Source: Hyalangium gracile (GTDB lineage Bacteria > Myxococcota > Myxococcia > Myxococcales > Myxococcaceae). From it: a DNA stretch of 64,000 bases. The notes beneath the pieces are model-generated. The model saw only the letters and a list, made by a program, of their open reading frames with translations, did not search any database and had not been told where the DNA came from. Made by a program: the position numbers and the translations under genes. Positions within the stretch are counted from its first letter, which is position 1, and the number at the start of each line of letters is the position of its first letter. The DNA is taken from NCBI RefSeq assembly GCF_020103725.1, contig NZ_JAHXBG010000017.1, forward strand, positions 1 through 64,000, given 5' to 3'. This document shows positions 1 through 64,000 of this stretch, piece after piece.

Positions 1-2
1 AT

Positions 3-143
3 GTTCAGCCCAAGCGCCTGCGCAAGCACCCACGAGGGCCCAAGAAGAAGACGAAGAAGGGTTACGTCTCAGGACGGTCTGCACGCCAGCACGTCTCCAC
101 CGCTCGTGTTCTGGCCTCCGGACGCATCGATCCAACATCTTGA
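3..143 (+). pseudogene. C-terminal tail of a transposase-like gene, cut by the window edge
   Basis: A reading frame enters from the left edge and stops at 141-143. It encodes a very basic tail (KRLRKHPRGPKKKTKKG) followed by HVSTARVL. From memory, a basic linker plus HVSTAR-L is how several myxobacterial IS4-type transposases end, so I read this as the 3' end of an insertion-sequence gene that starts left of the window. It ends 13 nt from the stop of the broken SitA-type gene on the other strand, where an immunity gene would normally lie. Whether the element is intact cannot be judged. The family call is an inference from a short tail. Confidence 0.4.
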
Positions 144-155
144 AAGGGGTGGTTC

Positions 156-750
156 TCAGGGGCTGATTCCGATGAGCTGCGGAATGGGGTACCTGGAGTA
201 AATTTCAAGAAGGATTTGCTGGAGCCTCTCTGGGCGAGGTTGGCCCTGGCCATACCCCCATTGCCTCCGGAACTCTTGGGTAATGGTCTGGTGATAGGCG
301 GACTGAAGCCGGTACGTCACTCCTGTCTTCGCGCCCCCGAGATAGAGGGGAATGAAGTGATGCTCCTGATACCCCTGGTGATTGGGGTAACTCAGCCTGC
401 CGCCGCCTCACCGCGATCTCGTCTCGCGTCGGCCAAGGGTTGAGCACCGGCGGCTGTCTACGCCCGCCCAGGCTGCTACGGCCTCCCCTCTGTAGCGGGC
501 GGCGAGCCATCACCCGTTCCATCTCGCCGACCGGATTTCCCTCTACAAAGGAGACGTCCCACCCAGCTGCTTCCAACGCCTCTTCATCCCAGTGCATCCA
601 CTCCAACAACTCTCCTGGCAGGAAGACGCTTGGAGCATCCATGCGCTCCACTTCCGGGAGCGGCTCCCCGGTCTCTCGAACAACCTGGCTCTCCGAGGCG
701 CACCCCATCAACGAGAGACAGCAGACCAGCAGGCAGAGTCGTAGGAGCAT
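156..750 (-). pseudogene. SitA5/TIGR02269-family polymorphic toxin lipoprotein, frameshifted
   Basis: The gene starts with a lipoprotein signal ending in lipobox LMGC (Cys 17). The starting frame runs to a late stop near 205, but from about position 390 downward the family's conserved C-terminus appears in another frame: EHHFIPLYLGGAKTGVTYRL, then YHQTITQEFRRQWGYG and YPIPQLIGISP, stopping at 156-158. The switch falls in a GGC-GGC-GGC tract (about 394-402 on the plus strand), so one indel explains the break. In Myxococcus, SitA lipoproteins are toxins passed to neighbours by TraA-dependent outer-membrane exchange and paired with a SitI immunity protein. No immunity gene follows; a transposase tail does. 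The frameshift could be real decay or a sequencing error. Confidence 0.75.
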
Positions 751-786
751 GAGCGGCTCACATTCTGAGGAACCGGAACATCATAG

Positions 787-811
787 TGGAGGCGCGGGAA
801 TCGAACCCGCC
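787..811 (-). other. tRNA/tmRNA-like 3' end, possible attachment-site remnant
   Basis: Read on the minus strand, positions 810-794 form a perfect T arm (GCGGG-TTCGATT-CCCGC), followed by GCCTCCA-CTA. This resembles the 3' end of ssrA or a tRNA, which in related genomes ends in CGCCTCC-A-CCA, here lacking one C and with CTA for CCA. No matching 5' acceptor strand or anticodon arm exists upstream, where the histidine kinase gene begins to overlap. It is therefore not a functional RNA gene but could be the fragment left when an element integrates into a tRNA or ssrA gene. A chance match cannot be excluded. Confidence 0.35.
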
Positions 812-836
812 GCTCGGCGCATCGCTGGCGGTGGCG

Positions 837-2918
837 TCAGCTGCCCCCGACTTCCACGGGGAGGCGCAGCGTGAACCGCGCCCCGGCGCCGAGCTCACTC
901 TCCACGTCGAGCGTCCCGTCGTGGCGCTCGGCAATCTGACGGCTGATGTGCAAGCCGAGGCCGAGCCCGGTGATGCTCCGGCTGGCCACGGCCCGCTCGA
1001 AGCGCTGGAAGATGCGCTGCTGGTCTCGTGGCGCAATCCCAGGGCCCTGGTCGCTGACCGAAACCTCCACCCGGTCTCCGCGCCGGCCCACGTCGATGCG
1101 CACCGGCTTCCCCTCGCCGTACTTCAGGGCGTTGGCGAGCAGGTTGTCGAGCACCTGCGCCAGCCGGGCCCGGTCCCCGTGGACCCATGCATCCTCGGAG
1201 ACCTCCACCGTGAGGGCGACGCCCGCGGACTGGAAGAGCTCGCTCGCCTGATGCACCGTCTCGGTCACCAGCTCCCGGACCGACAGGGGCGCCATGTCCA
1301 TGGTCAGCATCCCCGTGGCAATCCGTGACACGTCGAGCATGTCGTCGATGAGCCGCTCCACGCGCCGCAGCTGGCGAGCAGCCACCCCGAGGCGGTTGGT
1401 CAACGCCTCGGAGGGGAGCCCGGCCGAGCCCGGCTTCTGCAACGAGCGGCCCGCCAGCTCGAGCTGAAGCTTCAGCGAGGTGAGAGGCGTCTTGAGCTCG
1501 TGGGAGCAGATGCTGAGGAACTCGTCGCGAGCGGAGATCGCCTCGGTGGCTCGCTCATAGAGCCGCGAGTTCTCCACCGCCTGCGCGGCCTTCCCGGCGA
1601 GCTGCTTCGCGTAGGAAAGGTCCCGCTCCGTGTAGCTGCGCCGGGATGCGGCGAGCAGCAGGGAGAGGACTCCGAGCACCCTGCCGCGCGCCACGAGCGG
1701 CACGCAGATCATCGAGTGCACCTCCGCCTCGAGGATGACCTGGGCGTGTTCGTCGCTGAGGGCCATCTGCCCGATCTTCTCGCGCTCGAGGACCGGGATG
1801 AGCAGGGGCCTCGCCTCGAAGAGCGCCCGGGCAGGTGGGTTCTCCGGACGGTCCCTGCTGATGGCGAAGCGGGTGACCTTCGCCTTGACGGGCTCGTGTC
1901 GCGGGTCCGCGATGACGACCTCCGCACGGCGGACCGAGCCGTCGTCCTCGAGCAGGTCGATGAGGCACCAGTCTCCGAGCGTGGGCACCGCGAGCCGCGC
2001 CAGCGCGGAGAGCGTCTCGCGAGGGTCCAGCGATGAGGCCAGGACGTCTCCCGCGTTGGAGATGAACCGGCGCATCTCCTCCTCTCGCCGCTGCTCACGG
2101 ATGTCACGCACGATGGCGACGTATCCGAAGACCTCTCCGTCGGCCGAGCGCGCCACCGAGGACAGGGTGCTCGTGAGGATGCGCTCACCGCCGCGGTGGC
2201 GATAGCTCACCTCGCGAGCCGCCGCTCCGGGCGCGTGCCCAGGCTCCGTCCCCTCGGCCTCGAGGATGGACACCGGCCGTCCGATGAGCTCACCCGGCGC
2301 ATAGCCGAAGAGCGCGTTCGCCGCCGGGTTCACCAGCACGATGATGCGCTCGGGCGAGGTCATGATCACCGGCTCCGGGAGGTGCTGGTAGACGGCCTCG
2401 AACTCCGCGCTCTTGCGGAGGATGAGCTCCTGCGCCTCTCGCCGCTCGGTGACGTCCTCGTGGATGAGGACCAGCTGCCGGACCTCGCCGGCTGCGTCCT
2501 TCACGGGATAGAGGTTGCCCTCGACCCACCGCGCACGGCCCGCGAGCTGGGGCTCGGCCGCGTCGTAGCGGATGGCCGGGATGCGGCTGTTCTCGCCTCG
2601 CAGGGCTCGGTGGAAGTACGGGAGGATGCCCTGCTTCTCGAGCTGTGGGTCCGTCAGGACGTTGTAGTCGCGGAGGATGAAGTTCTCGACCACGTCCGGC
2701 GGGATGCGCCAGAGCGCGCGCCAGGCCGCGTTGACCTGCAGCGTCCGGCCCGAGACGTCGATCAGCTGGATGCTCAGCGGCGCGTTCTCGAAGAGGGTGC
2801 GCAGGCGCTCCTGCGTCTCGGCGAGCAGCTGCCCCTGGCTCTTGACCTTCGCTTCGAGCAACTCGTTGAGTTGCTCGAGCTGAGGGACCGTCCGGCCGTG
2901 GCCGGCGTCGTCATGCAT
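837..2918 (-). CDS. PAS-PAS-GAF sensor histidine kinase
   Basis: A 693-residue cytoplasmic sensor kinase without membrane segments. After a short coiled N-terminus come two PAS domains (about 45-160 and 175-285), a GAF domain (about 290-450), HisKA with the phospho-acceptor His in SHELKTPL (about 480), and an HATPase domain with NALKYG (N box), DQGPGIA (G1) and GLGLGLHI (G2). It should autophosphorylate on His and signal to a response regulator, but none is next to it and it carries no receiver domain, so it is an orphan. The ATG at 2918 is used; a TTG at 2957 would add 13 residues. Its ligand is unknown; PAS and GAF domains can bind haem, flavin or cyclic nucleotides. Confidence 0.9.
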   Translation of the reverse strand: MHDDAGHGRTVPQLEQLNELLEAKVKSQGQLLAETQERLRTLFENAPLSIQLIDVSGRTLQVNAAWRALWRIPPDVVENFILRDYNVLTDPQLEKQGILPYFHRALRGENSRIPAIRYDAAEPQLAGRARWVEGNLYPVKDAAGEVRQLVLIHEDVTERREAQELILRKSAEFEAVYQHLPEPVIMTSPERIIVLVNPAANALFGYAPGELIGRPVSILEAEGTEPGHAPGAAAREVSYRHRGGERILTSTLSSVARSADGEVFGYVAIVRDIREQRREEEMRRFISNAGDVLASSLDPRETLSALARLAVPTLGDWCLIDLLEDDGSVRRAEVVIADPRHEPVKAKVTRFAISRDRPENPPARALFEARPLLIPVLEREKIGQMALSDEHAQVILEAEVHSMICVPLVARGRVLGVLSLLLAASRRSYTERDLSYAKQLAGKAAQAVENSRLYERATEAISARDEFLSICSHELKTPLTSLKLQLELAGRSLQKPGSAGLPSEALTNRLGVAARQLRRVERLIDDMLDVSRIATGMLTMDMAPLSVRELVTETVHQASELFQSAGVALTVEVSEDAWVHGDRARLAQVLDNLLANALKYGEGKPVRIDVGRRGDRVEVSVSDQGPGIAPRDQQRIFQRFERAVASRSITGLGLGLHISRQIAERHDGTLDVESELGAGARFTLRLPVEVGGS

Positions 2919-2985
2919 GAAGGCAGTCTCGTCTGTTGTGGCTCCCAACGATAGCAATCAAGGGAGCTGCGCGGCCAGGCGCGCG

Positions 2986-4221
2986 CTACTCGTCCGAGGC
3001 GGAGGCTACCGCCGCGACGGAGCTGCTCAGGGTGGCTCCCGCCGGGAGCACGTCCGAGAGCTGCCGGCCCATCGTCCACCCGTCGTGGTAGAGCACGCCC
3101 ACCGGCGCGATGGTCGAGTTCCGGTACAGCCCCATCTTCAGGTAGTTGAGCATCCCCGAGTACTGCGTGGCGCAGTAGCGCTTGGGCAGCACGAGCTGGC
3201 CGTTGTGGTACAGCTCCACGAAGCCCACGCTCGCGTTCGAGGACCACTTCGTGTGGAACACGAAGTCCTGCCACGCCCCACGCACCAGCGGCGCGCTCCA
3301 CACCTGCGTCCCGCTGCAGTTCAGGCTGATCCGCTCGTTGTTGACCACGAACTCCACTGGCGGTGAACCGCTGTTACCCTCGTGGTGCCACTGCGCGAAC
3401 ACCTGCCACGTCTTCGGGGCCGGGAAGTCCGTCGCGAACATCGTGCTCCAGCGGTAGAAGTACTCCGAGCCCACCGGCTCGCGCGTCATCCGGTACAGCT
3501 CGTTGCGGTTGCCGCTGGCGTTGATGGGGTTGTCTCCCTGCCGCACCGTCACCTTGAGCGCATAGTTGCCCTCGCGCCGAGGCGAGGACACCAGCTGCAT
3601 CCGGTCCGCGCTCACCATGTGCGCGCCGCTCCACTGCGAGCGATCACCCGTCTCGAAGTTGCCGCTCCACACCACGCTGGCCGGCGGCGTCGTGCTCTCG
3701 CCCGAGCACACCCGCGCCTCCGAGATGCTCGCCCAGTCGTTCACGCTGTTGCCGTTCACCCGGATGCGCACCCGGCGCGTCGTCCGCGGCGAGAATGTGT
3801 ACGTCTCCGCCTCCGCCGTCGTGCCGCTGCTCGTGCCGGTGTGGATCTGCGTGTACACCATCCCGTCCGAGGAGACCGAGATCGCGAAGTTGTTGGTGCG
3901 CGTGTTGCCCTGGTGCCAGGCGATCGCCACGCCGGAGATGGTGCGGTTGCTGCCCAGGTCGTAGTCGATCCACGAGCCCTGCCCGAGGTTGCTCCAGCGA
4001 GTGTCGAGCCGGTCGTCTGTCGTGTGGGCCGGCGGATTGATGGCCTCGCTACCCGAGGCAATCATCGAGGACACCGGGAGCGGTGTGCAGCTCCGCAGGG
4101 TGAGTCCTGCCTCCGCAACCTGGAGGGGACCGGGTTCCTCATCGGTGAAGGTGTCCTGGGGACCACAGGCCACGGTGCCAACGAGGAAGAGGGTTCCGAC
4201 CGACAGAAGGGCTTTCTTCAT
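2986..4221 (-). CDS. Secreted lipoprotein: F5/8-type C domain plus polysaccharide lyase
   Basis: 411 residues. The start at 4221 gives a lipoprotein signal with lipobox VACG and has an AGAGAG ribosome-binding site; an upstream in-frame ATG at 4332 lacks these. Residues about 45-175 form a discoidin (F5/8 type C) carbohydrate-binding domain (DTRWSNLGQGSWIDYDLG, YTFSPRTTRRVRIRV). Residues about 185-400 look like the jelly-roll polysaccharide lyase fold of heparin-lyase/glucuronan-lyase type proteins (NELYRM, FATDFP, WQVFAQWHHEGNSGSPPVEF, FHTKWS, GYLKMGLYR-like end). It probably binds and cleaves a uronate-containing polysaccharide outside the cell, giving unsaturated oligomers. The GH88 enzyme at 15-17.6 kb is a plausible next step. 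The exact lyase family is not certain. Confidence 0.8.
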   Translation of the reverse strand: MKKALLSVGTLFLVGTVACGPQDTFTDEEPGPLQVAEAGLTLRSCTPLPVSSMIASGSEAINPPAHTTDDRLDTRWSNLGQGSWIDYDLGSNRTISGVAIAWHQGNTRTNNFAISVSSDGMVYTQIHTGTSSGTTAEAETYTFSPRTTRRVRIRVNGNSVNDWASISEARVCSGESTTPPASVVWSGNFETGDRSQWSGAHMVSADRMQLVSSPRREGNYALKVTVRQGDNPINASGNRNELYRMTREPVGSEYFYRWSTMFATDFPAPKTWQVFAQWHHEGNSGSPPVEFVVNNERISLNCSGTQVWSAPLVRGAWQDFVFHTKWSSNASVGFVELYHNGQLVLPKRYCATQYSGMLNYLKMGLYRNSTIAPVGVLYHDGWTMGRQLSDVLPAGATLSSSVAAVASASDE

Positions 4222-4702
4222 GTTCTCTCTGGGGAAAAGACAGACAAGGGGTGTTCCGGTCCACGCGCCGTGGCCGGTGCTGCGATGGGGTTGGTTTCGA
4301 GGCACAGCGCTCCCGTCACGCGCGGGGGGCACCTCTCCCGGCGTCGGGGACGCATGTGGTTCTTGGGGTTCTTCTCCTGCTGATGCGCCGCGGCATTCGG
4401 CCGAGGCGGGCGTAGGAATTATTTCGTACTCAACATTTCGTCAAAGCCCCCCGGTGTTGCCCGCTCGAAGGGCAGGCAGACAGGCTCGTGAGCAGGAAAG
4501 AAAGTCGAGTCTTCTCAAATACTTGGAGGCATAGGCAACCAAAGCCTTCATCCTCCGGCAACGTAGGCAAGTCGCTCCCTTTTGCCCACGTCAAAGGTCC
4601 CTCATGCTGCAGGTTGCTTGCCGTACAAGCCGGAGGAGTCCACCGTGCCGCTGGTGGCCATGGCGCTGCGCATGCCCAAGGAGGGCTGAGCGGCGCCGGC
4701 GG
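4222..4702. other. Intergenic stretch, no gene seen
   Basis: About 480 bases lie between the start of the polysaccharide lyase gene and the end of the VOC gene. Short open frames exist on both strands but none has a convincing start, ribosome-binding site or protein-like composition. The part next to 4221 must hold the lyase promoter. An AT-richer tract near 4415-4445 could contain it, but I cannot assign -35/-10 boxes with confidence. Confidence 0.4.
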
Positions 4703-5233
4703 CTAGCGCTTGCGACGCGGCGCGGACTTCTTCCGGGCTCCGGCGCGCTTCGCGGCACCCGCGGTCTTCTTCTTCGCCGTCGTCTTCTTCGCCGTCGTCT
4801 TCTTCGCCGTCGCCTTCTTCGCCGCTGCCTTGCGCGAGGAAGGCCCGGGGGCGCCGAGCCGCAGTTCGTCGGCGGTCTTGTGGCACACGGCCTCGATGTT
4901 GTGGCCGTCCGGGTCGATCACGAACGCGGCGTAGTAGGACGGGTGGTACTCGAGCCGCAGGCCCGGCGCGCCATCATCCTTGGCGCCCAGCTTCAGCGCC
5001 TGGGCGTGGAACGCATCCACCGCGGCGTGGTCCTTCGCAATGAAGGCGATGTGGGTACGCGGGTGCGTATCCGGCCCGGCGCCGATCCAGAAGTAGGGCT
5101 TGATGTCGTCTCCGTAGCCGCCGACCTCGCCGAACTCCATGACCCGCTTGTAGCCGAGCGTCGGCAACAGTTCGTCATAGAAGCGCTTGGAGACGTCGTA
5201 GTCCTTCACCCGCAGCATGATGTGGTCGAGCAT
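4703..5233 (-). CDS. VOC-family (glyoxalase-like) protein with Lys/Ala-rich histone-like tail
   Basis: 176 residues. Residues 1-125 are a single vicinal-oxygen-chelate domain (MLDHIMLRVKDYDVSKRFYD at the start; THIAFIAKD and YYAAFVIDPDGHNIEAVCH later), with His 4 and the Glu in HNIEAV as likely metal ligands. Relatives are glyoxalase or dioxygenase-like enzymes of varied substrate. Residues about 130-176 are an extra tail of KKATAKKTTAKK-type repeats like those of bacterial histone H1-like proteins, which bind nucleic acid. The tail is encoded by a repetitive TTCTTC-rich tract (4740-4835). It stands alone between convergent and divergent neighbours. Catalytic activity is predicted from the fold; a DNA-binding role of the tail is inference. 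Confidence 0.85.
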   Translation of the reverse strand: MLDHIMLRVKDYDVSKRFYDELLPTLGYKRVMEFGEVGGYGDDIKPYFWIGAGPDTHPRTHIAFIAKDHAAVDAFHAQALKLGAKDDGAPGLRLEYHPSYYAAFVIDPDGHNIEAVCHKTADELRLGAPGPSSRKAAAKKATAKKTTAKKTTAKKKTAGAAKRAGARKKSAPRRKR

Positions 5234-5283
5234 GCAGGGGCATCTAGCACAGGACCCTCAGGGTAGGGCCAGTGCCATGTGCG

Positions 5284-5637
5284 CTACTGCAGCGTGAGGG
5301 AGAGCTCATCTCCCGCGCGCACCATGAGCTCCTGGTCCGAGGTGGACACGGCGTTGGAGCCGATGGGGTCCGCCTGGAAGCGCAGCAGGCCCTGCTCGTT
5401 GGGGAGGAGGTGCGGGGGGATGGTGAAGGTGCGGCTGCTCATCCCCGGCACCAGGCCCAGGCGGATGCGCGTGGTCTCGCTCAGCACATACATGTTGAAG
5501 TCGATGGGCTTCTGGTTGCGCACCTCCACCGTCGTCTTCGGCGGTGGAGGCCTGGTGGGGTCCTCCGGCGTCCGCACGCCGCTGCAGGAGACCGAGGTGA
5601 GCAGCAGCAGCAGCGGGACGACCTGGACGGCGCGCAT
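5284..5637 (-). CDS. Small lipoprotein, last gene of the DUF4139 operon
   Basis: 117 residues with a lipoprotein signal (LLLLLTSVSC lipobox, Cys 18). The mature part has Pro-rich PTRPPPPKTTVEVRN and then a compact beta-rich region (FNMYVLSETTRIRLGLVPG, FTIPPHLLPNEQGLLRF) ending in ELSLTLQ. I do not recognise a family. It follows the second DUF4139 gene by only 18 nt on the same strand, with a GAGG ribosome-binding site, so it is probably cotranscribed and acts in the same envelope process. Confidence 0.75.
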   Translation of the reverse strand: MRAVQVVPLLLLLTSVSCSGVRTPEDPTRPPPPKTTVEVRNQKPIDFNMYVLSETTRIRLGLVPGMSSRTFTIPPHLLPNEQGLLRFQADPIGSNAVSTSDQELMVRAGDELSLTLQ

Positions 5638-5655
5638 GGGAGCCTCTGGGAGCGA

Positions 5656-7281
5656 TCAGGCGCTCTGGACGCCTGGGGCCATGGAGACCTTGAACCTCAG
5701 CTGGAGTGTCAGGTGCCCGTTGGCGGGGACCTCGACCTTCCACTTGCAGAAGCCATTGTCATCCAGCTGGGGCTCGCTCGTGGTCTTCGCCGTGTCCAGC
5801 TCCACCTTCACGTGTTCGATCTCGGATACCGGCAGGCGCTCGGTGACGACCACCGTCCGCGCCTCGCCCGAGAGGTTGGAGAGGTAGATGGAGATGTGGT
5901 GGGTGGTCTCGTTCCACTTGGTGACGTGGTGCTGCTTGGTGCTCTTCTTCTCCTCGCGCCGCACGCGCAGCGAGTCATCCGGGCCGAAGCTCAGCTCGAA
6001 CCTCTCCTGCGGCGCCACGAAGAGCGTCTGCGTCCAGCCCACGAAGCCGTTGTCCTGCAGCAGCTCCACGGGCCCCGCCAGCAGCGGGCTGGAGGAGGTG
6101 TTGCGCGTCACCGCGCGCAGGAACACCTTGGGCTCCAGCTCGGGGAACGTCACCAGCTCCGCCCGCGCGTCGTCCTCGAAGGTGAAGAGCGGGATGACGT
6201 TGGGCCGCCCATCCGAGGGGATGGTGCTCCTGCCCGGCGCCCGCAGGTTGCGCGTCTCTCCGCCGTCGTCCACGCCCGGCAGATCCACGCTGGTGGGCGT
6301 GGGGCGGCCGCCTTCGGACGCGGGCGAGCTGCCCAGGCCGGCCTTCTGCACCTGCACCTGGCGGGCCTGCACCACCACCGCCTCGTTCTTCTTCTTCACG
6401 GTGAGCAGGTCCTGCCGCAGCAGGGGAGGCTCGGTGCCCAGCGAGGAGCGCGCCGTGGAGAAGCGCAGCTCCACGTCCTTCCAGTCCTCGCCGGTGTCCT
6501 GCCACACGGCCGCCGAGGAGACGAGCTGCACCCGGCTCCGGCCCACCAGGCGCGCGGTGTGCAGCGGACGCCAGAGCGCGTTCGGCACCACGTAGTCGAT
6601 GCGCAGCTCCACCTCGCCGGCGGCGTCGGCCAGCACGTCCGCCTCCAGCCACGACACCACCTGGTGGTCCACGCGGTCCATGGCCTGGCGCTGCCGGGCC
6701 ACGGCGGCGATCTCCTCGTCCAGCCGCTCCGTGGTGAAGGTGGCCTGCAGCGTGAACTCGCGCAGCTGGCGGGCCTTGCGGAACAGCGTGTCGAACGAGT
6801 CCTGCCACTGCGCCGCCATCCCCATGCCCCAGCCGGCGTCCACGGGGAGCTCGGAGGCGCCCAGCAGCAGCAGCTCCCGGATGCGCTCGAAGCGGGCGCG
6901 GGCGTTGCCCTGGTCTTCCAGCACCTGCTGCCGCTCGCGCTGGAGCGCCTCGAGCTTCTCCTCGAGCACGCGGGCGGCCTCGGGCTTGTCCGCGGTGCGG
7001 ATGCGCAGGCCGCGGCGGATGCGGATGTCCGCCACGCGGGAGCCGCCGGAGAGGACCTCCGCGCGCAGCGAGACGTCCTGCAGCACCGGCGCCACGCCGT
7101 GGACGACGATGCGGTTCTGCCCGGCGCTCACCCGGACGGTGCCGCGGCGGCTGACCTGGGCCCGGTCCTCCAGCAGCGTGACGGTGTGGACGGGAGCCTC
7201 CAGCGTCGTGGCGCCGGAGGGGAGGGGGGGCTCGTAGCGCTCGACGCCCGCGGGAGAGGTGGGTTGGATGGCCGTGCTCAT
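5656..7281 (-). CDS. DUF4139 domain-containing protein (MuiA-like), copy 1
   Basis: 541 residues. The start at 7281 has a GGAGG ribosome-binding site and lies 1 nt after the stop of the upstream DUF4139 gene, so translation is coupled. The N-terminus (HTVTLLEDRAQVSRRGTVRV) is the DUF4140-type beta domain; residues about 85-130 and 165-190 are predicted coiled coil; the rest is DUF4139 (LRIDYVVPNALWRPLHTARL, WQDTGEDWKDVELRFST, ending LQLRFKVSM). Relatives are annotated as mucoidy inhibitor MuiA family; biochemical function is unknown and no catalytic residues stand out. There is no obvious signal peptide. It is a diverged paralog of the neighbouring gene, with the same domain order. Confidence 0.85.
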   Translation of the reverse strand: MSTAIQPTSPAGVERYEPPLPSGATTLEAPVHTVTLLEDRAQVSRRGTVRVSAGQNRIVVHGVAPVLQDVSLRAEVLSGGSRVADIRIRRGLRIRTADKPEAARVLEEKLEALQRERQQVLEDQGNARARFERIRELLLLGASELPVDAGWGMGMAAQWQDSFDTLFRKARQLREFTLQATFTTERLDEEIAAVARQRQAMDRVDHQVVSWLEADVLADAAGEVELRIDYVVPNALWRPLHTARLVGRSRVQLVSSAAVWQDTGEDWKDVELRFSTARSSLGTEPPLLRQDLLTVKKKNEAVVVQARQVQVQKAGLGSSPASEGGRPTPTSVDLPGVDDGGETRNLRAPGRSTIPSDGRPNVIPLFTFEDDARAELVTFPELEPKVFLRAVTRNTSSSPLLAGPVELLQDNGFVGWTQTLFVAPQERFELSFGPDDSLRVRREEKKSTKQHHVTKWNETTHHISIYLSNLSGEARTVVVTERLPVSEIEHVKVELDTAKTTSEPQLDDNGFCKWKVEVPANGHLTLQLRFKVSMAPGVQSA

Positions 7282-7282
7282 G

Positions 7283-9534
7283 TCACGCCTCCCGGCGGTT
7301 GCCGCCGTTGAGCTCGTTGTTGGCATACAGCTTCACCACGTACTGGGCCGCCAGCTTGCTGCTGGCATTCGCGGGCACGGTGAGCCGCCAGCGGCGCCCG
7401 CCCTCGATGGGGGTGTTGCGCTCCTCCTGCGTGTAGGCCTCCCACGCCGGAGTGATGGTGCCCTCCTCGACGACCACCTCCGCGTCCTGCGCGGGCTGGG
7501 GAATGCGCTCGCGCACCTCGCAGGTGATCTCCCGGTCCAGGTTGTTGACGAGCTCGATGGTGATGTCGTGCCACAGCTCGGTGGTCGCGACGATCTTCGT
7601 CCCGCTGCGGGCCTCGTGGTACTTCGTGTTCCGAGCGCAGCGGATGGCCTGCTCCACGCCCAGGCCCAGCTTGAAGTCCCCGCGCGGCGCCACCGAGGGC
7701 AGGGTGGTGGAGAGCACGTACTCGCCGCCCACGTACACCTCCGCCGGGCCGGCCAGCATGGGCGCCGGCAGCGGGTTCTTCACCTGCGCCTGACGGTAGA
7801 CGTTGGTGTCCTCGCGAGGGACGACCACGTAGAGGACGCTGGCCTCGCCGGTGCGCGTGCCCAGCGCCACGGAGTGGAACGTGCCATCCGAGGGGACATC
7901 CACGGTGGCATCCGCCGCGTAGCTGAAGTCGAAGAAGCCGTCGATGCTCGTGGCGTCCGTCGCGCCCGAGGGCAGCGGTGCGTGGGCGGCCGAGCGCGCC
8001 CGCCTCTCCGCCTCGGCCACCACGGCCATGACGTCGAACGTCACCGTGACCGAGAAGCGCGCCAGCGTCTCCAGATAGAAGCGCCGCGAGTCCACGGGCT
8101 GGAGCCGGTTGCGGTTGCTGGCATCGGCGGGCGAGGAGAGCCGTAGGTGGGTGAACACCACCGCCTCCAGGCCCGCCTGGGTGGGGGCCGCGCCACCCGG
8201 CCCGCGCGTCCGGCCCGCCCCCGCTCTCCCTCCAACGGAGACCATCTTCTCGACGGAAGCGGAGCGCGCCGGAGCCGCGGGCCGCGGCATGGGAGGCGGA
8301 GGCGCGGCTGGGGCGGGCATGACAACCGATGGGGAGACGAGGCTGGAGCTCTCCTCATAGGCCTCCTCCTTCATCATCTCGACAGGCTCCTCCGCGGCCG
8401 CCATGTCCGCGAGCGCCTCGTCGTCCATGCTCTCCGCCTCCACGTCCCTCATCGGCCGTGCGCCCTTCTTCTTCGACTTGTGCGCGTCTCGCGGGGCCGA
8501 CAGCGCCTCGATGACGGAGCCGTCCTCCAGGTCCGCGGGCGCGGGCAGCGCGGGGAGCGCGTACGGCGAGGGCGTGGGCAGCCTGTACAGCAGGATCGAT
8601 CGATCCCGGTCGTAGTCGGAGAAGAGCTGCGCGGCGCCCTGAGGCGCGGGACGGAACCCCGCGCGCTCGGGCGGCGGAGGCTGCGCGCGGCCGATGCGGA
8701 TGGAGGACAGCTCCGGCAGCTCCGTCCACGTCATCGGGGCGGCGGTGGAGAGCACCAGCTTCACCCCCCGCCAGTCCTCACCGGAGGCCTGGCACACGAG
8801 GGCGCGCATCACCAGCTCCACCTGGCGGCAGTCCCGGGACAGGCGGCACTGGTAGCTGGGAGCCCAGCGGGCGCCGGGGATGAAGTACTCCACGGAGAGC
8901 TCCGCGCGCGCCAGCGCGGCACCGCCGTGGCGCAGCTGCACGTGCACGGACTTGTAGAGCTCCGCCGCCGTCACCTCGCGGGCGGTGGAGGCCTGGGCGA
9001 TCTTCTGCTCCAGGACGGCCACCTCCTCGTGGAGCTTGCGGAGCTGCTCGCGCAGCTTGCGCGCCTCCGCGAGCCGGGACTGCACTCCCTCGTAGGCGAA
9101 CTGCTCCAGCGCCATGCGAGGCCCGAGCGGAGAGGGTGGGGGGGGCTTGCCCTCCTCGGGCTCCGGGCGCGGCGGGATGGGGATGTTGCCGAGGATGGAC
9201 ATCTCCCACTCGAGCTCGTGCAGCTGGCTCTCCACGGTCCGCACCTGCTGGCGCAGGGCGCGCAGCGCCGCCTGATCCACCGTCTCCAGCGGCGTCTCGC
9301 GAGGAGGGATCCACAGGCCCACGCGCACGTGGGTGGCGGAAAGATCCACCCGAGGGTTGTCCGCGGAGAGCACGCGCACGCGCACGGTGGGATCGAAGAG
9401 CGAGAGCGGCAGCCGTGGAATCTCCAGCTCCGTGGGGGCTTGCCGTCGGGGCAGTCCAGCACGAGCCGCCGCGTGACGCGGGCGCCCTGCTGGTAGAGGG
9501 TCACGGTGTCGATGCGGGATTCCACGACAGGCAT
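7283..9534 (-). pseudogene. DUF4139 domain-containing protein (MuiA-like), copy 2, one frameshift
   Basis: The start (MPVVESRIDTVTLYQQGARV, ATG at 9534, GGAG ribosome-binding site) is the typical DUF4140 N-terminus, but after about 33 codons the frame fails. The true continuation (TELEIPRLPLSLFDPTVRVR) is one base out of register. The break is in a run of five C on the coding strand (plus strand about 9431-9436); a sixth C would restore a 750-residue protein. Then follow a coiled coil (about 100-185), the DUF4139 body with a Pro-rich insert (PAPAAPPPPMPRPAAPARSA), and an end with WRLTVPANASSKLAAQYVVK. An open frame to 10069 is spurious before 9430. A homopolymer error in the assembly is as likely as real loss. 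Confidence 0.8.
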
Positions 9535-9694
9535 GTGCGCTCCCGGGAAGCAGTGCGCGGAACGCTAGATCGGTGTCCTGCGCCGAGGTGAAGGAAATCC
9601 GCCTCGAAATCCACCGGGAATATCGGCCCCTCGCGGCGTAACGGTGGTGGGGCGGCGATGTTCGAGGCCCCCGGGAGGATGAAGGGGTGCGCCC
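9535..9694. promoter_or_regulatory. Divergent promoter region between the DUF4139 operon and the ECF sigma operon
   Basis: About 160 bases separate the two divergent gene sets, so the promoters of both must lie here. GGAAC- and GGAAT-type elements resembling ECF -35 boxes are present (near 9556 and 9626), but I could not pair one with a convincing -10 element at normal spacing. Co-control of both sides by the ECF factor is inferred from position only. Confidence 0.3.
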
Positions 9695-10354
9695 GTGGAT
9701 TTGCTTGGGCTGCAGGCTCGCCGCGTGCAAACTAGCCCTCGCGTGGAGTTCCCATTCCGCTTCAGCCGCTCCCGGGCTCGGCCGCGGGCCGGGGAGCCGG
9801 CTTCTCCCGGAGCCCCTCTGCCTCCTCCCGCCAGTCCGGCGGCGGAGTTCCAGCAGGTCGTGGCTCTCTGCGAGGCGAGGCTGGAGGAGAAGGCACGCTT
9901 CCTGTGCCGGGGACGCAACCCGTCGGACGCGACGGATCTGCTGCAGGACACCTACGAGCGGGCGTTCCGCGCCTTCCACACGTATGACAGGAACGCGCCC
10001 CCGCTGCCGTGGCTGGCCTCCATCCTCACCCGGCGGTTCCTCGACATGTGCCGTCAGGACAAGCGGCACCCCCAGCAGCAGCTCACCGAGTCGCTGGACG
10101 TGCCGAGCGAGGAGGCAGGCCCCGCGGAGGTCTGGGCCGGGTATACGCTGGAGGATGTCTGGCGTGCGGTGGACCTGCTGCCCGAGGAGTTCCGCGACGT
10201 GGTGCGGCTGAAGGACATGGAAGGGCTGGCGTACGCGGAGATTTCCCAGCGGCTGGGCATCCCCGCGATGACGGTGGGGACGCGGCTGTTCCGGGCGCGC
10301 AAGAAGCTCAAGGAGCTGCTGCTGAAGAAGGCGGAGACAGGGGGGGCGTCATGA
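9695..10354 (+). CDS. ECF-type RNA polymerase sigma factor
   Basis: Up to 219 residues from a GTG at 9695; the first 45-50 residues are low-complexity and the true start may be later (other GTG codons follow). Region 2 is visible in NPSDATDLLQDTYERAFRAF and WLASILTRRFLDMCR, and region 4 in DLLPEEFRDVVRLKDMEGLA with helix-turn-helix AEISQRLGIPAMTVGTRLFRA. It should direct RNA polymerase to a small regulon. Its last codon overlaps the start of the next gene by ATGA, and that gene begins with a zinc-finger anti-sigma module, so this is a sigma/anti-sigma pair. The facing DUF4139 operon is a possible target. Confidence 0.88.
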   Translation: MDLLGLQARRVQTSPRVEFPFRFSRSRARPRAGEPASPGAPLPPPASPAAEFQQVVALCEARLEEKARFLCRGRNPSDATDLLQDTYERAFRAFHTYDRNAPPLPWLASILTRRFLDMCRQDKRHPQQQLTESLDVPSEEAGPAEVWAGYTLEDVWRAVDLLPEEFRDVVRLKDMEGLAYAEISQRLGIPAMTVGTRLFRARKKLKELLLKKAETGGAS

Positions 10355-13287
10355 CGGCTTCCTGCGAGCAGCTGGCCGCGTTCGTGGACGGCGAGCTCTC
10401 CGAGGCGGAGGCCGCGGCCTTCCAGGAGCACCTCGCCGGCTGCGCGGACTGCCAGGCCGGGCTCGAGGATCAGGTGCAGGCCAGCCTCGCGGTGGGCGAG
10501 CTGGCGAAGGGCAGGAAGTCGGAGCGCCGGGGGCCGTTCCAGCCCGTCTGGGCCCGTCCCCGCGTGCGGGTGCTGGCGTTCTCGGCGGGCCTGGCGGCGC
10601 TGATCGGCCTCCTCGTGGTGAGCTCGTATCGCTCCTCCCGCAAGGGGCTGGAGGATCCGCTCCACCTGGCGAGCGCGGACACCCGGCCGCTGGAGGGACG
10701 GCTCGGCTATCCGGGCGCGGATCGGTACCGGAAGCTCGGGACGATGCGCGGCGGGCCGGACCGAGGGACGGGACCGGACCTGCGCGTGCTGGCGCAGCTG
10801 GAGGAGCAAGGGGACTTTCGCGGCGTGGCGACGGCGTACCTGCTCGCCGGCGATGCCGAGCGCGCGGAGGCCTATCTGGACCACGTGCCGCGCTCACCGG
10901 ACGTCGACAGCGATCGGGCGCTGGCGGCGCTCGGGCGAGGAGACCTGGATCGAGCGCTGGGGCTGCTGGATGGGGCGCTGGCGGCGGAGCCCGAGGCGCT
11001 GCGCGCGCACTGGAACCGGGGCGTGGTGCTGCGGGCGATGTCCCTGCAGCTGGCCGCGGCGGCGGAGTTCCAGCACGTCGCGGAGAAGGGAGAGCCCGGC
11101 TGGAGCGACGAGGCGCGACAGCTCGCGGAAGGGCTTCGCTCGGGTGCCGAGAACCGGCGCAAGTCCTGGACCGCCATGAAGGACGCGGGCATGGCGCTCG
11201 CGCTGGAGGGCAAGGCGCCACCTGCCGCGATGCTCTCCCGGAACCCGGGGCTGATGCGGCTGTACCTGTACCATGCGGTCCGGGCCGCGATGTCCCAGGA
11301 GCAGGTGCTCGCGCTGCTGCCGGTGGCGGAGGCGCTCGATCAGGTGTCTCGGACACGCACGGCCGTCGAGTACGTCCAGCGCGTCTCGCGAGCGGACGTC
11401 GCGCGGCGAGGCCCGCTGGCGGAGACGTACCGCGCGCACCTCTCGGGGCAGCAGCCGCTGTCGGGCGCGGAGGCGGAGGCGTACCTGGATCGCCTCCGGC
11501 GCTCGGGAGAGAAGGACCTGCTCCTGGGAGCCATCGTGCTGCTGAGGGCCGAGCGCCAGCACCTGGCCGAGCTGGAGCCCCTCGTCGAGCAGTCCGGGGA
11601 TGCGACGTGGTACCGGGCCCCGCTGGTGAAGGCCCAGGTGCAGGAGGACCTGTCCCGGGGCGACGCCGTCCGGGCCGAGCGGCGCCTCCTGGAGGCCATC
11701 GACGAGTGCCGCCGCGCGAACCTGGAGCACCGCTGCGTCATGCTCCAGGAGGAGCTGAGCGAGCTGTACAACAAGCTCGACCGCCGCCGCGAGGCCGTGG
11801 GGCCGGCGCGCGAGGCGCTGGAGGTGGCTCGCCGGACCGACGACTGGTTCCATGAGGATCTGCTCGTGTACGACCTCATGACCAGCGCGCGGCTGAGCCA
11901 TGAGGCGGCGCTGGCCAGGGCCTATCTCGACGAGTACCTGCAGCGCGAGCCAGGGAGCTGCGAGCGCCGGGCCGAGTACCACTACGGGCGTGCGCTCCTC
12001 GCCGTGGAGGCGCTGGATGCCGCGACCGCCCGGCGGGAGGTCCAGGCCGCACGCGCCTGTGACGCTCCGCCGACGCTGTTCGAAGTGTCTGTCTACGGCG
12101 ATCTCCTCCGGCTCGGTGGGAGCCCCGAGGAGGTGGCCCGGGCCGAGGAGCGCATCCGGACGCTCCGGGCGGACGCCTCACTCAAGCCGGGCCAGCGGCT
12201 GTTCCTGGAGCACGTGGCGGGCCGCATCCTCATCGAGCGGGATCGCCCCGCGGGCCAGCGGGCGCTGCGAGACGTCATCGCCGGAGCGGAGAAGCTGCGC
12301 CAGACCGACATCGAGGCGCGCAAGGCCTGGACCTACAGCCACCAGGTGCTGGTGCTGGACGCCGGGAGGGCAGGGGAGTTCGACGCGGCCATCGCGCTCC
12401 TCTCCGCCGAGCTCGAGCGGGCCGCGCCGGCGAGCTGCCTCCTCGCCCTGGCCGGACAGGATGAGCGGGTCCTCTTCATGGCGAGGGGGCCGAAAGGCGA
12501 GCTTCGGGGCGAGTACCTGGGGCAGCGCACGCGCCCTCTGCGCGAGGAGGTCCCCGCCGTGCCAGGGCCGCTCCTCGAGGTGCTCGAGAGCTGTGACTCG
12601 GTGCGGGTGCTCGCGGAGCCCATCCTCCAGGGACGGCCGGAGCTGCTGCCTCCGGAGAGGGCGTGGAGCTACCTGGTGCCCCGGGTGGGAGTCGCGAAGG
12701 CACCCGCCGTCACGGCCCCAGGCAAGCATGTCGTGGTCACCGACGTGGAGCCTCCAGCCTCCTTGAAGCTGCCCCACCTGCTGCCGTGGAGCCGTCCGCC
12801 GAGGCCGGGCGAGGTCCACCTGCGGGGCAAATCCGCCACACCCGCGACGGTGCTGGCGGAGATCGCCGATGCCACCGAGGTGGAGTTCCATGCCCACGGA
12901 CTGATCCGCTCGGGGTTCTCGGATGCCTCGTTCCTGGCGCTCTCGCCCGAGGAGGGGGGCCGCTTCGCGCTCACGGCGGGAGACCTCCAGGGACGCTCGC
13001 TGCGAGGAGCCCCGCTGGTGCTGCTGGCCGCGTGTCATGCCAACGGGGGCGCCTGGCGCTACTACGCCGTGTGGAGCCTGCCAGCGGCGTTCATCCAGGC
13101 CGGAGCCCGCGCGGTGGTGGCGCCGACCGCCCAGGTGCCGGATGTCGAGGTGGGGGACGTCTTCCAGGAGCTGCTCGAGCGCGTGGAGCGGGGAGCGAGC
13201 CCCGCGCAGGCCCTGAGAGACATCCGCGTGGCCGGGTTTCAGAAGGGAACGGGGCGCTGGGTGTCGGATCTCGTCGTCTTCGAGTAG
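10351..13287 (+). CDS. Anti-sigma zinc finger, transmembrane, TPR, CHAT-protease fusion
   Basis: 978 residues. Residues 1-40 form an anti-sigma zinc finger (Cys5, His27, Cys31, Cys34; EHLAGCADC). A single transmembrane helix lies at about 72-92. Residues about 130-690 are helical TPR-like repeats. Residues about 790-978 form a CHAT domain (caspase family): FHAHG has the likely catalytic His (847 or 849) and LLAACHANGG holds Cys895, followed by SLPAAFIQAGARAVVAPTAQ. It probably holds the ECF factor at the membrane, with TPRs and protease on the other side. Families with separate parts are well known; sensing and self-cleavage here are inference. The start at 10351 is fixed by the ATGA overlap. 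Membrane topology needs testing, since the N-terminus should be cytoplasmic. Confidence 0.88.
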   Translation: MTASCEQLAAFVDGELSEAEAAAFQEHLAGCADCQAGLEDQVQASLAVGELAKGRKSERRGPFQPVWARPRVRVLAFSAGLAALIGLLVVSSYRSSRKGLEDPLHLASADTRPLEGRLGYPGADRYRKLGTMRGGPDRGTGPDLRVLAQLEEQGDFRGVATAYLLAGDAERAEAYLDHVPRSPDVDSDRALAALGRGDLDRALGLLDGALAAEPEALRAHWNRGVVLRAMSLQLAAAAEFQHVAEKGEPGWSDEARQLAEGLRSGAENRRKSWTAMKDAGMALALEGKAPPAAMLSRNPGLMRLYLYHAVRAAMSQEQVLALLPVAEALDQVSRTRTAVEYVQRVSRADVARRGPLAETYRAHLSGQQPLSGAEAEAYLDRLRRSGEKDLLLGAIVLLRAERQHLAELEPLVEQSGDATWYRAPLVKAQVQEDLSRGDAVRAERRLLEAIDECRRANLEHRCVMLQEELSELYNKLDRRREAVGPAREALEVARRTDDWFHEDLLVYDLMTSARLSHEAALARAYLDEYLQREPGSCERRAEYHYGRALLAVEALDAATARREVQAARACDAPPTLFEVSVYGDLLRLGGSPEEVARAEERIRTLRADASLKPGQRLFLEHVAGRILIERDRPAGQRALRDVIAGAEKLRQTDIEARKAWTYSHQVLVLDAGRAGEFDAAIALLSAELERAAPASCLLALAGQDERVLFMARGPKGELRGEYLGQRTRPLREEVPAVPGPLLEVLESCDSVRVLAEPILQGRPELLPPERAWSYLVPRVGVAKAPAVTAPGKHVVVTDVEPPASLKLPHLLPWSRPPRPGEVHLRGKSATPATVLAEIADATEVEFHAHGLIRSGFSDASFLALSPEEGGRFALTAGDLQGRSLRGAPLVLLAACHANGGAWRYYAVWSLPAAFIQAGARAVVAPTAQVPDVEVGDVFQELLERVERGASPAQALRDIRVAGFQKGTGRWVSDLVVFE

Positions 13288-13359
13288 CCGTCCCACGGGG
13301 AAATCCCCTTGGACCCGGGAATAGGGCCGGACGGCTGCGTAGAAGGAGCGGAGGGCATC

Positions 13360-13872
13360 ATGAACAGCACGTGGAGAGCAGCAATGAGGCGTGGAGTCTT
13401 CGTGGCACTCGTCGTGTGTGGGGCACAGGCCGCGCTGGCCGACGAGCCCAGGCGGGCCGCCACCCCCAGCGCGAGCTCGGGGAAGGCGGACGGCGCCCAG
13501 GCCAGCGCGCCGACCTACTTCGACCTGGCGGTGTCCAACGGACCGGGGCGGGGCGTGACCGTCTACCGCTTCCATCGGGCGGAGCAGAAGCTCACCTTGC
13601 TGGAGCGCCTCGAGGGGGATGCGGCCGGGGCTCGGACGAAGACCTTCAACCCGCTCCAGACGCTGGGGAACGCCATCATCGTCCTCTCACCGGAGGGGCG
13701 GAAGAAGCCGCCTCCGCCCCCGCCTCCGGGAGATGAGCTGCGCAACCGGTGGAAGGTGCCCGACGCGGAGGTCGCGACGGCGATGCAGCAGCTCAAGGCC
13801 CAGGTGTCCAACCCGGGGCCCGTGTCCATCGGGCAGCTTCAGTCCGCGGCGGCGGCTCCCCAGGCGAAGTAG
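13360..13872 (+). CDS. Secreted protein of unknown function downstream of the CHAT gene
   Basis: 170 residues with a Sec signal (RRGVFVALVVCGAQAALA, cleavage near residue 27). The mature protein has a low-complexity start, a compact part (TYFDLAVSNGPGRGVTVYRF, LTLLERLEGD), a run of seven prolines in KKPPPPPPPGDE and an Ala-rich end. I do not recognise a family. The ATG at 13360 has a GGAG-type ribosome-binding site; an ATG at 13384 is an alternative. It follows the CHAT gene by 72 nt on the same strand, so it may be the third gene of that operon. Confidence 0.65.
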   Translation: MNSTWRAAMRRGVFVALVVCGAQAALADEPRRAATPSASSGKADGAQASAPTYFDLAVSNGPGRGVTVYRFHRAEQKLTLLERLEGDAAGARTKTFNPLQTLGNAIIVLSPEGRKKPPPPPPPGDELRNRWKVPDAEVATAMQQLKAQVSNPGPVSIGQLQSAAAAPQAK

Positions 13873-13884
13873 CGGGGCGTCCGC

Positions 13885-14433
13885 CTACTTGCGGGCAGGC
13901 ACCGAGGAGCGCACGCGCCGGTAGCGGAACTCCTCGGGCTTGCCGTTCTTCTCGAGGATCACGACGAGGGAGTCCTCACCGGTCCGCCGGTAGGTCAGGC
14001 GGCTCGTGCCCTCACCGGAGGGATCGGCGCCCTCGAAGACCGCCTCGCGGGGGCCTGACTGGATGATCGGCCAGGCCAGCGGCCGGTCCTTCTCCTCGCG
14101 AGCGTTGAGCTTCGGGTCGAAGTGGCGGAACCGGAGCACGAGCTTGCCGTCCTCCGACTTGATGGTGAGCAGCTCGAAGAGCTGCACCTTGCCGTCCTGC
14201 GCCCAGCGCCACATCCCCATCAGCGAGTCCCCCGCGGGCGCGGTCCAGAGCTCCTCGGACAGGTGGGTGGCGGACTCGTCCCGCCAGTGCCCTTCGAGCC
14301 AGGCGAGGTCCGTCAGCTTGGAGGTGGGCGCGGGCGGAGCCGCCTGGAGCGGGGTGACGGCGAGGAGCACGGCCGCGAGCGCCAGTCCGCGAGCGGCGGA
14401 CCATGGCTGTCGAACACCTTTGAGCGGATGCAT
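13885..14433 (-). CDS. Secreted DUF6265-like protein
   Basis: 182 residues with an N-terminal signal (ALAAVLLAVTPLQA). The mature protein opens with LAWLEGHWRDE and continues with SLMGMWRW, FELLTIKSEDGKLVLRFRHF, WPIIQSG and LVVILEKNGKPEEFRYRRV, a beta-rich pattern typical of DUF6265, a lipocalin-like secreted family of unknown role. The ATG at 14433 gives a good signal peptide; an upstream ATG at 14550 does not. It is convergent with the preceding gene and divergent from the isomerase gene, with a shared 76-nt promoter gap. Confidence 0.75.
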   Translation of the reverse strand: MHPLKGVRQPWSAARGLALAAVLLAVTPLQAAPPAPTSKLTDLAWLEGHWRDESATHLSEELWTAPAGDSLMGMWRWAQDGKVQLFELLTIKSEDGKLVLRFRHFDPKLNAREEKDRPLAWPIIQSGPREAVFEGADPSGEGTSRLTYRRTGEDSLVVILEKNGKPEEFRYRRVRSSVPARK

Positions 14434-14509
14434 TCCGGGTTCCTGGGGTTGGGCGTGGCGTATATCCCTCGTTATCACGAGTGGCTGCGGCGCCAGCCAG
14501 GAGGAATGC

Positions 14510-15139
14510 ATGAGCGGCGAGCTCGAGTTCTGGTTCGATTTTGCGAGCACCTATTCCTACGTGGCGGCCATGCGCGTGGAGGCCGAGGCCTCCCGGGCAG
14601 GCGCCAAGGTCCTCTGGCGCCCGTTCCTGCTGGGGCCGATCTTCTCGGAGCAGCTGGGCATCAAGGACTCCCCCTTCAACGTGAATCCGGTGCGCGGCCG
14701 GTACATGTGGAGGGATCTGGAGCGGCTCTGCGCGAAGTTCGGCCTGCCCTGGCGCAAGCCGTCCGTCTTCCCCCGCAACGGCACGCTCGCGTCGCGCGTC
14801 GCCCTGGTGGGCGCGGAGGAGCCGTGGGCACCGGACTTCGTGCGCGCCGTCTACTCGGCGAACTTCGCCGAGGACCAGGACATCTCCTCGCGGGCGGTGC
14901 TCGAGGCGCTGCTCGCGAAGGTGGGGGTGGACGCGCGGGCAGTGCTCGCGCGAGCGGAGGCCGAGGCGAACAAGCCGCGCCTGCGGGAGCAGACGCGGCG
15001 GGCGGCCGAGCTCGGCATCTTCGGCGCGCCCAACTTCATCGTGAAGGGCGAGCTGTTCTTCGGACAGGACCGGCTGGACGACGCGCTCGCCTTCCTGGCC
15101 TCCGGCGCCTCGGCGCCTACCTCCGTGTCGTCAGGGTGA
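14510..15139 (+). CDS. 2-hydroxychromene-2-carboxylate isomerase-like (DsbA/kappa-GST fold)
   Basis: 209 residues with a strong AGGAGGA ribosome-binding site. The start ELEFWFDFASTYSYVAAMRV is the thioredoxin-fold strand plus the family's Ser in the position of the DsbA active-site Cys; IFGAPNFIVKGELFFGQDRL near the C-terminus is the cis-Pro loop of this family. Characterised relatives use glutathione to isomerise 2-hydroxychromene-2-carboxylate in naphthalene breakdown or belong to kappa-class glutathione transferases. No other aromatic pathway gene lies nearby, so the physiological substrate is open. Its last 23 nt overlap the end of the convergent GH88 gene. Confidence 0.85.
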   Translation: MSGELEFWFDFASTYSYVAAMRVEAEASRAGAKVLWRPFLLGPIFSEQLGIKDSPFNVNPVRGRYMWRDLERLCAKFGLPWRKPSVFPRNGTLASRVALVGAEEPWAPDFVRAVYSANFAEDQDISSRAVLEALLAKVGVDARAVLARAEAEANKPRLREQTRRAAELGIFGAPNFIVKGELFFGQDRLDDALAFLASGASAPTSVSSG

Positions 15140-17594
15140 GCGACAGCGCGAACGAGATGTCGCTCGACGTCGGGCTGGACTGCTTCACCATGACCGCGAT
15201 GGTGTTCTCGCCCGAGACGAAGGCGGTGCTCGGGATGACCGCGCTGCTCACCGTGTTGTCGGCCGCGGAGGAGCTGGCGTAGACGCCATGGCTCGTCCCA
15301 TTGCCCACGTACCTGCTGAACACCAGCGTGCCGTTCACCCACACCGCCACGCCGTCGTCATGCAGCACGCGGAGCTCGGCTCGTGTCACCGCCCCTGAGA
15401 GGGAGATCTTCTTGCGGAAGTACACGCTGGGCTGGGCGGGGCTCGTCCTCCTCAGCACGGTCGCTTCGTCGCCGTCTCCGTAGCCGAGCTGACCGGGTCC
15501 CGTCCTCCAGCTCGAGTCATCGAAGTCACGCGCGCGCCACTGGGCTCCGGGATCCACACTACGGTCGTCGTAGCGCCAGGAGGACCCGAAGACGATGGGG
15601 GTGCTCACCGTCTCGATGAAGATCGAGAACACCGCATCGCTGACGTCACTGATGGAGGGGTTTACCGCGTCGGAGACCCGGAGCCGCGCCTGGCGGGTGG
15701 ACACCGCTGGCACCGTCCACGCGTACTGGCCCGTGTTGGGCGTGGAGCCGGTGAGCGTCTGCCACGTGGTGCCGTTGTCCGTGGAGAGCTCCAGCCGCAC
15801 GCTGGAGACCGGCCCCGAGCTGTTCCAGACGATGGGTTGCACGCTCCCTGCGCGCAGCGACTCGCCACCGTTGGGACTGAGCAGTGTCACCCGGGGGACC
15901 GAGGGGGAGGGCACCGTGGTCGTGGTGAGCTCGAAGTCGAAGGAGACGTCGCTGGAGGAGGGGCCCGCCTGCTTGATCATGACCGCGATGACGTTGTCGC
16001 CCTCGCGGAACACGCCGGGGCTCACGGGACCCGAGCCGAGCTCGTTGTCCTGGGACGTCGTGCTGGCGTAGACGCCGTGCGTGGTGCCGTTCCCGACGTA
16101 CTTGCCGAACACCCGCGTGCCGTTCACCCAGACGGCCACGCCATCGTCGTGGAGCACGCGCAGCGCCGCTTGAGTCACCGGGCCCGTGAGCGTGACGTGC
16201 CGCCGGAAGTAGATGCTGGGCTGGCTCGTCGCCGTCCGTGTGAGCCGGGTGGCTTCGTCCCCATCTCCGTAGCCGAGCTGGGCTGGCCCGGCTCTCCACG
16301 CGGAGTCATCATATGCGGGCATCATCCACTGCGAGCCCGGGTCCACGCCCCGGTCGTCGTACCGCCACGTGGCGCCCATGGAGATGGCCCGGGAGGTGAC
16401 GAGCCCCTTGTAACGAAGGACCGCCTCCAGGAGGTAGTAGTCGCCATAGATGAGGCCGACGTCGACCTCCTGGTTCGCCGGGAGGTTGCCGACGCCGTGG
16501 TTCAGGATGGCGTACGTGGGGGTGCCCGCGGTGAGGTAGGCGGACGAGGACAGCGTGTCCAGCATCGTCAGCGCGGCGTTGCGGTAGCGGGCCTTGTCCG
16601 CTGGCAGCGTCACGAACTCGGACAGCTCCAGGAGCGCGGAGGCGACGATGGCGGCGGCCGAGGAGTCCTTCCGCTGCAGGCTCGCCGGCGCGTCGAAGTC
16701 CCAGAGGGGGATGCCATCCGCGGGCAGCCGGCTCAGGTAGTAGTCGGTGACCTTCTGCGCGGCCTGCAGCATCCGCGCATCGCGCGTGTACCGGTACGCC
16801 ATGGTGTAGCCGTAGATGGCCCAGGCCTGACCTCGGGCCCAGGTGGAGCTGTCCGAGTAGCCCTGGAAGGTGCCTCGCGAGCGGATGCGGCCCGCGGCGT
16901 CGTAGTCCACCACGTGGAAGGTGCTGCCATCCGGGCGGACCAGGTCCGTCAGGGTCTTCAGCGCGTGGCTGAGCGCCATGGTGCTCCACGCGGCCTCGCC
17001 CCCGTTGCGAGACGCCCAGAAGAGCAGCTCCAGGTTCATCATCGTGTCGACGACGAGGGGAACATCCCAGTTCGAGTTCCAGTCGCAGCAGTCGATGATG
17101 CCCACCGTGGTGTTGAAGCGCGTCGCGAGCGAGCGGGCGGCCGTCAGCACCACGCTCCGGTAGTAGGGGTCTCCCGTCAGCTGGTAGGCCATGCCGAAGC
17201 TGGGCATGAACTTGAAGCCCAGGTCATGCGTCTGCGTGTTGGTCTTCTGGAGCTCCAGGTTGCGCGTCCACTGGTCGGCCCGCGTCCGCCAGATCGCCTC
17301 GCCCCCGGCCTGGTGCAGCATCCACATGCTTCCGGGGAAGAAGCCCTGGGTCCACCCGGTGAGGTTCGTGTTCGGCACCATCGTCCACGTCCCATCGGGA
17401 CGCGTGGCCTTGGGGTACTGGGTCGCCGGCATCACGCTGGCGGTCCGCTCCAGCTGCTGCCGTGCCACGGAGAGCACCCGATCCGCGTCCACCGAGTCGA
17501 AGACGCTGGGGGCCGGATCCGCGAGGACTTGAGGGCCGGCGAGGAGTGCCGGGAGTAGCGCGAGCGCGAGCCGCTGGGGCGCAACGGGATTCAT
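15117..17594 (-). CDS. Secreted GH88 unsaturated glucuronyl hydrolase with repeated beta domains
   Basis: 825 residues with a signal peptide ending about residue 25 and an AGGAGG ribosome-binding site. Residues about 40-400 are the GH88 (alpha/alpha)6 domain: WTQGFFPGSMW, DLGFKFMPSFGMAYQLTG, PLVVDTMMNLELLFWA, SSTWARGQAWAIYGYTMAYR, SSAAAIVASALLELS, LIYGDYYLLEAVLR. Such enzymes hydrate the unsaturated uronic end left by polysaccharide lyases. Residues about 405-565 and 680-825 are near-identical jelly-roll-like domains (GATWRYDDRGVDPGSQW versus GSSWRYDDRSVDPGAQW), separated by a Kre9/KNH-like beta domain (LLSPNGGESLRAGSVQPIVW). The repeats probably bind glycan; that is inference. It fits functionally with the lyase at 2986-4221. 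Confidence 0.87.
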   Translation of the reverse strand: MNPVAPQRLALALLPALLAGPQVLADPAPSVFDSVDADRVLSVARQQLERTASVMPATQYPKATRPDGTWTMVPNTNLTGWTQGFFPGSMWMLHQAGGEAIWRTRADQWTRNLELQKTNTQTHDLGFKFMPSFGMAYQLTGDPYYRSVVLTAARSLATRFNTTVGIIDCCDWNSNWDVPLVVDTMMNLELLFWASRNGGEAAWSTMALSHALKTLTDLVRPDGSTFHVVDYDAAGRIRSRGTFQGYSDSSTWARGQAWAIYGYTMAYRYTRDARMLQAAQKVTDYYLSRLPADGIPLWDFDAPASLQRKDSSAAAIVASALLELSEFVTLPADKARYRNAALTMLDTLSSSAYLTAGTPTYAILNHGVGNLPANQEVDVGLIYGDYYLLEAVLRYKGLVTSRAISMGATWRYDDRGVDPGSQWMMPAYDDSAWRAGPAQLGYGDGDEATRLTRTATSQPSIYFRRHVTLTGPVTQAALRVLHDDGVAVWVNGTRVFGKYVGNGTTHGVYASTTSQDNELGSGPVSPGVFREGDNVIAVMIKQAGPSSSDVSFDFELTTTTVPSPSVPRVTLLSPNGGESLRAGSVQPIVWNSSGPVSSVRLELSTDNGTTWQTLTGSTPNTGQYAWTVPAVSTRQARLRVSDAVNPSISDVSDAVFSIFIETVSTPIVFGSSWRYDDRSVDPGAQWRARDFDDSSWRTGPGQLGYGDGDEATVLRRTSPAQPSVYFRKKISLSGAVTRAELRVLHDDGVAVWVNGTLVFSRYVGNGTSHGVYASSSAADNTVSSAVIPSTAFVSGENTIAVMVKQSSPTSSDISFALSLTLTTRR

Positions 17595-17775
17595 GAGGTG
17601 CCTCCTGACAGGGGCCGTAGAGGTGCGGATGACGAACCGCGACGGCCATCGCCCGCTGGAGCGGGGGGCGTGTCAGGGGCTCGTCAGCCGTACACTGTTG
17701 CTCCTGCTCACTGCTGCCACACGCCGCGATGATGGAAGTCGCCGCCACTAGGCATGCGACGAGAACGCGCTTCAT
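17595..17775 (-). pseudogene. Start of a small lipoprotein gene that runs into the GH88 gene
   Basis: An ATG at 17775 has an excellent AGGAGG ribosome-binding site and encodes a clean lipoprotein signal (MKRVLVACLVAATSIIAACG, Cys 19) followed by SSEQEQQCTADEP. Beyond that the frame loses protein-like character and continues in a different register deep into the GH88 coding region before stopping at 17224, which is not credible. A one-base shift after about residue 33 would end it at a nearby TGA. It may be a truncated lipoprotein gene, a very short lipoprotein with a sequence error, or a leader that couples translation to GH88. Confidence 0.45.
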
Positions 17776-17899
17776 GATGGTCCTCCTGGAAAGGGAAAGC
17801 ACCGGCCGGTGCGGACACCGGTCTGCAAGCTGCTTGCCAGCGACGGAGGCCGTGCTTCATGCTCGCGCGCCTTCCATCTCACCCAAGAGGTCCATCGAC

Positions 17900-18472
17900 A
17901 TGAAGCTCTATTTCAACCCACGGAGTCGTGCGACGATCGCCAAGTGGATGCTGGATGAGTGCGGCGCGAAGTACGAGATCGTCCCCATCGACTTCGAGAA
18001 GAAGGAGAACAAGTCGCCCGAGTTCCTGAAGATCAACCCGGCCGGCAAGCTACCGGCGCTGGTGGATGGAGATGCCAGGCTCTTCGAGAGCGCGGCGATC
18101 TGTCTGTACCTGGCCGACAAGTTCCCCGAGGCCCGGCTGGCGCCGAAGATCGGCGATCCCCAGCGTGGGCGCTACCTGTCGCTGATGGTCTACTCGACCT
18201 CGCAGCTCGAGCCGGCCATGGGCGACAGCATGTTCAAGGTCGAGACGCCGCCCGCGCGAGGCTGGACGAGCTTCGAGACGGTCCAGGACGTCATCGAGGG
18301 CGAGCTCGGCCAGGGGCCCTACCTGTTCGGGGACTGGTTCACCGCGGCGGATGTGATGATCGGCTCGATGTTCATCTGGCGGCGGATGTTCGGCGGCAAG
18401 CCGGAGCGGCCCAAGCTGGAGGCCTACGTCGACCGCCTGCTGGCGCGCCCGCACGGGCTCAAGGTGGGGTAG
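17900..18472 (+). CDS. Glutathione S-transferase family protein
   Basis: 190 residues, near the normal GST length of about 200. The N-terminal thioredoxin fold shows MKLYFNPRSRATIAKWML, the cis-Pro segment NPAGKLPALVDGD and the glutathione gamma-glutamyl contact FESAAICLYLADKFPEARL. The C-terminal helical domain includes YLFGDWFTAADVMIGSMFIWR, the N-capping motif of GSTs. The ATG at 17900 is chosen because the fold begins there. It is divergent from the small lipoprotein start. Since this organism also appears to make bacillithiol, the actual thiol cofactor is uncertain. Confidence 0.88.
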   Translation: MKLYFNPRSRATIAKWMLDECGAKYEIVPIDFEKKENKSPEFLKINPAGKLPALVDGDARLFESAAICLYLADKFPEARLAPKIGDPQRGRYLSLMVYSTSQLEPAMGDSMFKVETPPARGWTSFETVQDVIEGELGQGPYLFGDWFTAADVMIGSMFIWRRMFGGKPERPKLEAYVDRLLARPHGLKVG

Positions 18473-18487
18473 GCGGTCGCCCGGCCA

Positions 18488-19525
18488 TCAAGGCTGACGG
18501 GGCTCACGGGGAGCGGTGCGCGCGAGCAGTGCGCGGGCTGACTCGACCACCTGGTCGACCGTGAGCTCCTTCATGCAGCGGTGGTGGCCCAGGGGACACT
18601 CCGCGGTGCCGTAGTTGCTGCAGGGGGAGCAGTCCAGCCCCAGGGAGAGGACCTGGCTCGGGGGCGGCGGACCCCAGCGCACCGCGGAGGTCGGCCCGAA
18701 GATCGCCAGGCCCGGGGTCCCCACCGCCGTGGCGATGTGCATGGGGCCACTGTCGCAGCCGATGAGGAGCCGGACCTCCGCGAGCGCCGCGGCGACCTCG
18801 TCCAGCGAGAGCGAGGAGAGGTCGGCGGCCAGCGGCGCGCGGGTGGTCGCGCGGAACTTCGCCAGCAGCTCGCGCTCATCCGGCCCGCCGAGCAGGGCGA
18901 TTGGCCAGCCGTCGGCGTGGAGCGCGTCGGCCACCGCGGCGAACCGCTCCACGGGCCAGCGCTTCGTCGCCCAGCGGGTCCCCGGGGCGATGGCGACTCC
19001 CAGGCCTCGCGCCGCGCCGAGCTTCTTCCGGGCCTGCTCGCGGGCGTGCTCCGATGGAGCCAGCCGGAGGGGGCCGGGCCGGCCGTCACCGCCGAGCGGC
19101 CGCAGGACGCCGGCGTACAGCTCCACCTGGGGCACGTCATTGAAGATGACATCCCTGCCCAGGACCGACTGCAGGGTCTGCAGGGGGCTGCGGCGGACGA
19201 GGACGAGCCGGCGCTCCGCCGCGACGAACGCCAGGAGCCGGGTCCGCAGCTTGTTGTGGAGATCGATGGCGAGATCGAATCGCCCGGCGAGCTCGCTGCA
19301 CTGGGCCGCGAAGGCCGCGCCACGCCTGAGCGCGTGCACCTGGCTCACCTCGGGCAGGCCTCGGAGGAGCGGCGCGTAGGGCGCATCCACCGCCCACTCG
19401 ATGCGCGCGTGTGGAAAGCGGCGTCGCAGCGGCTCGAGGACCGAGGTCGCCATGACGACGTCCCCGAGGACTCCGGCACGAATGACGAGGATGCTCCGAA
19501 CCGCCGCGAAGCTGCTGTCGATCAT
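18488..19525 (-). CDS. Glycosyltransferase family 9 (heptosyltransferase-like)
   Basis: 345 residues from ATG 19525; a GTG at 19540 overlapping the upstream gene is an alternative. The pattern is that of ADP-heptose:LPS heptosyltransferases: SILVIRAGVLGDVVMATSVL at the start, FDLAIDLHNKLRT, AIAPGTRWATKRWPVERFAA, ALLGGPDERELL, and LIGCDSGPMHIATAVGTPGLAIFGPT near the C-terminus, with a Cys-rich end (CSPCSNYGTAECPLGHHRC) common in the family. It transfers a sugar, probably a heptose, to lipopolysaccharide core or a related glycan at the inner membrane. It forms a pair with the GT4 gene that ends 5 nt upstream. Confidence 0.88.
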   Translation of the reverse strand: MIDSSFAAVRSILVIRAGVLGDVVMATSVLEPLRRRFPHARIEWAVDAPYAPLLRGLPEVSQVHALRRGAAFAAQCSELAGRFDLAIDLHNKLRTRLLAFVAAERRLVLVRRSPLQTLQSVLGRDVIFNDVPQVELYAGVLRPLGGDGRPGPLRLAPSEHAREQARKKLGAARGLGVAIAPGTRWATKRWPVERFAAVADALHADGWPIALLGGPDERELLAKFRATTRAPLAADLSSLSLDEVAAALAEVRLLIGCDSGPMHIATAVGTPGLAIFGPTSAVRWGPPPPSQVLSLGLDCSPCSNYGTAECPLGHHRCMKELTVDQVVESARALLARTAPREPRQP

Positions 19526-19530
19526 CTCGC

Positions 19531-20616
19531 TCACGAGCACGCCCTCTCATAGACCGAGAGCAGTGCCTGGGCTCGCCTCGAAGGGGTGAACTGCTCCGCG
19601 CGCCGCCTGGCTGCCTGGCCCCAGGACTCCGCCAGCCCCGGGTTCCGGAGCACGCGCCCGATGGCGAGCGCGAGCGCGGCCACGTCTCCCGGCGGAACCA
19701 GCAGCCCCGTCTCCTCGGGGACGATGGCCTCCGCGATGGCTCCTTCCGCGGCGCCGAGCACCGGACGGCCACAGGCCATGGCCTCGAGGACGGCTCGGCA
19801 TGTCCCGTCGTTTCCTTCGGCCAGCCACGCGACGGCGTCCCCGGCCCGGTAGGCATCCACGAGGTCCGGGCCCTTCCGGTACCCGGTGAAGTGGACTCGG
19901 GCCGTCAGGCCCCTGGACTGGACATGTGCCTCCACGGCCTCCCTGCCTTCCCCCCGACCGACGATGAGGAGCCGCGCCTCGGCTGGGAGGTCCGCCTGGG
20001 CGAAGGCGTCGATGAGCCACGTGTGCCGACGGTCCGGCTTGATGCGGGACACGATGACGAGAGTGGGGGAGTGCTCGAGCCCCAGCTCGGCCCGGAGCCT
20101 CGACGGCCCCGGCGTGAAGCGGGTGGCATCGACCCGGCCCGGCACGACATGGACGCGCTCGGGGGCCACGCCTCGCGAGGAGAGCTCGCGCGCATAGGGC
20201 TCACAGGAGACGATGACTCCGTTGGCTCGGCGGAGCAGCCAGTCCTTTCCCGCCCGGCGCGTCATCGCCTTGGCGTTCTCCACCGTCCGGACGAGCGGCG
20301 TGCGGCCGCGGGCGAGCTCCGAGAGCAGGTGGTCATGGGAGAACCGGGCGTGGACGAGGTCCACCTCGCGAAGCAGGCGGCGGAGCGCGAGCAGATCCTT
20401 CACCACCTCGCCGGCCCGGGGCACCTGGCAGAGGGTGAGCTCGCGGCGCAGCGTGAAGCCCGCCTGCTCGATGGTCCTGGCGTAGTTGCCCTCGCGGCGC
20501 GTGTCGCAGCCGAACCATACCTCGTGGCCCTGAGCCCGCAGCGCTTCCGCGTCGCTGAGGCAGAGCTCCGAAGGGCCGGTCACGTACTGGGAGGAGAGCA
20601 ACATCAGGATGCGCAT
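19531..20616 (-). CDS. Glycosyltransferase family 4
   Basis: 361 residues, GT-B fold. The N-terminal domain starts MRILMLLSSQYVTGPSELCL; the C-terminal domain has LVIVSRIKPDRRHTWLIDAF, a phosphate-binding LLIVGRGEGR, VHFTGYRKGPDLVDAYRAGD and the EX7E-type region EGNDGTCRAVLEAMACGRPV. Such enzymes use nucleotide sugars to extend LPS or exopolysaccharide. It is first in a two-gene set with the GT9 heptosyltransferase-like gene, suggesting a shared role in LPS core or surface glycan assembly. The acceptor is unknown. Confidence 0.88.
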   Translation of the reverse strand: MRILMLLSSQYVTGPSELCLSDAEALRAQGHEVWFGCDTRREGNYARTIEQAGFTLRRELTLCQVPRAGEVVKDLLALRRLLREVDLVHARFSHDHLLSELARGRTPLVRTVENAKAMTRRAGKDWLLRRANGVIVSCEPYARELSSRGVAPERVHVVPGRVDATRFTPGPSRLRAELGLEHSPTLVIVSRIKPDRRHTWLIDAFAQADLPAEARLLIVGRGEGREAVEAHVQSRGLTARVHFTGYRKGPDLVDAYRAGDAVAWLAEGNDGTCRAVLEAMACGRPVLGAAEGAIAEAIVPEETGLLVPPGDVAALALAIGRVLRNPGLAESWGQAARRRAEQFTPSRRAQALLSVYERACS

Positions 20617-20722
20617 CGGCCGCCGGACCCTATGGCAAAAGCGCGACGGGCGTCATCCGGATGCTGTCCAATTCGGAAGGGGAAGGTCAGACTCGCCGGG
20701 ACGACTCACAGGAGGGGATGCC

Positions 20723-21496
20723 TTGTTGATGCTCTTTCCGTTGTTGGTGCTCGCCACCACTCCTGCCGAGGGAGCGGCCGCGCCTCCTCCCGTCCAGGAG
20801 GCCGTGGCGCTGGTCTGGGGCGGAGGCAAGGATGCCGCGGCGGCGCAGGAGTGGCGTCGCCGCTGGGATGACGAGCAGAAGTCCGTCGAGGTACCCCTCA
20901 CCCTGGGGCAGGGGTTCCCGAAGGTGCTCTCGAGCGGGAGCGTGTCGGGGATGAACCCGGGGTTCGAGGTGGTCATCCTCGGCTTCTGCAAGCCTGACGA
21001 GGGCGAGCCCCTGCGGCGCTTCCTGAAGGCCCTCTACCCGTTCGTCTACGAGAAGCCGGTGAAGGTGGAGGCGCTGGCGTGCCCGGACTGGGCCGACGGC
21101 GAAGCGCGCACCGTCGAGGCTCCCTCGGTGCTGAAGGCTCGCGGAGCGACGCTCACCGTGGCGGTGGCCTCGATGGAGGACAAGCCATCGGCCCCGGCGA
21201 CGACGCAGCTGGTGCGCGTGGTGGCGCGCGACGGCAAGTCCCAGCTGCTGGACGCGTACACCGTCGACGATGACTGGAACGGCTCGCAGAACAACGGCTG
21301 CGAGACGTCCGTGGAGGTGGAGGCGGCACAGGTCGTGCTGGAGCGGACGTGCACCCATGGGGTGGGCGCGTACTGCAACCGCTACCCCGGGCAGAAGTCA
21401 CGCATCAAGGTGCGCTGGGATGGCAAGGAGCTGGTCGCCGAGGAGAAGACGCTCTCGAAGTGGACCATCGACATCGACAAGGAGTGCGCCGAGTAG
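20723..21496 (+). CDS. Secreted protein of unknown function
   Basis: About 257 residues. The coding start is judged from the GGAGGGG ribosome-binding site at 20711-20717: TTG at 20723 has ideal spacing, TTG 20726 and ATG 20729 are close alternatives. All give a hydrophobic signal (MLFPLLVLATTPAEGAAA). The mature part has regions such as EAVALVWGGGKDAAAAQEWR, FEVVILGFCKPDEGEPLRRF and a C-terminal Cys-containing part (NNGCETSVEVEAAQ, CTHGVGAYCNRYPGQKS). I do not recognise a family. It is divergent from the GT4 gene and convergent with the symporter gene. Confidence 0.75.
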   Translation: MLMLFPLLVLATTPAEGAAAPPPVQEAVALVWGGGKDAAAAQEWRRRWDDEQKSVEVPLTLGQGFPKVLSSGSVSGMNPGFEVVILGFCKPDEGEPLRRFLKALYPFVYEKPVKVEALACPDWADGEARTVEAPSVLKARGATLTVAVASMEDKPSAPATTQLVRVVARDGKSQLLDAYTVDDDWNGSQNNGCETSVEVEAAQVVLERTCTHGVGAYCNRYPGQKSRIKVRWDGKELVAEEKTLSKWTIDIDKECAE

Positions 21497-21504
21497 GGAC
21501 GCGC

Positions 21505-23214
21505 TCACGCTCCTCCCGAGCTCGGTGTCGCGGGCCGGGGCATGAAGGCCTGGAGCGCCAGGCTCAGGGCGACGACCAGCGCGCAGCCGATGACGTTGTA
21601 CCAGAGGTAGCCAATCGAGCTGAGCAGGAAGAGGGCCACCACCGTGGACTGAGAGAGGACCGCGGCGATGAAGACGGCGTTCCCCCGCACGTGCTTGAGG
21701 AAGAACGCCACCAGGAAGATGCCCAGGACGGTCCCATAGAAGATGGACCCGAGGATGTTGACGGCCTGGATGAGGTTGTCGAGCAGCGACGCGAAGCTCG
21801 CGAAGGCGATGGCCACCACGCCCCAGAAGATCGTGAACGCCTTCGAGGCGACCAGGACCTGGCGATCCGAGGCATCCTTGCGGATGACGCGCCGGTAGAA
21901 GTCGACGGTGGTCGTCGCGCCCAGCGCGGTCAGCTCGCTGGCGATCGAGCTCATGGCCGCCGCCAGGATGACGGAGATGAGCAGCCCGAACAGCCCGCTG
22001 GGCAGCCAGTTCTTCACGAAGGTGATGAAGATGTAGTCCGAGTCCTTGGTCTCCGCCTTCGGCAGCGCCCGGGAGACCACGGCCTTGGCGTCCTTCCGCA
22101 GCGCGTCCGCCGTTCTGGCCGCCTCCTTCAATCGCTCGCGAGCGCTGGCCTCGGCGGCGCCGTCTCCGGACTCGCGGGCCGTCAGGTAGCGCTCCACCTC
22201 GGACTGCTTCGCGGCGTGCGCCTGCGTCCACTTCTGCTCGATGGCCGCGAGCTCCCCCGCCTGCGCCGTCGCCTGGACGCGCGTGCGCAGCGACTCGTTG
22301 AAGAGCAGCGGCGGCGTGGAGAACTGGTAGAAGACGAAGACGAGGATCCCCACGAAGAGGATCATGAACTGCATGGGAATCTTCAGCACCCCGTTGAAGA
22401 GCAGCCCGAGCCGGCTCTCGGAGATGGATCGGCCCGACAGGTAGCGGCCCACCTGTGACTGGTCCGTCCCGAAGTACGACAGCGACAGGAACAGCCCACC
22501 GGTGATGCCGGACCAGAAGTTGTACCGGTCCTTGAAGTCGAGCTCGAAGCTGACCACGTTCAGCCGGCCGAGCGCGCCCGCCACGTCCACGGCGCGGCCG
22601 AAGGACACATGCTCGGGCAGCCGCCAGAGGATGACGAGGCCCGCCACCACCATGCCGCCGAGCATCACCACCATCTGCTGCTTCTGCGTCTGCGCGACGG
22701 CCTTGGCTCCGCCCGACACCGTATAGAGGATGACCAGGCCGCCCATGGCCAGGATGGTGGGCTCGAGCGGCCAGCCCAGCAGCGTGGAGAGGATGATGGC
22801 CGGAGCGTAGAGGGTGATGCCCGAGGCCAGCCCGCGCTGGATGAGGAAGAGGAAGGCGCCCAGCAGGCGCGTCTTCAAGTCGAAGCGCGACTCCAGGTAC
22901 TCGTAGGCGGTGAGGACCTTCAGCCGGTAGTAGATGGGGATGAAGACCGCGCTGATGATCACCATCGCGAGCGGCAGTCCGAAGTAGAACTGCACGAAGC
23001 GCATCCCGTCCTCGTACGCCTGTCCGGGGACGGAGAGGAAGGTGATGGCGCTGGCCTGCGTGGCCATGACCGACAGGCCGATGGTGGTCCAGCGCATCTC
23101 GTAGCCGCCGCGCAGGTACTCATCGGTGGTGCTTGCGCCGCGCGTCTTCCAGATGCCCCACCCGACGATGAAGGCCGTGGTCCCCAGGAGGACGAACCAG
23201 TCGAGCAGTGTCAC
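21505..23214 (-). CDS. Sodium:solute symporter (SSS family) with a charged soluble insert
   Basis: 569 residues starting at GTG 23214, which overlaps the stop of the small upstream gene (GTGA). The SSS core is clear: DWFVLLGTTAFIVGWG, TTDEYLRGGYEMRW, GLSVMATQASAITFLSVPGQ, YRLKVLTAYEYLESRF, LFLSLSYFGTDQSQVGRYLSG (sodium-site region) and later ILAAAMSSIASELTALGATT. Between two membrane segments, about residues 315-395, lies a highly charged helical insert (EQKWTQAHAAKQSEVERYL and following) not usual in the core family. It should import an organic solute with sodium. Coupling to the secreted PIG-L deacetylase suggests uptake of a deacetylated sugar or amino compound; that is inference. Confidence 0.9.
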   Translation of the reverse strand: MTLLDWFVLLGTTAFIVGWGIWKTRGASTTDEYLRGGYEMRWTTIGLSVMATQASAITFLSVPGQAYEDGMRFVQFYFGLPLAMVIISAVFIPIYYRLKVLTAYEYLESRFDLKTRLLGAFLFLIQRGLASGITLYAPAIILSTLLGWPLEPTILAMGGLVILYTVSGGAKAVAQTQKQQMVVMLGGMVVAGLVILWRLPEHVSFGRAVDVAGALGRLNVVSFELDFKDRYNFWSGITGGLFLSLSYFGTDQSQVGRYLSGRSISESRLGLLFNGVLKIPMQFMILFVGILVFVFYQFSTPPLLFNESLRTRVQATAQAGELAAIEQKWTQAHAAKQSEVERYLTARESGDGAAEASARERLKEAARTADALRKDAKAVVSRALPKAETKDSDYIFITFVKNWLPSGLFGLLISVILAAAMSSIASELTALGATTTVDFYRRVIRKDASDRQVLVASKAFTIFWGVVAIAFASFASLLDNLIQAVNILGSIFYGTVLGIFLVAFFLKHVRGNAVFIAAVLSQSTVVALFLLSSIGYLWYNVIGCALVVALSLALQAFMPRPATPSSGGA

Positions 23215-23375
23215 GCGTAGGCCCGGGTGAGCGCCCAGAACAGGGCGACGAGCAGGGCGAGGGTGCCCAGCACGAAGAGGTAGATGTTGCGCCAGGAGCC
23301 CAGCACGGGCGGCGCGTCGTTCATCTCGGGGCGCGGCCCGGGGGCCGCTTGGGGAGACCTGGGTTCAGTGCTCAT
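23211..23375 (-). CDS. 54-residue single-helix membrane protein
   Basis: The ATG at 23375 overlaps the stop of the PIG-L gene (ATGA), and its stop overlaps the GTG start of the symporter gene, so three genes are translationally coupled. The N-terminal 27 residues are Pro-rich and polar (PRSPQAAPGPRPEMNDAPPV); the rest is one membrane helix (NIYLFVLGTLALLVALFWAL) ending TRAYA. Small single-helix subunits accompany several sodium symporters, so an accessory role for the SSS protein is plausible, but no family is recognised. Confidence 0.7.
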   Translation of the reverse strand: MSTEPRSPQAAPGPRPEMNDAPPVLGSWRNIYLFVLGTLALLVALFWALTRAYA

Positions 23376-25852
23376 TGGGCCAGGAGGTTCGCCAGCAGGC
23401 GGTAGGCCCCGGGGACTCCCGAGGGGAGCTGACGGAAGAAGGCGATGCCCGTGTACACGAAGGCGCCCTTGCCATGCCGGGCGACCAGCAGTCCTCCGCG
23501 CAGCGGCTGCTCGCCCGGGTCGTTCATGGCGAACACGGGCCGGTAGTGCTCGTCCCACTTCGAGGCGAAGTAGAGGCCCCGCTCCTGGACCCAGCCCTCG
23601 AAGTCGGCGGGCGTGAGGCGGTTGGGCGCGCGCAGCAGCGGGTCGTTCGGCGCAACGGGAGTCATCTCCGCCGTCTCATCCGTCACGCGATCCCGGCCGA
23701 TCTCCAGCGGGTACGGGCCCACGAAGCTGGTCAGCGGCCCCACGCGGCTGTTGGTGTTGTACTGCACGATGAGCCGGCCGCCCTTCTCCACGTACTCCAG
23801 GAGCCGCTCGCGGTGCACTCCCAGGCGCGGGTTGGCGTTGAAGGCGCGCACGCCGACCAGGATCGCCTCGAAGCGCTCGAGCGGCTCACGGGCCAGCCGC
23901 TCCTCGGGGAGCAGCGTCACCTCGTACCCCACGGCGGCGAGGCTCTCGGCCACGCGGTCGCCGGGCCCGGGGATGTAGCCGATGCGCTTCACCTTCGTGG
24001 CGAGCGTGACGGGCACCAGCGTCGCCTCGGAGGCCTGGCGCACCGTCTGAGGAGGGATGTGCTCGTGGTTCACCGTGCGCACGCGCCAGGACTCCGAGCG
24101 GCCCCCGCTCTCGACGAGGACGCGCAGCCGGCTCCGCTCGCTCGACCCCTTGGCCGGAGTGAGCGTGAAGCGCACCGTGCGCTCATCCCCGCGCGCGGCG
24201 AGCTGAAAGGGCACCTCGGCGGGCTCGGAGCGCCAGCCGGCGGGCAGCTCGAGCCGGACCTTGCCCGTGGCCTCCGCCCGGCCCGCGGCCAGCACCACCG
24301 AGACGGTCTGGGGCGCGCCGTTGGGGAACATGATGACCTCCCGGTCCAGCGTCGCGGTGACGGCGGGGGCGATCTCGAAGGCGCGATAGAGCTCGCCACG
24401 CACCGGGTCCGTCCACACGTAGACCACGGGCCGCGTCACCGTGAAGCGCTTGCCGCCCACCTCATAGAGGAACGTCACCGCCAGCGCGGGATCGCCCTCG
24501 GGCCGGCCGATGAGCGCGCGGTCCGGCACCTCGTAGAGCCCTCCGGTGGCGCGCTGGCGCAGCCAGTAGGGCGTCGAGATTGTCGCCTGCTCCGGGAGCG
24601 CCACCGGCTGGGAGAGCTTGAACGGCGTGTGCTCGGCCAGGCTCGTGCCCACCGTGGTAGGGGCGCTGCCCGGCAGCGTCACGCTCACCAGCCGGATCGC
24701 CGCGGGCGAGCGGTTCAGGGCCATCAGGTCCAGCTTCACCGGCTGCCCCGGCACGCCTGTCGTCTCCGCCGCGCGCGCCTCGAGGAACAGGCCCGCGCAC
24801 CCGGCCACCAGCGCCTCCGTCTCGCGCAGCTTGATGGCCTTCCACGGGTTGTTCTCGGGCAGGGCCGAGAGCGCCTCGTGGACGCGCAGGAGCGCCGGGA
24901 TGCTCAGGTGGGGCGCGCTGGCATCGAACCCCTTCGAGGCCGCGTCGACCGCCTGGATGACCTTCTCGGTGCCGGGCCACCGACGCCACGAGAGCTCGAG
25001 CCCCTCGAACAGGTCGGCCTTGGGGCTCGCCCCGGCGAGGGGCTGGAAGTACTCCAGCAGCGGGCCCCGCTCGGCTGGCACGCCGAAGCCCTGGCTCTTG
25101 TGCTGGCTGCGGCTCTCCGCCGCGACCTCGCCCCAGGAGCGCCCCAGCAGCGGGTTGAAGCCGCCCACGTCGAGCTTCAAGTACGCGGACATGTCGGCGT
25201 CCGGCTTCAGGTTCCAGGTGGAGACGTTGTGCAGCAGCCGGTCCGCCTTCCACGGCGAGAGCGTGCCCAGCTGCTCGGGGAAGCGCTTGGGGTCGGCCGC
25301 GGCCGCGAAGGCCTCCTCGGCCAGCAGGGCCGAGGCCGTGTGGTGGCCGTGGTTCGGCGGCTTCGTGGTGAAGCGCGTGACGATGACATCCGGCTGGAAG
25401 CGGCGGATGGCGAGCACCACGTCGGCCAGCGCTTCCTCCCGTCCCCAGATGCGCAGCGTCTCCTCGGCGCTCTTCGAGTAGCCGAAGTCGCGCGCGCGCG
25501 TGAACAGCTGCTCGGCGCCGTCGACGCGCCGCGCCGCGAGCAGCTCCTGGGTGCGGATGAGCCCCAGCAGTTCGTCCTGCTCGGTCCCGATGAGGTTCTG
25601 CCCGCCGTCGCCTCGCGTCATCGACAGGTAGCCCGCGCGCAGGCCGCGCCCACCGACCAGCCAGGCCAGCAGCCGCGTGTTCTCATCGTCGGGGTGGGCG
25701 GCCACATAGAGCACGCTGCCCACCACCCCCAGGCGCTTGATGCCCGCCGACAGCTCGCCCGCGTGGGGCTGGTGGGCGGGTTGTGCAAGGGCCGTCGACC
25801 AGACTCCGAGGCTCATGGCCAGCGTCATCCCGAGAATGATCAGGTTCCTCAT
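23372..25852 (-). CDS. Secreted PIG-L/LmbE-type deacetylase with C-terminal beta and flavodoxin-like domains
   Basis: 826 residues with a Sec signal (MTLAMSLGVWSTALAQ). Residues about 40-270 are the PIG-L domain: AAHPDDEN supplies the metal-binding His and Asp and the catalytic Asp, NHGHHTAS the third ligand. PIG-L enzymes remove acetyl groups from N-acetylglucosaminyl compounds. A middle beta-rich part (about 385-610, GKVRLELPAGWRSEP) resembles the NEW3 type found with secreted glycan enzymes, and the end (about 640-826, LVGVRAFNANPRLG, GGRLIVQYNTN) resembles a glutamine-amidotransferase-like Rossmann domain. It heads an operon with the miniprotein and SSS symporter. It is divergent from bshC, whose operon contains its own small PIG-L enzyme. 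Confidence 0.87.
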   Translation of the reverse strand: MRNLIILGMTLAMSLGVWSTALAQPAHQPHAGELSAGIKRLGVVGSVLYVAAHPDDENTRLLAWLVGGRGLRAGYLSMTRGDGGQNLIGTEQDELLGLIRTQELLAARRVDGAEQLFTRARDFGYSKSAEETLRIWGREEALADVVLAIRRFQPDVIVTRFTTKPPNHGHHTASALLAEEAFAAAADPKRFPEQLGTLSPWKADRLLHNVSTWNLKPDADMSAYLKLDVGGFNPLLGRSWGEVAAESRSQHKSQGFGVPAERGPLLEYFQPLAGASPKADLFEGLELSWRRWPGTEKVIQAVDAASKGFDASAPHLSIPALLRVHEALSALPENNPWKAIKLRETEALVAGCAGLFLEARAAETTGVPGQPVKLDLMALNRSPAAIRLVSVTLPGSAPTTVGTSLAEHTPFKLSQPVALPEQATISTPYWLRQRATGGLYEVPDRALIGRPEGDPALAVTFLYEVGGKRFTVTRPVVYVWTDPVRGELYRAFEIAPAVTATLDREVIMFPNGAPQTVSVVLAAGRAEATGKVRLELPAGWRSEPAEVPFQLAARGDERTVRFTLTPAKGSSERSRLRVLVESGGRSESWRVRTVNHEHIPPQTVRQASEATLVPVTLATKVKRIGYIPGPGDRVAESLAAVGYEVTLLPEERLAREPLERFEAILVGVRAFNANPRLGVHRERLLEYVEKGGRLIVQYNTNSRVGPLTSFVGPYPLEIGRDRVTDETAEMTPVAPNDPLLRAPNRLTPADFEGWVQERGLYFASKWDEHYRPVFAMNDPGEQPLRGGLLVARHGKGAFVYTGIAFFRQLPSGVPGAYRLLANLLAQ

Positions 25853-25990
25853 TCAGGCCGACCCTAATAACAAGCCTCTCTCGGCGCGCGGAATTCTTTC
25901 GCGCGGGCGGGCTCCCGCGACCCGCACTCTCCGTGGTCCTCCGCCCCTTCCTCTTCGCCCCCGTGGCGCGGACCTGCTATCACCCGCCGC

Positions 25991-27619
25991 GTGACGTCCT
26001 CGTTCTCGGCCGAATGGCTCCGCGGCGATCCGCGCGCACTCCACTTCCTTCCCGATCGGTTCCGCCACCGCGCTGCTCGCGCCGAGGCCGTGGCCGCCGC
26101 CGCCTCCCGTGTCGTGGCCCCCGCGCTGCACGAAGCGCTCGTGGCCCGGAACGCGCGGCTTCCACCGAGCCCTGCCCGTGAGCGGAACCTGGAGCTGCTC
26201 GCTCGCCCCGGTACCGTCGTCGTGGTCACCGGGCAGCAGGTCGGTCTCTTCCTGGGGCCGCTCTTCACGCTCTACAAGGCCGCCTCCGCCATCCTCGCCG
26301 CGCGCGCGCTCGCCGAAGAGACGGGCCGCCCCTGTGTCCCCGTCTTCTGGCTGCAGACCGAGGACCACGATCTGCCCGAGATCGATCACTGCTTCGTCCC
26401 GCGAGGCTCCGGAGCGCCCCTGCGCCTGGCGCTCCAGCACGCGGATGCGGCCACCTCGCGCACGCCTGTCGCCCACCGCCAGCTCGGGGAGGGTGCTCCC
26501 GCGGCGCTCGCGGCGCTGCGCGCGGAGCTGGGCAGCCAGGCCCAGGCGGGTGAGTTCCTGGGGCTGCTGGAGTGCGCCTACCGCCCCGAGGCGACGATGG
26601 CGGACGCCTTCGCCGAGGTGCTCGCGACGCTCTTCTCCGACGAGGGCCTGGTGTTCCTCGATCCGCGCGATCCCCGGCTGGCGCCACTCGCCGCGCCGGT
26701 TCACCGCCGGGCCATCGAGGAGGCCTCGGCCATCTCCACCGCGCTCGGCTCGCGGGGGAGCGCCCTCGAGGAGGCCGGCTTCTCCGAGCAGGTCCACATC
26801 CGCCCTGGCGCACCGCTGGGCTTCTTCTCTCCCGACGGAGTCGATGGAGCCCGCTATCGGCTGGATCCGGGCGACGCTCCGGGAAAGTGGACCCTCGTGG
26901 GCCATCCGGAGAACGCCACCGTGTCGACGGCGGAGCTCCTCTCCTGGCTCGAGCGCGAGCCCCTGCGCTTCACCACTTCGGCCCTGCTGCGCCCCATCCT
27001 CCAGGACACCTGGCTGCCCACGGCGGCTTACGTCGGTGGGCCGGGGGAGATCGCCTACTTCGCGCAGCTCGCGCCGCTCTATGGGCACGTGGGACTGCCC
27101 ATGCCGCTCATCGTGCCGCGCTCCCGCTTCCGCGTGCTCGATGACCGCGCGCGGGGCCTGCTCGACAAGCTCGGGCTCTCACCGGACGAGGTGTCCGCGT
27201 CGCGCGACGAGCTGCTGACCCGCCTGGCCACCCGTGGCGCGGCGGACGGCTTCGACCCGCCCGAGGCGGTGGAGGCCCGGCTCATGGGTACCCTGACGCC
27301 CGAGCTTGCCCGGCTCGGCGAGCGCATGGCCAGCCTCGACCCGAGCTTCGCTCACGCCATCGAGCGCACCGAGGAGAGCGTCCGACTGGCGCTCTCCCGC
27401 CTCGTGGCCAAGTACGGCCGCGCCCTGGCCCAGCGCGATCAGGTGACCGCCGAGCGCCTGGACCGGCTGCGCACCTATCTGGTCCCGGACGGAGCGCCGC
27501 AGGAGCGCATCTACGGCCTGCCGTACTACGCGTGCCGCTTTGGAGCCCGCGCCTTCACGCATCTGGTGCTCGAGGCCTGCGAGCCCTTCTCGGGAGCCCT
27601 CAGGGACTTGAAGCCATGA
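25991..27619 (+). CDS. bshC: Bacillithiol biosynthesis cysteine-adding enzyme
   Basis: 542 residues from GTG 25991, the usual length for BshC. Diagnostic stretches are [38 protein letters not shown]-like (here [14 protein letters not shown]), [33 protein letters not shown] and the C-terminal [15 protein letters not shown]. BshC adds cysteine to glucosaminyl-malate to finish bacillithiol. Two genes for the earlier steps follow with ATGA overlaps, so the whole pathway is one operon. The overlap at 27616 and the domain match make the identification strong although the start codon is inferred. Confidence 0.92.
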
Positions 27620-28419
27620 CAGCATCTCCCGGTCACGGGCTCGAGGTGCTCGCCTTCGGTCCCCACCCCGATGACGTCGAGCTGTTCTGCGGCGGGCTCA
27701 TGGCGCGCATGGCCAGCCTGGGCTACCGCACCGGCATCGTCGATCTGACGCGAGGGGAGAAGAGCTCGCGCGGCACCCCCGAGACACGCGCCGCCGAGAC
27801 CGAGGCGGCCTCTCGGGCGTTGGGGCTCACGGTGCGCGAGAACCTGGGCCTTCCCGATGCCTGGATCCACCCGTGGGGAGGCTTCGACGCGCCCGAGGCG
27901 GAGCGCGCGAGGACCGCTCCCGTGGCGCGCGTCGTCGAGGTGCTGCGCCGCCTGCGGCCCGAGCTCGTCATCGTCCCCTGGGAGCAGGAGCGCCACCCGG
28001 ACCACGAGGCCACCAGCGCGCTGGTGACTCGCGCCCTGTTCTTCGCCGGCGTCCGTCGCTTCGACACCGAGCCCGCCCTGGAGCCCTTCACGCCCCGGCA
28101 GGTCCTCTATTACCCGCTGCGTCATCTGGCCGAGCCGAGCCTCATCGTCGACGTGACGGAGGCCTACGAGCGCAAGCAGGAGGCGGTCCGTTGCTACGCC
28201 AGCCAGGTGCAGCCGCGGTCGGAGGGCCCCCAGACGCTGGTCGGCTCGCCCCTCTCGCTGTCGTCGCTCGAGGCCCGGGACCGCTTCTACGGCGCCCACA
28301 TCGGCGTGGCCTACGGCGAGCCCTACGTGCTGCGTGAGACGCTGGGGCTGGCCGATCCCGTGGAGCATTTTCGCCGGAATACCTTTGCCCGGCCCCTGTT
28401 CTTCCCTTCGCGCCGATGA
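27616..28419 (+). CDS. bshB: Bacillithiol biosynthesis deacetylase (PIG-L family)
   Basis: 267 residues. The start overlaps the bshC stop (ATGA) and the end overlaps the bshA start. [13 protein letters not shown] carries the catalytic Asp and zinc ligands; [12 protein letters not shown] gives the third His. Other BshB1-type features are [34 protein letters not shown] and [17 protein letters not shown]. It should remove the acetyl group from GlcNAc-malate, the second step to bacillithiol. The position between bshC and bshA supports this role over that of a general PIG-L enzyme. Confidence 0.92.
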
Positions 28420-29585
28420 CCGACCGCCGCCTCAACCTGGCCATCACCTGCTTCCCCACCTTCGGCGGCAGCGGAATGATCGCCACCGAGGTCGGCCTGG
28501 CGATGGCGGAGCGTGGCCACCGCGTGCACTTCATCGCGCGGCAGCTGCCCGTGCATCTCCACGGCTCCCGCCACAAGGTGCGCTTCCACGAGGTGACCGA
28601 GAGCACCTACCCGGCGCTGCAGAGCTCGGGGACATACCCGCTGGCGCTCGCATCGAAGATGATCGAGGTGGCCCAGGAAGAGCGCCTGGACATCCTGCAC
28701 GTGCACTACGCGGTGCCCCACGCCACGGCCGCCTGGATGGCGCGAGAGGTGCTGGGGAGCCAGGCCCCGCGCATCGTGACGACGCTGCATGGGACGGACA
28801 CCACGCTGGTGGGCATCGAGCCCAACTACCTGCCCATCACCCGCTTCTCGCTCCTGCGCAGCGACGCGGTGACGACGCCGTCGGCGTTCCTCCAGCGCGC
28901 CACCTGGGAGGGCTTCGGCCTCTCGCCGGAGGCCGTCCCCATCGAGGTCATCTCCAACTTCGTGGACGCGGCGCGCTTCTCGCCCTCTCGCGATCGGGCG
29001 GGGCTGCGACGGCTCTTCCCGGAGCTGGGAGACGGCGAGCCGGTGCTCATCCACGTGTCGAACTTCCGCCCCGTGAAGCGCATCCGTGACGTGGTGGCCA
29101 TCTTCGCCGAGGTGAACCGCCGGCTGCCGTGCCGGCTGGTGATGATTGGCGACGGCCCGGAGCGCGCGGGCGCCGAGCGCCGCCTGGGCGAGCTGGGCCT
29201 GGAGGAGCGCGCGGCCTTCCTGGGCAATCAGGAGCACTTCGTCGACCTGCTGGCCGCCTCCGACGTCTTCCTGCTGCCCAGCGAGAAGGAGAGCTTCGGC
29301 CTGGCCGCGCTCGAGGCGCTGAGCTGCGGCGTCCCGGTGGTCGCCAGCGACATCGGCGGCATTCCGGAGCTGGTGAGCGACGGAGAGACGGGCTTCCTGG
29401 CGCCCGTGGGCGAGGTGGGCGGCATGGCCGCCGCCGTCCTCACGCTGCTGCGAGACACGGCCCGCTGGCAGTCCTTCTCGCGGAGCGCGCGAGAGAAGGT
29501 CCTCGCGCGCTTCCAGCTGGCGCCCGCCATCGACCGCTACGAGGCGCTCTACCAGCGGCTCGTAGCGGCGACGGGCAGCCGGTGA
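28416..29585 (+). CDS. bshA: N-acetyl-alpha-D-glucosaminyl L-malate synthase
   Basis: 389 residues, a GT4 enzyme. [20 protein letters not shown] at the start, [28 protein letters not shown]-like (here [14 protein letters not shown]), [37 protein letters not shown] and [20 protein letters not shown] are close to BshA throughout. It couples UDP-GlcNAc with L-malate, the first step of bacillithiol synthesis. It is last in the bshC-bshB-bshA operon; its stop abuts the stop of the convergent DUF2911 gene with no room for a terminator between. Confidence 0.93.
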
Positions 29586-30431
29586 CTACTTCTTGTTCTT
29601 CCAGTCGGCGAGGGCCTTGGCCACCGCGTCCTTGAAGAAGAAGTTGGGCGACTGCTGGCCCATGTCCCAGGCCACCTGTGCGTACTTGCGGGCCTCGGCA
29701 TAGTTGCCCTTCTTGGCCAGCAGCTCCGCCTTGACCCAGTTGTTCTGCCAGGTCGAGGCGATGGCGATGGAGGCGTCCACATACTTCAGCCCCGTGTCCA
29801 CATCCTTGAGGTTCTCGGCCACGTAGCTGGCCGCGTTCATGTGCGGGCGCCACGCGTTGTCGAGCGCGCTCTTGATGTTGGCCTGCGCCTGCGTCACCGT
29901 GTCCACGGTGATCGGCACCGAGATGCGCAGCTTCTCCCACTCCAGATCGAGCGAGGCGCCCGTGTCGGTCGTGTTGGAGAAGATGTAGGTCAGACGCTCG
30001 CGGTTCGGGATGTTGGCGGTCGTCGCGGGCACGCGCACCACGTCATTGGCGGCGTCGTACTCCTTGCTCTGCCACAGGGCGAGCTCCTTGTTCAGCGCGA
30101 CCGTCCAGCCCTTCTGCGTGGGGAAGGAGACGATGGCGTAGGTGCCCGCGGGGACGGGCTTGCCGCCGAACGTCACGTCCTTGCTGAAGGTGATCTTGGT
30201 GGACGCGTTGGCGCCCGAGCGCCAGGGCTGGTCCCAGGGAACCAGGGCGCCCCAGATCTTCCGGCCCTTCACGCCGGGGCTGGAGTACTCGACGGAGATG
30301 TCGGTCAGGCCCACCTGCTGCATCACCTTGGCGGAGGGGCTGGGGGCCGGCAGCTGGAGCTGGGCCGACGCGGGCAGCGCGATCAGCGCCGCCAGAACCA
30401 CGAACAAACTCTTGAGCGCAGCGTTCTTCAT
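29586..30431 (-). CDS. Secreted DUF2911 protein with C-terminal TPR-like helices
   Basis: 281 residues with a Sec signal (SLFVVLAALIALPASAQ). DUF2911 fills about residues 30-185: LPAPSPSAKVMQQVGLTDIS, VEYSSPGVKGRKIWGALVPW, PWRSGANASTKITFSKDVTF and GTYAIVSFPTQKGWTVALNK. The C-terminal 90 residues are helical and TPR-like (YVDASIAIASTWQNNWVKAE, LLAKKGNYAEARKYAQVAWD). The family is secreted and of unknown function, common in Bacteroidota and Myxococcota. ATG 30431 is used because it gives the signal peptide. Confidence 0.87.
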   Translation of the reverse strand: MKNAALKSLFVVLAALIALPASAQLQLPAPSPSAKVMQQVGLTDISVEYSSPGVKGRKIWGALVPWDQPWRSGANASTKITFSKDVTFGGKPVPAGTYAIVSFPTQKGWTVALNKELALWQSKEYDAANDVVRVPATTANIPNRERLTYIFSNTTDTGASLDLEWEKLRISVPITVDTVTQAQANIKSALDNAWRPHMNAASYVAENLKDVDTGLKYVDASIAIASTWQNNWVKAELLAKKGNYAEARKYAQVAWDMGQQSPNFFFKDAVAKALADWKNKK

Positions 30432-30738
30432 TGTCCTCACGAGTCCTTGGGATGGAGAGGAATGGAAAATGGGGACGGCCTCTATAGACCGCCCCGACCT
30501 GGAGGCCAAGCTCCAGTGCTTGCGGCTCCGGAGCCCGCTCTGAGCTGATTCCGCGCCTTGGGGCATGAGGTGAACGACGCGTGAGTCACTGGCAGGTTGA
30601 AGGTGGGCTCGCTTCTTGTGGCTCCAGCCCACGCGTGGGCGAGCGGTTGACGTGAGCGCCTGTGCCGGTCTGTCCCCGCACTGCTCGCCTTGCTCGAGAA
30701 CGACAATGCGGTAGGCGAGTTCGAGGAGCAGCCCGCGT

Positions 30739-30840
30739 GGCACCTTTGCATTGGACGTGTCCGCGTGCCCTGGCTGCGGAGGCAGACGTCAGGTGCTGGC
30801 GTACGTGACGCCATCGCAAGGGGTGCGCTTCATCCCTGCC
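30739..30840 (+). pseudogene. Possible 3' remnant of an IS transposase (zinc-knuckle segment)
   Basis: A short frame without a credible start encodes FALDVSACPGCGGRRQVLAY followed by VTP, then loses sense. From memory, myxobacterial IS91-like transposases end in a block of the form F-DV-ACxxCGGRRRVLAYV before an ILxHLGLP tail; here the tail is missing. It lies in a gap of about 470 bases between the DUF2911 and cupin genes. The rest of that gap (30432-30738) shows no gene apart from the DUF2911 promoter region. The match is short and may be coincidental. Confidence 0.35.
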
Positions 30841-30903
30841 ACTACGAGATCAATGTGGTGCGCGGCAGACCCCGAGTGGCTGAATCTCCTCCGGCCCCTC
30901 GGC

Positions 30904-31254
30904 TCACGAGTGGGCCTCCCGCCAGTGCGGGTAGGTGACATAGGCGGTCACCGCGCCCGTCTCGTGCGAGCGGATGGTGACCGCTTCGCCCTTCGGCATG
31001 TAGACGAGCTCGCCCGGACCGGCGGTGACAGTGCCGGCGTTGGTCGAGACCGAAAGGCGCCCTTCCAGGATGATCATCACGTCGTCGACGGCGAGCGTCT
31101 CGCTGAGGCTCTGGTTGGGTCCGTAGCGTCCATAGCCGACGGTGATCGCCCCGCCATGTCGTTCGTCGACCAGGTTGGCCGCGAATACGTCGGCGTCCTG
31201 CCCGGGGGATCGCTCGAACGACACATCGGCCATCGTGAACCTACGGACCTTCAT
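30904..31254 (-). CDS. Small cupin-domain protein (EutQ-like)
   Basis: 116 residues, one cupin barrel. The ATG at 31254 has a GGAGG ribosome-binding site. Conserved turns include SLSETLAVDDVMIILEGRLS, AGPGELVYMPKGEAVTIRSH and AVTAYVTYPHW, most like EutQ-type cupins, with few classical metal ligands. Function is probably binding or isomerising a small metabolite but cannot be assigned. It is next to a broken GFA-family gene on the same strand, so the pair may once have formed an operon. Confidence 0.8.
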   Translation of the reverse strand: MKVRRFTMADVSFERSPGQDADVFAANLVDERHGGAITVGYGRYGPNQSLSETLAVDDVMIILEGRLSVSTNAGTVTAGPGELVYMPKGEAVTIRSHETGAVTAYVTYPHWREAHS

Positions 31255-31324
31255 CGTCTTCCTCCATGTTGTGGGTGAGCGTGCAGTTGGAGATCCGGGC
31301 CGCCAGGACGGGGTACGGGCTTTC

Positions 31325-31506
31325 GACCAGGAGGCTCACGTTCGAACGATGATGATGGTGCGTGTGTGGATCTCGCAGCGGGCGCAAAAGTAATGCCTCG
31401 CTGCTTCGGTGTTGAACCGACACTCCGCGAGGTGTCCTCCGCCGGACAGCACCTCAACGCCATCAAGTTCGGCGGAAACCGCGACCGCGCCGCGCATGCG
31501 GCACAG
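31325..31506 (-). pseudogene. GFA-family (glutathione-dependent formaldehyde-activating-like) gene remnant
   Basis: Read downward from 31503 the frame encodes CRMRGAVAVSAELDGVEVL, then FNTEAARHYFCARCEIHT, which is the central core of GFA/CENP-V domain proteins, where the paired Cys residues bind zinc. The N-terminal CHCG and CNCSFC part is absent. After HT a one-base shift is needed to reach HHHHRSN, and sequence beyond is unrelated. The gene is therefore truncated at both ends and frameshifted. The motif match is strong enough to call the family; it is not functional. Confidence 0.6.
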
Positions 31507-31512
31507 TGAGCG

Positions 31513-31805
31513 TGTCAGGTGCGGAGAAGGCGAGCGCGGGGATTGGGGCAGTGGCCACTCGGGCGGCCCCGTCAGCGGCCTTCCTCTGGGCCCTTATCCC
31601 TCTTAGCGCTGCAGCGCGGGATGCCTCTCATACCGGACAGGCATCTCGTGCCGACCTCGAGCCGAATTTACCTGCCCACTGGAGCCGGCGAATCACTGCC
31701 TCAGGCACCTTGCGCAGCCTGAGCTCATCGCCGTGCTCGCGACGGGTCTCATCGTCTCGGTTACCGCTGTCCCTGGCAGTTGCGGCTGCCAGAGAGACCA
31801 TGACC
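31513..31805. other. Intergenic stretch, no gene seen
   Basis: This stretch lies between the GFA remnant and the end of the choice-of-anchor A gene. Open frames here are overlaps with the repetitive antisense of that gene or lack starts and protein-like composition. No RNA gene or clear hairpin terminator was found. Confidence 0.4.
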
Positions 31806-33245
31806 TCAGTGTCTGCCGCCGTGGCCGCCACCACCGCCGCCGTGGCCGCCACCACCGCCGCCGTGGCCGCCACCACCACCGCCGTGGCCGCCGCCACCGC
31901 CGTGATCGCCGTTGGGGCAACCGTCACCACCGTGGTGACCGCCACCGCCGCCACCGTGGCCGCCACCGCCGTGGCCGCCACCGCCGTGATCGCCGTTGGG
32001 GCAACCGTCACCACCGTGGTGGCCGCCGCCACCGCCACCGTGGCCACCACCGCCACCGTGGCCACCACCACCACCACCATGGCCACCACCGCCACCGTGG
32101 CCACCACCGCCACCGCCATGGCCGCCACCGCCACCGTGATCGTGGGGGCAACCGCCGTCATTGCCGCCATCAGGCGTCCCACCATCATTGCCGCCGTCGG
32201 GCGTGCCACCATCATTGCCGCCGTCGGGCGTGCCGCCATCGCTGCCGCCGTCGGGCGTGCCACCATCGCTGCCGCCGTCGGGCGTCCCACCGTCATTGCC
32301 GCCGTCAGGCGTGCCACCATCACTGCCGCCATCCGGAGTCGGCGGCTGGCAGATGCTGTGCTCATCCAGCACGTTGATGTGGCCCTCGGCGTTGCCCGTC
32401 AGCGACCTAGCGTAGATGCCACCATCGAAGCTGCCGTTGGTGAAGTAGATGTCGGCGCGGGGCGCCAGCACCGTGCCCCAGAAGCCGAAGCCCTCGGCGG
32501 TGATGCTGGTGGTGTCCACGAAGTTGTAGAGCACGCGGTGCTGGTCGATGCCTCCGTTGAACTGGATGCCGAAGCCGGTGAAGGTGGCCGAGGAACCGCG
32601 GATGTTGACCACCACGAAGGAGCCGGCCGGCGCTTCGATGGACCACGCCTTGGCGCCGGTGAAGTCACTGGCGTTCACGTCGAAGATGTTCTGCCGCGCA
32701 TCCGTGCCGCGCAGCATGAGGCCGCCCCAGGACTCGCGCGTCGTGGAGCCGTTGGCCGTCAGGCTGGCCAGCTGGGTGGACAGGCTGTGCAGCTGGGCTC
32801 CGCGGGCGGCAAAGTCGATGGGCGAGCCCTGCGCCAGGGTGCCGCGCGGGTAGAGCACGGACTGGTCGGCGCTGTAGCTGCCCCCGTACCAGGTGTCACC
32901 CCAGACGCCGCCATTGGTGAGCTTCAGGTTGCCGCCCGCCACCAGCGTGTTGGCGATGTCCGTGTCCGGCAGCCTCCATCCCACGGAGAAGAGGTCCATG
33001 GTGATGTTGCCAGCCGCCGCGACCTTGCCCTCCACGTCCGTGCCCAGGTTGTAGTCCCCGAGCAGGAACAGGTTGTAGTCGTTCAAGCGGACCGTGAGGA
33101 CCGGGGACTCGGGCGGGCAGGTGTCGTTATCGTCGAGGTGCCCGTTCCCGGCGCCAAGCCCCTGTGGGTCATCTCCAGGACCCACCCCGCAGGAAGTGAG
33201 GAACAGCAGAGCGGCAATCAAAGCGGACGGGTAGAAAGCGCGCAT
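31806..33245 (-). CDS. Choice-of-anchor A family lipoprotein with DGG and His/Gly repeat tail
   Basis: 479 residues with lipobox LTSC (Cys about 18). Residues about 45-300 are the choice-of-anchor A beta-helix-like domain: LNDYNLFLLGDYNLGTDVEG, KVAAAGNITMDLFSVGW, GGVWGDTWYGGSYSADQS, FVVVNIRGSSATFTGFGIQF, GFGFWGTVLAPRADIYFTNG. Then come seven DGG[S/N]DGGTP units, followed by about 120 residues of GGGGGHGG repeats with two copies of HHGGDGCPNGDH. The domain occurs in surface adhesins, often with a sorting tail; a His/Gly tail is unusual and could bind metal. The start at 33245 is chosen for the signal. AT-rich sequence upstream (33256-33300) may be the promoter. Confidence 0.83.
   Translation of the reverse strand: MRAFYPSALIAALLFLTSCGVGPGDDPQGLGAGNGHLDDNDTCPPESPVLTVRLNDYNLFLLGDYNLGTDVEGKVAAAGNITMDLFSVGWRLPDTDIANTLVAGGNLKLTNGGVWGDTWYGGSYSADQSVLYPRGTLAQGSPIDFAARGAQLHSLSTQLASLTANGSTTRESWGGLMLRGTDARQNIFDVNASDFTGAKAWSIEAPAGSFVVVNIRGSSATFTGFGIQFNGGIDQHRVLYNFVDTTSITAEGFGFWGTVLAPRADIYFTNGSFDGGIYARSLTGNAEGHINVLDEHSICQPPTPDGGSDGGTPDGGNDGGTPDGGSDGGTPDGGSDGGTPDGGNDGGTPDGGNDGGTPDGGNDGGCPHDHGGGGGHGGGGGGHGGGGGHGGGGGGHGGGGGHGGGGGGHHGGDGCPNGDHGGGGHGGGGHGGGGGGHHGGDGCPNGDHGGGGGHGGGGGGHGGGGGGHGGGGGGHGGRH
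31809..32150. repeat. Short tandem repeats encoding Gly/His-rich tail
   Basis: Imperfect repeats of about 15-21 bases of the CCACCACCGCCACCGTGG type encode GGGGGHGG units of the choice-of-anchor A lipoprotein. Two copies of an interrupting segment, coding for HHGGDGCPNGDH, are nearly identical at DNA level (about 31900-31930 and 31984-32016), showing recent duplication. Such a tract can slip and change length. Confidence 0.75.
32158..32340. repeat. 27-bp tandem repeats encoding (DGG[S/N]DGGTP)7
   Basis: Seven head-to-tail 27-bp units of the form CCGCCGTCGGGCGTGCCACC followed by ATCATTG or ATCGCTG lie inside the choice-of-anchor A coding sequence and form the hydrophilic spacer between folded domain and His/Gly tail. 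The period is an exact multiple of three and there are no spacers, so this is a coding repeat and not a CRISPR array. Confidence 0.85.
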
Positions 33246-33444
33246 AACCCGAATACTGCCACTAATTAGATTCCTCGATCCACGATAAAATAGGATTAGT
33301 CTCAGTTTCCGTTTCCCGGGCAGCCCGATATGGCGGTGTCCAGCACACGCAAGCTCCCTTCCACGCATACGCGCATACCCATCCCCTTTCCCTCTTCCTT
33401 CCGGGGTGGGCGGACGGCGGGCACCTGGAGGCAGCAGCCGCGGC

Positions 33445-34425
33445 TCAGGAAGCGCGACGTTCCCGGCGGTAGGTCCCCGGAGCGATGCCTTCCCAGCGCT
33501 TGAAGGCGCGGTTGAATGACGCCTCGTTCTGATAGCCGACCTGCTCCGCGACCTCCCTCATGGAGAGGTTGCTCTCGCGCAGGAACTGGGCCGCCTTCGT
33601 CATCCTCCACCGCGCGAGGTACTCCAACGGTGGTTCGCCCACGAGCGCGCTGAACCGCGCGGCGAAGCCAGACCGGGACAGCGCCACGGCCGACGCGAGG
33701 CTCTCCACGGTCCACGGCTCCGCGGACCGCTCGTGGATGAGCGCGAGCGCCTTGCCGATCTGCGGATCCGCGAGGGCTCGCAGCCCGTGCTCCTTGCAGC
33801 CACGCGTGGAGATGTGCGCGCGGATCGCCTGCACGAGCAGGACATCCGCCAGCCGGCTCGCCACCACGGACGAGCCGGGGCTGCGAGACACGCTCTCCGC
33901 GATGAAGAGCTGCACGGCCGCCGCCAGCGAGGACGACGCCTGGGGATCATCCGCGGCGACGTGGATGACGCGCGGCAGCGCATCGAAGAGCAGCGAGCGG
34001 GGAGCGGCACCGAACCGGAAGGCCCCCGAGACGAGTGTGGTCCGGGCCCCGCCTCCACCCAGGCGGAGCGGCGCCGTCGTGCGTCCTGCAAGGCACGCGG
34101 AGGGGCTGAACTGATGGAGCGGACTGCCCTCGGCATCGCGCAGCGCCTTGCCGCCTCCATGGGGCAGCAGCGCCAGGTCTCCGGCCGAGAGGATGACCGG
34201 CGCCTCTGCTCCCTCGACCTCCAGGCGAGCACCCCCCCGGGCGACGATCATGATGTGGGCGGCGTCTCCGTCGTGCAGTTGGATTCCCCATGGCGCGGAC
34301 AGCTCCAAGCGGCCATAGACGAGGGTCGACAGGCGCATCGTGTCCAGCAGATCCGCCAGGACGTCGGTTTCCTGGCCGTCCTCGGGGCTTGGACGATCAG
34401 TCAATTCTTTTGGAGGAATCGCCAT
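33445..34425 (-). CDS. AraC-family transcriptional regulator with cupin sensor
   Basis: 326 residues. The N-terminal half is the AraC-type cupin_6 sensor domain (PWGIQLHDGDAAHIMIVARG, LEVEGAEAPVILSAGDLALL PHG). The C-terminal 100 residues have two helix-turn-helix motifs: WTVESLASAVALSRSGFAAR and SMREVAEQVGYQNEASFNRA, ending FKRWEGIAPGTYRR. The gene is divergent from the old yellow enzyme gene with 89 nt between starts, so it most likely controls that gene and itself in response to a small ligand. ATG 34425 begins the conserved region; an ATG at 34479 is an alternative. Confidence 0.9.
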   Translation of the reverse strand: MAIPPKELTDRPSPEDGQETDVLADLLDTMRLSTLVYGRLELSAPWGIQLHDGDAAHIMIVARGGARLEVEGAEAPVILSAGDLALLPHGGGKALRDAEGSPLHQFSPSACLAGRTTAPLRLGGGGARTTLVSGAFRFGAAPRSLLFDALPRVIHVAADDPQASSSLAAAVQLFIAESVSRSPGSSVVASRLADVLLVQAIRAHISTRGCKEHGLRALADPQIGKALALIHERSAEPWTVESLASAVALSRSGFAARFSALVGEPPLEYLARWRMTKAAQFLRESNLSMREVAEQVGYQNEASFNRAFKRWEGIAPGTYRRERRAS

Positions 34426-34514
34426 GGCACGTCCATAGCGGCCCGGGCATTTCTCGTCCAGCCGAGTTGAGGCGGACATCCCGTCCGCCCGCCCGGTCCC
34501 TGGTGGGAAAGGCC

Positions 34515-35609
34515 ATGACCTCCTCTCCGAACCTCTTCTCTTCCTTTCAGCTGGGCGGGCTCGAGCTCAAGAACCGCATCGTGATGGCGCCCATGACGCG
34601 CAGCCGTGCTGTCGAGGGCAACGTCCCCAACCCGCTCGCCATCACCTATTACACCCAGCGGGCCTCGGCCGGGCTGATCATCACCGAGGCCTCGCAGGTG
34701 AGCCCTCAGGGCGTCGGCTACATCCGCACGCCGGGAATCCACTCGGCGGAGCAGGTGGCCGGGTGGAAGAAGATCGTCGACGCGGTCCACGAGGCGGGGG
34801 GCCGCATCTACCTTCAGCTCTGGCACGTGGGCCGTATCTCGCATCCCGACTTCCACGGAGGCGAGCTGCCCGTGGCTCCCTCGGCGATCAAGGCGGAGGG
34901 AGAGGTGTTCACCTGGCGGGGGAGGACTCCCATGGTGACGCCGCGAGCGCTCGAGCTCCACGAGATGCCGGGCATCGTCGAGCAGTTCCGGAAGGGCGCC
35001 GAGAACGCGAAGGCGGCGGGGTTCGACGGCGTCGAGCTGCACGGTGCCAACGGCTATCTGCTGGATCAGTTCCTGCGGGATGGCACCAACCACCGCACGG
35101 ACTCCTACGGTGGCGGCATTCGGAACCGGGTGCGGTTGCCGCTCGAAGTCACGGAGGCGGTGATCGGCGTGTGGGGTGCGGAGAGGGTGGGGTACCGCAT
35201 CTCTCCGTACCTCGGCTATTACGGAGCGTCGGAGAGCAACCCGGTCGAGACCTTCGGATACCTCACGGAGCAGTTGAGTCGGCTGCGCCTCGGCTATCTG
35301 CACGTGACGGAGGCCGCGACGGGGATGCAGGCTCCGCCCCCGGGCGCCGTGCGCATCACGCCGCTGCTTCGAGGGAAGTTCCAGGGCACGCTGATGGTGA
35401 ACGGAAGCTACGACGCGAGGACCGGCGCTGCGGCCATCGAGAGCGGAGCCGCGGATCTCGTCTCGTACGGAGCGCCGTTCATCGCCAACCCGGATCTACC
35501 CGAGCGGTACAAGCGCAGCAGCCCGCTGAACGTCGCGGATCCGGCGACGTATTTCGCCGGCGAGGCGAAGGGCTACATCGACTACCCGGCGCTGAGCGCC
35601 AACGCCTGA
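34515..35609 (+). CDS. Alkene reductase of the old yellow enzyme family
   Basis: 364 residues, normal for the NemA/OYE family. FSSFQLGGLELKNRIVMAPM TRSR is the N-terminal FMN-site strand; ITYYTQRASAGLIITEASQV, IYLQLWHVGRISHPDF, FDGVELHGANGYLLDQFLRD (with the substrate-binding His-Asn pair nearby), DSYGGGIRNRVRLPLEV and LVSYGAPFIANPDLPERYK complete the TIM barrel. It reduces activated C=C bonds or nitro compounds with NAD(P)H. The divergent AraC regulator is a likely inducer-responsive control. ATG 34515 is preceded by a GGGAAAGG ribosome-binding site. Confidence 0.92.
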   Translation: MTSSPNLFSSFQLGGLELKNRIVMAPMTRSRAVEGNVPNPLAITYYTQRASAGLIITEASQVSPQGVGYIRTPGIHSAEQVAGWKKIVDAVHEAGGRIYLQLWHVGRISHPDFHGGELPVAPSAIKAEGEVFTWRGRTPMVTPRALELHEMPGIVEQFRKGAENAKAAGFDGVELHGANGYLLDQFLRDGTNHRTDSYGGGIRNRVRLPLEVTEAVIGVWGAERVGYRISPYLGYYGASESNPVETFGYLTEQLSRLRLGYLHVTEAATGMQAPPPGAVRITPLLRGKFQGTLMVNGSYDARTGAAAIESGAADLVSYGAPFIANPDLPERYKRSSPLNVADPATYFAGEAKGYIDYPALSANA

Positions 35610-35710
35610 GTCGTTGGGTGAGACCCACGTCGTCGCGGTGGGGGAGAGCTGCACCGTGAGGCGGGGCCAGTCACTCGGACAGAGCTCCAGGGGCCGGCTT
35701 GTTCTGAGCC

Positions 35711-35735
35711 AACTGGTATGGCTGTCATACCAGTT
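35711..35735. promoter_or_regulatory. Perfect 25-bp palindrome, AACTGGTATG-N5-CATACCAGTT
   Basis: Ten-base perfect arms flank five bases (GCTGT). It lies between the convergent ends of the old yellow enzyme and aminopeptidase genes, with no T run, so it does not look like a classical terminator. The ACTGGT/ACCAGT half-sites are of the kind bound by GntR-family repressors. A second 25-bp palindrome with the same outer seven bases lies at 53537-53561. Its target gene is not apparent; it may be a remnant operator. Confidence 0.5.
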
Positions 35736-35822
35736 CGGTTCATTGTCGCCACCAGCGGGACTGTCACTCCAGGTGGAGCCTCGGCTCTCCTTGCTGACGC
35801 GTTTGGGACTCGAGCCCGTGGC

Positions 35823-38381
35823 TCACGGCTGGCGCTTGAGCCAGGCCGTCACGTCGGGCCCTGCGCGCTCGCGCAGCGCCACGTCCTGGCTCAGCCGCTC
35901 CAGCGTCTGCGCCATCGCCTGCTGCGCCTCCGTCACGGGGTGCGCCTGCAGCAGCGCCTTCGCCTCCTCGTACTGCTTGCGGTCCCTGAGCGCTCCCAGT
36001 GCCTCCACCACCCGCCGCAGCAGCATGGGCGCCCCGCCGGTGCGAGCCAGCACGTCCTTCCAGCGCTGTTGCACCACCTCCCACCAGGCGTCCCGGCCCG
36101 TCCGGTTGCCCAGCAGCGAGCCCAGGTAGATCGTCACGTCCTGCATCTTCACCGCATCCGTGAAGAACAGCTCCTGGCCCCGCTTCGCCAGCGCCGGATC
36201 CTCGAACGAGGCCAGCGCCGACAGGTAGCGCCGCTGCGTGGCCGGATCCGGCTCCGCCTTCATCTTCGCCAGCAGCGTGTCGAACAGCGCCGAGTCTCCC
36301 GCCCGCGCCGCCATGTACACCGCGCTGTCCAGCAGGTTCGGCTCCAGCGCCGCCTTGTCTCCCGCCACCACCTTCGTCACCCGCGGCCGCACCTCGCTCA
36401 GCGCCTGCCCGCTGCGCGCCAGCACACCCACCGCCCGCACCAGCGCCGCGCGCCGCAGCTTCACGCGATCCGTCTCCCCCGCCGCCGACTCCCACCCGAG
36501 CTTCGTCAGCGCCGGCCCCAGCAGCTTCTCCACCCAGCGGCGGAAGCGCTCCTGGTCCTCGCCTTCCACCAGCCGCGCCTCCACGTACCCCAGCCGCCCC
36601 ACCAGCTCGTCCAGGACGGCATCGTCCTCCTCGCCGCCGAAGCGGCCGGTCAGCTCCAGGAAGTCCGCCGCCGAGGCCTGCCCCGAGCGCACCAGCGCCC
36701 AGCGGTCCGCCAGCAGGGAGATGCGCTCGGAGGGCGCCAGCGCCCCCAGGTTCGCCGCCAGCTGCTGCAGCGTCGCCCCGTCGTACGCCACCCGGTAGAA
36801 GCCCGTGGAGCCCGCGTTGGCGCACAGCCACTTCACCTCGCCGCTGCCCTCCAGCGTCACCGTGGCCTGCTCGTCCCTCAGCACGAAGCGCTGCTCGCGC
36901 ACGCCGCCGCCGTCCTCGAAGCGCAGCACCATCGGCACCGGCCAGCGCTCGCCGCTGGACACCCCCGGCTCCGAGTAGAAGCGGCGCTGGTTCAGCGTCA
37001 CCTTCCGGCCCTCCACCTTCACCGACACCAGCGGGTAGCCGCTCTGGCCGATCCAGGCGTTGGCCAGCTCCACCACCGGCTGCGACGAGGCCGCTCCCAG
37101 CGCCCGCCACAAGTCGTCCGCCACCGCGTTGCTCCGCGCGTGCGTGCGCATGTACTGGCGGATGCCCTCGCGGAACGGCCCCTCGCCGAGGAAGCCCTCG
37201 ATCATCCTCAGCACCGCGCCGCCCTTCTCATAGGTGATGAGATCGAAGCTCTCGCCCGCCTCGCTGGCGTTGCGCACCTCGCCGCGGATGGGGTGCGTGG
37301 ACTTGAGCGCGTCCAGGTGCAGCGCCGCCGCCTTGCCCGTGTCGAAGTCCAGCCACACCCGCCACTCCGGCTTCCAGCCGTCGACGATCTTGTAGGCCAT
37401 CCACGTGGCGAAGGCCTCGTTGAGCCACAAGTCGTCCCACCACACCATCGTCACCCAGTTGCCGAACCACTGGTGCGCCAGCTCGTGTGTCACCACCTCC
37501 GCCACCCGCTTCTGCACCGAGAGCGGCGCGGTGGCCGGATCCAGCAGCAGCGCCACCTCGCGGTAGGTGATGAGGCCCGCGTTCTCCATGGCGCCGGCCT
37601 CGAAGTCCGGGATGCCCACCTGGTCCACCTTGCCGTAGGCGTAGGGCAGCCCGAAGTACTCCTGCAGCCGAGGCAGCGCCGCCAGCGCCGCGTCCTGCCC
37701 GAAGCGCGTCAGGTGCGCCTTCTCCGGCAGCGACCAGGTGCGCACCGGCACTCCGTTCACCTGCTGCTCCGGCGTGCCCACCAGCGGGCCCACCACCAGG
37801 GCAATCAGGTACGAGCTGAGGACGTCCATCTCCTGGAACTTCACCGTGCGCAGGTTGCCCTCGACGGTGTCGGAGACGACCGCGCCGTTGGACAGCGCCA
37901 CCAGCCCCTCCGTGGGAGGAATGCGCACGGTGATGGCCCACCGGGCCTTGAAGGACGGCTCGTCGAAGCAGGGGAAGAGCCGCCGCGCGTCCGCCGCCTC
38001 GAACTGGGTGGCGGCCACCTTGCCCGCCAGGTACAGGCCCCGGAGCCCCTCCGTGAAGCGGCCCGTCCACTCCACGTCCAGCGAGGCCGCGCCGGTGGGC
38101 AGCGGCGCGCCGAACGTCAGCACCACCGTCTCGCTCTGCGCCACCGGCTGGATGGAGGTCGGCGTGCGCTGCTCGTTGCCGGCGCGGAACGTCACCTTGC
38201 CGAGCTGCAGCGCGATGCCGTGGAGGATGATCTCGCTCGTGGGCGAGGCCACCTCCAGCTCGACGGTCTGCGAGCCGGTGAAGGTGCGCTCATCCAGGTT
38301 GAGCGTCAGCGTGGCCGCGTAGCGGCGGGGGAGGACGGTACGGGGGAGCCGGAAGTTCTTGTCTTCGGTCAGGTGCGCCAT
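35823..38381 (-). CDS. M1-family zinc aminopeptidase
   Basis: 852 residues. The exopeptidase motif GAMENAG lies at about 260 and the zinc site HELAHQWFGN at about 297 with the third ligand in WLNEAFATWM, the HEXXH-X18-E signature. The C-terminal half is the ERAP1-like helical domain (GSTGFYRVAYDGATLQQLAA onward). No signal peptide is visible, so it is probably a cytoplasmic aminopeptidase that trims peptides, related to aminopeptidase N and puromycin-sensitive aminopeptidases. ATG 38381 (MAHLTEDKNFRLPRTVLPRR) fits the family start better than 38420. Confidence 0.93.
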   Translation of the reverse strand: MAHLTEDKNFRLPRTVLPRRYAATLTLNLDERTFTGSQTVELEVASPTSEIILHGIALQLGKVTFRAGNEQRTPTSIQPVAQSETVVLTFGAPLPTGAASLDVEWTGRFTEGLRGLYLAGKVAATQFEAADARRLFPCFDEPSFKARWAITVRIPPTEGLVALSNGAVVSDTVEGNLRTVKFQEMDVLSSYLIALVVGPLVGTPEQQVNGVPVRTWSLPEKAHLTRFGQDAALAALPRLQEYFGLPYAYGKVDQVGIPDFEAGAMENAGLITYREVALLLDPATAPLSVQKRVAEVVTHELAHQWFGNWVTMVWWDDLWLNEAFATWMAYKIVDGWKPEWRVWLDFDTGKAAALHLDALKSTHPIRGEVRNASEAGESFDLITYEKGGAVLRMIEGFLGEGPFREGIRQYMRTHARSNAVADDLWRALGAASSQPVVELANAWIGQSGYPLVSVKVEGRKVTLNQRRFYSEPGVSSGERWPVPMVLRFEDGGGVREQRFVLRDEQATVTLEGSGEVKWLCANAGSTGFYRVAYDGATLQQLAANLGALAPSERISLLADRWALVRSGQASAADFLELTGRFGGEEDDAVLDELVGRLGYVEARLVEGEDQERFRRWVEKLLGPALTKLGWESAAGETDRVKLRRAALVRAVGVLARSGQALSEVRPRVTKVVAGDKAALEPNLLDSAVYMAARAGDSALFDTLLAKMKAEPDPATQRRYLSALASFEDPALAKRGQELFFTDAVKMQDVTIYLGSLLGNRTGRDAWWEVVQQRWKDVLARTGGAPMLLRRVVEALGALRDRKQYEEAKALLQAHPVTEAQQAMAQTLERLSQDVALRERAGPDVTAWLKRQP

Positions 38382-38489
38382 GGCGGCTGGGAATGTAGCC
38401 GCACCGCGTCCCGGGCTCACGGAGATTGGTGGTGGAGTGAGGCCCCCCCTGAGCGCCTGTCCAGCGCTGGACGTGTCTCGGCCCGGGGC

Positions 38490-39062
38490 TCACATGCCTC
38501 CCACCTCCAGCGCGCCGCCCACGCCCTCGAAGGGCTTGGTCACCGTGGCGTGGAAGGTGATGTCGTTCAGGAGGATGTTCACCGGCAGGGTGTCGGTGCC
38601 GATGCCTACCCGCTTCACCGTGTTGTTGATGATGAGCCAGATGCGAGGCTTGCCCGCGGCCTGCACCAGCACCGGGTCCCGGATGGTGACGGGCTGGTTC
38701 GCCCCGGGCGCGAAGGCCTGCGTGGGCAGCAGCACGGAGGCGGCGTTGAAGTACGCCGGCAGGTTGTTGTTCGTGTAGAGCACTGGCTGCTCTGGCGTGG
38801 CCTGGCCGGAGAGCGACAGCCGCGCTCCCACCTCCAGCGTCAGCGCCCGGGTGGGGTTCACGATCGTCAGGTCCGCGGAGATGTCCCGCACGATGACGTC
38901 TCCCACGGCCTCGTTCGGCACGTCGATGGCCACCTCCGCGTAGACGGGCTCCAGCAGCGAGGTGACGGGGACGCTCTGATCGAAGGGCTCGGTCTCGACG
39001 ACCACCTCGGCCGAGCACGCGGACAGCAGCAGCAACAGGCAGGCACTGGGTACACGCAGCAT
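38490..39062 (-). CDS. Lipoprotein of unknown function
   Basis: 190 residues from ATG 39062, which has a GAGGAA ribosome-binding site. Lipobox LSAC with Cys about 16. The mature part has two beta-sandwich-like halves (VYAEVAIDVPNEAVGDVIVR, LTLEVGARLSLSG; VTIRDPVLVQAAGKPRIWLI, ILLNDITFHATVTKPFEGVG). No family is recognised. It follows the beta-barrel-like gene by 11 nt and is probably cotranscribed, suggesting an outer-membrane barrel plus lipoprotein partner. Confidence 0.78.
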   Translation of the reverse strand: MLRVPSACLLLLLSACSAEVVVETEPFDQSVPVTSLLEPVYAEVAIDVPNEAVGDVIVRDISADLTIVNPTRALTLEVGARLSLSGQATPEQPVLYTNNNLPAYFNAASVLLPTQAFAPGANQPVTIRDPVLVQAAGKPRIWLIINNTVKRVGIGTDTLPVNILLNDITFHATVTKPFEGVGGALEVGGM

Positions 39063-39073
39063 GGGTCGGTTCC

Positions 39074-39802
39074 TCATCGGAAGGTCCAGGAGAGATCGAA
39101 GACGGGCACCACGGGCAGTCCGCCGCCCGGGAAGACCGGGTCATCGAGGTCCACGTAGGCGGCGCCCAGGGCCAGGCCCAGGTGCTCGCCGCCGTAGCGC
39201 AGGCCCGCCGCGGCTCGCAGCGCGGAGCCTCCCTTCACGCGGACCCCGGCCTCGGCGATGAGCGTCCACCCCAGCGAGAGCTGGAGGGCCGCCGCGCCCG
39301 TCACCGACAGGTAGTCCGACTCGTAGCGGGCGTAGCGCGCCTCGCCCTGCACCACGAGCGCCCCCATCACCAGGCCATAGGCGCCGTAGACGGTTGGGCC
39401 CGACAGGGTGGGCTCGAAGCGCTGGATGGCGGGCTCCTGAGACTCGACGACGGAGGAGTAGACGGACGCACCCACGAAGTGCGTGTAGCGCGCGCCCGCC
39501 ACGATGCGGTGCGGCCCGACCGCCGCCGCCCAGCGCAGGCCCAGGTTGGGCGCCAGCAGCAGGTCCGCGTACAGCGAGGTGTCCAGCGCGAGCCCCGCCA
39601 CCAGCGGCACCGCCGAGCGCTGCAGCCCGAGCACCGGGTGCGCGATGACGGCGGCGGACTCCGTGGTGAGCAGCCGACCGTTGCCGGAGGGCGTGTCCTC
39701 GGACTCCTGCGCGCGGGCCGAGAGGGGACTCAGGATGAAGAGGGTCTGACAGAGGAGCCCGGCCATGGCGACACGGCGGGCGAGAGGGATTCGAAGGGTC
39801 AA
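39074..39802 (-). CDS. Outer-membrane beta-barrel-like protein
   Basis: 242 residues with a signal peptide (MAGLLCQTLFILSPLSARAQ). The mature protein alternates polar and hydrophobic residues in strands (LGLRWAAAVGPHRIVAGARY, VYGAYGLVMGALVVQGEARY, LIAEAGVRVKGGSALRAAAG) and ends in VFDLSWTFR, a penultimate aromatic pattern like the C-terminal strand of outer-membrane barrels. The specific family is not recognised. It is first in a two-gene operon with the lipoprotein gene. Confidence 0.72.
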   Translation of the reverse strand: MTLRIPLARRVAMAGLLCQTLFILSPLSARAQESEDTPSGNGRLLTTESAAVIAHPVLGLQRSAVPLVAGLALDTSLYADLLLAPNLGLRWAAAVGPHRIVAGARYTHFVGASVYSSVVESQEPAIQRFEPTLSGPTVYGAYGLVMGALVVQGEARYARYESDYLSVTGAAALQLSLGWTLIAEAGVRVKGGSALRAAAGLRYGGEHLGLALGAAYVDLDDPVFPGGGLPVVPVFDLSWTFR

Positions 39803-39986
39803 ATCGCTCGCTCCTGGGGCATGAGAGGGATGCCTGTATGGCCCGAGGAACGTCGCGAGGGAGCGCCTCTCGCGCGCGACTGTCCACCACTCGGCACGAG
39901 TCCCCCATGGGTGGGGACGGACTCATGGAGCCGAGGGGGTGTCCACCTTCCCCTGGAGGCCTGCCTGACATCCAGGCAGCCGCGGC

Positions 39987-40214
39987 CTACGGCGTGTCGT
40001 CGGGAGGCACCCGCACGCGCGGGTTGGCGTGGAGGATGACGTCCCGCCCGTCGATGCGGGCTACCTGGTGCACGTTCACCACGAAGTCGCGCCGGGCGGG
40101 CCACCCTTGCTCCAGGTCGAACTGCGTGGCTCCCAGATTGACCACCTTGCCGAGCTTGCGGCCTTCGACGTCCCTGACGGTCATGCCCTCGTGCAGCTCG
40201 CCTGGATCGATCAT
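39987..40214 (-). CDS. Small PRC-barrel-like protein (DUF2171 type)
   Basis: 75 residues; ATG 40214 has a perfect AGGAGG ribosome-binding site. MIDPGELHEGMTVRDVEGRK LGKVV with the later VVNVHQVARIDGRDVILHAN matches the DUF2171/PRC-barrel pattern of small proteins that bind metals or assembly factors. Longer in-frame extension to 40412 has no start signal. Neighbours do not suggest a role. Confidence 0.75.
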   Translation of the reverse strand: MIDPGELHEGMTVRDVEGRKLGKVVNLGATQFDLEQGWPARRDFVVNVHQVARIDGRDVILHANPRVRVPPDDTP

Positions 40215-40459
40215 CGCTTCCTCCTGGTGTCCTCGTGGATGGGGGTGGTCCTTCCCTATGGGTTCAACACCGGATGGCCCACGAGACACGTCGCTCCACA
40301 GCCGAACAGTGGGGTGACGGGCAGTGAACACTCCTCTTTCGCTCGCCCTGTCCGAAGGTAGCGGGGCGTGGGCACGGGTGCTTGCCTGCGCTTCCGTGAT
40401 GGCCGGGGGCACCGCGGACTTGGCCGCGAGACTCCTCCTGGCCCTGGGAGGGATTGCTC

Positions 40460-41770
<1,311 letters not shown>

Positions 41771-41781
41771 GGAGGCGGCCC

Positions 41782-42906
41782 ATGTCCAACAAGTTCAAGA
41801 GCGTCGAGACGAAGTACTACGAGGAGCGCCAGGAGCTGTTCGATGGGCTCAAGCGCCTGGACCGCCGCGCCTTCATGCGCGTGGCGGGAGTGTCCGCGGG
41901 CATCGCCGCGGGCATGGGGCTGGTGACGCCCGCAAGCTTCCAGCTCATCCAGGTGGCCGAGGCGCAGGGCAACACGGACAAGCCGAAGTTCTCCTTCGCG
42001 TACATCTCCGACACGCACCTGTACAAGAAGGAGCTCAACGACCGGTTCGTGCGCGCCATCCTCAAGGCGGTGGATGACGTGAACGCGCTGGACCCGCAGC
42101 CGGACTTTGTCCTCTTCGGCGGAGACCTGGCGCAGCTGGGCCAGGCCGAGGAGCTCAAGCTGGGCGCGGAGATTCTCAAGGCCGTGAAGGCGCCGGTGAA
42201 GATGATGGTCGGCGAGCACGACTGGTTCCTCGACATGGGCGAGAAGTGGCGCGAGCTGTTCGGCCCGCCCAACTACTCGTTCGACCACAAGGGCGTGCAC
42301 TTCGTGGTGCTCAACTCCATCCTGGAGAAGGACTTCTGGACGGAGAAGGGCCTGTCGCCCATGGAGCGGATGAAGATCGTCGCCGGCCTGGACAACGCGC
42401 TCCAGTCGCGCTTCGAGGTGGGGGCCGAGCAGCGGGCCTGGATGCAGCAGGACCTGGCCAAGGTGGACAAGAAGACGCCCGTCATCGTCTTCAGCCACTC
42501 GCCGCTCTACAAGTACTACAAGCCGTGGAACTTCTGGACGGACGACGCCGACGAAATCCAGGCCCTCCTCAAGCCGTTCGAGAAGGTGACCGTCATCCAC
42601 GGGCACACGCACCAGCTGCTCACCAACCGAATTGGCAACATCCACTTCCACGGCATGCTGTCCACCGCGTGGCCGTGGCCGTACGCGCCGGAGGGCCTGC
42701 CCAGGTTCACCATGCAGATGAACCGGCCGGATCCGTTCAGCCAGTTCGACGGGTGCGGAGACGGGCGCATGGACGTGCTCGAGTCCGGGCTCGTCAACAA
42801 GGTCTACAACCTGTGGCAGCGCAACCCCATCACCGTGCGCGCCAGCTACCTGGCGTCCAACGGCCAGCAGGCCGTGCCCCCCAAGCCCAAGCTCCCCAGC
42901 TACTAG
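41782..42906 (+). CDS. Tat-exported metallophosphoesterase
   Basis: 374 residues. The N-terminus has a twin-arginine signal (LDRRAFMRVAGVSAGIAAGM). The phosphoesterase motifs are YISDTHL, FGGDLAQLG, GEHDW (a GNHD variant with Glu for Asn), FSHSPLY and IHGHTHQ. Replacement of the metal-bridging Asn by Glu is unusual and may change metal or activity. It lies 11 nt after the peroxidase and 13 nt before the cytochrome gene. Similar calcineurin-like proteins with a peroxidase partner are seen in other bacteria as I recall, but the substrate is unknown. Confidence 0.87.
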   Translation: MSNKFKSVETKYYEERQELFDGLKRLDRRAFMRVAGVSAGIAAGMGLVTPASFQLIQVAEAQGNTDKPKFSFAYISDTHLYKKELNDRFVRAILKAVDDVNALDPQPDFVLFGGDLAQLGQAEELKLGAEILKAVKAPVKMMVGEHDWFLDMGEKWRELFGPPNYSFDHKGVHFVVLNSILEKDFWTEKGLSPMERMKIVAGLDNALQSRFEVGAEQRAWMQQDLAKVDKKTPVIVFSHSPLYKYYKPWNFWTDDADEIQALLKPFEKVTVIHGHTHQLLTNRIGNIHFHGMLSTAWPWPYAPEGLPRFTMQMNRPDPFSQFDGCGDGRMDVLESGLVNKVYNLWQRNPITVRASYLASNGQQAVPPKPKLPSY

Positions 42907-42919
42907 AGAGGATGAACCC

Positions 42920-43771
42920 ATGACTCTCCGAATGAAGCTCCTCACGGCGCTCACGGCGCTGACGTCCCTGGCGGGCGGCGTGGCGCTGGCCACCGAGCCA
43001 TCCTCCCTGCTCGAGAAGAAGCCCCTGCCCGAGCACAAGCTGCCGCCCTCGAAGGACGGCAACCTCGTCGTCGGCCTGTGCGACGGGGACACCTCCATGG
43101 AGGTGAAGGGGGTGAAGGAAGGCGGGACGATGACGCGCTCCCAGGCCCTGGAGGTGACGGGCAAGCTGATGGAGGAGTGGCGCCGCAAGAACCCGAACGC
43201 GAACTGGGACGACGTGCCCGCGCCCGCCGCCGGGCAGCTCGTGGCCCAGGCACCCAAGCCTCCGCCGAGCCCCGACCCCAAGGGCCCTCGCAGCCCGCCG
43301 GCCCTGCCGACCACGCCGCAGAAGCCGTCGGCGGGCAGCTCCGTGGGGACGACGGGGCCGAACCAGGCCTCGGGGGCGCCGCAGGCGGGCGCTCAGAAGG
43401 GGGCCAATGTGCAGACGGGCCACACCTACGGCAACTTCAGCGAGCGCGACGAGCGCATCTGGGCCGAGTCCACGCAGGCGTTCGTGGAGGAGGGCAACCG
43501 CGTGTTCCACGACGCGGCGGCAGTGGGCGGCACCATCGCGGTGTCGTGTGACATGTGCCACCCGGACGCGGCCAACACGCACCCGGAGACGTACCCGAAG
43601 TACCAGGTGCAGTTGGGGCGAGTGGCGATGCTGCGCGACATGATCAACTGGTGCATCCAGAACCCGGTGCGAGGCAAGCCGCTGGCGGATGACGACCCGA
43701 GGATGAAGGCCATGGAGGCGTACATCTACTCGCGGCGCAAGGGCGTGCCGCTGGAGTTCGGCAAGCACTGA
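42920..43771 (+). CDS. SoxA-like c-type cytochrome
   Basis: 283 residues with a signal peptide (KLLTALTALTSLAGGVALA). One CXXCH motif, CDMCH, near residue 212, followed by HPETYPKYQVQLGRVAMLRD, MINWCIQNPVRGKPLADDDP and RMKAMEAYIYSRRKG, which resembles the C-terminal haem domain of SoxA (thiosulfate oxidation), where the second Cys (NWC) ligates haem or sulfur. Residues about 100-165 are a Pro/Ala-rich linker. No other Sox gene is present, so it probably serves as electron carrier for the operon. A 31-nt piece matching its C-terminal coding region recurs at 49663. Confidence 0.83.
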   Translation: MTLRMKLLTALTALTSLAGGVALATEPSSLLEKKPLPEHKLPPSKDGNLVVGLCDGDTSMEVKGVKEGGTMTRSQALEVTGKLMEEWRRKNPNANWDDVPAPAAGQLVAQAPKPPPSPDPKGPRSPPALPTTPQKPSAGSSVGTTGPNQASGAPQAGAQKGANVQTGHTYGNFSERDERIWAESTQAFVEEGNRVFHDAAAVGGTIAVSCDMCHPDAANTHPETYPKYQVQLGRVAMLRDMINWCIQNPVRGKPLADDDPRMKAMEAYIYSRRKGVPLEFGKH

Positions 43772-43794
43772 CGGGACTTCACGGCTGTCACACG

Positions 43795-43834
43795 GGGCGC
43801 GCATCTCGAGCGAGGTGCGCGCCCTCAGCTTTTC
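43795..43834 (+). terminator. Rho-independent-type terminator after the peroxidase/cytochrome operon
   Basis: Nine-base arms GGGCGCGCA (43795-43803) and TGCGCGCCC (43816-43824) form a strong hairpin with a 12-nt loop, followed within five bases by CTTTTC. It begins 24 nt after the cytochrome stop. Confidence 0.7.
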
Positions 43835-43857
43835 TCCGAGGAGTCACAGGAGCGAAG

Positions 43858-44145
43858 TCACCACCGGTCGTCTGTAAAGAGGCAATCGATGAGCTGGGCG
43901 TCGCCCAGGTGCACATTGCCGCATTGAATGTCGGGAACAGGGGTGAAGAGCATTTCAGTGGGCACCCGCTGAACTTGGAGAGAAGAGCGCACCAGGGGCT
44001 CGATTTTCTCCACGTACGGCCTGGTCTCCGGGATGTCGCTGTAGAAGGTGCGTGAGGGTGAAGCTCTCCTGCCCACGTGGTGCTGAAGCGCGCTGTAGAA
44101 TGGAGACGATCCTCAAGAAGCGCGGCGTAACGATCGCGGCGACCG
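43858..44145 (-). pseudogene. Remnant of an unrecognised gene (C-terminal part)
   Basis: The last 80 codons read like real protein: FYSALQHHVGRRASPSRTFY, SDIPETRPYVEKIEPLVRSS, LQVQRVPTEMLFTPVPDIQC and GNVHLGDAQLIDCLFTDDRW. Upstream, a TGA interrupts this frame; RDRYAALLEDRLHS in a neighbouring frame could be its continuation, implying a frameshift near 44098. No start or family is found. The rest of 43835-44354 has no intact gene. Confidence 0.4.
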
Positions 44146-44207
44146 CGATCGAAACCTCCATTGAGCGCGGGCTCAGCTGATCGAAAAACCAGGAAAGCGC
44201 CCGCGCT
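44131..44207. repeat. Nested inverted repeats, possible insertion-sequence end
   Basis: CGATCGCGG-CGA-CCGCGATCG (44131-44151) is a perfect hairpin. A second pair, AGCGCGGGC (44164-44172) and GCCCGCGCT (44199-44207), flanks an A-rich 26-nt loop. They fall in decayed sequence between remnants, so they may be the terminal region of a lost mobile element; that reading is speculative. Confidence 0.35.
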
Positions 44208-44354
44208 AGCGAGTTCTGGGGGCCTATAGCCCCCAAGCCCCTTGTGGCGTCGAGAACGCTCCTGCCAGGCACGGGTCACGGTGAGAGACCTTCACGGTCG
44301 CGTTGGCGTCCGCCGCAAGCATGGCGATGATCTCGTCGGCGATGGAGATCAGGT

Positions 44355-44945
44355 TCACACCCCGTCTGCTGCCTCGCCTTCCTGCGCCGATCTCGCGGCC
44401 ATGGAGATGGGGTAGAGCGCACGGAGCTTGATCCTGTAGTGGTACACCGCGAGGTGATACTCGCCCGCGATAGTGACGAAGACCTGACGCGGAGGCTCGG
44501 GCTGGCTCTGGAGCCAGGTGTTGGCCTCTTCCAGGGTGTTGAAGGTGGCCATTGGGGCAGGGAGTCCCTCCTGAATCATTTCTTTGAGGTAGTGGGCGAA
44601 CGCAGGGTCGCGGAGAATTGCGCGGTGGTTGATATCCGGGTCATCGGCCGTGAGGAAATATTGGCCTGCGATCAAGATGTTGGCGTGGTGCGGAGGCTCG
44701 GGATGGTTTTGCAGCCAGCTTTCCGCCTCCTCGCGCGTGTCGAAGGCTGCAATGACAACGGGCGGGCCCTTGGCAGCGACGTCTTGGCGATATTCTCCAA
44801 AACCGTAGGTCTGACCGAGAGCGAAGATGAAGCCAAGTGCGTCCAGCGCCATGGAGAATCGCTCTTTTTCTTCGGCAGAGGCTGCCTCTTCATGGTGCCG
44901 GCCCAGGAACTCCATGGTCTCCAGCATCTGTCGTGCAGTCGTCAT
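44355..44945 (-). CDS. Hypothetical protein with two tandem homologous domains
   Basis: 196 residues from ATG 44945. No signal peptide. Two 40-residue repeats are evident: VVIAAFDTREEAESWLQNHP then EPPHHANILIAGQYFLT, and APMATFNTLEEANTWLQSQP then EPPRQVFVTIAGEYHLA, separated by a helical spacer (AHYLKEMIQEGL). The N-terminal 60 residues are helical (LETMEFLGRHHEEAASAEEK). Each unit resembles a small alpha-beta module with a tryptophan-containing helix. I do not recognise a family; myxobacterial immunity-like proteins can look similar. The base composition is less GC-rich than core genes, and it lies within the decay zone, suggesting acquired DNA. Confidence 0.65.
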   Translation of the reverse strand: MTTARQMLETMEFLGRHHEEAASAEEKERFSMALDALGFIFALGQTYGFGEYRQDVAAKGPPVVIAAFDTREEAESWLQNHPEPPHHANILIAGQYFLTADDPDINHRAILRDPAFAHYLKEMIQEGLPAPMATFNTLEEANTWLQSQPEPPRQVFVTIAGEYHLAVYHYRIKLRALYPISMAARSAQEGEAADGV

Positions 44946-45098
44946 GCAGTGTTGGCAGGTGCGAGTTGGCGGGTGGCGCTGCAAGAGACGAACAGGGAGC
45001 ACAGCAGGGAGGCCGCGATTCGCTCCGGGGTCATACAGGCTCCGCGCGCTCTAGGAGCGCCACGAGGTCGAAGTGGGTGGTCGACCGTACCCAGCCCC

Positions 45099-45570
45099 GG
45101 CTTTGCCAACAAGAACTCCGCCGATGGAGACGGGGCGGAGGCGGCGATGTTGCTGGTCGCGGTGGTGGAGGGGACGTTCTCGGCCAGCCCCTCGGAGCGG
45201 GACGGCTTCGCGGCGGCGGTGGTGCGGCACTTCGACGAGGAACTGGGGATGACGCTGGTGCCGGAGCGGGTGGAGCGGGTGATGGAGCCGGTGCCGCGGG
45301 TGGAGGTGCTGGGGACAAGGAGACGGGGCAGGTGAGGACGGTGCTCGTCGCGGGGCTGGCGTCCGAGGGCGGCATGCGGTGGTGACGGTGAGCGCGCCCG
45401 CGGCGCGGTGGGAGGCGCTCGCGCCCCAGATGCGCGCCTCGCTGGAGACGTTCCGGATGGAGGCGCCGACACATGGAGGCCTGTCCCGCCAGGCCGCGGG
45501 AGCCTTGGCGGGCGCGTTGGCCGGGGCGCTGGTGGCCTCCTATACGGCGTGGCGCCGCTGCAGGCGCTGA
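45099..45570 (+). pseudogene. Decayed gene with DUF1795/PsbP-like reading
   Basis: Three consecutive frames give protein-like fragments: AAMLLVAVVEGTFSASPSER with DGFAAAVVRHFDEELG, then ETGQVRTVLVAGLASEGG, then VVTVSAPAARWEALAPQMRA SLETFRMEAP ending in a Gly/Ala helix (AAGALAGALAGALVASYTAW). The pattern of a lipoprotein-like 150-200-residue protein with a final SAPAxRWxxLxPxxxASLxTF element is one I recall from myxobacterial DUF1795-type proteins. At least two frameshifts (about 45330 and 45380) break it. No start remains. Confidence 0.5.
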
Positions 45571-45685
45571 GCGTCCCGCTCGCGGACAGAGTCCTTGTGG
45601 AGGCGGCGGGACGAGGCCCCTCCACCCGTCTCCCGCCGGGGACTCCACCGTCCGCAGAGTGAGACCCACGGATCCTGCAAGAGAC

Positions 45686-46036
45686 CCCTTTTTTACGCGT
45701 CAGGTCCAATCGCTCCAGCGTCCGAGCCACGGTGGCGCGGCTGATGGACAGGTGAGTGCGCGCCTGATACTCGTCCGCGATCTCCTCAAGCGTCGAATCA
45801 GGTTGCTCGCGCACGAACTGGTACACCCACTCGAGTTCCTGGCCAGTGACCCTGCGGGGACGACCGCCACCATGAGGTGCCGACTGGAATGACCCAGTGT
45901 GACGTTGGCGTTGGCGCCAGCGCTTCACGGTGGCTGCCCCCACCTCGAACTGTTTGGCAGCCTCCTCAATCGTCAAGCCACGCTCACACGCGGCGAGCAC
46001 GCGTTTGCGCAGATCCACCGAATAGGGTCGGGGCAT
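45686..46036 (-). pseudogene. IS630-family transposase, N-terminal half only
   Basis: ATG 46036 starts MPRPYSVDLRKRVLAACERG, followed by LTIEEAAKQFEVGAATVKRW (helix-turn-helix), GRPRRVTGQELEWVYQFVRE and LSISRATVARTLERLDLTRK K, the N-terminal DNA-binding part of IS630/ISRj1-type transposases. The catalytic DDE half is missing: after KKG at about 45690 the sequence becomes unrelated while the frame by chance stays open to 44942. The deletion joins it to the decayed gene at 45099-45570. Confidence 0.85.
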
Positions 46037-46099
46037 GTCGTACCTCCCTTGCCATGCATCCAACTCCATAGGTAGGCTCAACGCAATTGAGAACCGTTA

Positions 46100-46396
46100 T
46101 CACTCGTCGGGAAGTTCTTCATAACCGCTTTGGCGGAGTCTTTCCCGAACGGTTTGCACTTCAGCCGCAGGAGGTATGTTCCTGACTTGCGTGCCAAAGG
46201 CATCATTTAAGACTGTAATGTAGTCGATCCCAAATGTGACATCAATAGCCCTCGCCACGGCTCTGAAGGACATCTCTTCGCAGAGCACGCTGAGCAGAGC
46301 TGGATAGAGCGACTCAGGAACTCCGTTGGGAAAGGCTCGGACAAGCACCTCGCAAACTGGTTTGAGAGGGTCGGAGTCAGATATGTTGAGCTTCAT
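46100..46396 (-). CDS. DUF3349-like small protein
   Basis: 98 residues. RAFPNGVPESLYPALLSVLC EEMS and VQTVRERLRQSGYEEL match the DUF3349 layout (FPxGVPxxDYxPLLALL at the start, VRxRLxxxGW at the end), a helical family best known from Actinomycetota with unknown function. The gene is much less GC-rich than its neighbours, pointing to recent acquisition. It sits between IS630 and SIR2 remnants. Start ATG 46396 lacks a strong ribosome-binding site. Confidence 0.62.
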   Translation of the reverse strand: MKLNISDSDPLKPVCEVLVRAFPNGVPESLYPALLSVLCEEMSFRAVARAIDVTFGIDYITVLNDAFGTQVRNIPPAAEVQTVRERLRQSGYEELPDE

Positions 46397-46601
46397 GGCT
46401 TTGGCCTATCTATTTCCCAATAAGGTTTAGAGCAGGATACAGGCGCAGGCCTGATCCAAAATCGGGCGTCCGCGATGACGTGAGCAGAGCCTGATAGGAG
46501 CGGGCGCACGAAGGCAAGGAGGCGCCGTTCGGCCGGACGGCCGTGCAGCGAGAGCGAGTTGAGGGAGAAGGCGGAGGGGCCGGCGAGCCCGTCAGGCGAG
46601 T

Positions 46602-47462
46602 GTGGGCTGGGGCACCTCGGTGCGACCGTGGACGAGCGCGTCGCGAAGCAGCTCGCACGCGCGAGCCCAGGCTACCGGCGCGGGCACGTCCTCCGCCGCC
46701 GGCCTGCCAGGATGGAAGCGGCTCGTGGAGCTCGCCATCGCCCATGCGCGCGGACGCAGCGACCCCGCGGCACGCATCGCGGAGATGGAAGAGCTCATGG
46801 GCCGTGGCGAGCTCGTGGATGCCCTCTCCGTCGCCTAGCAGCTCTTCGGTGGCCCAGAGTTCGGCACCTTCGTCGAGCGCCACCTCAACGATGAAAAGTA
46901 TGACTTGCCGCCCGCGCTTCACGCCAGCTCGAAGCTCGCTCCCAAGCTGCGCGCCGCCCTCACTGGCAATCTCGACCACTTCCTCGAACGCGCCCTCCAC
47001 TGGCCCGTCCTCTGGAGGCCCCAGGCGGATCTCGCGCGCAGGCGCCGCTTCATCTACAAGCTCCACGGCACCCTCCTGGAGCGCAGTTCCTGGGTCTTCA
47101 CCCGCTCCCAGTATGACCGCGTCATCTGGGCCGACCCGCTCTTCCGGACCACCTTCTCCGCCCTCTTCCTGTCCTGCCCGCTCCTCTTCGTCGGCTTCGG
47201 CCTGATGGACGACAACTTCGAGAGCCTCTTCGCCCAGGTCCGCGCGCTCTCGGGCGATCAGCCTCCGCGCCACTTCGCCCTCATGGCCCAGGGCGCCCTC
47301 CCCAGCTTCCGCAAGACGCGGGTCGAGCAAGCCGGAGTCCGCGTCATCGAATACCCGAACCTCGATGGCAAACACTCGGATGTCGCGCGCATCCTCCAGT
47401 GGCTCGCGGAAGGCGATCCCCAACGCTTCCCCGAGGCCGCTGCCGCTCCAGCGCCCCGTTAG
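46602..47462 (+). pseudogene. SIR2-like (SIR2_2) domain gene with in-frame stop
   Basis: The frame holds TGAGTSSAAGLPGWKRLVEL (NAD-binding GAG loop of sirtuin-like domains) and later YKLHGTLLERSSWVFTRSQY, DRVIWADPLFRTTFSALFLS and CPLLFVGFGLMDDNFESLFA, the SIR2_2 pattern common in defence proteins. A TAG at 46836-46838 divides it; the next codons QLFGGPEFGTFVERHLN are in the same frame, so a single base change made the stop. The N-terminus before the GAG loop is poor. Homologous defence sirtuins deplete NAD during phage infection. This copy is probably inactive unless the stop is bypassed. Confidence 0.72.
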
Positions 47463-47463
47463 T

Positions 47464-47505
47464 CTACGAGGCCCACGTCGAGGTGTCCGACCTGGAGGCG
47501 CTCCA
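47464..47505. repeat. Direct repeat, proximal copy (42 bp)
   Basis: Begins TACGAGGCCCACGTCG and ends CTCCAC; matches 49621-49662 at 39 of 42 positions in the same orientation. Translated, both read YEAHV-VS-LE-LH. The two copies bracket the toxin/immunity pair, with 2115 bases between. Confidence 0.85.
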
Positions 47506-47555
47506 CGAGCCCTCAGCGCTCACTGCAAGCCGCGCCGACGTGCGGCGGGACCTGG

Positions 47556-48125
47556 CTAGACCTCGATGAAGCGTGTTCCTGTAGCGCGCATGTTCTCTAG
47601 GGCGCTCTTGATCTCCTCAGAGACGATCAAGGCGACCTCCCAGCCTTCGGGACGAAACACCTTGGCGCTTCCGACCTTCGCCTTGTCGATGCGTAAATCA
47701 TCTATGGCCCAGTACGTTCCCACCTTGTCGGGACGTCCATCCTCCGGGGTCCAAAACTGCACCTTGGATGCTTTCTCGTCGATGCAGCGAATGAGGCGCG
47801 TTGCAACAAAGACGAGGTACTGATCCGGTTGGCCCTCAATGTCTGCTGGGATCAACTGCACGTCCCCTGGTGCTTGCTCTGACAGCACGGACCCGATCTT
47901 GACGTGGACGACGGGGATCCCTATCCCCGCTTCGGAGAAGTCCAGCGGCCTGCCCGCGATCTTGATGGGGATTTTCAGCCGCCCCACTCCCGCCTCGGAT
48001 ACGGGCGATCCCCTCGTGAAATCCCAGTCGTGCACCCTACGGCCCTGCCTGTCGATGGGGGTTGTCAGGTGCCAGCGACGGGGAACGGACACATCGTCAG
48101 CGAGTTTGAAGAAGCGCCGGGGCAT
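47556..48125 (-). CDS. Imm11/DUF1629-family immunity protein
   Basis: 189 residues, cytoplasmic-type. MPRRFFKLADDVSVPRRWHL, FTRGSPVSEAGVGRLKIPIK, LDFSEAGIGIPVVHVKIGSV, LVFVATRLIRCIDEKASKVQ and DLRIDKAKVGSAKVFRPEGW belong to the Imm11 (DUF1629) family, which in myxobacteria is regularly paired with SitA-like and other polymorphic toxins. It starts 9 nt after the toxin stop and should neutralise that toxin's nuclease in the same cell and in kin. The base composition is somewhat below the surrounding core. The pair is bracketed by direct repeats. Confidence 0.87.
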   Translation of the reverse strand: MPRRFFKLADDVSVPRRWHLTTPIDRQGRRVHDWDFTRGSPVSEAGVGRLKIPIKIAGRPLDFSEAGIGIPVVHVKIGSVLSEQAPGDVQLIPADIEGQPDQYLVFVATRLIRCIDEKASKVQFWTPEDGRPDKVGTYWAIDDLRIDKAKVGSAKVFRPEGWEVALIVSEEIKSALENMRATGTRFIEV

Positions 48126-48134
48126 ACCGACGTT

Positions 48135-49490
48135 CTAGCGTCCTTTCCCAAGGGTGACGAGTCGGTTGAGTTCTGTTCCGGGTGTGGCGATTTCGCGTGC
48201 TAGTTTCCTGAGCGCATCCGTGAGGTTCTCTCGGCACTCCTGCACGGCGCTACAGTCTCCCAGCGCCCTCCGTAAGCGCTCGTAGACGAGTTCGTGATAG
48301 CGCTGTGGGTGCGGTCCCTTGTGCCCCTTGATAGGCACGATGTTTTCGGTGTCCTCCAGCCCCATCCCCGCCCGCGCGTACAGTTCTTCGAGCCTGGGAG
48401 TCCACGGGCCACCGCGCAACGTAGAGATCTTGTTCGCCCTGGTTCCGATGTGGTGATTCTCAACGCGATTGCGGCGCCCGCCGCTCGCCGCCATCGCCAC
48501 CGCGCCCGGGGCCAGCGCCATGCTGAAGCCGTCCTCCGTCACGGCCACCGATTCCACCGCGCCGACCTCGGACAGCAGGATCCCTTCCTGCTTCGCCGCA
48601 TGAAGCGACACTTGAGCCGAGCCGGGCAGTGTCGCCACCTGTTCCGCGAACCCTTTCGCACTGTGAGTCAGCAGCGCCATCGCGATCATGGCGAACGCTT
48701 GCGCTGCTTCGCGTGAGAACAAGCGGCCGAACTTCTCGCCCGCTTCGCGGATCTCCTCGAAGGTGGTGGCGACCTTCACCGCCTCCATCAACTCGAACCA
48801 GCCTTTCACGAGGTTGTAGAGCGTGGAGGCACCGACCCACAGCACAAGCGCCGCAGTCGCCCACGCGGCCACAAACTTGGTGACGGGCTCAGGCAACGCG
48901 AGCAAGACGAGCAGCGTCACGACAGTGCCGACCGCTGCTTGCAGGACTGCCCGCATGCTCACCATGTCGCCTAGCGCCTGCTGGAACTCCTCCAGAACGG
49001 GGCTCTTGCTCAAGGCCATGGCGAGCATGTACCGGCCTTGCATGTCCAGGTACTTGCTCCCCACGAGCGCGCCCAGGCAATCGCCCTCCACACCCTGGGC
49101 ACTGCGACACCACGCCTTGTAACGGCTGACGAGCTTCTGTTCCCCTTCCGTCAACGCCCCTTCCAGGGACATGCCCGACTCCAGCGGGACGAGCTTTCGC
49201 TCTCGCAGCAGGTAGAGGTAATCCCCATAGAGCGCGTCCAGTTGAAACAGCCGTTCCACTGTCTGCCGGGGTGAGCCCGTCAAGCGCACCTCGCGCGCCA
49301 GTCTCCGGATCGCCTCGGTGACTTGCTCCGGTGGCACCTCCACCGGCTCCGCCGTGGCGGCGCGGGGGATGTAGATCAGCGTTTCTCCGTCTGCTCCCGA
49401 GTCCACCCGGATCGCTGGCTGGGCGGTAGTGCACCCAAGCATCAAGGCAAGCAACAGCGCTTCGACCTTCCAGAGAATCCGCCAGAGCAT
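48135..49490 (-). CDS. SitA-like polymorphic toxin lipoprotein with AHH-type nuclease C-terminus
   Basis: 451 residues. A lipoprotein signal ends in LMLGC (Cys 20). Residues about 40-175 match the SitA/TIGR02269-type exchange region (YLLRERKLVPLESGMSLEGA, KLVSRYKAWCRSAQGVEGDC, LDMQGRYMLAMALSKSPVLE). Two hydrophobic helices lie at about 178-225. The toxic end is an AHH/HNH nuclease: ENHHIGTRANKIS with HH at 346-347, WTPRLEELYARAGMGLEDTE N, and GHKGPHPQRYHELVYERL with His390/394. By analogy with Myxococcus SitA proteins it is transferred by TraA-dependent membrane exchange and kills non-immune recipients. The gene next to it encodes the immunity protein. Delivery route is inferred from family. 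Confidence 0.87.
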   Translation of the reverse strand: MLWRILWKVEALLLALMLGCTTAQPAIRVDSGADGETLIYIPRAATAEPVEVPPEQVTEAIRRLAREVRLTGSPRQTVERLFQLDALYGDYLYLLRERKLVPLESGMSLEGALTEGEQKLVSRYKAWCRSAQGVEGDCLGALVGSKYLDMQGRYMLAMALSKSPVLEEFQQALGDMVSMRAVLQAAVGTVVTLLVLLALPEPVTKFVAAWATAALVLWVGASTLYNLVKGWFELMEAVKVATTFEEIREAGEKFGRLFSREAAQAFAMIAMALLTHSAKGFAEQVATLPGSAQVSLHAAKQEGILLSEVGAVESVAVTEDGFSMALAPGAVAMAASGGRRNRVENHHIGTRANKISTLRGGPWTPRLEELYARAGMGLEDTENIVPIKGHKGPHPQRYHELVYERLRRALGDCSAVQECRENLTDALRKLAREIATPGTELNRLVTLGKGR

Positions 49491-49916
49491 GGGGCACCCC
49501 TTTGTGTTGAAGGCGAGCAGGCTAGGAGGCTGCTACCCCGCGGAGGAGGATTTGCCGGGTGGTATTCGCGCTGGGAACCCACGGGCTCAGCGGGCAGACG
49601 GATCCGATCTGGATCCTGCCTACGAGGCCCACGTCGCGGTGTCCGGCCTGGAGGTGCTCCACACATGATCAATAGGTGCATCCAGAACCCGGTAGGTGCG
49701 AGTCCTCGCTGTTTTTCGTAGGGCCACGCTGGGAACGCCGCTTCCCTGATCAGGCGGCACGAGTGCTCCCATGGGGGACGCCGTGGACTGACAGTGGAAG
49801 CCATTTGCCTCACTCCTGGGGGCTGCACTGACGTCCGTTCCTCTACATGCGCTCGTGAGAGGGGCACACCCCATGCACACACTCGCGGTCGTGGATGACA
49901 GCGAGGGAGGCGTGGC
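49491..49916. other. Promoter gap with repeat and gene fragments
   Basis: About 425 bases between the divergent toxin and propeller-lipoprotein genes. It holds the distal direct repeat (49621-49662), a 31-nt piece (49663-49693) that matches the SoxA-like cytochrome gene at 43638-43668 with two mismatches, and the promoters of both flanking genes. No complete gene is present. Confidence 0.6.
49621..49662. repeat. Direct repeat, distal copy (42 bp)
   Basis: Same-orientation partner of 47464-47505 with three substitutions. It lies 131 bases upstream of the toxin start and abuts the cytochrome-gene fragment. The pair could be the scar of duplication or the sites of cassette insertion or loss by recombination. 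Confidence 0.85.
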
Positions 49917-52900
49917 ATGGCGTGGAGGAAGTGGGCCGGGAGCATGGGACTCCTGATGGCCCTGGGGGCGTGGGTGGGGTGTGGCGGAGTGGCGACGGAC
50001 GGGCCTGTGCCCGAGGCGGTCGAGCCCGGGGCGGAGCTGAGCACCCGGACCCAGGAGCTTGGCACCACCGTGAGCTTTGCTCCGGTGGCGGACGCTCGGG
50101 TGGAGGCGGCCTACCCGGACCAGAACTTCGGAGCGGCGGACGGGCTGTACACGGACACCTCGCCCGCGCAGGAGAGCTACCTGCGCTTCTCCGTCCGGGG
50201 GCTCTCCGGCCCGGTGACGCGGGCGGTGCTGCGGCTCTACGTGACGAATGGCTCGAGCGACGGGCCATCCCTCACGCAGAACCTGAGTGGCTGGGGCGAG
50301 CGGAGCGTCACGTGGAACAGCCGGCCCTCACGTCTCGGCGCCGTGCTGGCGGACCTCGGTAGCGTGGCGCCCGGCAGCTGGGCGGAGTACGACCTCACGC
50401 CCGTAGTGACGGGGAACGGTGACTTCGACTTCACCCTCTTCTCCACGGTGACGGACGGCGTGGACTTCGCCTCTCGCGAGCACGCCGACCCGGCGCTTCG
50501 TCCCCAGCTCGTGGTGACGACCGGTACCGCCTCGGCGGACATCGTGCTGTCCGCGGCGGCCGACGCCTATGTGGAGGAGGCCGCTCCCAACGCGAACCGG
50601 GGCAGCGCCGTGGAGCTCCAGATCGATGGCTCCCCGCGCGCCGAAGCGTACGTGCGCTTCGAGGTGCCTGCCGCGAGCGTGACGAGCCGCAAGGTGACCC
50701 TCCGGGTCTACGCGTTCAACGGCAGCTCGGACGGGCCGGCGCTCTACACCACCACGACGCCGTGGAGCGAGCAGACGGTGACGTGGAACACACGGCCCTC
50801 GCGCAGCCCGGTGTCGGTGGGGGATGTGGGCGCCGTTCCGGTCGACTCGTGGGTCGAGTACGACGTGACCTCCATCGTCCGCGGCGGCGGCAGCTATGGC
50901 TTCGCCCTGGTTCCCACGCACACGGATGGAGTGGACTTCCATTCTCGGGAGAGCGCCCAGGCCGCGCTGAGGCCGCAACTCGTCATCTCCATGGAGGGCT
51001 CCGGGGAGACCTGCTCGCCGGAGGTGAGGACGCGATCCTTCACCTACTCACCGCTGGATGACACCCAGGTGTCCGAGTCCTCTCCTGGCGCAGTGGGTGG
51101 CGCGAGCGACTGGCTCTATGTGGACAATCTGCCTCGGACGGAGACCTACTTCCGGTTCGGGTTCGACTCGCTGGTGGGACGGGTGAAGAGCGCGAAGCTG
51201 CGCGTCTTCGCCTACGACGGGACAGGAGATGGCCCCGCCGTCTACCAGGTGGACACCTATGGCCTGAGCGAGAGCACGACGACGTGGGCCAACCGCCCGG
51301 CGCGCATCGGCCCGGCGATCGCGGACGTGGGGAGCATCGCCCACGGGAGCTGGGTGGAGGTCGACGTCACCCGCGTGGTGCAGCGCAACGGCATCTTCGG
51401 CTTCGCGCTGGTGCCCGGCTCGGCCGACGGTGTCCGCCTGTGGAGCAAGGAGTACACGGGCAATCCGGCCCTGAGGCCGCGGCTCGAGGTCATCACCGAG
51501 TCCACCGTCACGTGTGAGTCCGAGCGGGTCTGTGACTCGGGCAGCTGCTGGTTCATGCCGATGCCGCATGGGATGGACCAGACGGACACGTGGGGCAGCA
51601 GTCCCTCGAATATCTGGGCCACGGGCCCCGTGGGTTCGGTCCTGCACTGGGATGGGACGCGCTGGCGCACGGTGCCGAGCGGCACGTCCCGCGGCCTGCT
51701 CGCCATCTGGGGTACTGGGCCTCAGAACATCTGGGCGGTGGGAGAGTGGGGCAGCATCGCCCGCTTCAATGGGACGGCGTGGACGGAGGTGCGTCCCTCC
51801 GACACCATCCAGTCGGATCTGCGCGACGTGTTCGGCACGGGCCCGGACAACATCTGGGCCGTGGGGCTGGACGGGACGATGCTCCACTTCGACGGCACGC
51901 AGTGGCGGCCGTTCGCGAGCGGCACGAGCGAGCACCTCTACGGTGTGTGGGCGTCGTCGCCGACGGACGTGTGGGTCGTGGGCGCCCGTGGCCTGGTGAG
52001 GCGGTGGAATGGCACCACGTGGGCCCAGCTCGCCTGGGACGGGGACGAGGAGTTCAGTCTGCGAGGTGTCTTCGGCTTCGGGCCGAACGACGTCTGGGTA
52101 ATGGGCAACGAGTCCACGATCCGGCACTGGGACGGCACCGCGTGGACCACCCTCAGCGAGGACAGCGAGGGCGGCTGGTTTGCCGCCGCCTGGGGCAGCA
52201 CGCCGAACGACGTGTGGTTCGTGGGCCTCAGCATCAAGCACTGGGATGGGAGCACCCTCGAGTGGGCACAGTTCCCAGCCGATGATTCGAATCGGCCGGA
52301 TCCGATGCTCGGCATCTGGGGCACGTCACCCCAGGACGCCTGGGCGGTGGGCTGGTCGGGCTCCTTCAGCCGGCTGAAGCCGGGCAGGGTGTGGAAGGTG
52401 GAGGGGCCGATGGGCTACGCGCCGGGCCGTGGCAACTCCTTCGTCTATGAGCTTTGGGGTGACTCGCCGGACAATGCCTGGGCCGCGCTCGATGAAGGGC
52501 TGCTCCACTGGGACGGCGCCGAGTGGACCTGGCTGGAGGAGGTGGGGGGCTACCGGCTGGGCTTCTACAGTGTGTGGGGCAGCGGGCCGAATGACGTCTG
52601 GGCCTCGTCGGCCTGGAGCACCGTGGCCCACTTCGATGGGACGCGCTGGAAGTACATGTACTGGGATTCTCAGCAGCAGCAGATGAAGGAAGGGCTGGGC
52701 TTCTTCGGCAACTATCCCAACGGCACGGTGCTCTACGACATCTGGGGCACTGGCGCGAACGACGTCTGGTTCGTCGGGCCCGGGCTCATCCTGCACTGGA
52801 ATGGCACCACCTGGACCGAGATGCAGCTGCCGTCGCAGCTGAACTGGCTGACCAGCGTCCACGGCTCGGGGCCGAACGACGTGTGGGCGGTGGGCAGCGG

Positions 52901-53273
52901 CGGGACGATCTTCCACTTCGACGGCGTCTCGTGGACGGACCACTCGCTCAACATGGCGGACTACCTGGAGGCGGTCTGGGTGGCGAGCCCGACCGATACG
53001 TGGGCGGTGGGCAGCTCCGGCATGGTGCTGCGCTGGAACGGCACCTCCTGGACGCGGGTATCCGCGCCGACCTTCGTCACGCTCAACGGCATCCATGGCA
53101 CGGGCCCGAACGATGTCTGGGCCGTGGGCGAGGCGGGAACGCTGCTCCACTGGGATGGCACGAGCTGGACGTCGGTGCCCAGCGCGACGCGCGGCCGTCT
53201 GTACGGCGTCTTCGCTACGGGCACGGGGAAGGTCTGGTTCAGCGGCTTCAAGGGAGCAGTCCTGCGCCGGTGA
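49917..53273 (+). CDS. Large lipoprotein: three DNRLRE domains plus beta-propeller repeats
   Basis: 1118 residues. Lipoprotein signal with WVGC (Cys about 22). Three DNRLRE/CBM96-type domains lie at about 50-200, 205-360 and 375-530, each with ADAYVEEAAPNANRGSAVEL-like starts, WNSRPSR/WNTRPSR/WANRPAR and SWVEYDVT motifs. From about 555 to the end run some twelve repeats of the form GTGPNDVWAVGxxGTxLHWDGT, predicted to fold as one or two beta-propellers. The protein is probably anchored at the outer membrane and binds glycan; the propeller may bind protein partners. It starts 131 nt from the left direct-repeat copy, outside the toxin island. Confidence 0.85.
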   Translation: MAWRKWAGSMGLLMALGAWVGCGGVATDGPVPEAVEPGAELSTRTQELGTTVSFAPVADARVEAAYPDQNFGAADGLYTDTSPAQESYLRFSVRGLSGPVTRAVLRLYVTNGSSDGPSLTQNLSGWGERSVTWNSRPSRLGAVLADLGSVAPGSWAEYDLTPVVTGNGDFDFTLFSTVTDGVDFASREHADPALRPQLVVTTGTASADIVLSAAADAYVEEAAPNANRGSAVELQIDGSPRAEAYVRFEVPAASVTSRKVTLRVYAFNGSSDGPALYTTTTPWSEQTVTWNTRPSRSPVSVGDVGAVPVDSWVEYDVTSIVRGGGSYGFALVPTHTDGVDFHSRESAQAALRPQLVISMEGSGETCSPEVRTRSFTYSPLDDTQVSESSPGAVGGASDWLYVDNLPRTETYFRFGFDSLVGRVKSAKLRVFAYDGTGDGPAVYQVDTYGLSESTTTWANRPARIGPAIADVGSIAHGSWVEVDVTRVVQRNGIFGFALVPGSADGVRLWSKEYTGNPALRPRLEVITESTVTCESERVCDSGSCWFMPMPHGMDQTDTWGSSPSNIWATGPVGSVLHWDGTRWRTVPSGTSRGLLAIWGTGPQNIWAVGEWGSIARFNGTAWTEVRPSDTIQSDLRDVFGTGPDNIWAVGLDGTMLHFDGTQWRPFASGTSEHLYGVWASSPTDVWVVGARGLVRRWNGTTWAQLAWDGDEEFSLRGVFGFGPNDVWVMGNESTIRHWDGTAWTTLSEDSEGGWFAAAWGSTPNDVWFVGLSIKHWDGSTLEWAQFPADDSNRPDPMLGIWGTSPQDAWAVGWSGSFSRLKPGRVWKVEGPMGYAPGRGNSFVYELWGDSPDNAWAALDEGLLHWDGAEWTWLEEVGGYRLGFYSVWGSGPNDVWASSAWSTVAHFDGTRWKYMYWDSQQQQMKEGLGFFGNYPNGTVLYDIWGTGANDVWFVGPGLILHWNGTTWTEMQLPSQLNWLTSVHGSGPNDVWAVGSGGTIFHFDGVSWTDHSLNMADYLEAVWVASPTDTWAVGSSGMVLRWNGTSWTRVSAPTFVTLNGIHGTGPNDVWAVGEAGTLLHWDGTSWTSVPSATRGRLYGVFATGTGKVWFSGFKGAVLRR

Positions 53274-53289
53274 GCCGAGGGAGGGACAG

Positions 53290-53316
53290 GCTCCGCACGC
53301 TCCTTGAGTGCGGAGC
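53290..53316 (+). terminator. Hairpin after the propeller lipoprotein gene
   Basis: Arms GCTCCGCAC (53290-53298) and GTGCGGAGC (53308-53316) form a strong stem with a nine-base loop, 16 nt after the stop codon. There is no T run behind it, so it may be a weak or Rho-assisted terminator. The remaining gap to 53726 holds the palindrome at 53537 but no gene. Confidence 0.5.
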
Positions 53317-53536
53317 AGCCCGTGCGGTCAAGGTGCCGGGCCTACCAACGTATGTATCCGTACTGCCACCCGAGTGACGGGACGGAGAACACGGGCCCAC
53401 GTCTTGGGGACACAGGTCGCGGGCCTCTCGTCTTGGCGCGGGTCCTCCCGCGCCGGCCGTCCCGCTCTTCCTCGGCACACGGCTCACTTTCACTCAACCC
53501 GTTCGAGGGGCTCCCCTCGCGGGCGCACTTTGGGCG

Positions 53537-53561
53537 AACTGGTAGGGTTGTAGGACCAGTT
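53537..53561. promoter_or_regulatory. 25-bp palindrome, AACTGGT-N11-ACCAGTT
   Basis: The outer seven bases of each arm match those of the palindrome at 35711-35735 and the total length is identical, while the inner bases (AGGGTTGTAGG) no longer pair. It lies between convergent genes with no nearby start codon. It looks like an operator for a GntR-type regulator whose gene or target has been lost, or a weak second site. Confidence 0.45.
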
Positions 53562-53726
53562 GGTTCCGAAGTGGCGCCCCTCGGCGCTTCCGTTCGGAAT
53601 TGGTCGACCTCTTGCCGCACTTCACTCGAGTGTTTCCTACGCTGCCTGCCTCACCTTTCAGGACGCGCAGGGGAAAGCAGTTTCTCACGCCGCTTGCTCA
53701 CAAACTCGGTGCGTGGAGTTCCGCGG

Positions 53727-54218
53727 TCAGCCCATGCGTTGACGTTGCTCGAGCGTCCGCAGCAGCTGCTCCGCCTGCTCCCGGCTGTCGATCGTCGCTC
53801 GCTTGGAGGAGGCCACTCGCGAGAGCAGCCTCCGGGCCTTCGCGGGCTCCTCCAGCGGCCCCGCGTAGAGCCGGGCCATCTCGAGCAGCGCGTCGTCGTC
53901 TCCCATCGCCGCGGCCTTGCCAAACCACCGCATGGCCAGACCCAGCCGCCCCTCGTCCCGATAGATGGTCCCGATGTTGTTGGCCGCCGCCGCCTCGCCC
54001 TGGCGCGCGGCCTTCCGGTACCAGGCCATCGCCTGCGCCCGGGAGCGGCTGACGCCCTGGCCCGTGTCGTAGAGATAGCCGACGTTCACCTGCGCGCTGG
54101 AGTCCCCCGCCTTCGCCGCCTCGAGGAAGATGCGGAACGCATCCTGGAGGCGCCCCTTCTCCAGCAGCTGCGAGGCCCTGGAGAAATCCGTGTCTCTGCT
54201 CCCTGCTCGACGCGCCAT
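53727..54218 (-). CDS. Sel1-repeat protein
   Basis: 163 residues. Four Sel1-like repeats of about 36 residues follow one another: RIFLEAAKAGDSSAQVNVGY LYDTGQG, MAWYRKAARQGEAAAANNIG, MRWFGKAAAMGDDDALLEMA RLYAGP and a degenerate last one (ARRLLSRVASSKRATIDSRE). No signal peptide. Such proteins act as adaptors in signalling or secretion. The start at 54218 (MARRAGSRDTDFSRASQLLE) opens the first helix. It is divergent from the TPR membrane protein gene with 69 nt between. Confidence 0.85.
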   Translation of the reverse strand: MARRAGSRDTDFSRASQLLEKGRLQDAFRIFLEAAKAGDSSAQVNVGYLYDTGQGVSRSRAQAMAWYRKAARQGEAAAANNIGTIYRDEGRLGLAMRWFGKAAAMGDDDALLEMARLYAGPLEEPAKARRLLSRVASSKRATIDSREQAEQLLRTLEQRQRMG

Positions 54219-54287
54219 CTCGGCTGCCAGCCTGACACAAGGGGGCCCCCTTGCGCTCCTCCCTCCTGTTCCGTGTTCAATGGGCCC

Positions 54288-56528
54288 ATGTCGATGGTGT
54301 CCATCCAGCCGACTCCGCCCGGCCCCCAGGACCAGGAACAGGCTCCCTTCGCCCCCCTCCCCCTGGAGATGGACCCGAGCGGCTTCACCGAGCGTGCTCC
54401 CGCGCTCCTCTCGCTGCTGCCCGACCAGCCCCTCTCCCTCGCGCTGGCTCGCGCCGATGCCTTCGCCGTGCACGCCGCGCTCACCGCGCGCCTGTCGCGC
54501 GAGCCCTCGGGTCCCCACCGCGACACCCTCCGAGCGCTCCTCGACGACCGGACCCTCTTCGTCATGGCGGAGCGGCCGCCCCGGCTCCGCAGCTTCCTGG
54601 GCAACGGGGTGCAGCTCGTCGGCTTCCCGCCTCCCGAGCAACAGCAGAGCCAGTTCATCGCCACCCGTGCCTTCTGTCTCTTCGGCATCCCGTTCGTGCC
54701 GCTCGGAGATCACCTCGTCCATCGCGGCCGGGATGGACAGCTCGAGATCCTCGGCCGTGTGGCCGGCTCGTCGCGCTCTCGCGTCTCGCGATGGAAGGGT
54801 CCGCTGGCGCTGGGAGGCCTGGTCCTCGCCGTCGCCGGCGTCGCGATGATGCCGTTCATCGTGCGCGACGTGCAGCTCGTCAATGGACTCTCCCAGGCCG
54901 TGGAGGTGCGCCTGGATGGCCGGGCTCTCACGCTGCAGCCCGGGCAGATTGCTCGGGGGAACGTCTACAGCCTGGGCACGTCCTACCGCGTCGAGGCGAG
55001 CTGGCCAGGCGCGCAGAAGCCCTTCGAGGCGCTCTCCCTGGAGCCGAGCCAGCACGCCGTCTACAACATCCTGGGCGCGGCCTCCGTGCGGCTCGCGGAG
55101 CCGCCGCGGGGCAGTGCTCCCGTGGTGCTGGAGGGGCGCGCCCACCCGCTCGAGTCCGATGAGCGGCTGGTATGGGAAGGAGGCTGGGAGCGCACGCTGA
55201 CCCATTACATCCACGCGGAGCGCTGGAGCGAGGCCGCGGAGCTGGCCAAGGCCGTCTTCCTGGCCAGCCCCTCCGAGCTCGAGGCGGGCAGGGCCGCCGC
55301 ACGCATCCTGGCGCGCAGGCAGCCGGAGGCCGCGCTCGTGTTCGCCCACGAGCTCGCGCAGCGGTTCCATGACGAGCCCTCCATCCACCTGCTGGCCCAG
55401 GACCTCTTCATCGCCCTGGGCAAGCGCTCGGAGGCGTTCAAGCTCTACAGCGCCCTGGCCGAGAAGGCGCCGGGCTCCGTCGAGCGAGCGCTCCTCGCCG
55501 CCCGGGTCGTTCCGCCGGAGCAGCAGCGCGACGCCCATGCGGACGTGCTGCGGCGCTTCCCCGAGTCCCCCGAGGCGATGCGTGCGCAGGGCCGCCTCCG
55601 CCTCTCCGACGGCTATCCCCAGGAGGCGCTGGAGCTGTTCGACCGGGCGCTCGTCAAGGCTCCCGAGTCGCTGGCGGACCTGGAGCTGCGCGTGCGCGCC
55701 ATGCTCTTCCTGAAGCAGGTGCCGGAGGCTTCCCTGGAGGTGCGCAGGTTCGCGGAGGACCCCCGCCACGTCACCTGGGACTACACCGTCCTCGCTGGCC
55801 GCCTGGCCCATGTGGCGGGACCCCGAGGCACCCAGTACGTCGCGCGCGATCTCATCCCCTCCGCCATCAAGGACTCTCCGGAGCGCATGGCGCTCCTGTC
55901 CCTCCTCACCGGAGAGGGAAACGTCACAGACCAAGACATGAAGGCGGTCAAGGACCCCGCGGCCCATGACGCCCTCGCGCTCACCCGGGCCGTCCTGAAG
56001 GACATGGACAAGGCCGTGCAGCGCGCCATCGCGGCCTCCGAGAAGGTGCTGCTCCGCCTGGATGTGGAGACCGCCGCGGTGCTCGCCCTGGAGCTCTCAC
56101 GTCGCGGAGAGGCGCAGGCCGCGGACCGCCTCTTCGGCTCGAGCCTCACGCTGATGGGCGCCCGCGACGCGCTGGACACCTACGTGCGCGAAGGCACGGT
56201 GAAGCCGGACTTCCCTCTGCTGCCGCCGGGCCTGCAGGCCGCCGCCTACCTCGTTCGCGCCCGCGAGATAAACTACAACCGCTTCGTGGAGCAGGCCTAC
56301 GCCCGCTGGACCGACATGCTGGGTGGCATGGCCCGCCGCGCGCTCGATGCCGGCTCCGACGACTCCGCCTGGCTCGAGAGCACCCAGACGCCCGCCTTCA
56401 CCGCGCCCGCGCCCTCTCACCGCCTCCACATCCAGGTCATCCAGAACACTCCGTCCAGGCGTGCAGACGCAGTGTCCGCGCCCCCGGCGCCGGGGAATCG
56501 CATCCCCCGGCCCTGGCCCGCGCCGTGA
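54288..56528 (+). CDS. TPR membrane protein of unknown function
   Basis: 746 residues from ATG 54288. Residues about 20-160 are an unrecognised N-terminal domain (PLSLALARADAFAVHAALTA, RLRSFLGNGVQLVGFP, FCLFGIPFVPLGDHLVHRGR). One transmembrane helix lies at about 168-190 (LALGGLVLAVAGVAMMPFIV). After a beta part (VQLVNGLSQAVEVRLDGRAL) the residues 280-620 are TPR repeats (AAELAKAVFLASPSELEAGR, AFKLYSALAEKAPGSVERAL). The end is Pro-rich. Function is unknown. The region covers a long antisense open frame on the other strand that is not real. It is convergent with mreB. Confidence 0.8.
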   Translation: MSMVSIQPTPPGPQDQEQAPFAPLPLEMDPSGFTERAPALLSLLPDQPLSLALARADAFAVHAALTARLSREPSGPHRDTLRALLDDRTLFVMAERPPRLRSFLGNGVQLVGFPPPEQQQSQFIATRAFCLFGIPFVPLGDHLVHRGRDGQLEILGRVAGSSRSRVSRWKGPLALGGLVLAVAGVAMMPFIVRDVQLVNGLSQAVEVRLDGRALTLQPGQIARGNVYSLGTSYRVEASWPGAQKPFEALSLEPSQHAVYNILGAASVRLAEPPRGSAPVVLEGRAHPLESDERLVWEGGWERTLTHYIHAERWSEAAELAKAVFLASPSELEAGRAAARILARRQPEAALVFAHELAQRFHDEPSIHLLAQDLFIALGKRSEAFKLYSALAEKAPGSVERALLAARVVPPEQQRDAHADVLRRFPESPEAMRAQGRLRLSDGYPQEALELFDRALVKAPESLADLELRVRAMLFLKQVPEASLEVRRFAEDPRHVTWDYTVLAGRLAHVAGPRGTQYVARDLIPSAIKDSPERMALLSLLTGEGNVTDQDMKAVKDPAAHDALALTRAVLKDMDKAVQRAIAASEKVLLRLDVETAAVLALELSRRGEAQAADRLFGSSLTLMGARDALDTYVREGTVKPDFPLLPPGLQAAAYLVRAREINYNRFVEQAYARWTDMLGGMARRALDAGSDDSAWLESTQTPAFTAPAPSHRLHIQVIQNTPSRRADAVSAPPAPGNRIPRPWPAP

Positions 56529-56534
56529 GGGCGC

Positions 56535-57641
<1,107 letters not shown>

Positions 57642-57726
57642 CTACTACGTGGCGAGCGGTGCGGGAAGAAAACCCACCTCTAGAAAAGACCGTGGGCTGG
57701 AAGGCAATCAGCCAGGGAAGAGCTTT

Positions 57727-58332
57727 TCAGCCTACCGGCGAGGGGAGGGCGTCCGCTCCCAGGGGGAGCTCCTGCTGCGCCTCCTCCTGCTTCTCGGCCG
57801 CCAGGGCCCCCTGGAACGTCGCCCCGGTAGCCCCCGCCTCCAACTCCACGGGGCCGGCATGGGGGGGCGGCAGCACCTGGCCGTCCCGGACGGCGTGGCG
57901 GAACTCGGGCGTCTGGCGCAGGGCCTCGCTGGTGACGCTCAGGAGCGCCTCGCGGGCCGGCTCGAACAGCAGCGCCGCCCCGTACCAGAAGGGGAAGTAA
58001 TCCAGGCGGACGAGCCCCTTCACGCTCCACCCCCGCTGACTGTAGTCCCATGGACAGCGGCCGAGCGCCCGGCGCAGCAGCCAGCCGGTGGTGTACTCGG
58101 CCCCGAAGATGACGGCCGTGTAGGCAAGCGCTCGCACGGCCCGGGGCAGGAAGCGCAGCCGGTCATGCAGGAACTCCAGCCCCAGGGCCGTGGCCCCGTA
58201 GATGGGGTGCATCCACAGGTACGTCTTGGCCGTCCCGTGGGAGTCCTTCTGGAAGATCGCCGCGCTCGTCCCGGTGAAGCACACCTCGAGCACCCAGCCC
58301 GCACACCCGTAGAGAAGGAATCTCGCTAGCAC
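57727..58332 (-). CDS. CmpB-like multi-pass membrane protein (PF06541 type)
   Basis: 201 residues starting at GTG 58332. Three to four membrane helices: FLLYGCAGWVLEVCFTG, a WMHPIYGATALGLEFLHDRL segment, ALAYTAVIFGAEYTTGWLLR and LDYFPFWYGAALLFEPAREA. The WVLEV, PIYG and PWDYS elements match the family annotated as putative ABC transporter permease CmpB. The C-terminal 60 residues are hydrophilic and acidic. Function is unknown. It is cotranscribed or at least co-oriented with mreB 157 nt downstream. Confidence 0.75.
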   Translation of the reverse strand: MLARFLLYGCAGWVLEVCFTGTSAAIFQKDSHGTAKTYLWMHPIYGATALGLEFLHDRLRFLPRAVRALAYTAVIFGAEYTTGWLLRRALGRCPWDYSQRGWSVKGLVRLDYFPFWYGAALLFEPAREALLSVTSEALRQTPEFRHAVRDGQVLPPPHAGPVELEAGATGATFQGALAAEKQEEAQQELPLGADALPSPVG

Positions 58333-58486
58333 ACTCGGACATTAGGAATCGTCCGAGGGCCGGGCATGCCTACCCACCGGTCCAATGGCACGGTGTTCCC
58401 GGCTGCTCGATCCGGCGCCCCGGCCGGCAGCTTGCGCTGTCCGCCAGCCCACAGCCCTTCCCGCACTGTCCTGGGGTGAACAGCGC

Positions 58487-59206
58487 CTAGCGCTTCACGG
58501 CGTACTTGGCGATGACGTAGAGGGCGCGCACGCCGTCCTTCCAGCCGATCTTCTTGCCCTCCTCGTAGGTGCGCCCGTGGTAGCTGATGGGCACCTCGTA
58601 GACGCGCCAGTTGCCGCGGGAAATCTTGGCGGTGATCTCCGGCTCGAAGCCGAACCGGTCCTCGTCCACGGTGACCGAGCGCAGCACCTCGGAGCGGAAG
58701 GCCTTGTAGCAGGTCTCCATGTCCGTGAGGTTCAGCCCGCTGGTCATGTTGGAGAGCGTGGTGAGGACGTTGTTCATCACCGTGTGCCAGAAGTAGAGCA
58801 CCCGCCGCGGCGTGCCCGTGAAGCGGCTGCCGTAGACGACGTCCGCCTCGCCATCCAGGATGGGCTGGATGACGCGGGGGATGTCCCTCGGGTCGTACTC
58901 CAGGTCCGCGTCCTGGACGATGATGATGTCCCCGGTGGCCTCCTGGAAGCCGCGCCGCAGCGCCGCGCCCTTGCCCTGGTTGCGCGGCTGGAAGAGCACG
59001 CGCACCTCGTTGCGGTTGCGCGGGGTGCCGCCCAGCACCTCCAGACCCTTCTCCGACAGCTCCTGGAGGAACTCGCGGCTGCCGTCCCGCGAGCAGTCAT
59101 CGACGATGACCAGCTCCTTGGGGAAGTCCACGGCGATGCAACGGCGCAGCAGCTCCGCCAGCGTGGAGCTCTCGTTGTAGACGGGGATGACGAGCGAGAC
59201 GAGCAT
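58487..59206 (-). CDS. Glycosyltransferase family 2 (DPM1/polyprenyl-phosphate type)
   Basis: 239 residues. MLVSLVIPVYNESSTLAELL is the nucleotide-sugar-binding strand, LVIVDDCSRDGSREFL the first Asp motif, FQPRNQGKGAALRRGFQEAT GDIIIVQDADLEYDP the DXD region, and DRFGFEPEITAKISRGNW with YEVPISYHGRTYEEGKKIGW typical of dolichol- or undecaprenyl-phosphate hexosyltransferases. No membrane helix follows, so it is the soluble catalytic type. ATG 59206 is used; a longer frame upstream is antisense to the next gene. Confidence 0.9.
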   Translation of the reverse strand: MLVSLVIPVYNESSTLAELLRRCIAVDFPKELVIVDDCSRDGSREFLQELSEKGLEVLGGTPRNRNEVRVLFQPRNQGKGAALRRGFQEATGDIIIVQDADLEYDPRDIPRVIQPILDGEADVVYGSRFTGTPRRVLYFWHTVMNNVLTTLSNMTSGLNLTDMETCYKAFRSEVLRSVTVDEDRFGFEPEITAKISRGNWRVYEVPISYHGRTYEEGKKIGWKDGVRALYVIAKYAVKR

Positions 59207-59321
59207 TGCGGGCCGGCCTCTATCCGATTTCAGCCCCTGGGGCGACTTTTCCCGGAACGTCGCTCGCGCCCCCCTCGGGCCCGGGGGAGGGGGAGACCTG
59301 CGCGTGGTAGGGTTGCGGGCC

Positions 59322-60200
59322 GTGAACCGCTCCCCCCTGCTGCTGACGCTCCTTTCGCTGGGGATCGCCACGTCCGTCGTGCTGATCGCCAGCTGTCTGC
59401 CGGAGCCCCATGAGCTGGTGGGCCGCCCGTGTGACGCGGAGCACGGGTGCGAGGACGCGGAGCTGACGTGCTGCCGCGGCACGTGCCAGCTCGCCTCCGA
59501 GGTGCCGGTGTGCGAGGGGCCCGGGGGAACGGATGGCGGGATGGACGGAGGCTCCGTCGACGGAGGCTCCACGGATGGAGGCGGCGGCGACGGGGGCACC
59601 CTGCCCGACGCGGGCCCCGGGGATGGGGGCGCGGGGGATGGAGGCACCGGCATGGTGGATGGCGGGAGCCCCCTGGATGCGGGCTGTCCTCCCAACCTCC
59701 TGCCTGCGGGGGGCTTCGAGCAGGCCGTGGAGGTGAACGACTACGCGGAGACCGGCGCCGGGCGCCTCTCCCGGAGCTCCGCCCGGGTGCGCACGGGGAC
59801 GGGCGCGCTGCAGGTGCAGAGGGACACCAGCCAGTCGGATGACTTCTTCGGGGCCCAGCTGAGCGAGAACCTGCTCGCGTCGAAGGTCCGCGTGGGCCCC
59901 ACCTACTGCGTGGCCGCCTGGATGAACCGGGGGAGCGTGGCCGGAGAGCTGCGGCTCTACCCGCGGCGCTTCAGCTCGAGCGGCTACGACTCGAGCCTCG
60001 ACACCCGGGGAGACAAGCAGACCCTCACGGATGATGCCTGGCACCTGTTCCTCTACGGCATCTCCCTGAACGCCACCTACAACTACTCCATCAACTTCCG
60101 CACCTCGGCGGACACCGCCGATGGCACCGCCTACTACGTGGATGATGTGCGGGTGTGGGAGTCGCTCGATGGGGGCTGCGAGTCCCGGTGCGCGCCCTGA
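59322..60200 (+). CDS. Lipoprotein with DGG spacer and galactose-binding-like domain
   Basis: 292 residues from GTG 59322, chosen because a lipoprotein signal follows (LLLTLLSLGIATSVVLIASC). The mature start is Cys-rich (CDAEHGCEDAELTCCRGTCQ), a small disulfide module common in myxobacterial lipoproteins. Residues about 75-125 are a DGG-rich spacer (GGSVDGGSTDGGGGDGG). Residues about 130-285 look like a carbohydrate-binding, galactose-binding-like domain (LLPAGGFEQAVEVNDYAETG, TYCVAAWMNRGSV, YYVDDVRVWESLDGG). It is probably exposed on the surface. The divergent gene is the GT2 glycosyltransferase. Confidence 0.78.
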   Translation: MNRSPLLLTLLSLGIATSVVLIASCLPEPHELVGRPCDAEHGCEDAELTCCRGTCQLASEVPVCEGPGGTDGGMDGGSVDGGSTDGGGGDGGTLPDAGPGDGGAGDGGTGMVDGGSPLDAGCPPNLLPAGGFEQAVEVNDYAETGAGRLSRSSARVRTGTGALQVQRDTSQSDDFFGAQLSENLLASKVRVGPTYCVAAWMNRGSVAGELRLYPRRFSSSGYDSSLDTRGDKQTLTDDAWHLFLYGISLNATYNYSINFRTSADTADGTAYYVDDVRVWESLDGGCESRCAP

Positions 60201-60216
60201 CCGGGTGCGGAAACAC

Positions 60217-60253
60217 AAAGGGGGCTCCCACTCGCGAGCGGGAACCCCCTTCG
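60217..60253 (+). terminator. Hairpin terminator after the DGG lipoprotein gene
   Basis: GGGGGCTCCC (60220-60229) pairs with GGGAACCCCC (60240-60249) across a loop containing CTCGCGAG, followed by TTC. One mismatch lies in the stem. It starts 20 nt behind the stop. Confidence 0.6.
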
Positions 60254-60575
60254 GCCGTCACACCCGACTCCCCCCTCACTGGCAGGCGGGCAGGGCAAGC
60301 TGCGTTTCTGCTGGACTGCCAGGTCGGCGCTCCGGTCCTCGGCGAAGGCCGCCCTCATCTGCACGGACTCCACTACAAGCCTCGGGCCAACGGTAAGTGG
60401 CTGAAAACACAAGGCGCTCATGTGCTCTTGAAGCGGCCTTGGAGTATGCGCGCGCGCGCCACATGTCCTCGGAGTGGGACAGGCGCGCGAGGGGGGAAAC
60501 CCGAGGGGGGGTAAAAGGGACTCGGTATGCGTGCGCGATATAGACTCGAGGCCCCTTCGTTGGACTGAGGACAGG
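60254..60575. other. Intergenic stretch upstream of the kinase operon
   Basis: About 320 bases without a supported gene. It must hold the promoter of the TPR/kinase/activator operon. No RNA gene or recognised riboswitch was seen; a GGGGG tract near 60490-60515 precedes the likely transcription start region. Confidence 0.4.
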
Positions 60576-61490
60576 ATGCTGTCGCTGCTGTCTGTCGCCA
60601 CATGGCTCGTTGCCGCCAACCCTCAGCTCGATGAGGGGCGTGCCCTCTACCAGTCCCTGCGCTACGAGCGTGCCGCCGAGAAGCTGCGGCTGGCCACCCA
60701 GGCGCCCGGGGCGACTCCCGAGGAGCGCATCGCCAGCTATGACTTGCTGGCGCGCTCGCTGGCCGCCCTGGGCCGCATGGATGAGGTGAAGTCCACCTAC
60801 CGGGACCTGCTGCGCCTGGAGCCGCACGCCCCCGTCCCGCTCGACGCGGCGCCGAAGATTCGCGAGGCCTTCATGCAGGCCAAGGAGGGGCTCTACCGGC
60901 GCGACTACGTGGAGCTGGAGCAGCAGCAGGCGCCCCCCGGCAGGGTGGCGGTGCGTGTCATCGATCCCTGGGGGCTGGTGAAGGGGATGCGGATGCAGGT
61001 GCGAGGCCCCGGAGGCTTCACGCCGCTACCCCTCACGCGCGATGCCCACGGCGCCATCGGCGAACTGCCTCCGGCGGATGACGATGGCACCGTCACCCTC
61101 TATGTGGAGGCGCAGGACGAGAAGGGGCAGGGGGTGGCCTGGCTGGGCTCGCCCGAGCGGCCGCTGGCGTTCCGTGGGGTGCCTCGGGCCGGACTGCCGT
61201 CGGCGCGCTCCGAGGTGGCCTCGGCGGCGGAGCCACAGGACTCGGGTGGCAAGGGCATCTCCTGGGGAGGCTGGGCGCTGGCGGGCGCCTCGGTGGCGGC
61301 GGCGGGCATCGGCACCGTGCTGGCCATTCAGTCCTCCAACGACTCGCGCGCGGCGGACCAGGCCCCATGGGCGTCGGAGACCCGGGCGTTGGATGAGCGG
61401 GCCCGGAGCAAGGCCCGCCAGTCCCAACTCTTCTTCGGAGGCGCGCTGGTGGGCGGTGCGGGCGCGGTCGTCCTCCTCACGGCTTTCTGA
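60576..61490 (+). CDS. TPR-containing protein with two transmembrane segments, kinase operon
   Basis: 304 residues. ATG 60576 has a GAGG ribosome-binding site and gives a short signal (MLSLLSVATWLVAANP). Residues about 20-110 are TPR helices (LDEGRALYQSLRYERAAEKL, YDLLARSLAALGRMDEVKST). A beta-sandwich-like part at about 125-205 follows (VAVRVIDPWGLVKGMRMQVR, DDDGTVTLYVEAQDEKG). Two hydrophobic segments lie at about 228-250 (GWALAGASVAAAGIGTVLAI) and 282-303 (LFFGGALVGGAGAVVLLTAF). It ends in TGATG overlap with the kinase gene. Its role is probably to sense or scaffold for that kinase. Confidence 0.78.
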   Translation: MLSLLSVATWLVAANPQLDEGRALYQSLRYERAAEKLRLATQAPGATPEERIASYDLLARSLAALGRMDEVKSTYRDLLRLEPHAPVPLDAAPKIREAFMQAKEGLYRRDYVELEQQQAPPGRVAVRVIDPWGLVKGMRMQVRGPGGFTPLPLTRDAHGAIGELPPADDDGTVTLYVEAQDEKGQGVAWLGSPERPLAFRGVPRAGLPSARSEVASAAEPQDSGGKGISWGGWALAGASVAAAGIGTVLAIQSSNDSRAADQAPWASETRALDERARSKARQSQLFFGGALVGGAGAVVLLTAF

Positions 61491-63331
61491 TGGACGCTTC
61501 GACGGGCATCCCCCTGGGTCGCTACATGCTGGGCGAGAAGCTCGCCAGCGGAGGCATGGGGGAGGTCTTCGTGGCGGTGCAGCGGGGCCTGGAGGGCTTC
61601 GAGAAGCCGCTGGCCATCAAGCTGCTGCTGCCCCACCTCGTCGAAGAGTCGCACGTGGTGAAGATGTTCCTGGACGAGGCGCGCCTGTGCGCGCGGATGA
61701 GCCACCCCAACATCGTCCAGATCCTCGACCTGGGCCGGGAGGAGGAGCGCTACTTCCTGGCGATGGAGCTGGTGCGCGGCGTCTCGCTCATCAAGCTGGT
61801 GCGGGTGCTCGTCGCCCAGCAGCGGACGCTGAGCGCGCCGCTCATCCTCCACGTGGCGCGCGCGCTGCTGGACGCGCTGCACTACGCGCACACCCTCACC
61901 GGGCCGGACGGCAAGCCGCTGGGGCTCATCCACCGGGACGTGACGCCGCACAACATCCTGGTGTCCATCAACGGCGAGGTGAAGCTGACGGACTTCGGCA
62001 TCGCCAAGGTGCAGGCGGCGGTGGGGCAGACGCGGCCGGGCGTGGTGCGCGGGAAGATGGACTACCTGGCGCCGGAGCAGCTGCGCTTCGAGCGGCTGGA
62101 CTCGCGGGTGGATCAGTTCGCCGCGGGGCTCACCCTCTTCTTCCTGGCCACCGGGCGCTCCCCCTTCGCGCGCAGCAACACCCAGGAGTCGCTGAAGGCT
62201 ATCCAGCACGATCCGCTCCCGATGCTGGAGACGCTGCGGCCGGATCTGCCGCGCGGGCTGGTGGAGGCCATCAAGCGGGCCACCGAGAAGGACCCCAGCC
62301 GTCGCTTCGCCAGCATGCTCGCCTTCCGTGAGGCGCTGCCCCCGCCCTCGGCCGCCGAGCGCCCCGAGCTGCTGGGCGCCCTGGTGCGGGAGGTGTGTCC
62401 CACGGTGGTGGGCACGCTCGACCGGGCCTCGCGCACCCTGGCGGCGCTCAATGCCGCCTCGGGAGGCATCGTCGCTTCGCCTCGGCCCGGGACGCTGAGC
62501 ATGTCCCAGGACGCCGGGGCGTTGCAGGCGGGCACGTTGCCCGGACAGCCCGACTCGCACGCGATGACGCTCTCCGAGCCGTCCCTGTCGCCGGTGGGCA
62601 CCGTCACCGAGACGGTGCTGCCGGAGGGGACGGTCGCCGCGCCGAACATGGCGGAGCTGGAGCCCTCGCGAGGCGACGCGGCGCCCTACGTTCCTCGGCC
62701 CGCGGAGGAGCGGGGGGATGGGACCGTCCCCATGGAGCCTCCGCCGCTGAGGCGTCCGCTGCCCTGGGGCGCGATCGCGGGCGTGGCGGTGGGGCTGCTC
62801 CTGGTGGCGGGAGGCCTGGTGGGGTGGAAGGTGATGGGCGCCCGAGGGCAGGCCCGCCCGCCGCCGCCGGAACCTCCGGGTGCCGAGACGACGCAGACCT
62901 CCGATGGAGGGGTCGGCAAGGAAGAGTCGGGGACGAAGGTCGAGCCCGCCCCGGGCAGCCAATCCAACCCGCCGCCTGGGAATCCGCTCCAGGTGGAGCC
63001 GCCGTCGCCGACTCCGACTCCGACCCAGGTGGAGCCGCCGCCGCCGACCCCGGCTCCGACGACTCCTGCTTCCACGGATCCGGCACCGCCCGTGAAAGGG
63101 ACGGGCCCAGCCAGGCCACGCAAAGTTGGCCTGCTGACCCTGGATGCCGAGCCCTGGGGCGATGTCCGCATCTCTGGGAAGAGCGTCGGACAGACGCCCC
63201 TGGCGAAGCTCAGCGTCCCCGCGGGGAACGTGGACATCGAGATACGCAATCCCGAGACCGGTAAGATGGCTCGCAAGCGGGTGAAGGTGCAGCCTGGCAA
63301 GGAGACCTTCGTGAAGCTGGAGCTAAAGTGA
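61490..63331 (+). CDS. Membrane serine/threonine protein kinase with PEGA domain
   Basis: 613 residues, PknB/Hanks type. Glycine loop ASGGMGEVF at about 19-27, catalytic Lys44, HRDVTPHN at 148-155 (a myxobacterial variant of HRDLKPEN), DFG at 168-170 and APEQ in the activation segment. Residues about 300-425 are a linker; a transmembrane helix at about 428-449; a Pro/Thr-rich external part; and a C-terminal PEGA domain (LLTLDAEPWGDVRISGKSVG, about 545-613). It overlaps the TPR gene (TGATG) and the activator gene (GTGA), so all three are coupled. It may phosphorylate the FHA partner. Confidence 0.93.
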   Translation: MDASTGIPLGRYMLGEKLASGGMGEVFVAVQRGLEGFEKPLAIKLLLPHLVEESHVVKMFLDEARLCARMSHPNIVQILDLGREEERYFLAMELVRGVSLIKLVRVLVAQQRTLSAPLILHVARALLDALHYAHTLTGPDGKPLGLIHRDVTPHNILVSINGEVKLTDFGIAKVQAAVGQTRPGVVRGKMDYLAPEQLRFERLDSRVDQFAAGLTLFFLATGRSPFARSNTQESLKAIQHDPLPMLETLRPDLPRGLVEAIKRATEKDPSRRFASMLAFREALPPPSAAERPELLGALVREVCPTVVGTLDRASRTLAALNAASGGIVASPRPGTLSMSQDAGALQAGTLPGQPDSHAMTLSEPSLSPVGTVTETVLPEGTVAAPNMAELEPSRGDAAPYVPRPAEERGDGTVPMEPPPLRRPLPWGAIAGVAVGLLLVAGGLVGWKVMGARGQARPPPPEPPGAETTQTSDGGVGKEESGTKVEPAPGSQSNPPPGNPLQVEPPSPTPTPTQVEPPPPTPAPTTPASTDPAPPVKGTGPARPRKVGLLTLDAEPWGDVRISGKSVGQTPLAKLSVPAGNVDIEIRNPETGKMARKRVKVQPGKETFVKLELK

Positions 63332-64000
63332 GCACCGGGGGCGACAAGGAGCAGAAGCCTGGGGGGCCCATGGACTTCGCCACGGGGGAGATCTCCTCCG
63401 GCAAGACCGTGGATCTGACGGTCTCCGAGGGCCCCGGCGGCCTGGAGCCCGTGGTGGTCGAGGCCATCGAGGGGCCTGGCCGCGGGGCGCGCGCCACGCT
63501 GTCCTCGGGCACCCTGCTGGTGGGGAGCGACTCCGCGTGCGAGCTGCCGCTGGAGGATCCGACGGTGTCCCGCCGTCACGTGGTGCTCGAGCTGCTGGCA
63601 GGCGCGGTGCGGGTGAGGGACCTCGGCAGCCGCAACGGCACGCGCTACCTCGGGGCGCGCATCCGCGAGGCGCGGGTCCCCGTCGGTGGCTCGGTGACGG
63701 TGGGGAAGACCACGCTGCGCATCAGCCCGGCCAAGGCCTCGCGGCGTGTCCTCAGCGAGCGCGAGGAGCTGCACGGGCTGCTCGGCAAGTCGGTGGCCAT
63801 GCGTCAGCTCTTCGCGGACCTCGAGCGGCTGGGGCCCCAGAAGGCCCCGGTGCTCATTCGCGGCGAGACGGGCTCGGGCAAGGAGATGGTGGCGCGGGCG
63901 CTGCACGCCCTGTCCGGCCCCGAGGAGAGCCGCGGGCCCTTCGTCGTCTTCGACTGCTCGTCCGTCAGCCCCAACCTGCTGGAGAGCGAGCTGTTCGGCC
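63328..64000 (+). CDS. FHA-domain sigma-54-dependent transcription activator, truncated by window edge
   Basis: The GTG at 63328 overlaps the kinase stop. The visible 224 residues contain a FHA domain at about 60-135 (GTLLVGSDSACELPLEDPTV, SRRHVVLELL, RDLGSRNGTRY), which reads phosphothreonine, then the start of an AAA+ sigma-54 activator domain (GKSVAMRQLFADLERLGPQK, Walker A GETGSGKE, FVVFDCSSVSPNLLESELFG). The Cys-Ser-Ser for the usual Asn-Cys in that block is common in myxobacterial FHA activators. The partner kinase directly upstream makes a phospho-signalling pair controlling sigma-54 promoters. The rest lies beyond the window. Confidence 0.9.
   Translation, partial: MSTGGDKEQKPGGPMDFATGEISSGKTVDLTVSEGPGGLEPVVVEAIEGPGRGARATLSSGTLLVGSDSACELPLEDPTVSRRHVVLELLAGAVRVRDLGSRNGTRYLGARIREARVPVGGSVTVGKTTLRISPAKASRRVLSEREELHGLLGKSVAMRQLFADLERLGPQKAPVLIRGETGSGKEMVARALHALSGPEESRGPFVVFDCSSVSPNLLESELFG

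Follow-up and report, generated by a model that had tools for sequence, protein, structure and literature searches.

The described system closest to the locus analysed here is that of DdvA and DdvS from Myxococcus xanthus (PDB 8rot, 8rw5, 8rlz), in which the whole domain order and the fold are the same. DdvA is 991 residues long and, like the protein described below, has an ECF sigma partner; the title of PDB 8rw5 describes it as dimeric. Its signal was given as unknown in 2015, and DdvS is said to drive a defence island of CRISPR-Cas and cyclic-oligonucleotide systems (PMC12288465).

Craspase (type III-E CRISPR) already provides a TPR-CHAT protease whose substrate is an inhibitor of an ECF sigma factor: Csx29, coupled to Csx30 and CASP-sigma, is reported to be a separate, RNA-activated chain that cuts a separate inhibitor. 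RseA, the partner of RpoE in the system with DegS and RseP, is also a membrane anti-sigma factor under regulated proteolysis; there the site-1 cut is made by a protein of its own, DegS. In separase, a eukaryotic enzyme that cuts cohesin and has no known link to a sigma factor, a caspase-like domain comes after a helical solenoid, as it does in the protein described here.

A DdvA-type anti-sigma factor in Hyalangium gracile

The window, the whole stretch of 64,000 nucleotides that was analysed, contains an ECF sigma factor gene followed in the same operon by the gene for its cognate anti-sigma factor and then by the gene for a small exported protein. The features are:

9617..9640, + strand: GGAATA-N13-GCGTA, candidate promoter for the sigma/anti-sigma operon, kept before the sigma gene in orthologues
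9695..10354, + strand: ECF sigma factor gene, 219 aa, putative GTG start; Sigma70_r2, r4 and r4_2 above the Pfam cut-off
10351..13287, + strand: DdvA-type transmembrane anti-sigma factor with a TPR-CHAT ectodomain, 978 aa (Pfam, phmmer, predicted model, fold match to DdvA)
10363..10452, + strand: zinc anti-sigma domain (zf-HC2), ligands Cys5, His27, Cys31 and Cys34
10564..10620, + strand: transmembrane helix, residues 72-90, by hydropathy
10780..12414, + strand: TPR-like alpha-solenoid, residues 144-688, from the model; contains the coupled cysteine pairs 453/462 and 537/570
12430..13284, + strand: CHAT (caspase/separase-like) domain, residues 694-978 (Pfam CHAT, separase and gingipain fold matches); cysteine pair 696/748
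12895..12897, + strand: codon of dyad residue His849, His in 72/72 CHAT-bearing rows
13033..13035, + strand: codon of dyad residue Cys895, Cys in 72/72 CHAT-bearing rows
13318..13341, + strand: the promoter motif again, immediately 5' of the small exported-protein gene
13360..13872, + strand: small exported protein, 170 aa, beta-meander core, signal peptide by eye

The frame at 10351-13287 translates into a single chain of 978 residues with no internal stop. The initial annotation had read it as a zinc anti-sigma module, a single helix, a TPR array and a CHAT domain in one chain, and translation, Pfam, hydropathy and the predicted model all bear this out; Cys5, His27, Cys31, Cys34, His849 and Cys895 lie where it had placed them, as judged from the translation and the alignment. 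The zf-HC2 match (residues 6-35, E 6.4e-10) is above the cut-off, and in the family alignment His27, Cys31 and Cys34 are kept in 55/55 rows, with Cys (47/55) or His (8/55) at position 5. Only one hydrophobic segment is present, at residues 72-90, with a mean Kyte-Doolittle value of 2.33. The TPR array rests on the predicted model, in which residues 144-688 are helical with pLDDT mostly >90, because TPR_16 at residues 188-241 scores below its Pfam cut-off (24 vs 32.7 bits); the CHAT match at residues 824-960 is above its own (E 2.1e-16). The proposed coupling to an ECF sigma gene also holds, since the upstream frame carries Sigma70 domains and its stop overlaps the anti-sigma start as ATGA; conservation in the sigma alignment extends to about position 9695. 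When the same domain order was sought in other genomes, it was found to recur at full length, which rules out a sequencing or gene-calling artefact, or chance, as the origin of the fusion.

This architecture is not new. The chain matches DdvA end to end (phmmer E 2e-123, residues 3-978; by fold comparison Z 40.6 over 98-978, with 866 residues aligned at 34% identity) and has in common with it the zinc ligands and the His/Cys dyad. Full-length homology, the zinc domain, the single helix, whose sidedness is deduced, and the cognate sigma gene in the operon place the chain in the DdvA type. Its fold and domain order, being those of DdvA, and the TPR-CHAT/sigma-inhibitor link reported for Craspase give no support to the fusion as a novelty. 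The window protein is nevertheless not the DdvA orthologue, as it falls in a separate clade of a midpoint-rooted FastTree tree (drawn without branch supports), where a copy from its own genome (L041) groups with DdvA. The cysteine pair 537/570 is present in the window chain and absent from DdvA. Csx29 is the next-best fold family after DdvA, with Z 15.8 to 23.0 among the matches listed, and separase reaches Z 16.5 to 20.2 among those listed. The relationship to Craspase is one of fold only: in contrast to the separate Csx29 protease and its separate inhibitor, the window chain is a single fused, membrane-anchored polypeptide with no CRISPR part.

The catalytic dyad and the membrane topology

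The intact His/Cys pair noted initially in the CHAT domain is kept in 72/72 CHAT-bearing rows, and His849, Gly850 and Cys895 are all invariant in 37/37 aligned rows; of 36 aligned relatives, 28 share just 35-42% identity with the window protein. The His-Gly...Cys dyad sits in a caspase fold, as in CHAT and clan CD peptidases; fold matches of residues 694-978 include separase and gingipain, and Csx29 is also among the fold matches of the chain. That the domain retains a dyad of the working type is thus a well-supported reading of the sequences, and such a dyad can also be conserved for structural reasons. Inspection of the juxtamembrane stretch in the predicted model and the hydropathy rows revealed no conserved cut site.

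Three pairs of cysteines bear on the location of the ectodomain. In the family alignment, residues 453/462 are both Cys in 75 rows and neither in 4, residues 537/570 are both Cys in 67 rows and neither in 6, with single cysteines in 0 rows for either pair, and 696/748 are both Cys in 73 rows and never lost; the joint losses amount to about three events across related rows. Pairs that are lost only jointly, or never, look like disulfides formed in an oxidising compartment, so the CHAT domain is probably periplasmic. Net charge is higher before the helix than after it in 63/75 rows, consistent with the positive-inside rule. In the hydropathy count, in which the N-termini of rows labelled CHATONLY were placed by alignment and not by start codon, the helix falls below threshold in 4/79 rows (L061, L063, L095, L098), all of them CHATONLY. 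Together with the PDB title of DdvA, the cysteine pairs and the charge make it most likely that the CHAT part lies outside the cytoplasm, as the initial annotation had surmised, and a cytoplasmic zinc domain with a periplasmic TPR-CHAT part is a well-supported topology.

Split relatives

The family also contains split relatives, in which an anti-sigma-TPR chain and a TPR-CHAT chain are separate. The label CHATONLY covers 24 rows, including 10 rows of genus g6 in which local alignment failed to pick up the zinc domain or a contig end truncated it; stand-alone TPR-CHAT chains make up 14 rows, judged by N-termini and, in 10/14, also by the lists of surrounding genes. Seven rows are labelled NOCHAT, of which one (L033) is a chain cut by a contig end and 6 are taken as real. 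The halves were first separated by match range, and 10 were then read individually: 6/6 anti-sigma halves (L150-L155) show the zinc motif, each together with a sigma hit, and 4/4 CHAT halves show no zinc motif. Both halves occur in 9/14 genomes, neither in 5/14 and one alone in 0 (Fisher 0.0005, a value that overstates independence because the genomes are related), and this constant co-occurrence places the CHAT half in the same pathway. Their numbers can be unequal, with 2 CHAT halves and 1 anti-sigma half in G082, and 3 and 1 in G055. Candidates were scored to 65/72 in G082 and 65/86 in G044, which makes the "neither" for G044 slightly less sure; copy numbers from the 195-genome search, which scored 4 candidates per genome, are minimum values.

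A small exported protein and a rare promoter motif

The gene for the small exported protein is found at the same position in orthologous loci. Its product has no Pfam match and nothing significant in Foldseek (best E 0.19), and its predicted model has a pLDDT of 67 overall, higher across parts of residues 51-160. Small proteins of the window clade have no homology to those of other clades detectable by hhalign (probability <=3.8%); among the other clades, hhalign links S3-S4 (93%), S4-S7 (93%), S6-S7 (53%) and S2-S3 (75%, across 38 C-terminal columns). A literature search, with the DdvA papers NAR 2018 and Sci Adv 2024 outside its reach, recognised no report of the split forms or of the small exported protein.

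In 17/17 orthologous loci a rare motif, GGAATA-N13-RCGTA, stands in front of the sigma operon, the small-protein gene or both; of the 24 sites in these loci, 17 lie before the sigma operon and 7 before the small gene. The exact motif was not found before the small gene in L047, L048 or the eight g6 loci L051-L058, nor before the sigma operon in L050, and 44 loci that belong to other members of the family lack it. The site at 9617..9640 was among those that defined the motif, and that at 13318..13341 was left out of the definition; with <=1 mismatch allowed, the window has 2 sites vs 0.08 expected in shuffles. Genome-wide, one-mismatch sites are no commoner than those of a reversed control (32 vs 48 in G000, 53 vs 79 in G082), and exact sites were therefore used. 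These number 3-5 per genome vs 0-2 for the control, a small excess that leaves distal targets as candidates only. In other clades, a GGAA-N-CGT scan gave no convincing promoter common to the sigma and small-protein genes. Well supported, in our view, is transcription by the sigma factor of its own operon and also of the small-protein gene, the latter from a second candidate promoter of like type. Judged by eye, the motif stands before genes for exported proteins, in contrast to the defence island said to be driven by DdvS. The small protein most likely serves the TPR-CHAT part as ligand, as substrate or in feedback.

A built-in site-1 protease?

A reading to which we give an even chance is that the periplasmic CHAT domain serves this DdvA-type anti-sigma factor as a built-in site-1 protease, with an M50 enzyme acting at site 2 before the sigma factor is released. 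The TPR solenoid would read a periplasmic signal and free the CHAT site; CHAT would then cut the juxtamembrane part of its own chain or of a dimer partner's; and an M50 site-2 protease, followed by cytoplasmic proteases, would finish the zinc domain. The predicted topology is compatible with site-1/site-2 processing of the RseA type, and the genome encodes M50 (site-2 type) proteases. The initial annotation had proposed a CHAT switch instead of the site-1/site-2 cascade, which is weak on topological grounds: a cut made outside would leave the zinc domain, which binds the sigma factor inside, anchored in the membrane, so that CHAT could replace site 1 and not site 2. Its original form, in which one CHAT cut frees the sigma factor with no site-2 step, is thus very improbable. 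Fusion in one chain would suit it, as would the reported cutting of a sigma inhibitor by Craspase. Against it, CHAT is very probably periplasmic, so the zinc domain would remain in the membrane after such a cut, and in Craspase no membrane is known to separate the protease from the sigma factor.

The remaining alternatives differ in what CHAT would act on, if anything. It may be an active periplasmic protease for another protein, such as the small exported protein or a foreign one, and what happens in the ectodomain would then reach the anti-sigma domain by way of other proteases or of a shift in conformation. This is unlikely on balance, yet has several observations in its favour: TPR-CHAT also occurs as a separate chain with no zinc domain; a small-protein gene directly follows 6/14 stand-alone rows (L040, L061, L076, L077, L078, L093), and by eye the product shows a signal peptide or a lipobox in all of these but L078; those 5 loci show no sigma hit within the stretch examined; and the window's small gene has its own copy of the motif. 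Against this, stand-alone TPR-CHAT is tied to the sigma pathway by its co-occurrence with anti-sigma-TPR in 9/9 genomes that have it. Still less probable is a CHAT domain that is a structural or dimerisation module, a pseudo-protease, with ordinary site-1/site-2 release by a separate site-1 protease. The description of DdvA as dimeric and the presence of M50 proteases would fit such a module, but somewhere in a pseudo-enzyme family this deep a loss of catalytic residues would be expected, and none is seen at the dyad or at Gly850.

Extending the built-in site-1 reading, we tentatively suggest, at rather less than even likelihood, that a family of separase-like proteases in the periplasm of myxobacteria provides ECF anti-sigma factors with a built-in site-1 step, fused or repeatedly split to act in trans, with a dedicated small exported protein, itself a sigma target, as ligand, substrate or brake; each copy would then work as a self-contained switch, from outside to inside, that has a promoter code to itself. 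As a further member of the DdvA family, the protein adds handles that a single case does not offer: a dyad invariant across a large family, natural split forms that let the protease half be expressed separately, a candidate exported partner, and a rare candidate promoter through which the switch might be followed. Together they make the question of whether a periplasmic CHAT domain is a site-1 protease directly testable in a harmless bacterium of the soil; if it is, the TPR-CHAT/sigma link known from Craspase would reach the cell envelope.

Other genes considered

The divergent DUF4139 genes (5656-9534) were considered as part of the unit and rejected: of the orthologous loci compared, just three, those of the window, L043 and L044, have them next to the sigma gene, and the nearby motif faces the sigma gene and not them. 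The lipoprotein by which the motif is tied to genus g6 is present in 3/9 genomes searched (G077, G079 and G080), and the genome that the window comes from holds no match to it.

Domain architecture and kinship with DdvA

The chain encoded at 10351-13287 (978 open codons) forms one operon with the upstream gene for an ECF sigma factor, the two genes overlapping by ATGA. Pfam recognizes a zf-HC2 zinc anti-sigma domain (E 6.4e-10) and a CHAT domain (E 2.1e-16); the TPR region scores under the Pfam cut-off by sequence, and an AlphaFold2 model (37 sequences, mean pLDDT 87.2, pTM 0.81) has a helical solenoid at residues 144-688 followed by a mixed alpha/beta domain. Open frame, Pfam domains and model confirm the fused anti-sigma/TPR/CHAT chain described in the initial annotation, which had also placed the zinc ligands and the His/Cys dyad correctly.

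This architecture is already known through DdvA, the transmembrane anti-sigma factor of Myxococcus xanthus, and what makes the locus interesting is the evidence across the family, not the fusion itself. Residues 3-978 align with E 2e-123 to 4-991 of 8rot_B, an entry named "CHAT domain-containing protein", while the zinc part aligns to 8rlz, which bears the name antisigma factor DdvA, and Foldseek matched the model to 8rw5 (E 3.1e-45) and 8rot (E 2.8e-44), both titled transmembrane anti-sigma factor DdvA. By VIA, model and 8rot agree with Z 40.6 over 866 residues at 34% identity; the next-ranked folds among the rows listed were Csx29 (Z 15.8-23.0) and separase (Z 16.5-20.2). Although DdvA has the same full-length domain order, it differs by clade: in the TPR-CHAT tree the window protein sits in a separate clade, and DdvA clusters with L041, another copy in the window's genome. 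The window protein is therefore a paralogous member of the family rather than the orthologue of DdvA.

Matches at E 1e-10 or better occur in 67 of the 195 Myxococcota genomes searched (11/90 genera), 66 of them from the window's own taxonomic family. Full-length copies number three in the window's genome (the window protein, L039 and L041); it also has a single stand-alone TPR-CHAT chain, L040, and a single anti-sigma-TPR chain that lacks CHAT, L042. His replaces the first zinc-ligand Cys in 8/55 rows (L035, L038, L062, L065, L092, L096 and the anti-sigma halves L042 and L078).

Position 849 is His and position 895 Cys in all 72 aligned CHAT-bearing rows, and Gly850 is invariant in alignment A1. 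Since 28 of the 36 A1 relatives are just 35-42% identical to the window protein, this invariance of the dyad argues for CHAT being an active peptidase, as far as sequence can indicate.

Cysteine pairs and membrane topology

Setting aside Cys895 and the zinc ligands, the alignment has six widely conserved cysteine positions, which go together as three pairs: 453/462 (both Cys in 75 rows, neither in 4, single in none), 537/570 (67 both, 6 neither, 0 single, 6 gaps) and 696/748 (73 both, 6 gaps). Losses at 453/462 are confined to one subclade (L045-L048) and those at 537/570 to the DdvA clade plus L071, so that about three joint losses and no single loss account for the pattern; position 280 is Cys in 10/79 rows. 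The simple reading is that the pairs would form disulfide bonds, and therefore lie in an oxidizing compartment. Prediction places a membrane helix in 75/79 rows, and in 63 of these 75 the net charge is more positive before the helix than after it. Together, the disulfide-like pairs and the charge bias make it very likely that CHAT is periplasmic, as the initial annotation had suspected in putting it outside the cytoplasm.

A proposed mechanism

A periplasmic location of CHAT is well supported. A signal would reach the TPR solenoid, CHAT would cut the juxtamembrane part, and site-2 and cytoplasmic proteolysis would complete the pathway. The earlier proposal that the CHAT cut replaces the whole site-1/site-2 cascade is unlikely, because a CHAT lying outside could not by itself free the zinc domain; M50 proteases are encoded in the window's genome (best 235.5 bits). 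Craspase offers a mechanistic precedent for a TPR-CHAT protease acting on a sigma inhibitor: its TPR-CHAT protein Csx29 cleaves Csx30, which inhibits an ECF-like sigma factor (PMC10028731). A passage of a 2015 paper gives the signal that inactivates DdvA as unknown (PMC4374960); the mechanism of the DdvA-type switch is now open to test.

Split forms

Fourteen rows are TPR-CHAT chains without a zinc domain, and occupy at least three places in the tree. Conversely, zinc-helix-TPR chains without CHAT accompany a sigma gene at L042, L069, L073, L078, L081 and L084, matching the query to about residue 462-534, and six further anti-sigma halves match to 263-539. Among 14 genomes, nine have both halves, five neither and none one alone (Fisher 0.0005, kinship ignored). 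The split forms suggest that the CHAT half and the anti-sigma half share a pathway and are able to work as two distinct polypeptides. In 7 of the 9 genomes with both halves, one or more pairs are no further apart than about 10 kb; the window's own genome and G082 showed none this close. In the former, the anti-sigma half (contig C19, L042:8275-9807) and the CHAT half (contig C1, L040:7434-10175) are on different contigs.

One to three cupin-8/JmjC oxygenase-type genes in a row adjoin stand-alone TPR-CHAT or split loci, one gene (L069:10324-11370) having been tested by Pfam (Cupin_8, E 4.9e-43) and the rest assigned by eye:

L069:9337-12663, cupin-8/JmjC-type genes
L081:10510-11514, cupin-8/JmjC-type gene(s)
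L098:10312-13470, cupin-8/JmjC-type gene(s)
L063:8334-11441, cupin-8/JmjC-type gene(s)

A DUF4139 gene pair adjoins the window locus (5656-9534, minus strand), and a more distantly related pair (25-27%) lies beside split-form loci L073 and L084 of another clade, which may be coincidence.

The small downstream gene

Directly 3' of the window anti-sigma gene lies a small exported-protein gene (13360-13872, plus strand). The next gene is on the same strand and -60 to 160 bases away in 34/43 full-length rows and in 12/19 rows labelled TPR-CHAT only, a label that includes rows of genus g6 whose zinc domain was missed or cut by a contig end. By eye, most downstream proteins have a signal peptide or lipobox, and those of L068, L070, L094 and L078 have no clear signal; other exceptions are L069, L095 and L098 (419-432 aa), L086 (97 aa) and L090 (388 aa). 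In one group of stand-alone TPR-CHAT genes (L040, L061, L076, L077, L093) a small exported-protein gene comes next, with no sigma hit in the stretch fetched around them, which points to the TPR-CHAT part, and not sigma, as the likely partner of the small protein. In one clade of stand-alone genes a 419-432 aa protein, whose L098 copy has no Pfam match, replaces the small exported protein:

L095, 419-432 aa protein
L098:8655-9911, 419-432 aa protein
L069:5099-6394, 419-432 aa protein

A shared candidate promoter motif

Alignment of the region 5' of sigma in orthologues revealed GGAATA-N13-GCGTA, present in the window in two copies with zero mismatches, one before sigma and one directly before the small gene. 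The form GGAATA-N13-RCGTA has 24 sites in the window and 16 orthologous loci (L043-L058), 17 preceding the sigma operon, 7 the small gene and none elsewhere; across 44 loci (682,116 bases) that belong to other family members there is no site. At L044 the operon site precedes genes for an exported papain-like protease (Peptidase_C70, E 3.1e-13; motif 45 bases before the gene) and a second exported protein, both 5' of sigma. The same two genes precede sigma at L050, with no exact motif ahead of them; the proteases combine Peptidase_C70/C39_2 with BTRD1 repeats:

L044:7673-8956, minus strand, exported papain-like cysteine protease
L050:12917-14206, minus strand, exported papain-like cysteine protease

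In genus g6 the motif precedes a lipoprotein gene 5' of sigma (L018, L019, L051, L052, L053, L055, L056, L057, L058); at L054, where that gene is not called, the called sigma start comes 334 bases after the motif. A distant motif copy in G077 and G079, genomes of the window's genus, precedes a homologue of this lipoprotein (in G077 ~42-52% identical to g6 lipoproteins adjoining sigma), and the g6-type lipoprotein has no match in the window's own genome. The association in g6 and in G077 and G079 is independent support for the motif.

Five genomes hold 20 exact sites, 4 before sigma, 5 before the small gene and 11 others, of which 9 precede proteins exported-looking by eye and two (L114, L117) lack a convincing gene call. 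Exact sites number 3 to 5 per genome versus 0 to 2 for a reversed control, and single distal sites are therefore candidates only. One such candidate target is a 320 aa protein, without a Pfam match in its L102 copy and exported by eye, which follows an exact motif in both the window's genome and G082 (L102:489-1448, minus strand, and L103).
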